Below are positions 1-23,172 of a DNA stretch of 23,172 nt, in pieces. The DNA lies in IMG/VR virus record IMGVR_UViG_3300035190_000263, positions 1 to 23,172 of that record; one strand, given 5' to 3'. Source of the DNA: a virus. The translations under genes were made by a program, and so were the position numbers. Below the pieces are notes generated by a model, which worked only from the letters and a program-made list of their open reading frames with translations, was not told where the DNA came from and searched no databases. Positions within the stretch are counted from its first letter, which is position 1. The number at the start of each line of letters is the position of its first letter.

Positions 1-187
1 CAACGATGCTTCACACATCTTCCGAAAGATGTATGACGCTCTACAGGAGAATCTCGAACCTTCCAGTATTCCTCCAGCCATTTTGATTATTGCCGACTAT
101 CAGTACAAAGCAGCATTTGTTGCAGACCACGAGATCAATCTGACCGCTTGTATTGTTCAGTTGATGATGGAGTGCAATTTCAAATGA
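1..187 (+). CDS. 44: Sliding-clamp loader large subunit gp44, C-terminal fragment
   Basis: This is the 3' end of an open frame that enters from the left edge (first full codon at base 2, stop TGA at 185-187), leaving about 61 residues. The peptide runs from NDASHIFRKMYD through PPAILIIADYQYKAAFV to a short tail ending MMECNFK. It resembles the helical C-terminal collar domain of T4 gp44, which ends in a similar aromatic-basic tail (CEMQWK). In the family, gp44 is the AAA+ ATPase that forms a 4:1 complex with gp62 and opens and loads the gp45 clamp at primer-template junctions. The ATPase motifs lie outside the window. The stop overlaps the next start as ATGA, the close coupling expected for the 44/62 pair. 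Identity rests on the C-terminal similarity plus synteny with gp62 and RegA. Confidence 0.85.
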   Translation, partial: NDASHIFRKMYDALQENLEPSSIPPAILIIADYQYKAAFVADHEINLTACIVQLMMECNFK

Positions 188-564
188 ACTTGACTGAATA
201 TCTGAACTCTATCAATTATTCCAAGAAGAATCTGATGGTTGATACAGAGACAGAGAAATCATATGCTCCATATGTGGTAAATCGCTGTCTTTCGTATTTC
301 CCCGACACTCTGCTACACGCAAATGAGATGAATCGTCTGAACTTTCTGGACAAGAAGATTCAGTACAATTACTATCTTGGTTCTATTCGTGCTCGTAAAC
401 GCTTCTCCAAGTGGTTGAAGAAGGAGGAAAGCGAGGACATAGAATTGGTGAAAAACTACTTTGGATACTCAGATAAGAGAGCGAGGGAAGCATTACGCAT
501 ACTCTCCAAAGATCAAATTGCAAATATTAGAAAAGAAATGAACATTGGCGGATCGCGTAAATGA
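184..564 (+). CDS. 62: Sliding-clamp loader small subunit gp62
   Basis: Predicted protein of 126 residues, shorter than T4 gp62 (187). Its family is the phage clamp-loader subunit A group. The recognisable part is the segment with VVNRCLSYFPDTLLHANEMN, then YNYYLGSIRARKRFSKWLKK, which parallels the T4 stretch around ALSQFPECMPAVYAMN and FNYLMAAVPRGKRYGKWAK. The open frame extends upstream to a TTG at 148, but ATG 184 is preferred: it overlaps the gp44 stop as ATGA and has GGAG about 11 bases upstream. gp62 is the non-ATPase subunit that joins the gp44 tetramer to form the clamp loader. Expression is probably coupled to gene 44 translation, as in T4. The C-terminal part beyond the conserved core is short and less certain. 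Confidence 0.88.
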   Translation: MNLTEYLNSINYSKKNLMVDTETEKSYAPYVVNRCLSYFPDTLLHANEMNRLNFLDKKIQYNYYLGSIRARKRFSKWLKKEESEDIELVKNYFGYSDKRAREALRILSKDQIANIRKEMNIGGSRK

Positions 565-572
565 TGTTTTTT

Positions 573-580
573 CATAAATA
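573..580 (+). promoter_or_regulatory. Candidate T4-type late promoter upstream of regA
   Basis: CATAAATA fits the late-promoter core of T4-like phages (TATAAATA in T4, described as NATAAATA in marine relatives). It lies in one of the two longest intergenic gaps in the window and precedes regA and the structural genes. Start of transcription would fall near 586-588, in the loop of the overlapping hairpin. Seven-base matches of this kind also occur by chance (two are inside genes), so position is the main argument. Confidence 0.42.
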
Positions 581-599
581 AAGGGATCTACCTTTATTT
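576..599 (+). terminator. AU-rich RNA hairpin between gp62 and regA (weak terminator or regulatory stem)
   Basis: Bases 576-584 (AAATAAAGG) are the exact reverse complement of 591-599 (CCTTTATTT), with a six-base loop GATCTA and a T-run to 601. Only two of nine pairs are G-C, so it is weak for an intrinsic terminator. It sits directly before GGGGA at 602-606, the likely regA ribosome-binding site. It could attenuate read-through from 44-62, protect an RNA end, or modulate regA translation. Confidence 0.5.
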
Positions 600-612
600 T
601 TGGGGAAACATT

Positions 613-1014
613 ATGGCTACCATATCAGTTGAAGATTTACTAGAAGTTACATTAACAAAAGAAGATGATTTTCTAAAAGTAAAGGAAACTCTTACACGAA
701 TCGGTGTTTCTTCAAAGACAGAGAACAAACTCTGGCAATCCTGCCATATCCTGCACAAGAAGGGTAAGTATTACATAGTCCATTTCAAGGAGTTGTTTCT
801 CCTTGATGGACTTTCTTCTTCTATAGACGAAAATGATCTTGCCAGAAGAAACACAATAGCCACTCTCTTGGAAGAATGGGGTTTATTGCAAATAGTCGAT
901 CCCAAGCGCATAGAGGGTCAATTTGCAGGAATAAATCAGATCAAAATCATTCCATTTAAGGATAAGAATGCTTGGCAACTTATTCCTAAATATCACATAG
1001 GAAAGAAGAACTGA
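613..1014 (+). CDS. regA: Translational repressor of early genes RegA
   Basis: Predicted protein of 133 residues (T4 RegA has 122). Strong visible similarity to T4 RegA: the segment DDFLKVKETLTRIGV, then LWQSCHILHKKGKYYIVHFKE, the acidic run before TIATLLEEWGLLQIV, and the C-terminal WQLIPKYHIG, matching T4 WKLVPKYTIG. About ten extra residues at the N-terminus (MATISVEDLL) distinguish it. RegA binds A/U-rich initiation regions of early phage mRNAs and blocks ribosome entry; in T4 it also represses itself and genes 44, 62 and 45. Its place after 62 is the T4 order, but the next gene here is a structural protein rather than 43. Start ATG 613 has GGGGA at 602-606. The stop TGA overlaps the next ATG as TGATG. 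Confidence 0.95.
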   Translation: MATISVEDLLEVTLTKEDDFLKVKETLTRIGVSSKTENKLWQSCHILHKKGKYYIVHFKELFLLDGLSSSIDENDLARRNTIATLLEEWGLLQIVDPKRIEGQFAGINQIKIIPFKDKNAWQLIPKYHIGKKN

Positions 1015-1403
1015 TGCTTGCAGGAATACACGACATTTATGCCGAACAGGGTTCTGAGTATACCATCACTTTTCAATACTATGGAAGTGACGACTCTGCC
1101 TTGGACATTCTGACCACATATGAAAATGTAAGATTTGTGGTGAGAAGATCTGCTATTCCACAGGAAAAGAACCTGTTTGAATTGTCTTATGACGACAATA
1201 TAGAGGAAGGTTATTTACCTCTTCCTCTCTCCGATCAATACGGTACTGTTTCTGTTTCTGGTGAAGAGATCGTAATAACCATCAACACCGAAACTATGTC
1301 CTCTGTCTATCCTGGTCCTTATTTCTACTACCTGTTTCTGGAAACAAACACCGATGTCGTTGATTGTTTGCTGAAGGGTAGATTTGTGGTGGAGGCTCCG
1401 TGA
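1014..1403 (+). CDS. Putative virion structural protein, beta-sandwich type
   Basis: Predicted 129-residue protein rich in Tyr, Val and Thr with alternating hydrophobic residues, as in an all-beta fold. The opening IHDIYAEQGSEYTITFQY and ending LLKGRFVVEAP resemble the small beta-sandwich modules of phage baseplate and fibre-attachment proteins (BppU N-terminal type). That likeness is by pattern only, and no enzymatic motif is seen. It starts the structural run: its ATG overlaps the regA stop (TGATG), so it may be translated by coupling from regA, and its stop overlaps the GTG of the next small gene. Function is inferred from the tail-gene neighbourhood; a baseplate-peripheral or fibre-adaptor role is the best guess. 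Confidence 0.7.
   Translation: MLAGIHDIYAEQGSEYTITFQYYGSDDSALDILTTYENVRFVVRRSAIPQEKNLFELSYDDNIEEGYLPLPLSDQYGTVSVSGEEIVITINTETMSSVYPGPYFYYLFLETNTDVVDCLLKGRFVVEAP
1390..1394 (+). promoter_or_regulatory. Shine-Dalgarno GGAGG deciding a GTG start
   Basis: GGAGG lies five bases before GTG 1400. It supports the 39-residue gene that begins at the upstream gene's stop (GTGA overlap). Confidence 0.65.
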
Positions 1404-1519
1404 ACAAGATAAAAATAACGGAGCAGGTCCGTCCCAAAATAACACCTGTCAGGGATCAAGTGAATGTGTTCAAGGTCAAAATACAGAGCAACAAAACGAG
1501 TATAGTATATACGAGGTGA
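1400..1519 (+). CDS. Small basic protein, unknown function (GTG start)
   Basis: A 39-residue frame runs from GTG 1400 to TGA 1517-1519. The protein begins MNKIKITEQVRPKITPV and ends QSNKTSIVYTR; it is basic, with alternating hydrophobic residues in its second half. Three points support it as a real gene: GGAGG just upstream, the GTGA overlap with the preceding stop, and the fact that it fills the entire interval between two structural genes. Its last codons contain the GAGGTG that serves as ribosome-binding site for the gene at 1523. I recognise no family. It may be a small virion or assembly component, but only the location suggests that. No promoter is seen; expression would follow from coupling. 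Confidence 0.55.
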   Translation: MNKIKITEQVRPKITPVRDQVNVFKVKIQSNKTSIVYTR

Positions 1520-1522
1520 TAA

Positions 1523-2530
1523 ATGGCTGAGAGACAAAACTACATCGTAAGAAATGGAGTTGCTCAGCCCTTCCCAATACCCGATGCACCGAGGCCTACA
1601 ATCTCGGAAATGCGTCAACTATTGCGAGGTTATGATCAACAAGGAACGCTACTACCAAACGCAGCGATCATAACCAACGACATATCCAAGGTCGATATTC
1701 TTCGTTGTGGAACCCTGTATGCAGACAATATTGCAGGAATAGTAGCGGAAACTTGGACAAATCCAGAACCAGTATACATCACATTAGGTGGTGTTGAGCA
1801 GGGTGATGTTCTAACTGGTCTTACTGCAATAGACATTCTTGAGAGGATATTGTATCCATATCTGGCAGTATCCGTGTCATCTTTCAGTATGAACTATTCT
1901 CAGACGGTATTTGAGATAGGACAGACAACTCCAACTGCTTCTTTGTTTCCTTCTTGGAGTTTACAAAACATCTCGAATGCCACAGCAACTGGAACAAATA
2001 TCACTTATGTCTATTCTGGTGGTTCTTCTGGTTCTGTCCTCAGTGCGGCAAATCCAGCATCATCTGGTTCGGTCTTTGTATTACCTCCTGGCATCAACTC
2101 CACAACGGTAGGTGCTACTCTCATATACACAATAAGTGTTGCACAAAATGAAGGTTCTCCTGCAACTCGTACACAGACGATTTCTTGGAGAAGCAAGATC
2201 TATGTCGGTAAGAACGCCAGCAGCGATGTGAATACAATCACTAATCACAGTCAGTTGAGCAATGGAACAAGTCAGTTCATCACTTCCAGTTCATCTCCTG
2301 CTGCATCTGGTATTTCTCTTACCGCAGGATCTGGATATGTGTATATTTTTGTTCATACTTCCCTGAACGAAATAGCATCCATATCCATAGGAACGACCGA
2401 TCAGACACCAGCATTTCCTCTGGTTTCTTCCAATCATAACTTTACAAATGCATCTGGAGCCATTTCTACCTATAGAGTATACAGATCGACAAACCAACTT
2501 AATGGAGATTTCACTCTGAATATAACCTGA
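1523..2530 (+). CDS. Putative tail fibre / virion structural protein
   Basis: Predicted protein of 335 residues. The first ~120 residues look like an attachment region: a polar N-terminus, then VDILRCGTLYADNIAG and the segment GLTAIDILERILYPYLAVSV. This is followed by Ser/Thr/Gly-rich beta sequence with repeated aromatic positions (WSLQNIS near residue 145, YTISVAQNEG, TISWRSKIYVG near 225) and a C-terminal part with YVYIFVHTSLNEIASISI. That layout (ILYPY linker, Ig-like strands, closing YVYIF..P segment) occurs in structural proteins of marine phages. No enzyme motif is visible. Ribosome-binding site GAGGTG is at 1513-1518. One base separates the stop from the next ATG, and that next gene has no close Shine-Dalgarno, so coupling is likely. 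Unlike its neighbours it lacks the D-G-G-T-Y/F terminus. Confidence 0.75.
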   Translation: MAERQNYIVRNGVAQPFPIPDAPRPTISEMRQLLRGYDQQGTLLPNAAIITNDISKVDILRCGTLYADNIAGIVAETWTNPEPVYITLGGVEQGDVLTGLTAIDILERILYPYLAVSVSSFSMNYSQTVFEIGQTTPTASLFPSWSLQNISNATATGTNITYVYSGGSSGSVLSAANPASSGSVFVLPPGINSTTVGATLIYTISVAQNEGSPATRTQTISWRSKIYVGKNASSDVNTITNHSQLSNGTSQFITSSSSPAASGISLTAGSGYVYIFVHTSLNEIASISIGTTDQTPAFPLVSSNHNFTNASGAISTYRVYRSTNQLNGDFTLNIT

Positions 2531-2531
2531 T

Positions 2532-2927
2532 ATGCCTATTCCGAATACCGTCACAGTTGCTGCACCGATTGCACCAACTTCGGAGTTGGACACTTACCCA
2601 GTAACCAACCCGAAGTATGGTCTTGGTGGTCTACGCACTGTGGTCGATTCGACGGAAAGAGAAGGTATATCCAGTGATCGCAGACAGGTTGGAATGATGG
2701 TGTATGAAAGTACAAATAATGCTTTCTATACTTTGATTGGCGGAACAGATAATACAAATTGGCGTCAGGTTATTATGCTAATACCTGATGCATTTGGAAA
2801 TATACATATAGATGCAAACATCATACTCACTGGCTATCTGGAAACAGATACTGGAATTCGTGGTGGAACTGATGAAGCACTGGAATATCTTGGAAATGGT
2901 ATGTTGATGGATTGTGGAAACTATTAA
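2532..2927 (+). CDS. Small structural protein with RTVVDSTER domain and shared C-terminal cassette
   Basis: Predicted 131-residue protein. Residues ~30-80 contain GGLRTVVDSTEREGISSDRR then GMMVYESTNNAFYTLIGG and NWRQV, a module recurrent in phage structural proteins in which a parameter-like beta domain is followed by a short fibre tail. The last ~43 residues (GNIHIDANIILTGYLETD ... RGGTDEALEYLG ... MDCGNY) match the end of the 7030-7491 protein almost position for position, although their N-terminal domains differ. It ends in D-C-G-N-Y, one of the C-terminal signatures of this cluster. There is no close ribosome-binding site, and the ATG follows the upstream stop by one base, so translational coupling is expected. 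The role is probably a fibre-base or adaptor protein. Confidence 0.75.
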   Translation: MPIPNTVTVAAPIAPTSELDTYPVTNPKYGLGGLRTVVDSTEREGISSDRRQVGMMVYESTNNAFYTLIGGTDNTNWRQVIMLIPDAFGNIHIDANIILTGYLETDTGIRGGTDEALEYLGNGMLMDCGNY

Positions 2928-2947
2928 CTCTTTAAAGGGGCTAAACT

Positions 2948-5884
2948 ATGGCTGGAGGAACTGGTAATTTAATTCTTAAGCGCGGTACTTCAATACCAAA
3001 AAATATTGTAAGTGACGGAGAGGCAACTCTTTTAAAAGGTATGCCGGCAGTACAACTTGTTGGTCTATCCCGCGTTGTTGATACTAGCGGAACTTTGGGT
3101 GGTCCTCTTGTTTATGCTTTTGATAATTATCCAAATCGACTTTGGGTTGGTATGGATAATTTTGGTACAGGAACTCCCGAAAGTAATTCTGGTACTGGTG
3201 GTGGAGTTACTCCTGGCAGCATGGGCGGGGGTAATATTTTTACCGGCAGCGATCAAGAAGATAGTGATCCTACTAGAACTCGTGGTCTTTGGATGGGTGC
3301 AGAAATTAGAGCGGCGCAAGCGGTATATGTATCAGGAAGTAATGGCATTGATGCTGTTCCTACTATTCTACAAGCAGATTGGGCTAATCCTTCTGATGTT
3401 GTGTTAGTAACGCAGAAAGCAATCAAAGATTATGTTGGTACTCTTGGATCTTTGGTTATAGCGGATATTGGTTCAAAATCTAACACGATGTATCCAATGA
3501 TGGTTGATGGTATTGGAGCACAAACAGTTTATATTGACAGTGCAACCACTCCTTTTTCTTATGCTCCTAGCAGCAATACTCTTACTGTTTCTGGTGATCT
3601 TGCCGTAAATGGCGGAGACATCACTACCACTAACACTGGTACTAGCACTATTTTCAACACAAACACCACTAGAGTTGATATTGGCGGTGCAGCAACTGAT
3701 ATGAGGATTGGTAATCTTGCATCAACTGGATCAGTTAGAGTAGGACAAACACTGGTTGGTAATACAACAACGCAGAATGTCTTCGATACTGGTGCAACTA
3801 CTGTAAATGCATTTGGTGCTGCAAATGTTGGTCTTAATTTAGGTTATGATGGTAATTTATCTTCGACAACAAATATAGTTGTTGGAGATGTAACAAGTGT
3901 ATCTACTAAAACAATAAACATAGGTACTGGTGTTACGGAGGGTGGAGTAAGTATAACCGTAGGATCTTCTGGTGCTGGAACTGCTTCTCTTGTTACTGTG
4001 GGTGGTCTTTTGACCGTTACTGAAAATCTTGCTGTAAATGGTGCAAGTAACACTGCTGATATTACCACTACTAATACGGTTGCTAAAGTGTTTAATTCTA
4101 CAGCAACCACTGTAAATATTGGTGGTGCTGCAACTACTCTAACCATCGGAGCAGCAACAGGTACAACGACGATAAACAATGCCAACACTGTAGTAACTGG
4201 TGATCTAAGTATCGGTGGTGGTTCCGCACCAAAATCCATTAAATTTCTTGAAGCGTCTGGAAATGGAACTAATTTTGTTGCATTTAAAGCACCCTCTCTG
4301 ATTACCACTTCTAGAACATATATTTTGCCTGATGATTTTCCTGATGCAAATAAAGTTCTACAATCAGATACTTCTGGTAATTTGACTTGGGTGAGTGCTG
4401 GTAATGCTTCGACTGTATCCATAGGTTCGTCTGGTGATTCCATAGAATATGGTGTAGTTCTTGCAACAACAGGATCTAAAGGTGGTAATGCTTCTCTTGT
4501 TATGGACAACGGAGACAATATAACCTACAATCCTTCCACAGATACACTGACAGTTCCCAATCTTATTGTAAATGGAACAACCACAACAATAGACACAACC
4601 AATCTCCTTGTTGAAGACGCAAATATAATAATCGGTAATACTGCAAGTCCTAGTGACACAACAGGAAATGGTGGTGGTATAACTCTGAAATCCAATTCAG
4701 ATAGAACGATTACTTGGGATAAAGATATTAATCCTGGTGGTACGACCACTGGTACTTGGAAAGTAAACACAAATTTCAGTATACCTGATGGTGGTGGTTA
4801 TTTATTTGCTGCTGATAAAGTATTAGGTAAAACATTCTTGTCTCTTTTTAATTCTGGTACTGGTGGTGGCTCTTTCACAATAAAAGCACCAACCACAACA
4901 AGTCCAACTGACTTGGCAAGCGGTTTGGGTATGAGATTACCTTCTACGGTCGCTTCTAGCGGACAGATACTAAGAGTCGCGTCTATGTCCAGTAACGAGG
5001 CACAATTAGAGTGGGCAACTCCTTCGGCAGGCGTCGCAGGATCTAATACTCAGGTGATGTTTAATAATAATGGATCTCTTGCTGGTGATGCTGGTTTTAC
5101 TTATGATCTTAATTCAGACAGTGTTACTCTTGCTGGAGATATTGCAGTAAATGGAGGTGATATTACTACCACCGCTGCTACTCTAAGCATAGGAAATACA
5201 TCAACCAGTTCTAACACCACTACTAATATTTCTAATGCAGCAATAAGTAGCGGTGTAAGTAAAACAGTAAATATAGGTACAAATTCTAGTACATCATCTA
5301 CTACTGTTATAAACATAGGAACGGGTTGGAATCAGATCACCGCAGGTACTATTAATTTGGGCACATTTGGTGCAACTGGTATAGTAGCAAATATGCCTAT
5401 AAGATATACTGGTAATTCTGGAAGTAATTATGTTCAATTACAGGCTCCACAATCAACTTCATTTAGCAATTATACACTGACTTTCCCAACAACATCACCA
5501 TCTAACGGTCAATTGTTGAGTTCGGATTCAAGTGGTAATTTATCTTGGACTACTCAGAGCAATATAACTGCTGGTTCTGTGAATGTCAGACTAGAAACAG
5601 GAGTTTTTGATTCCACTACACCAAGAAGATATAACATTCCTTTCTTGGGTTCTAATGGACAAGACAATCCTTCTGTTCTTTCTGGTTTAAGTGAAGGTAC
5701 AGCAACCGCCGCATATCTTTATGTCGATAGTACCACCTTTAATATTCAGGCAGATACATCTGGAAATTATACAAACAGAGTTAGTGGATTGTATTATGAG
5801 ATAGATGACACTACTGGTTCTCCTTATGTGGGAACCCTCTACTGTGACTATATCGGTGCAATGTTGGATTGCGGAACATACTGA
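2948..5884 (+). CDS. Large tail fibre protein with Mtd-like N-terminal domain and beta repeats
   Basis: Predicted 978-residue protein. Residues 1-75 form an attachment domain (NLILKRGTSIPKN, GMPAVQLVGL, NRLWVGMDNFG), followed by a Gly/Ser/Thr linker, then LWMGAEIRA (~114) and VTQKAIKDYVG (~153). Residues ~180-430 carry repeats of the form FN.TATTVNIGGAATTLTIG. A module near 440-490 holds FVAFKAP and a Gly-Asn-Leu-Thr-Trp strand. Near 540 comes VNGTTTTIDTTNLLVED with GGGITLKSNSDRTITW. Related AP/LP modules recur near 640 and 827, and an SNTQVMFNNNGSLAGDAG module lies near 700. The C-terminus DYIGAMLDCGTY carries the cluster signature. The length and repeats fit a long trimeric fibre. AAAGGGG at 2934-2940 precedes ATG 2948. 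It is the longest fibre in the module and may be a shaft with several receptor-facing segments. Confidence 0.85.
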   Translation: MAGGTGNLILKRGTSIPKNIVSDGEATLLKGMPAVQLVGLSRVVDTSGTLGGPLVYAFDNYPNRLWVGMDNFGTGTPESNSGTGGGVTPGSMGGGNIFTGSDQEDSDPTRTRGLWMGAEIRAAQAVYVSGSNGIDAVPTILQADWANPSDVVLVTQKAIKDYVGTLGSLVIADIGSKSNTMYPMMVDGIGAQTVYIDSATTPFSYAPSSNTLTVSGDLAVNGGDITTTNTGTSTIFNTNTTRVDIGGAATDMRIGNLASTGSVRVGQTLVGNTTTQNVFDTGATTVNAFGAANVGLNLGYDGNLSSTTNIVVGDVTSVSTKTINIGTGVTEGGVSITVGSSGAGTASLVTVGGLLTVTENLAVNGASNTADITTTNTVAKVFNSTATTVNIGGAATTLTIGAATGTTTINNANTVVTGDLSIGGGSAPKSIKFLEASGNGTNFVAFKAPSLITTSRTYILPDDFPDANKVLQSDTSGNLTWVSAGNASTVSIGSSGDSIEYGVVLATTGSKGGNASLVMDNGDNITYNPSTDTLTVPNLIVNGTTTTIDTTNLLVEDANIIIGNTASPSDTTGNGGGITLKSNSDRTITWDKDINPGGTTTGTWKVNTNFSIPDGGGYLFAADKVLGKTFLSLFNSGTGGGSFTIKAPTTTSPTDLASGLGMRLPSTVASSGQILRVASMSSNEAQLEWATPSAGVAGSNTQVMFNNNGSLAGDAGFTYDLNSDSVTLAGDIAVNGGDITTTAATLSIGNTSTSSNTTTNISNAAISSGVSKTVNIGTNSSTSSTTVINIGTGWNQITAGTINLGTFGATGIVANMPIRYTGNSGSNYVQLQAPQSTSFSNYTLTFPTTSPSNGQLLSSDSSGNLSWTTQSNITAGSVNVRLETGVFDSTTPRRYNIPFLGSNGQDNPSVLSGLSEGTATAAYLYVDSTTFNIQADTSGNYTNRVSGLYYEIDDTTGSPYVGTLYCDYIGAMLDCGTY

Positions 5885-5935
5885 TTCTTAACTAAATACT
5901 TCTGTTCGACCTGAAATTTTTATTATGGATGAATA
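5885..5935 (+). other. Longest gap in the structural module, with a weak late-promoter-like motif
   Basis: This 51-base gap separates two paralogous fibre genes. It contains CTAAATA (5892-5898), one mismatch from the ATAAATA late core, and GGATGA shortly before ATG 5936 as a modest ribosome-binding site. An in-frame mini-ORF (ATG GAT GAA TAA) overlaps that site. I see no hairpin. A secondary late promoter is possible but weakly supported. Confidence 0.3.
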
Positions 5936-7030
5936 ATGGCTGGAACTGGTAATCTACTGTTAAAACGAGGAGGTCTACTTCCGAATGAAGGTGTGCTCAT
6001 ACATGGCATGCCAGCAGTACAATTACAGGGTTTAAGTACCACAATAAATCTCGCCGGAACCAGTAATGGTGGTGAGTATGCCTACAATAACTATCAAAAC
6101 AGATTATGGGTTGGTGTTAATGGTTACGGCTGTAATGGTTCTGGTACTGGTACTGGTTCTACTGGTTCCACAGGAGGTACTGCTGAATTCGGTACTAATC
6201 CGTATCCTGCAACTGGTGGGGCCTCTGCTTGTCCTACCACTGGAGCAACAAGACCTATATGGATGGGTGCAGAAATTCGTGCCCACACCCCAGTAAAAGA
6301 AAATGCAGGAGATACTTACTATACTATTCTGAAAGCCGACTGGAATAATCCATCTGATTATGTCCTAGTTACACAGAAAGCAATCAAGGAGTATGTGTCT
6401 ACTGTAGCAGGATCTTCTGCTCCTGTGCTGTACGAAATAGATGGCGGAACTACTAATACAGTAACTCTCGGGTTGTCTACTGGTGATGCGTTTGATGGTG
6501 CCGGTGCTGCCTATTCGGGTGGTAAAATTCTTTTACCTGATCCTAATACGGATATTCAATTAAATGGTGCTGCTGCTGGATATTTGATCGCAGTGGATAA
6601 TGTTGTTAATGCTTCTGCCAACAATACTATTGTTCATCTCAAATGGCAACCGACTACTGGTTTTGTCACCAAATCTGGTATAGGATTGACCAATGATAGT
6701 AATGTCGCCCTCCTTGGTTCCGACGGCGCAACAAAAGGAACGCAAACATTCCAATCACCAGTAGGAGTAGAGAACTATCTGGATCTTCTTGGATACACCG
6801 ACATAAACAATCCAAATAATCCAGCAACAATAAAATCATCAAACTCTACCGCTGCTTCCATATTTGATACTGGTGTTCTCGACATAAGCATCGGTGGAGC
6901 AACAGAACTCATAGAAATTGGTGATGGTTCTACCAACGGAAATACAGCCACCACAATCTACGGTGAATTAACAGTAACTGGTCCGACCAATCTGAGTTCG
7001 GATACTGTCATAGACGGAGGAACTTTCTGA
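5936..7030 (+). CDS. Tail fibre protein, paralogue of the 978-residue fibre N-terminus
   Basis: Predicted protein of 364 residues. The first ~155 residues parallel the preceding large fibre: NLLLKRGGLLPNEG, GMPAVQLQGL, NRLWVGVNGYG, a Gly/Thr/Ser linker (GTGTGSTGSTGG), IWMGAEIRA (~108) and VTQKAIKEYVST (~146). After this comes a beta-rich body with the segment LPDPNTDIQLNGAAAGYLIA and a single copy of the IGGATELIEIG type repeat near residue 320. The C-terminus is VIDGGTF. The shared head suggests that both proteins dock onto the same or equivalent virion sites, while the different bodies suggest distinct fibre lengths or receptors. The stop TGA overlaps the next ATG (TGATG). I infer a short side fibre or a fibre-chain segment. 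Confidence 0.82.
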   Translation: MAGTGNLLLKRGGLLPNEGVLIHGMPAVQLQGLSTTINLAGTSNGGEYAYNNYQNRLWVGVNGYGCNGSGTGTGSTGSTGGTAEFGTNPYPATGGASACPTTGATRPIWMGAEIRAHTPVKENAGDTYYTILKADWNNPSDYVLVTQKAIKEYVSTVAGSSAPVLYEIDGGTTNTVTLGLSTGDAFDGAGAAYSGGKILLPDPNTDIQLNGAAAGYLIAVDNVVNASANNTIVHLKWQPTTGFVTKSGIGLTNDSNVALLGSDGATKGTQTFQSPVGVENYLDLLGYTDINNPNNPATIKSSNSTAASIFDTGVLDISIGGATELIEIGDGSTNGNTATTIYGELTVTGPTNLSSDTVIDGGTF

Positions 7031-7491
7031 TGCCAGTAGTATTGAGAACAAAGCGTTCCGCCACGACAGGAACAACGCCATCAAATCTAGAACTCGGAGA
7101 GTTGGCAGTAAACATTCCAGACAAGAAAATCTGGATAGGTGACGGAACAGCCACTCCTGCTTTGATTGCAGATTACAATGCCGCTGCTGGGCAATATTAT
7201 GCCGGAAATGGTATAGCGATTGATGGGTCCAATAATATCTCTCTGGATCTGTCCGCAGTGGATGAGCCAGAAGTGAACTTTACTACCGCCAATGAGATGA
7301 ATTTTCAAGCAGGAAACGCAACAATCAGCGGTATACGAGGTATTGTTGCCGATAGTAATGGAAACATATACATAACAGGGAACCTTATAGTTTCTGGATA
7401 CTTGGAAACTGATGTCGGGGTTCGCGGCGGAACAGACGCTGAATTGGAATATCTGGGTGAAAATATGGTTATGGATGGTGGAACTTTCTAA
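7030..7491 (+). CDS. Small structural protein: Mtd-like N-terminus plus shared C-terminal cassette
   Basis: Predicted 153-residue protein. Residues 1-45 (VLRTKRSATTGTTPSNLELG, ELAVNIPDKKIWIGDG) follow the RRGT..P / GELAVNT / IWIG pattern of the N-terminal domain of the Bordetella phage tropism determinant Mtd. A middle segment with YAGNGIAIDGSNNISLDLS resembles short strand-turn repeats of fibre proteins. The last ~43 residues (GNIYITGNLIVSGYLETD ... RGGTDAELEYLG ... MDGGTF) are closely related to the end of the 2532-2927 protein. The combination of a paralogous head and a shuffled tail in such a short protein points to an adaptor or fibre-tip capping role; that is inference. It is translationally linked to the upstream fibre by TGATG. 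Confidence 0.78.
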   Translation: MPVVLRTKRSATTGTTPSNLELGELAVNIPDKKIWIGDGTATPALIADYNAAAGQYYAGNGIAIDGSNNISLDLSAVDEPEVNFTTANEMNFQAGNATISGIRGIVADSNGNIYITGNLIVSGYLETDVGVRGGTDAELEYLGENMVMDGGTF

Positions 7492-7506
7492 AATTAGGAG
7501 TAGAAA

Positions 7507-9414
7507 ATGGCAACAATTAGAATCAAAAGAGGTACAACCGATCCAACAGCAGCACAAGTAACCAACTCTGGTGAGTTGGCGGCAAATACCAGCACACCCA
7601 AGATTTGGCTAAAGACCGCAGATGACGGTACTACCACTCCAATCTGGGTCGGTGCTCAGATCGAAAACAGTTCGACCAACGGAACAACTTGGACCAGCGA
7701 TGTAAAACTTGCCACCAAGAAAGCAATCGGTGACTATTTCATGCCTCTCAGTGGTGGAACTTTCACCAGTGATGTATCTTTTTCTGGTGGTGCCGATATT
7801 CGCTTTATTGAAACTGGTGGTGGAACCGATTATGTCGCTTTTCAGGCTCCATCTGCTATAGCATCATCTGTAACTTGGACACTTCCAAATGCAGATGGTT
7901 CGAACGGACAGTTCCTCAAGACAAACGGTACAGGAACTCTTTCTTGGGCAGATCCAGGCACAGCAACCTCTGCTACTAATTTGGCTGGTGGATCTACAGG
8001 AGCAATTCCATATCAATCAGCAACAAGTACAACCACATTCCTTTCAGCAGGAACATCTGGTGATATTCTCACATATGGTGGTTCAAATGCTCCAGCATGG
8101 TCTTCTGGTACAGGAACAGGTTCTCCAGTTAGAGCAACATCTCCAACATTAACAACACCAACATTAGGTGTTGCCACAGCAACAAGCATAAACAAAGTAG
8201 CAATTACTGCTCCAGCAACAAGTGCTACTCTTACCATTGCAGATGGAAAGACACTTACTGCAAGTAATACTCTAACATTCACTGGTACGGATTCTTCTTC
8301 TGTTGCTTTTGGTACTGGTGGTACTGTAGCATATCAAGGTGGAACTCTTGCTCAATTTGCATCAACAACTTCTTCGCAACTTGCGGGAGTTATATCAGAC
8401 GAAACTGGTTCTGGTGCATTGGTATTTGGTACATCTCCAACATTCACAACTGCTATAGACGGTGGAGCATCATTTAGCGCCTTTGCAAGTAGTACCACAC
8501 TTACAGTGGGTTACAATTCTACAGCAGCATCTACAACAAACATCTCCACAGGTGCTGTTGCGTCTGCCACTACCAAGACAATCAATATCGGTACTGGTGG
8601 TGCTGCTGGTTCCACTACAAATATAAATCTTGGTTCTTCTAACGGAGGAACAGTCACTGTAAATAAAGATCTTGTAGTATCTGGAGATCTTACAGTAAAT
8701 GGTACAACAACCACTATTAATTCTACAACAATAAGCGTTGATGATAAGAATATAGAATTGGGATCGGTTGGAACTCCCAGTAACACAACGGCAGATGGTG
8801 GTGGTATTACTCTGAAAGGTGCTACGGACAAAACACTCAACTGGGTAAACGCAACTGGTGCTTGGACATCTTCTGAAGATTTCAACCTTCTAACGGGTAA
8901 GGTATACGAGATCAACGGAACAACTGTTCTCTCCTCGTCTGCTCTAGGAACTGGTGTAACTGGATCTTCTCTAACATCTGTCGGTACGATCACTACAGGT
9001 GTTTGGAATGGTACTGATATTGGTCTTGCAGATGGTGGTACAAATGCATCTTTGACAGCAGTAAACGGTGGTATAGTTTACTCTACTGCATCTGCTATGG
9101 CAATCTCTGCCGCTGGTACATCTAATCAGGTTCTCTTGTCTGGTGGTGCTGGTGCTCCAACTTGGGCCGCTCAATCTTCGCTCTCTGTAGGTTCTGCCAC
9201 AACTGCAACGACAGCAACCAATGTCGGACTCTCAGAAGCAACATCATCTGACAGCACTGCTCTTTATCTGACATTTGTTGCTTCTGGTGCTTCTGGTGCT
9301 CTTAAGATTGATGCAACTGCCCAAGCGGGTCTTGCTGCTCTTTCTTATGTTCCTTCCACTGGTGTTTTGACTGCATATAAGGTAGAAGCCATCGTAGACG
9401 GTGGAACTTACTAA
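7507..9414 (+). CDS. Tail fibre protein with Mtd-like head and T4-like fibre repeats
   Basis: Predicted protein of 635 residues. The head (residues 1-50) has IRIKRGTTDPTAAQ, GELAANTSTPKIWL and PIWVGAQI, followed by ATKKAIGDYFMPLSGGTFT (~70-89), a collar-type sequence common in phage fibres. DYVAFQAP with WTLPNADGSNGQFL lies near 107-140. The central part is low-complexity Ser/Thr/Gly sequence. Near 395-470 a widespread fibre module appears (VNGTTTTINSTTISVDDKNI, GGGITLKGATDKTLNWV, TGKVYEINGTTVLS), then GTITTGVWNGTDIGLADGG. The end is IVDGGTY. TTAGGAG at 7494-7500 is a clear ribosome-binding site. The order head, collar, shaft modules and closing strand is that of a trimeric long or side fibre. 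No tip domain of known receptor specificity is recognised. Confidence 0.85.
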   Translation: MATIRIKRGTTDPTAAQVTNSGELAANTSTPKIWLKTADDGTTTPIWVGAQIENSSTNGTTWTSDVKLATKKAIGDYFMPLSGGTFTSDVSFSGGADIRFIETGGGTDYVAFQAPSAIASSVTWTLPNADGSNGQFLKTNGTGTLSWADPGTATSATNLAGGSTGAIPYQSATSTTTFLSAGTSGDILTYGGSNAPAWSSGTGTGSPVRATSPTLTTPTLGVATATSINKVAITAPATSATLTIADGKTLTASNTLTFTGTDSSSVAFGTGGTVAYQGGTLAQFASTTSSQLAGVISDETGSGALVFGTSPTFTTAIDGGASFSAFASSTTLTVGYNSTAASTTNISTGAVASATTKTINIGTGGAAGSTTNINLGSSNGGTVTVNKDLVVSGDLTVNGTTTTINSTTISVDDKNIELGSVGTPSNTTADGGGITLKGATDKTLNWVNATGAWTSSEDFNLLTGKVYEINGTTVLSSSALGTGVTGSSLTSVGTITTGVWNGTDIGLADGGTNASLTAVNGGIVYSTASAMAISAAGTSNQVLLSGGAGAPTWAAQSSLSVGSATTATTATNVGLSEATSSDSTALYLTFVASGASGALKIDATAQAGLAALSYVPSTGVLTAYKVEAIVDGGTY

Positions 9415-9438
9415 TACATACAGTAAAGGAGATTTGTA

Positions 9439-9714
9439 ATGAGTGAAGTGAATTATAATGAGACAGTCGTGATTCCCGTGTTACAAAAGAAGTATCAGGA
9501 TCTTATGAACAGCAATCTTGTTCTAGAGATCAATTTATTGGTCGAGCAAACCAAGAACAGAGATCTACAGCAAAAACTAGACAATGCTATGAGCATCGAA
9601 CAAACCAAAAACACAGATCTACAGCAAAAACTAGACAATGCTATAACAAAGATAGAGACACTGAAGAAAAACGGTAAAAAGAAAGAAGAAGGGCTTGACG
9701 GAAGCACTTATTGA
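9439..9714 (+). CDS. Small coiled-coil protein with tandem repeat and fibre-type C-terminus
   Basis: Predicted 91-residue protein, rich in Gln, Lys, Glu, Asn and Leu, predicted as a continuous coiled coil from about residue 12 to 78. Two 18-residue tandem repeats, EQTKNRDLQQKLDNAMSI and EQTKNTDLQQKLDNAITK, cover residues 36-71. They are followed by a Lys-rich stretch (LKKNGKKKEE) and the terminus GLDGSTY. That ending is a variant of the D-G-G-T-Y signature on neighbouring fibre proteins, although the rest of the protein is unrelated to them. AAAGGAG before ATG 9439 is a strong ribosome-binding site. Its position between two large fibre genes suggests a trimerising rod, tail spacer or assembly factor. 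I know of no assigned function. Confidence 0.72.
   Translation: MSEVNYNETVVIPVLQKKYQDLMNSNLVLEINLLVEQTKNRDLQQKLDNAMSIEQTKNTDLQQKLDNAITKIETLKKNGKKKEEGLDGSTY
9544..9651 (+). repeat. 54-bp tandem duplication in the coiled-coil gene
   Basis: Units 9544-9597 and 9598-9651 are nearly identical at the DNA level, sharing an unbroken run from GATCTACAGC through GACAATGCTAT. Each encodes 18 residues, so the reading frame and most of the heptad phase are kept. A recent slippage or unequal-crossover duplication that changes rod length is the simplest reading. Confidence 0.88.
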
Positions 9715-9722
9715 TGTATGAT
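9695..9722 (+). promoter_or_regulatory. Possible sigma70-type promoter before the 601-residue fibre gene
   Basis: TTGACG (9695-9700), a 16-base spacer and TATGAT (9717-9722) lie at the end of the coiled-coil gene, with start expected near 9729 in the 36-base gap. The -35 falls on Leu-Asp-Gly codons of the C-terminal signature and may therefore be fortuitous. Confidence 0.33.
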
Positions 9723-9750
9723 GTTTTCGTAATGAACGGAGCGATTTGAA

Positions 9751-11556
9751 ATGGCGACTATTCTTCCGAGAAGAGGAACTACAGCACCCACCACAGGACT
9801 GACTCAATACGAGTTGGCAGTGGATACTACTAATAAGAGAATCTATATTGGAAACTCTGGTGGAAGTGGTGATCTTATTGGTTCTGCTCCTGGCGGGTCT
9901 GATACACAAATACAGTTCAATGACGGTGGTAATCTGGGTGGTGATTCTGGTCTTACATACAACAAGACGACAGATGCCTTGACCATGGTGGGTGATCTGA
10001 ATCTAAATGGTGGAGGAATAAAATCGAATCAGGCAACTGTTTCTATTCTTCCATCTACAGTCACTACACTCAATATTGGTGGCGCCGCAACTGCTCTTAA
10101 TTTGGGAACAACGACAGGAACCACGACTATAAACAGTCCAACGGTGGTCGGTTCTCAAACAACACAAGCACTTTATGATACTGTAGCAACCACGATGAAT
10201 TTTGCTAGAGCAGCAACTTCGATTACTATGGGTGCTGCTACAGGAACTAGTGCAATAAGAAATCCAACACTAAGAGTAGGAAACACAACTGGATCAATAA
10301 CTACTAATAGTACGGCAAATACCAATCATTTAACTTTAGGTCCTTATGGTAAAGTTATGTTGGTTCCAACAACTGGTCTTATAAATGGTGGAAGCATTCC
10401 CTCTATTACTGTGGAGAATACAGATCAAGCAACTGGTGTGGTAGAGATTGCTGGTGGAGATCTTTTTCTTACTCGAAAGACAGCAGATGATGCTACTTTT
10501 ACTCCAGTGAATATCATATTTGAAGGATCTGGAAACGATACTTCTGAAACCACTCTTACAGTAGAAAACCCGACAGCCGACAGAACAATTACACTACCAG
10601 ACGCAACTGGAACCGTAGGTGTAATGACTTCTCCTACAAATCAGCAGATTCAGTTTTATGACAGTACCACCAAGAATCTTAAGGGCGATGCGGATCTTAT
10701 TTTTGATGGAACTAACCTACAGATAGGATCACAAGGAGATTTGCGTCTTGCTGATTCTGATTCATCAAACTGGGTTGCTTTTCAAGCACCAGCAACAGTA
10801 GCATCAAATGTCACTTGGACTCTACCATCAACTGATGGTACAAATGGTCAAGCACTAGTAACAAACGGTACTGGTACTCTTTCTTGGGCAACTGCTGGAG
10901 GAGGAACACCTGGCGGTTCTGACACACAGGTTCAGTTCAATGATGGAGGAAGTACATTTGGTGGAGATGCTGGTCTTACCTACAACAAGACAACTGATAC
11001 TTTGACTGTAACTGGTGATGTTGCTGTAAATGGTGGCGATCTGACGACAACGGCAGCAACTGCAACACTGTTTAATTCTAGTGCTACAACTCTTAGTATT
11101 GGTGGTGCCACTTCTTCTACTATTAACATAGGCGCAACAGGTGGAACATCTACCATTGACCTTAATTCTAATATTCTTAAAGAAGTGGAATTGAGAAACT
11201 ACTTTGAGAGTGAAGGAACAGTTACATATACTGGTGGAATGGTTCAAGATCTTTCTTTTGATCTTAGCACAGGTAATGTGTTTGTATACACAACAACAGG
11301 TTCTATTTCTCAATTTACAGTAACGAATATTCCATCCAAGGCAAATACAGCAGTTGGTTTTACTGTTGTCCTTACTTGTGGTAATGGTCTATATGCTGTA
11401 TCTTTTGATACTTTTAGTTCTGGTAGTCCAGTATGGGCAGGAGGAACTCCACCAACGGCATCTAACACAGTAGGAAGAACAGACATTGTTTCGTATGTTA
11501 CATACGATGGTGGAACTACTTGGTATGGAACTGTAGGAGGCTTGAATTTCTATTGA
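9751..11556 (+). CDS. Tail fibre protein with Mtd-like head and duplicated internal cassette
   Basis: Predicted protein of 601 residues. The head has LPRRGTTAPTTGLTQ, YELAVDTTNKRIYIGNSGG (residues 5-40). A cassette GGSDTQIQFNDGG / GLTYNKTTDALTM begins at residue 48 and recurs at residue 388 as GGSDTQVQFNDGG / GLTYNKTTDTLTV. Three strand repeats of the TTLNIGGAATALNLG kind follow the first copy. WVAFQAP and WTLPSTDGTNGQ lie near 341-365, related to the 7507 protein. The last ~125 residues form a different closing domain ([38 protein letters not shown]) resembling C-terminal domains of marine phage fibre proteins. It does not end in D-G-G-T-Y. The weak ribosome-binding site is CGGAG. It probably forms a trimeric fibre whose last domain is exposed. 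Confidence 0.83.
   Translation: MATILPRRGTTAPTTGLTQYELAVDTTNKRIYIGNSGGSGDLIGSAPGGSDTQIQFNDGGNLGGDSGLTYNKTTDALTMVGDLNLNGGGIKSNQATVSILPSTVTTLNIGGAATALNLGTTTGTTTINSPTVVGSQTTQALYDTVATTMNFARAATSITMGAATGTSAIRNPTLRVGNTTGSITTNSTANTNHLTLGPYGKVMLVPTTGLINGGSIPSITVENTDQATGVVEIAGGDLFLTRKTADDATFTPVNIIFEGSGNDTSETTLTVENPTADRTITLPDATGTVGVMTSPTNQQIQFYDSTTKNLKGDADLIFDGTNLQIGSQGDLRLADSDSSNWVAFQAPATVASNVTWTLPSTDGTNGQALVTNGTGTLSWATAGGGTPGGSDTQVQFNDGGSTFGGDAGLTYNKTTDTLTVTGDVAVNGGDLTTTAATATLFNSSATTLSIGGATSSTINIGATGGTSTIDLNSNILKEVELRNYFESEGTVTYTGGMVQDLSFDLSTGNVFVYTTTGSISQFTVTNIPSKANTAVGFTVVLTCGNGLYAVSFDTFSSGSPVWAGGTPPTASNTVGRTDIVSYVTYDGGTTWYGTVGGLNFY
9892..10015 (+). repeat. First copy of the SDTQ-FND cassette in a fibre gene
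   Basis: Encodes GGSDTQIQFNDGG ... GLTYNKTTDALTM with the following GDLNLNGGG. The second copy is 1020 bases downstream in the same gene, and a diverged relative lies near 5040-5160 in the 978-residue fibre gene. Confidence 0.7.
10912..11038 (+). repeat. Second copy of the SDTQ-FND cassette
   Basis: Encodes GGSDTQVQFNDGG ... GLTYNKTTDTLTV with GDVAVNGGD. Codons differ at many third positions from the first copy, so the duplication is old or has been under selection for protein sequence. Confidence 0.7.
11535..11540 (+). promoter_or_regulatory. Shine-Dalgarno AGGAGG deciding a TTG start
   Basis: AGGAGG lies 12 bases before TTG 11553, inside the codons for the last residues of the upstream fibre. 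It favours TTG 11553, which overlaps the TGA stop as TTGA, over the earlier in-frame TTG at 11520. Confidence 0.55.
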
Positions 11557-12068
11557 TTCTTGGTGGTCTAACATCCTCTATACCAATTGAAAGAACTGTA
11601 CCAGATTATGTTCCTTCCACTATAACTTGGTCTGATGTAACATCAAACGGTATGAGTGGAACCACAAATATTCAGCAAGTAACAGGAATAAACACAAATA
11701 TAACTTTGACTGTAAGTTGGACAGGTTCTCTTGGATATTTTTATGTTTCAGTCAACGATTCAAATGCATATGGTGGCAGAATCTTTCTTTTAGAGACATC
11801 TCCACAGAAAATTGCTGTCATGCCTGGTCAGTATGTGTCTTTTAGAGTCGATGCAATAGGACTTCAAAACAATCTTACAAGAAGTGTGACAGTCACTAAT
11901 TTCTCAAACAATAATGGAGCGGTCGATACAGTATCCATAACTGTTGACGGAACAACCACAAAAAGCACCAACTACGACTACAATTTATTCTGGGATAGAG
12001 AGATGTTGGTGGATAGATACGACAGTGCATCTGTCAGTACAACTGCACAAGGATGGTTTACAAGATGA
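11553..12068 (+). CDS. Putative Ig-like virion structural protein (TTG start)
   Basis: Predicted 171-residue protein. The open frame extends upstream to a TTG at 11520, but AGGAGG at 11535-11540 and a TTGA overlap with the upstream stop favour 11553. The start is [20 protein letters not shown], followed by [17 protein letters not shown] and an alternating-strand body ([56 protein letters not shown]) typical of an Ig-like beta sandwich. It ends with [15 protein letters not shown]. No catalytic motif is visible. It is coupled on both sides, with the fibre upstream and the adhesin downstream (ATGA), so a stoichiometric partnership such as an adaptor or chaperone for the adhesin is plausible. Family assignment is uncertain. 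Confidence 0.68.
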
Positions 12069-14998
12069 GAAAAAATAGACATAATAATGGGTTTATTGGA
12101 CAGGAAGATATGTTCTACTCTGTTCAAGGAATATTAGCGGGAGCAAAAGGCTATACACTATCTACTTTGAATAAACAAACAAAAGAAACTTCAAAAATTT
12201 CTTATGTTAGGCCTACCGATGGTGGTTGTACTACGAAAGCAACTGCAACTGCATCTCTCACTAATACTGTTTTGACGGGAATAGCGGTTACAAATGTAGG
12301 ATCTGGTTATACATCCGATCCTTTAGTTACAATTTCTGGTTCTGGTGGAACTACGGTATATGCAACTCCGACAAGAAGTGGAAACACCATAACTGCAATA
12401 AGTCCGTGGTATAAAGTCGTATCTATTGAGATTTTACATGCTGGTTCTGGTTATACTTCTGCGCCAAGTATTAGTATCGGTTCTCCTACTAATGGTACGG
12501 CATCGGTCACCGGCAGTATTTCTGGTACTACTTTGACTGTTACTGCTGTTAGTTCTGGCGTCTTGTTTCCAGGTCAACTAATATCAGGAACAGGTGTAAC
12601 CTCTGGAACAACAATAACTGGTTATGGAACAGGAACGGGTGGTACAGGAACATATACGGTTAGCAGCAGTCAAACCGTATCTAGTACCACAATATCAGGA
12701 ACAGGTACGGCTACTGCTACGGTGTCAATAACTAACGGTTCTGTTTCTTCTGCTACTGTTACATATACTGGTGCAAAATATACAAGCATTCCCACTATTA
12801 GTATTGCTGGTGGAGGCAACCCTCCTGATTCGGCGGTAGTATATGTTGTTATGGAAACAGGTAAAGATTATACCGATGTTCCTACTGTTTCCATAACGGG
12901 TGGTGGTGGTACTTCTGCTACCGCAACAGCAAGTATAAAAGGAAAACTTGGATCTATAACTGTTACGAATGGTGGTTCTGGATATACATCGGCGCCTACA
13001 GTTTTTATAGAAGGTGTAGATCCTACCTATGGGGGAGTAACCGCAACTGCATCTGTAAGTGGTGGTTCTGTGACATCAATTTCAGTATCAGGAACGGAAA
13101 CTTTTGGTTATGCTCCTGAAATTGAAATTGGTGGATGGAAACAATTACCTACCGTAAATGAGGGTGAACAAAAACTGGTTGGAGCAGTTGCTGTTTATAA
13201 TAACAATTCTAATTTTTTGGCATTTACTTGTGCGGGAAATTATACGGTAGATTGGGGCGATGGTACATCTAATAATTATAATTCAGGTGTTACTGCATAT
13301 AAGGTGTATGACTCTACTTCTTATTCTAATTTAACATCTCAAGTTTTTAGGGATTATAAAACAGCAATAGTTACTATAACACCACAAGCAGGACAAAATC
13401 TAACTAGTGTCAATTTAAGAGTAAAGCACAATCAAAGTGGTTTGACTTCTTATTACAATAATCCTTGGCTAGACATTAGAATGGCGGGATCGAATATTTC
13501 GACTCTGCAAATAGGAGATAACAACGAGTTCGGTGGAATCGGTCCGCCCACTCCTACAACGGCATGGTGTACCTTGTTGGAGCAGTTTGAATTTATAGGT
13601 ACAAATACTATAACTAATTTTACAAATTTATTCAATTCTTGTCTTTCTTTAAGAAATATTGTTTCTTTGTATACCAACAGTGGTACGACATTCAATAGAG
13701 TGTTTGCAAAATGTTTTTCTTTACCATTTGTACCAGCATTAAATACAAGTAATGGTACAAGTTTTGTTGCTATGTATCAGGAGTGTCATGCTTTACTGTT
13801 TATTGGTGGTATAGACACACAAAATGCTACTGCAATTGGTGCTAATGGTACAAATGGTGGTATTTTTGAAAATTGTCACAACTTAATGATTTTTCCTAAA
13901 ATGAATTTATCAAAGTGTACTAATATGGGTTACTCATTCAAAAATACTTATAAACTTCGATATGTTCCCAGTCTAGATTTAATAAGAGTAACTCAGTTAA
14001 GTCAATCTTTTAATGGTTCTGGAATTAAAATAATAGAACCATTGTATATACCAAGAGCGTCACTTACTTCGACATTTACAAACTGTGTGAATTTAGAAAA
14101 AATAATCATCAGCAATTTGGCTTCAGCAACAAGTGTTAGCAGTTTATTTTCTGGTTGTACTGCTTTGGTGGAAGTGGTTCTGGAAAAAACAAATAGAGTT
14201 ACCGATTTTAGTAGTTTATTTTCTAGTTGTAGTTCATTACAACTTATAAACAGGCACACCAATAAACTTGATATGACTTCTGCAACTAATGCAAGTAGTA
14301 TGTTTGCTAACTGTAGATCGTTGAACAAAATACCAGAATTAGTAAATATGAATTTTTTAACTATTGTTGATTCTATGTTTTCGGGTTGTACGGTGCTTAC
14401 AGTTGCACCTTTCTGTGATTTTTCGAAAACAAACTCCACCACAAGTATTTACTCTAGTTGTAGAGTTTTATTTGAAAAACCATGCATTAACACATTTAAT
14501 ACTTTAATCACCACTAGTCTTTTTTCTGGTTGTTATGCAATTCAAAATATAAAAAATTTAAAAACATCTTTGTGTACCAATTTTGGTGCTATGTTTAGTA
14601 GTTGTTCTAATTTAAAATCGGTGTCTAATTTTACTATATATCCGATCCGAGGAACCTTAGCAACAAATGCTTATAACACTATGTTTAGTTTTAGTTACGG
14701 TGTAACAAATATTCCTAATTTTGACTTTTCACTTGTACCAACAGGTTCCAGTTATGATACAATTTTTACTAATTTTGTAAATACTACTGGAAGTTCTTTA
14801 GGATCGTTTAAAGCAACTGGTATTAATAAAAATATAAATGTTTCAAATGGTAAATTATCTGCAACAGAATTAAACGAAATTTATACAAATTTGGCCTCAG
14901 GTGTTTCGGGTAAAACTATTACAGTAACAGGAAACTGGGGAACAGCATCTGACAATCCAGCAATCGCAACTGCAAAGGGTTGGTCAGTAACAGGATAA
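12065..14998 (+). CDS. Adhesin-like tail protein: GSGYTSAP repeats, PKD-like segment and BspA-type leucine-rich repeats
   Basis: Predicted protein of 977 residues. ATG 12065 is chosen because it overlaps the upstream stop (ATGA); an earlier in-frame ATG at 12053 exists. Layout: a polar N-terminus; repeats of [10 protein letters not shown] type near residues 76, 126, 234, 263 and 300; at ~147-216 a widespread phage module ([20 protein letters not shown] then [18 protein letters not shown]); a PKD-like [12 protein letters not shown] near 390; about 16 leucine-rich repeats of 22-26 residues (~504-910), most with a [FY]xxC core (NLFNSC, SLFSGC, SMFANC); and a C-terminal region [16 protein letters not shown] with [10 protein letters not shown]. 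BspA-type repeats are known in surface adhesins of bacteria and protists. Here they probably form a receptor-binding arm. The repeat half is richer in A/T codons (TTA, TTT, AAT) than the replication genes, which may mark acquisition from another source. Confidence 0.8.
13576..14790 (+). repeat. Leucine-rich repeat tract with cysteine ladder
   Basis: Sixteen successive protein repeats carry the core [FY]-x-x-[CTSF]; twelve have Cys at that position (for example NLFNSC, RVFAKC, AMYQEC, GIFENC, STFTNC, SLFSGC, SLFSSC, SMFANC, SMFSGC, SIYSSC, SLFSGC, AMFSSC). The DNA copies are diverged, so this is an old amplification kept by selection rather than a recent one. Confidence 0.75.
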
Positions 14999-15002
14999 TA
15001 TT

Positions 15003-15215
15003 ATGGAAAACACAGCAGGATTTTATAAAAATGATAATGGATATGTTTTGTATGGTCCAAATTTTGTTTTAAACGCAAACTATGAATTAAGAAAAGAAAC
15101 AAAAAATCAACACACATATCCAACAGACGGATGGTATTGGTTTGATTCTGAGGAAGAAGCATACGCTTCTTTTGGATTAGAGTACAACCCACCAGAACAA
15201 AATAACGGAGAATAA
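15003..15215 (+). CDS. Small phage protein, aromatic-rich, unknown function
   Basis: Predicted 70-residue protein. The N-terminal FYKNDNGYVLYGPNFVLN is followed by the aromatic core TYPTDGWYWFDSEEEAYASF and an acidic, Asn/Gln-rich end. Proteins with the Gly-Trp-Tyr-Trp-Phe-Asp-Ser-Glu pattern occur next to fibre genes in many phages, but no activity is assigned that I can name. The ATG lies four bases after the adhesin stop, and GGAG at its 3' end serves the next gene. AGGA before it is a modest ribosome-binding site. It may be a virion decoration or fibre-associated protein; that is inference from location. Confidence 0.66.
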   Translation: MENTAGFYKNDNGYVLYGPNFVLNANYELRKETKNQHTYPTDGWYWFDSEEEAYASFGLEYNPPEQNNGE

Positions 15216-15217
15216 TA

Positions 15218-15538
15218 ATGGCAGAAACATATAAAAGTCAAGCAACAAAACTAACAGCAACCACAAATACTACAATTTATTCTGGTGTAGTTGGTACTGC
15301 TATAGTTAATAGCATAAATATTTCAAATGTTGATGCGTCTACTTCTTGTAGCGTTAATATATTTTTAGTAAAATCGTCAACCTCATACAGTATTATTTCA
15401 AATGTTTTTATTCCACCTGGCGCAACACTACAGGTTCTAGATGCTCCTATGGTGTGTGCTTCTGGAGACACTATTACTGCAACTGCCTCGATTGCAAATG
15501 ATCTTGAGTGTATTGTTTCCGTGCTTGAAATAACATAA
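15218..15538 (+). CDS. Putative small virion structural protein (beta-sandwich)
   Basis: Predicted 106-residue protein, rich in Ser, Thr, Val, Ile and Ala. Visible pattern: YKSQATKLTATTNTTIYSGV, AIVNSINISNVDASTSCSVN, VFIPPGATLQVLD and ASGDTITATASIANDLECIV. This is the layout of a small beta protein repeatedly found in the structural gene clusters of marine podo- and myoviruses. It has no charged catalytic cluster. GGAG at 15206-15209 precedes the ATG. The stop TAA overlaps the next start (TAATG). It is the last structural gene before the metabolic genes. The exact virion location is unknown. Confidence 0.74.
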   Translation: MAETYKSQATKLTATTNTTIYSGVVGTAIVNSINISNVDASTSCSVNIFLVKSSTSYSIISNVFIPPGATLQVLDAPMVCASGDTITATASIANDLECIVSVLEIT

Positions 15539-16032
15539 TGTACAAATCAGCAAAAGATTCGGGGTATGACTTCGATGACGAGCGAAGGTTTGATGTCCTT
15601 AGAACTCTAAAGTTTTCATCTTTGCTTGATGTCGGATCTGGTCCTTGCTTGTTGAAATCATGGCTCCAAAAACAAGGTAAAGATTGCTCTTACGAAGCGG
15701 TTGATATTCGTGAAGACACTCTTGAATTGTGCGATTGTCCAAAGTATAATCGCATTCCTAACAAAAAATACGATGTTGTTTGTTTATTTGGAACCTGTGG
15801 CTATAAGACAGAACAGAACGACAAAGAGGTGTTGTTTGGTTTGTTGAAACAGAGCAAGAGTCAATGCAATAAATATCTCATATTCAGTGTCATAATAAAC
15901 AGACAATACAAAGAGATAGTGTCCTACAGTACGGAAGAACTGATAGAACTTTTAGCAAACTTAAAAGTGAATAATTATAGAACTCTTGTGGACACTATAA
16001 ATTCAGAGTGTATTGTTTTTTGTGAGATCTAA
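15538..16032 (+). CDS. SAM-dependent methyltransferase (class I)
   Basis: Predicted 164-residue protein. Motif I is clear: LLDVGSGPCLLKSWL (Asp31, Gly33, Gly35), followed by an acidic residue in EAVDIRED near residue 55 as motif II and YDVVCLFGTCGY near residue 80 as motif IV. The C-terminal part (KEIVSYSTEELIELLANL) is compact, so the protein is little more than the catalytic Rossmann domain. The substrate cannot be read from the sequence; there is no N-P-P-[YF] motif, which argues against an adenine or cytosine-N4 DNA methylase of the usual type. It could act on a small molecule, protein, sugar or tRNA. It starts by TAATG coupling and lacks a good ribosome-binding site. It shares the interval with dut and Nmad1 but need not act with them. 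Confidence 0.78.
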   Translation: MYKSAKDSGYDFDDERRFDVLRTLKFSSLLDVGSGPCLLKSWLQKQGKDCSYEAVDIREDTLELCDCPKYNRIPNKKYDVVCLFGTCGYKTEQNDKEVLFGLLKQSKSQCNKYLIFSVIINRQYKEIVSYSTEELIELLANLKVNNYRTLVDTINSECIVFCEI

Positions 16033-16035
16033 ACT

Positions 16036-16518
16036 ATGCTTAAAATATTTCAAACAAATCCATACTCCTCTTTTCCGAAGTTTTCCACAATGCATTCGGC
16101 TTGTTTTGATATTGCCGCTTGTCTGAAGGGAAACTCTGTGCAGATCTTTGGTCAAACAAGCACTCGTTGGTCTAACGAAGAAATCTATCTTTATTCTGGA
16201 GATAGAGTAGCCGTTCCGACAGGACTCATCCTAGATATTCCTGAAGGTTATTCCGTTCGTCTACATCCTCGTTCTGGTTTGGCACTTAAGAACGGAATCA
16301 GTATGGCAAACTGCGAAGGAATCATCGACTCTGATTATGTCGATGAACTCAAGGTGATCATAGTGAACAACGGCGGAGAACCATTTGTGATAAAGCACGG
16401 TGATCGTATTTGTCAAGGAGAACTTGTTAAAACACTTGACTATACGCTAGAACAGTGCTATACTAAACCAGTTCAGAAAACTGATCGTAATGGTGGATTT
16501 GGTTCCACAGGAGTGTGA
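16036..16518 (+). CDS. dut: Deoxyuridine 5'-triphosphate nucleotidohydrolase (dUTPase)
   Basis: Predicted 160-residue protein of the trimeric dUTPase family, which hydrolyses dUTP to dUMP and pyrophosphate and so keeps uracil out of DNA while feeding dTMP synthesis. All five motifs are visible: I at 21-28 (SACFDIAA), II at 78-85 (PRSGLALK), III at 95-105 (GIIDSDYVDEL), IV at 121-128 (HGDRICQG) and V at 151-159 (RNGGFGSTG). The Asp of motif III (DSDY) and the Gly-rich motif V needed for catalysis are intact. The insertion between motifs I and II (about residues 29-55) is longer than in compact dUTPases. The last ~30 codons contain the candidate promoter for the downstream replication genes. 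Confidence 0.95.
   Translation: MLKIFQTNPYSSFPKFSTMHSACFDIAACLKGNSVQIFGQTSTRWSNEEIYLYSGDRVAVPTGLILDIPEGYSVRLHPRSGLALKNGISMANCEGIIDSDYVDELKVIIVNNGGEPFVIKHGDRICQGELVKTLDYTLEQCYTKPVQKTDRNGGFGSTGV
16436..16464 (+). promoter_or_regulatory. Strong sigma70-type promoter with extended -10, inside the dut 3' end
   Basis: TTGACT (16436-16441), a 17-base spacer (16442-16458) and TATACT (16459-16464) preceded by TGC (16456-16458) make an extended -10 promoter. The start is expected near 16471, about 50 bases before ATG 16520. Each hexamer matches the consensus at five of six positions. It would give the Nmad1-43-uvsX-41-61 genes early expression despite the late structural genes upstream. Confidence 0.6.
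16509..16513 (+). promoter_or_regulatory. Shine-Dalgarno AGGAG deciding the Nmad1 start
   Basis: AGGAG lies six bases before ATG 16520. It favours that start over the in-frame GTG/ATG-type extension back to 16490, which would lie inside dut. Confidence 0.6.
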
Positions 16519-16519
16519 T

Positions 16520-16939
16520 ATGACTCGTGACGAATTGCTTGATCATCATATGAAACTCTGCTCTGAAGCCAGAGAACTGATGAAAGCAAAAAACAAAGAT
16601 TATGCAGGGAACGAAGGAATCGAACCTTTTGCCAACTTTACCCGTGTCGAGAGCATGGGCATCTGCAAGACCGAACAGGGATTTATGGTTCGTCTTACAG
16701 ACAAGATGAGTAGATTGAGTTCATTCATTCGCGCTGGCAAGATGCATGTAGCCGATGAATCTTTTAAGGATACTTGCATTGATGTCATTAACTATATGGT
16801 ACTTTTGTCTGCTTATATTGCAGACAAGGATGCTGAAAAGAAACAGGAAGATACAAAAGAAACCACCCTTTATATTGAGCCGAGACTTCTGAACGAATCT
16901 CCTTATCTCAACAACGGTTGCTGCAAGAACAAAAAATGA
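16520..16939 (+). CDS. DUF1599 / nucleotide modification associated domain 1 (Nmad1) protein
   Basis: Predicted 139-residue helical protein. Features of the family are visible: KNKDYAGNEGIEPFANFTRV near residues 25-44, GICKTEQGFMVRLTDKMSRL near 47-66, and the acidic helix ADESFKDTCIDVINYMVLLS. Conserved Asp/Glu residues (KDY, DESFKDT) resemble the metal site of all-alpha NTP pyrophosphatases, to which this domain has been compared. The C-terminus is Cys- and Lys-rich (GCCKNKK). The role is probably housekeeping or editing of a nucleotide. Its placement next to dUTPase and directly before the polymerase supports a nucleotide-pool function, but the substrate is not known. The stop overlaps the gene 43 start (ATGA). 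Confidence 0.82.
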   Translation: MTRDELLDHHMKLCSEARELMKAKNKDYAGNEGIEPFANFTRVESMGICKTEQGFMVRLTDKMSRLSSFIRAGKMHVADESFKDTCIDVINYMVLLSAYIADKDAEKKQEDTKETTLYIEPRLLNESPYLNNGCCKNKK

Positions 16940-19527
16940 TATTCTACACTCACGCCTTTGTGCGCGGAGAAAAGATCCTTTGTCGTGGATATAAATCCAA
17001 CAATGGATCTTTTGTTCGTTCGACCATCGTAGAAAATTACAATCCATATCTCTACTGGCCTTCTGATAAGAAGACAGATTGGAAGACCTTGGAAGGTAAG
17101 TATGTTGATCGTATCGACTTTGGTTCCATACGAGAGTGTCGTGAATTCGTCAAGCAGTATGAAGATGTGAATGGAGTTGAGATCTACGGAAACACAGATT
17201 TCACTTACACTTTTATTCACGATCAGTTTCCTGGCGAAATACAATACAATCCTTCCGCTCTCAAGGTGTGCTACTTGGACATCGAAGTGGAGTGTGAGGA
17301 TGGTTTCCCTACGATTGAGAAGTGCGATCAGAGAGTGAATGTCATCACGATGCGTTTCGTGCAGGGGGACAGGGAGAAGACATACACTCTTTGTCTCGGT
17401 AATGCCAAGAAGATGACGGAAAATCACAGTGTCATTGATTACGAAGAGGAAGATGAACTTCTTCAGGCATTTGTTGCTCTGTGGCGTGACGAAGATTGTG
17501 ATATTGTCACTGGTTGGAACATTCAGTTCTATGACATTCCGTATCTTCTTGCCAGAATAGAGAAGGTGCTTGGTGAAGGTGAGTCAAAGAAACTTTCGCC
17601 TTGGGAAACTCTCAAGACCCGCATAGTCACAGCAATGCAGAAAGAGCATACGGTGTATGACATCGTTGGTATTGCCACGATGGATTACTTTGATCTGTAT
17701 CGCAAGTTTACTTTCGTCACACGCGAGTCCTACAAGTTAGATCATATCGCATCCGTGGAACTTGGAGAGAACAAGATCTCCTATGACGATTACTCCAACA
17801 TTCAGGAGTTCTACAAGAAGGACTTTGCCAAGTTCGTAGAGTACAACTATATTGATGTCGAACTTGTCGTCAAGTTGGAGAAGAAACTTCGTTTGTTGGA
17901 ACTGGGTATTGCTCTTGCATACAATGCCAAGGTGAACTTCAACGATGTGTTCTCTCAGGTTCGCACTTGGGATGCCATCATCTATCACTATCTTTCTGAT
18001 CGCAACATCGTCATTCCTCAGAAGAATGCCGAGGAAAAGGAAGAGCAGTTTGCGGGTGGTTATGTAAAGGATCCACAGACAGGAATGCACAAGTGGATTG
18101 TGTCATTCGACTTGGATTCTCTGTATCCTCACCTCATAATGCAATACAACATCTCTCCCGAAACAAAGCACAAGAATCCTGCTTATAGCCGCGGAAGCGT
18201 ATCTCCTGATTCCATACTCCGTATGGTAAATGGTGAAAAGACAAAGACATTTGTAGATCCTTACGACTATCTCTCTGCTGCCAAGACGGACGATTTATCC
18301 ATCGCGGCAAATGGTGTTGCTTTTCGCAAAGACAAGCAGGGGTTCCTTGCTTCATTGATGGAGAGTATGTACGAAGAACGCAAGCACTATAAGAAACTGA
18401 TGTTGGAGTGCAAGAGAACCCTCAAGGAGAAGAAGGATATTCTTACAAAGCAGGAAGTCGAGCAACTGAATAACGACATCTCCAAGTATCATAACTTTCA
18501 GTTGGTTCGTAAGATTCAACTTAACTCTGCTTTCGGTGCTGTAGGAAACCAATACTTTCGTTACTACGATCTAGATCTTGCAGAAGCAATCACCATCTCT
18601 GGTCAGTTGTCTATTCGTTGGATTGAGAAACACTTGAATGACTTCCTCAACAAGACTTGTCAGACGACAAATCAGGACTACATTATTGCCAGCGATACAG
18701 ATTCTGTTTACATCTGTCTGGACAAGTTAGTAGACAAGATTTATCCTGCTGGTGTCCTACCCCAAGATCATCAGAAAGTTGCTAAGTTTTTGGACAAGGC
18801 TTGTAAATCGTCTCTTACTCCTTTCATTCAGAAGAAGTACGAAGAACTTGCACTGATGATGAACGCATATCAGCAGAAGATGAATATGAAGCGAGAGTCC
18901 ATCTGCAACAAGGGAATATGGACTGCCAAGAAGCGTTATATGCTTAATGTGTATATGGGTGAAGATGATGTTCTTCTTGATAAGCCAGAAATGAAGATAA
19001 TGGGCATCGAAACCACTCGGTCGTCTACTCCACAGATAGTGCGGGATGGACTTAAGAAAGCAATCGACATTCTTATGAATGGTGATGAAGACAATCTCAT
19101 TTCTTTCGTGGAGAAGTTCCGTGAGCAGTTCAATAAGTTGCCAGCGGAGAAGATTGCCTTTCCGCGCAGTTGCAGGGGAATGCTGGAATATGCCGATGCC
19201 AACACGATCTATCGCAAGTCAACTCCCATTCATGTCAAGGGATCGCTTCTTTACAATCATGCCATAAAACAGAAGAAGTTGCAGAAGAAATATCCTGTCA
19301 TCAAGGATGGAGAGAAGATCAAGTTCGTATACCTAAAAGTGCCCAACACCATCGGTGATCGTGTAGTTTCTTTTCTAGGAAGCATTCCGAAGGAACTTGA
19401 TCTTGAGCGTTTTATCGACTATAATATGCAGTTCGAGAAGAGTTTTCTCGAACCTCTGACCACTATTACAAATGTGATTGGTTGGAAGCACGAAAAATCA
19501 AATACACTGGAGTCCTTGTTTGGATAA
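16936..19527 (+). CDS. 43: DNA polymerase gp43 (family B)
   Basis: Predicted 863-residue replicative polymerase, close in length to T4 gp43 (898). Exonuclease motifs: Exo I CYLDIEVEC (Asp115, Glu117), Exo II GWNIQFYDIPYL (Asp200), Exo III YNYIDVELV (Tyr303, Asp307). Polymerase motifs: A FDLDSLYPHLIMQYN (Asp392, SLYP 395-398), B KIQLNSAFGAVGNQYFRYYD near 525, C ASDTDSVYI (Asp587, Asp589), and the KKRYM site near 665. The last residues NTLESLFG form the C-terminal peptide that in T4-like polymerases docks on the gp45 clamp. All catalytic residues are present and no intein, intron or homing endonuclease interrupts it. Start ATG 16936 overlaps the Nmad1 stop (ATGA). It is likely coupled to Nmad1 and served by the promoter in dut. 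Confidence 0.97.
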   Translation: MIFYTHAFVRGEKILCRGYKSNNGSFVRSTIVENYNPYLYWPSDKKTDWKTLEGKYVDRIDFGSIRECREFVKQYEDVNGVEIYGNTDFTYTFIHDQFPGEIQYNPSALKVCYLDIEVECEDGFPTIEKCDQRVNVITMRFVQGDREKTYTLCLGNAKKMTENHSVIDYEEEDELLQAFVALWRDEDCDIVTGWNIQFYDIPYLLARIEKVLGEGESKKLSPWETLKTRIVTAMQKEHTVYDIVGIATMDYFDLYRKFTFVTRESYKLDHIASVELGENKISYDDYSNIQEFYKKDFAKFVEYNYIDVELVVKLEKKLRLLELGIALAYNAKVNFNDVFSQVRTWDAIIYHYLSDRNIVIPQKNAEEKEEQFAGGYVKDPQTGMHKWIVSFDLDSLYPHLIMQYNISPETKHKNPAYSRGSVSPDSILRMVNGEKTKTFVDPYDYLSAAKTDDLSIAANGVAFRKDKQGFLASLMESMYEERKHYKKLMLECKRTLKEKKDILTKQEVEQLNNDISKYHNFQLVRKIQLNSAFGAVGNQYFRYYDLDLAEAITISGQLSIRWIEKHLNDFLNKTCQTTNQDYIIASDTDSVYICLDKLVDKIYPAGVLPQDHQKVAKFLDKACKSSLTPFIQKKYEELALMMNAYQQKMNMKRESICNKGIWTAKKRYMLNVYMGEDDVLLDKPEMKIMGIETTRSSTPQIVRDGLKKAIDILMNGDEDNLISFVEKFREQFNKLPAEKIAFPRSCRGMLEYADANTIYRKSTPIHVKGSLLYNHAIKQKKLQKKYPVIKDGEKIKFVYLKVPNTIGDRVVSFLGSIPKELDLERFIDYNMQFEKSFLEPLTTITNVIGWKHEKSNTLESLFG

Positions 19528-19720
19528 ACTAAAATATGAACATTATGCTATTATTCTTGGTGTTCTTGAGAGAAAACAAGCAGATCTCCTGTCCACTATA
19601 AAAGAAATAAACAAAAGAGTAGATGTCAACATCGACACATATGAGAATTATGTAACCGAAGCAAATTCTATAAAAGAAGTTATAGAAGCGGTTAAAAACA
19701 ATATGAAAGGAACGAAGTGA
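19520..19720 (+). CDS. Small helical protein between gp43 and UvsX (TTG start)
   Basis: Predicted 66-residue protein, helical and charged: DKLKYEHYAIILGVLERKQA, then DVNIDTYENYVTEANSIKEV and a Lys-rich end. The frame is open from about 19478, but TTG 19520 with GGAG eight bases upstream is the best start, overlapping the gp43 stop by eight bases. It ends with TGA overlapping the ATG of uvsX (TGATG). No known family. A small acidic/basic helical protein in this slot may be a cofactor of the polymerase or the recombinase, but only position suggests it. It may instead be a conserved filler ORF of no enzymatic role. Confidence 0.62.
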   Translation: MDKLKYEHYAIILGVLERKQADLLSTIKEINKRVDVNIDTYENYVTEANSIKEVIEAVKNNMKGTK

Positions 19721-20775
19721 TGGGTATTCTAGACAAACTTAAGAAAAATTCCACAATCAAGGACTCTGAAGTGTTGTCCTCTTCCAAGTTCTTCACTAAG
19801 AAGGATATGATCCAGACCACAGTTCCTGTGATTAATGTCGCACTGTCTGGTCGTTTGGATGGTGGGTTTGTTCCTGGCATCACCATGTGGGCAGGTCCCA
19901 GTAAGCACTTCAAGACAGCATTTTCTTTGTTGATGGCAAAGTCTTACCTTGACAAGTACAAGGATGCTGCTATGCTATTCTATGATTCGGAGTTCGGTAC
20001 TCCGCAGGGTTATTTTGAAACATTCGGTATTGATATGAACAGGGTTCTTCACACGCCAATTAAAGATGTAGAAGAACTTAAGTTTGACATCATGCAGCAA
20101 CTACAGAGTCTAGACCGTGGAGAACATTTGATCATCGTGATCGACTCTATCGGTAATCTGGCTTCAAAGAAGGAAGTCGAGGATGCTCTAGAAGGTAAGT
20201 CGGTTGCCGATATGTCACGCGCCAAGCAGATCAAGTCTCTATTCCGTATGATTACACCACATCTTACCCTCAAGGATATTCCTATGGTAGTGGTCAATCA
20301 TACCTACAAGGAGATCGGAATGTATCCGAAGGACATCGTTGGCGGTGGTACTGGATCGTACTATTCTGCCGATACTATCTTCATTCTTGGTCGTCAGCAG
20401 GAGAAGGACGGAACCGAACTTACTGGTTACAACTTCATTATCAATGTGGAGAAATCTCGTTATGTCAGGGAAAAGTCCAAGATTCCGATTAATGTTTCCT
20501 TCGAGGGAGGTATTAGTCGCTGGAGTGGTCTTCTTGATATTGCTCTTGAGTCAGGTCATGTGGTGAAACCATCTAACGGGTGGTATGCAAGAAAAGGTGA
20601 AGAAAAGAAGTACCGAGAGAAGGAAACAGATACAAAAGATTTCTGGTTGCCTATTCTCACTGATCCAACATTCTCACAGTTTGTTCGTGAGAAGTATTCG
20701 ATCACAAACAACAATATTATCGTCTCCGATGAGGAGTTCACTAAACAGTTGGAAAATTTGACAGATGAGGAATAA
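19720..20775 (+). CDS. uvsX: UvsX-type recombinase (RecA family)
   Basis: Predicted 351-residue strand-exchange protein. ATG 19720 has AAAGGA about eight bases upstream; a GTG at 19717 is the weaker alternative. Walker A AGPSKHFKTAFSLL (GPSKHFKT 59-66) has the Gly-Pro-Ser-Lys form of T4 UvsX, and Walker B is IIVIDSIGNLASKKEVEDAL (Asp142). VVVNHTYKEIGMYPKD and GGGTGSYYSADTIFILGR form the later core. In the T4 system UvsX forms filaments on gp32-coated DNA for recombination-dependent replication and repair. Its position between 43 and 41 matches T4 gene order, though gene 40 is not seen here. The acidic C-terminus (NLTDEE) fits a DNA-binding-modulating tail. Stop TAA overlaps the helicase start (TAATG). 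Confidence 0.95.
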   Translation: MGILDKLKKNSTIKDSEVLSSSKFFTKKDMIQTTVPVINVALSGRLDGGFVPGITMWAGPSKHFKTAFSLLMAKSYLDKYKDAAMLFYDSEFGTPQGYFETFGIDMNRVLHTPIKDVEELKFDIMQQLQSLDRGEHLIIVIDSIGNLASKKEVEDALEGKSVADMSRAKQIKSLFRMITPHLTLKDIPMVVVNHTYKEIGMYPKDIVGGGTGSYYSADTIFILGRQQEKDGTELTGYNFIINVEKSRYVREKSKIPINVSFEGGISRWSGLLDIALESGHVVKPSNGWYARKGEEKKYREKETDTKDFWLPILTDPTFSQFVREKYSITNNNIIVSDEEFTKQLENLTDEE

Positions 20776-22178
20776 TGAGTACAAATATTCAGAAGGTAAT
20801 CCTTCAGAACCTCATATACAACGAAGGGTATTCTCGCCGCGTACTGCCATTCGTTAAGGAAGATTATTTCGCGGAAAACAGTGAAAGAAAAGTTTTTAGG
20901 AAGATTTATGACTTCATCAATAACTATAACAGATTGCCTAATAAGGACGCATTGGTCATCTCCTTGCAGAATGACAAGGACCTCACGCAGACGGACTACG
21001 AGAAGGCGTCTGCCCTGGTACAAGATCTCTCGGAAACAACCGAAGACGAAGACTGGCTTGTGGACGAAACTGAAAAGTTTTGTAAAGACCGCGCTCTTTA
21101 CAACGCTATTCTCGAATCCATTCAGATCATCGAAGGTAAGTCGAAGACCCGTACTCCTACCGCTCTCCCCTCGATACTTTCCGAAGCCCTATCCGTATCC
21201 TTCGACACGAACATCGGACACGATTTCATCAAGGACGCAGAGAAGCGGTACGACTTCTACCACAAAGTCGAGCAGAAAATTCCGTTTGACATCGAATTTT
21301 TTAACTCAATTACGAACGGTGGAGTACCACAAAAGACACTTAATGTAGTCATCGCTGGTACTGGTGTAGGTAAGTCTCTGTTCCTATGCCATCATGCTGC
21401 AAACTGCCTGATGCAGAACAAGAATGTCCTGTACATCACTTGTGAAATGTCAGAAGAGCGTATTGCCGAGCGTATTGATGCCAACATCATGGACATCACT
21501 CTTGACGATATGAAGCAACTTACAAAACCGATGTATGGTAAGAAGATCTACAACGCAACGAAAGGTATTACTGGTAAGTTGATTATCAAGGAATACCCAA
21601 CAGCAACCGCCCATGTAAATCACTTCCGACATCTACTTGACGAGTTGCTTCTCAAGAAGAAGTTTACTCCTGACATTATTTTCATCGACTATCTGAATAT
21701 CTGTTCTTCTGCCAGAGTAAAGGCATCTGCAACGATGAGTTCTTATAGCGTGGTGAAAGCGATTGCAGAAGAACTTCGTGGTCTTGCCATCGAACGAAAT
21801 GTGCCTGTGTTCACAGCAACGCAGGTGAATCGTTCTGGGCACAACAACACCGATATTGGTCTTGAAAATACATCTGAATCATTCGGACTTCCTGCCACTG
21901 CCGATCTTATGTTTGCATTGATTGGTACAGAGGAACTGGATCAGAAGAATCAGATCATGGTCAAGCAACTCAAGAACCGATACAACGAACTCACAAAGAA
22001 CAGAAAGTTCGTGGTTGGAATTAATAGAGCGAAGATGAAATTGTATAATGTAGATCCATCCGAGCAGGATGATTTGATTGGTACTGGCGAAGAGGACGAT
22101 GTAGGTTCCTCTGGTCACGGTGAAAAGATTATTGCAAAATTCAAGAAGAAAGGTAATGTAAATGACTGGAACATTTAA
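20775..22178 (+). CDS. 41: Replicative DNA helicase gp41 (DnaB-type)
   Basis: Predicted 467-residue protein, near T4 gp41 (475). The N-terminal helical domain (~1-160) is followed by the RecA-like core: Walker A VIAGTGVGKSLF (GTGVGKS 195-201), CEMSEERIAERIDANIM, Walker B PDIIFIDYLNIC (Asp305), FTATQVNRSG near 350 and the C-terminal KNRYNELTKNRKFVVGINRA with the glutamate/arginine elements of DnaB-type helicases. It unwinds the fork 5' to 3' on the lagging strand and forms the primosome with gp61, whose gene follows after one small ORF. All ATPase motifs are intact. Expression is coupled to uvsX (TAATG). No gene 59 loader is seen in this window. Confidence 0.96.
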   Translation: MSTNIQKVILQNLIYNEGYSRRVLPFVKEDYFAENSERKVFRKIYDFINNYNRLPNKDALVISLQNDKDLTQTDYEKASALVQDLSETTEDEDWLVDETEKFCKDRALYNAILESIQIIEGKSKTRTPTALPSILSEALSVSFDTNIGHDFIKDAEKRYDFYHKVEQKIPFDIEFFNSITNGGVPQKTLNVVIAGTGVGKSLFLCHHAANCLMQNKNVLYITCEMSEERIAERIDANIMDITLDDMKQLTKPMYGKKIYNATKGITGKLIIKEYPTATAHVNHFRHLLDELLLKKKFTPDIIFIDYLNICSSARVKASATMSSYSVVKAIAEELRGLAIERNVPVFTATQVNRSGHNNTDIGLENTSESFGLPATADLMFALIGTEELDQKNQIMVKQLKNRYNELTKNRKFVVGINRAKMKLYNVDPSEQDDLIGTGEEDDVGSSGHGEKIIAKFKKKGNVNDWNI

Positions 22179-22344
22179 TGGAGAGTATCGACAAGTGCAG
22201 AGCATCGCATATAATGACACTCGTTCTTTCGAGGAACGACTAGCAGCCCTTCCTTTCGTGCGTGACGAGGATCTACCTGAGTGGGAAGAATGGGCAAACA
22301 GAGCATTCCCCGAAGCCAAGTCGTATGTCAATAATTACCGATAA
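22162..22344 (+). CDS. Small acidic protein between gp41 and gp61
   Basis: Predicted 60-residue protein starting at ATG 22162, 17 bases inside the end of gene 41, with AAAGG about eight bases upstream. Sequence pattern: GEYRQVQSIAYNDTRSFEER, PFVRDEDLPEWEEWANRAFP, ending KSYVNNYR. It is acidic with two tryptophans in a likely helix. The primase frame overlaps its end by 20 bases. No family is recognised. A small ORF in this slot could be an adaptor of the primosome, but there is no direct evidence. Alternative: a chance frame, though the start signal and two-sided overlaps argue for a gene. Confidence 0.58.
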   Translation: MTGTFNGEYRQVQSIAYNDTRSFEERLAALPFVRDEDLPEWEEWANRAFPEAKSYVNNYR

Positions 22345-23172
22345 GAAGTTTCTTTCTATGGTTTCCTCTTCCTTGGAGAAGTTCGCTTGGAAGAAGGACA
22401 ACCTTGCCAACTGTCGATGTCCTCTTTGCGGTGATTCGCAGAAGAACAAGAACAGAGCAAGAGGATACTTCTATCAAAAGGGAAACAACATCTTCTATCG
22501 TTGCCACAACTGTGGTGTAAGCACAACTTTCTACAAGTTTTTGGAGCAAGTGTCTCCTGCATTGTGTAGAGAATATGCCTTGGAACGATGGAAGGGTGGA
22601 GAGAATGGACATTCAAATTATACAAAACCTAAGTTCAAATTTGAACAACCTTCATTTGATGGAAAGAGAATTGATTTACCTTCGATGGTGGAACTGTCCG
22701 ATGACCACGAATGCAAGGAGTATGTGGTTTCAAGAAAGATTCCATTGGATTTCCTTTCGGATCTTTTCTATGCCGAGAACTTTGCTGAGTTTGTTCACAG
22801 ATACATTCCAGATAAGCAAGTTGGTGAAGAACCAAGATTGATTATTCCTCTTCGTGATGGTGATAAGAAACTGATAGGGTTTCAGGGTAGAGCAATCTAT
22901 CCTAGTGAAGTGAAATATATTACGATAAAGTTTGAAGAGAATCAGGAACATCTTTCTTATGGAATGGATCGTGTAGATCTAAACTCTACGGTTTATGTGA
23001 CAGAAGGACCGATTGATTCGATGTTCCTGCCTAATGCTGTTGCCATCTTGGGTATGAATCACGAACTGGATCCTTCAGTCAAGAACCCAGTGTTTGTTCT
23101 GGACAATGAACCAAGAAACAGAGAAGTGATAAAGCAATACGAGAAGTTGATAAAGAATGATTATAGAGTGTG
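22325..23172 (+). CDS. 61: DNA primase gp61 (partial, cut by window end)
   Basis: The open frame runs from ATG 22325 off the right edge, covering about 282 residues; the stop is outside the window. The zinc-ribbon pair is CPLC (Cys32, Cys35) and CHNC (Cys60, Cys63), followed by a T4-like middle with EPRLIIPLRDGDKKLIGFQG and KYITI. The Toprim-like region is VYVTEGPIDSMFLPNAVAIL at about 223-242, with VFVLDNEPRNREV after it, where the glutamate and the Asp-Asn-Glu act in metal binding in the family. It synthesises short RNA primers on the lagging strand with gp41. The start is chosen for its zinc-ribbon spacing; an in-frame ATG at 22358 would shorten the N-terminus by 11 residues. It overlaps the preceding small gene by 20 bases. 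Confidence 0.92.
   Translation, partial: MSIITDKKFLSMVSSSLEKFAWKKDNLANCRCPLCGDSQKNKNRARGYFYQKGNNIFYRCHNCGVSTTFYKFLEQVSPALCREYALERWKGGENGHSNYTKPKFKFEQPSFDGKRIDLPSMVELSDDHECKEYVVSRKIPLDFLSDLFYAENFAEFVHRYIPDKQVGEEPRLIIPLRDGDKKLIGFQGRAIYPSEVKYITIKFEENQEHLSYGMDRVDLNSTVYVTEGPIDSMFLPNAVAILGMNHELDPSVKNPVFVLDNEPRNREVIKQYEKLIKNDYRV

Follow-up and report, generated by a model that had tools for sequence, protein, structure and literature searches.

A strictly C-terminal signature on phage structural proteins tracks an N-terminal domain of phage fibres

A common ending in the window

Why do six consecutive genes of a virus, whose products include both long fibres and a short coiled-coil-like protein, end in the same few residues? 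The question is raised by the window, namely the whole 23,172-nucleotide stretch analysed here (IMG/VR record IMGVR_UViG_3300035190_000263), and its preliminary description offered a common docking partner, a capping strand in trimer assembly or a chaperone signal as possible answers. Direct reading of the window confirmed that six consecutive genes terminate in D-[GC]-[GS]-[TN]-[YF] (ends 2927, 5884, 7030, 7491, 9414 and 9714), an ending we call the tag. Five genes, at 2948, 5936, 7030, 7507 and 9751, start with an N-terminal domain of about 50 residues with the pattern IKxKRS...P...GELA (henceforth the KR domain), which is distantly like the N-terminal domain of Mtd:

2532..2927, + strand: small tagged adaptor-like protein, 131 aa, no KR domain; ending MDCGNY, tag DCGNY at 2910-2924
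2948..5884, + strand: KR-type fibre protein, 978 aa, MAGGTGNLILKRG..; ending LDCGTY, tag DCGTY at 5867-5881
5936..7030, + strand: KR-type fibre protein, 364 aa, MAGTGNLLLKRG..; ending IDGGTF, tag DGGTF at 7013-7027
7030..7491, + strand: KR-type protein, 153 aa, N-terminal KR domain at about 7030-7173; ending MDGGTF, tag DGGTF at 7474-7488
7507..9414, + strand: KR-type fibre protein, 635 aa, MATIRIKRGTTDPT..; ending VDGGTY, tag DGGTY at 9397-9411
9439..9714, + strand: short coiled-coil-like protein, 91 aa, no KR domain; ending LDGSTY, tag DGSTY at 9697-9711
9751..11556, + strand: KR-type fibre protein, 601 aa, untagged, MATILPRRGTTAPT.. with a GELA-like ELAV; proposed distal segment (socket without plug)

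The gene preceding the series (1523-2530, ..LNIT) is untagged, as is the fibre following it (9751-11556, ..LNFY), the series ending, as had been described, with the gene at 9439. The untagged fibre matches tail fiber PHROGs, and the middle part of the 7507-9414 protein resembles cyanophage virion structural proteins (phrog_6002, E 1.9e-53). Homologues of the 2532-2927 protein in loci L011-L019 retain the ending as DCGNY, DCGEY, DCGTY or DGGTY, and those of the 9439-9714 protein terminate in DGQTY, DANTY or DADTY. The codons of the window tags are synonymous variants of each other (GAT/GAC, GGA/GGT, ACT/ACA), with both TAA and TGA as stops, and the tags are therefore no DNA repeat. At typical amino-acid frequencies such a C-terminus has a chance of about 7e-6 per gene, a figure that applies to a post hoc pattern and carries less weight than the independent tests that follow.

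The tag across viral contigs

The preliminary description had allowed that such endings might prove equally frequent in unrelated phage proteins. A scan of IMG/VR for DGGTF-stop recovered at least 120 contigs; among the matches listed, 120 of 122 coincided with the actual terminus of an ORF no shorter than 60 aa, and for 100 of them the ORF reached 100 aa or more, whereas a scrambled control with the same letters (GGDTF-stop; 57 contigs in all) closed no ORF of at least 100 aa (Fisher p 7e-29 for ORF ends, the tag side being the matches listed). Likewise, the control contigs contain 462 ORFs of at least 100 aa, and none of these has the tag ending. The GGDTF control itself partly includes a variant tag (..DGGDTF ahead of KR genes), and the enrichment is for this reason conservative. 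The tag is thus neither a product of chance nor local to this window, and an equal frequency in unrelated proteins was not seen.

The consensus of the tag is [ILV]-D-G-G-[TSN]-[FY]-COOH, with a wider real consensus of [ILV]-[DN]-[GAC]-G-x-[FY]-COOH, and it is borne by about 30 sequence families, ranging from KR proteins of about 65 aa through coiled coils to fibres of up to 1,600 aa. The 33 blastp families obtained after removal of the tag exclude whole-protein homology as its origin, and to this extent the earlier claim that unrelated proteins carry the ending stands; the exception is the pair of genes ending at 2927 and 7491, whose endings are not wholly independent because about 25 similar residues ahead of the tag are common to both. 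Wherever the motif occurs near the end of a gene upstream of a KR gene, it lies at offset 0, i.e. at the exact C-terminus (58/58). Its hosts are many environmental and marine phages, in which it is found on fibre and adaptor proteins that are otherwise unrelated. Our literature searches found no description of the tag or of its pairing with the KR domain, and a text search for 'DGGTF' gave no match. Even without a mechanism, a strictly C-terminal signature on about 30 unrelated phage families is an aid to annotation.

Pairing of the tag with the KR domain

In an AlphaFold2 monomer model of the 7030-7491 protein, four strands make up residues 1-50 (block-mean pLDDT 81-94, and 90-94 for residues 11-50) and the tag region is not ordered or confidently placed (pLDDT 55-66). 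Foldseek returned weak matches for the KR domain (Mtd E 0.8, probability 0.63), a PDB search with it yielded nothing credible, and PDB searches with the tagged fibres matched middle domains only (capsid decoration protein 9nx3, 'tail fiber gp9' 23sh and orf22 9efk). The exact KR motif had no match in 257 Gb of bacterial and archaeal genomes.

Clustering of the tagged genes by neighbourhood was borne out, in that they precede KR genes. Among 120 IMG/VR genes picked solely by the KR motif GELAINYADGK, and hence blind to the tag, the upstream neighbour carries the tag or a close variant in 99 cases (D[GAC][GS]x[FYW] in 59, NGGTF in 18, [ST]GGTF in eight and [DNE][DNE]F in 14), and the tag is missing from all 86 KR proteins that are complete. 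Across neighbour pairs in these loci, a tag or variant lies upstream of 75 of 94 KR genes as against 71 of 720 others (p 1e-46). At a non-redundancy of 70% identity, the upstream gene ends in F, Y or W in 86/120, with Gly at -3 in 76 of these 86; the background of aromatic C-terminal ends in control contigs is 9%. Conversely, the KR domain is present in 39/50 tag-selected contigs versus 9/46 controls, seven of these nine controls belonging to one lineage.

The two features also track each other across genomes. Of ten complete isolates checked, all ten have either both (P-SSM2, P-HM1, Melnitz, S-CBS2, S-CAM7 and PSS2) or neither (S-WAM2, S-PM2, HTVC106P and BPP-1); S-WAM2, S-PM2 and S-CAM7 are Kyanoviridae relatives. 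Gene linkage alone is not the source of this association, because the partners are unlinked in P-SSM2, where 112 kb separate the orphan KR 'tail fiber protein' PSSM2_293 from the tagged genes 117/118, a pair, and in S-CAM7, where the KR fibre gp208 sits 94 kb from the tagged adaptor gp132. Further, the last residue of the tag covaries with a KR column (z 6.5 versus at most 3.9 at non-tag positions, phylogeny uncorrected), a suggestive sign in the sequences that the two might indeed form a pair.

There are exceptions to the pairing. A minority of tagged proteins lack a KR neighbour, including a membrane-like protein ahead of uvsX (L054, L077), proteins of 74-89 aa ahead of an 'MSRPKP..' gene (L058, L078, L086, L106) and 'MSNYTKATDF..' proteins on short contigs (L083, L133, L142). 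Moreover, tagged proteins exceed KR starts by one in the window, L007 and L015, and because of this surplus protein a simple linear chain fails to cover every tag. Fusions in which a tag runs into a KR domain within one chain were absent among the internal motif matches in the loci examined.

A possible joint and its alternatives

We consider it somewhat probable that these features are the two halves of a plug-and-socket joint: in a segmented fibre, each segment would dock through its C-terminal tags into the KR domain of the one that follows, the distal segment having a socket without a plug. Of the earlier suggestions, a common docking partner is thereby the one that gains support, with the following fibre, by way of its KR domain, as the proposed partner protein. 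We infer direct binding, a trimeric geometry, the order of segments in the virion and a place in tail rather than head fibres. Here, a tagged protein (a small adaptor, a fibre segment or sometimes a coiled coil), presumably a trimer, would offer its free C-termini, D-G-G-[TSN]-[FY]-COOH, as docking plugs to the KR domain of the next protein, the socket being a small beta domain of the same general kind as the N-terminal domains of Mtd and HylP. Reuse of plug and socket would build a hetero-oligomeric fibre running from the adaptor through successive KR fibres to the last one, whose plugless end would be the free tip. In the window the predicted order is 2532, 2948, 5936, 7030, 7507 (accompanied by the coiled coil 9439, also tagged) and then 9751; the series would stop there because the untagged fibre opens with a KR domain and so closes it.

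If the pairing does mean binding, a C-terminus of six residues and a domain of 50 would suffice to recognise fibre segments, put them in order and locate the receptor-binding tip by sequence alone, potentially in thousands of viral contigs that currently defeat annotation, and would provide a minimal peptide-domain pair readily testable in vitro. It is also conceivable, although we would stop a little short of calling it probable, that a DGG[T/S]F plug and KR socket constitute one standard joint across many lineages, mostly of uncultivated tailed phages, with interchangeable segments whose host-range modules are swapped while the interface is unchanged. Physical binding, if it is what the pairing means, would also account for the movement of fibre segments between unrelated phages.

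The docking partner might instead be a common hub, each tagged protein attaching separately to one virion component in the baseplate, neck or head and the KR adjacency reflecting operon order. Such a hub would suit genomes with several tagged proteins, the outnumbering of KR starts by tags, and the tagged adaptors, coiled coils and membrane-like protein that have no KR domain. Nevertheless, we judge it unlikely: in a search that was not systematic, KR was the only untagged family seen to track the tag, the association persists between the unlinked genes of P-SSM2 and S-CAM7, and the distal KR protein is never tagged. The last point also weighs against an assembly signal, whereby a fibre-assembly chaperone or folding catalyst would recognise the tag with no joint in the finished fibre, as the distal fibre should need folding too. 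The small coiled-coil gene often found next after a tagged fibre could be such a factor, and a strictly C-terminal tag indifferent to the upstream fold is what it would call for; yet this gene is itself tagged in the window and several relatives, and tags precede KR genes even where it is absent, making this explanation decidedly unlikely.

The remaining earlier suggestion, that the last residues cap their own protein's trimer, appears less likely still: the hydrophobic residue at -6 and the aromatic one at -1 could pack on the trimer axis, but a self-cap does not predict a downstream KR gene. It and the chaperone signal gained no positive support, and both are further opposed by the wide differences in build among tagged proteins and by the poor placement of the tag in the monomer model. 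A cause at the DNA level, by which a repeat, recombination site, promoter or ribosome-binding overlap is incidentally translated at gene ends, is hardly credible. The endings do lie at gene junctions, and a T4-type late promoter-like element (CTAAATA) follows one of them (5892), but across the tags every codon position varies synonymously and all three stop codons are in use, the DNA after the stop is unlike at each junction, and tags are also found far from KR genes.

Comparison with known fibre systems

The proposed joint recalls the branched receptor-binding proteins of K1-5, SP6, KP32/KP34 and G7C, in which an N-terminal docking peptide on the attached protein engages a T4 gp10-like domain (reviewed and modelled in PMC6872550). 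In both, a very short conserved terminal peptide would couple a receptor-binding protein to another virion protein, and the modules are, here by proposal, exchangeable. However, the present signature is C-terminal in all cases and sits on the upstream protein in about 30 families, the acceptor proposed for it being the KR domain at the start of the fibre downstream; at the level of Pfam and PHROGs, the window fibre genes have no match to a T4 gp10-like acceptor.

With the N-terminal domain of Mtd (PF18454; PDB 1yu0-1yu4) and HylP-type N-termini (2dp5, 2c3f) the KR domain has in common that a small N-terminal beta domain starts a trimeric phage fibre, the similarity in sequence and fold being weak. 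Mtd_N hits to the 7030 and 9751 proteins (E 0.0019, 18.5 bits) fall below the Pfam gathering cut-off of 26.3 bits, and an Mtd_N match of any kind was obtained for three of 35 KR members (best E 7.6e-5). BPP-1, tried as a positive control, has no tagged gene upstream of Mtd.

The long tail fibre of T4 joins several different proteins end to end, from proximal to distal (gp34-gp35-gp36-gp37), as is proposed here. Pfam and PHROGs matches of eight structural proteins include no family of gp34-gp37. The joints of T4 differ from one to the next, but here a single standard end signature recurs from gene to gene.

Conservation of a C-terminal tag in and beyond the window

The claim of the preliminary description that six adjacent genes (named by their starts 2532, 2948, 5936, 7030, 7507 and 9439) all end in D-[GC]-[GS]-[TN]-[YF]-stop was borne out when the sequence was read directly. 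Equivalent positions in related loci show DCGEY, DGGEY, DGGNF, DGGAY, DADTY or DGQTY; thus, the ending is kept while the proteins diverge, and as the codons of the tag vary, selection acts on the peptide. The window, an IMG/VR virus record of 23,172 bases, has a T4-like replication set, with RegA recognized by Pfam (PF01818, E 7.5e-44), and a B-family polymerase, UvsX-like and DnaB-like proteins and a dUTPase assigned by reading ORFs. The structural cluster sits inside this set, a layout common to the nearest relatives. Positions in the window are:

1523-15538: structural cluster, within the replication set and directly after RegA
12053-14998: protein of 981 aa adjoining the fibre cluster, one region of which matches DUF285 (leucine-rich repeat-like, E 2e-15)

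Scanning IMG/VR for DGGTF-stop irrespective of gene context recovered at least 120 contigs; among the 122 matches listed, 120 truly terminate an ORF of at least 60 aa and 100 terminate one of at least 100 aa. The same letters scrambled (GGDTF-stop) occur in 57 contigs and close no ORF of at least 100 aa. The ending is found on none of the 462 ORFs of these control contigs, and the pentapeptide is rare in protein interiors. With the tag cut off, the tagged proteins fall into 33 families by blastp, though some single-member ones may be spurious ORFs or might merge in a more sensitive search. They include adaptors of 75-140 aa, coiled coils, collagen-like fibres and fibres with the N-terminal KR domain (IKxKRS...P...GELA). 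The scrambled control also brought to light a variant with one extra residue, DGGDTF, which ends small proteins directly before KR-type genes (loci L166, L173, L193, L194, L196, L198 and L207).

Pairing of the tag with KR-type genes

A gene with a KR-type start directly follows 101 of 186 tagged genes, the usual order being tagged adaptor, tagged KR fibre, optional coiled coil and untagged KR fibre. As selection by the tag would be circular, 120 genes were picked by the KR side alone (motif GELAINYADGK): the upstream neighbour ends in the tag or a close variant in 99, and none of the 86 complete KR products carries the tag. In the same loci, the tag or a variant lies upstream of 75 of 94 KR genes as against 71 of 720 other neighbours. 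IMG/VR contigs being partly redundant, the pairs were thinned to 120 below 70% identity; 86 upstream genes then have an aromatic end, with the logo [ILV] D G G [TSN] [FY] and Gly at -3 in 76.

Across whole contigs, the KR HMM matches 39 of 50 tagged records versus 9 of 46 controls (seven of these nine from one lineage). Tag and KR domain also go together among annotated isolates:

P-SSM2: PSSM2_117 (..INGGNF) and 118 (KR, ..LDGGTF), adjoining gp13; the only other KR gene, 'tail fiber protein' PSSM2_293, lies 112 kb away
P-HM1: 092 (..VNGGSF), 093 (KR, ..IDGGTF), 094 (coil, ..DDF), 095 (KR)
Melnitz: 185 (..LNGGTF), 186 (KR, ..IDGGTYS), 187 (KR, untagged)
S-CBS2: tagged, then untagged KR protein
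S-CAM7: tagged 85-aa protein adjoining gp13; one 4,168-aa KR fibre elsewhere
PSS2: gp086 (..VGGTF), before KR gene gp087

Neither was found in S-WAM2, S-PM2, HTVC106P or BPP-1 (A2 model); a pattern match in S-PM2 has an in-frame stop. GELAINYADGK occurs in at least 120 IMG/VR contigs, but 257 Gb of bacterial and archaeal genome sequence hold no exact copy of it; this form of the KR domain hence seems nearly absent from prophages.

A possible plug and its rival

We propose that the tag is a plug. The free C-terminus combines a terminal aromatic residue, a flexible Gly-Gly and an acid; present in several copies where a presumably trimeric protein ends, it would dock on the KR domains with which the next protein begins. 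Such a plug would account for why the tag stands precisely at the terminus whatever fold precedes it, why it is paired with KR genes and why the last KR protein lacks it. In the monomer model of the gene 7030 product (153 aa), the KR domain forms four strands and is confidently predicted (pLDDT 90-94 for residues 11-50); confidence is low right after it and at the tag. A stand-alone KR protein gives the same picture. The low confidence at the tag fits, and does not prove, a need for a partner. With phylogeny uncorrected, the strongest tag-KR covariation links the last tag residue to KR position 15 (z 6.5; at most 3.9 for non-tag positions), and Tyr tags avoid KR domains that have a [YF]Y strand (0 of 8 versus 23 of 43); both are only suggestive.

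The main rival is a common hub for the tagged proteins. Plug docking does not cover the minority of tagged proteins lacking a KR neighbour, and leaves unexplained the extra tag in the window and loci L007 and L015, where tags outnumber KR starts by one and the last KR gene is preceded by a tagged protein that has no KR domain; these cases may reflect branching or co-assembly.

Tagged proteins were also observed in other settings:

L054 2257-3090 and L077 3659-4222 (minus strand): membrane-like protein ending KMDGGTF, directly upstream of a uvsX-like gene, with no fibre gene nearby
L058, L078, L086, L106: 74-89-aa proteins of T4-like contigs, ending [KNS][LMF]DGGTF and encoded away from any fibre cluster, ahead of a conserved 'MSRPKP.VLLE' gene

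Some tagged KR chains may form head fibres instead of tail fibres, as the middle domain of several matches 'head decoration' or 'capsid decoration' families (phrog_2647; PDB 9nx3):

S-CBS2 NC_015463 37607-38731
L125 3035-5332
L150 6455-7657

Relation to known systems and other C-terminal signatures

Phages that carry multiple receptor-binding proteins are known to have short docking peptides (PMC6872550); those are N-terminal with a gp10-like acceptor, whereas the present tag is C-terminal. The KR domain resembles Mtd_N, yet scores below its cut-off, and has only weak Foldseek matches, Mtd and HylP2 among them. A text search of the literature library for 'DGGTF' returned no papers, and other literature searches likewise found no description of the tag; its novelty is provisional, since most subscription papers and preprints lie outside the literature searched.

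The ending ..AIALG (VALAIALG, VAMAIALG, MSIALG, FAIALG) also recurs, as a second C-terminal signature, on distal KR proteins without the tag and on small proteins of the fibre region; a further set ends in ..FMEVI or ..YMEVL. Proteins with these ends are:

L244, L218, L085, L105, L129: distal KR proteins
HTVC106P: gp54
Melnitz: 188
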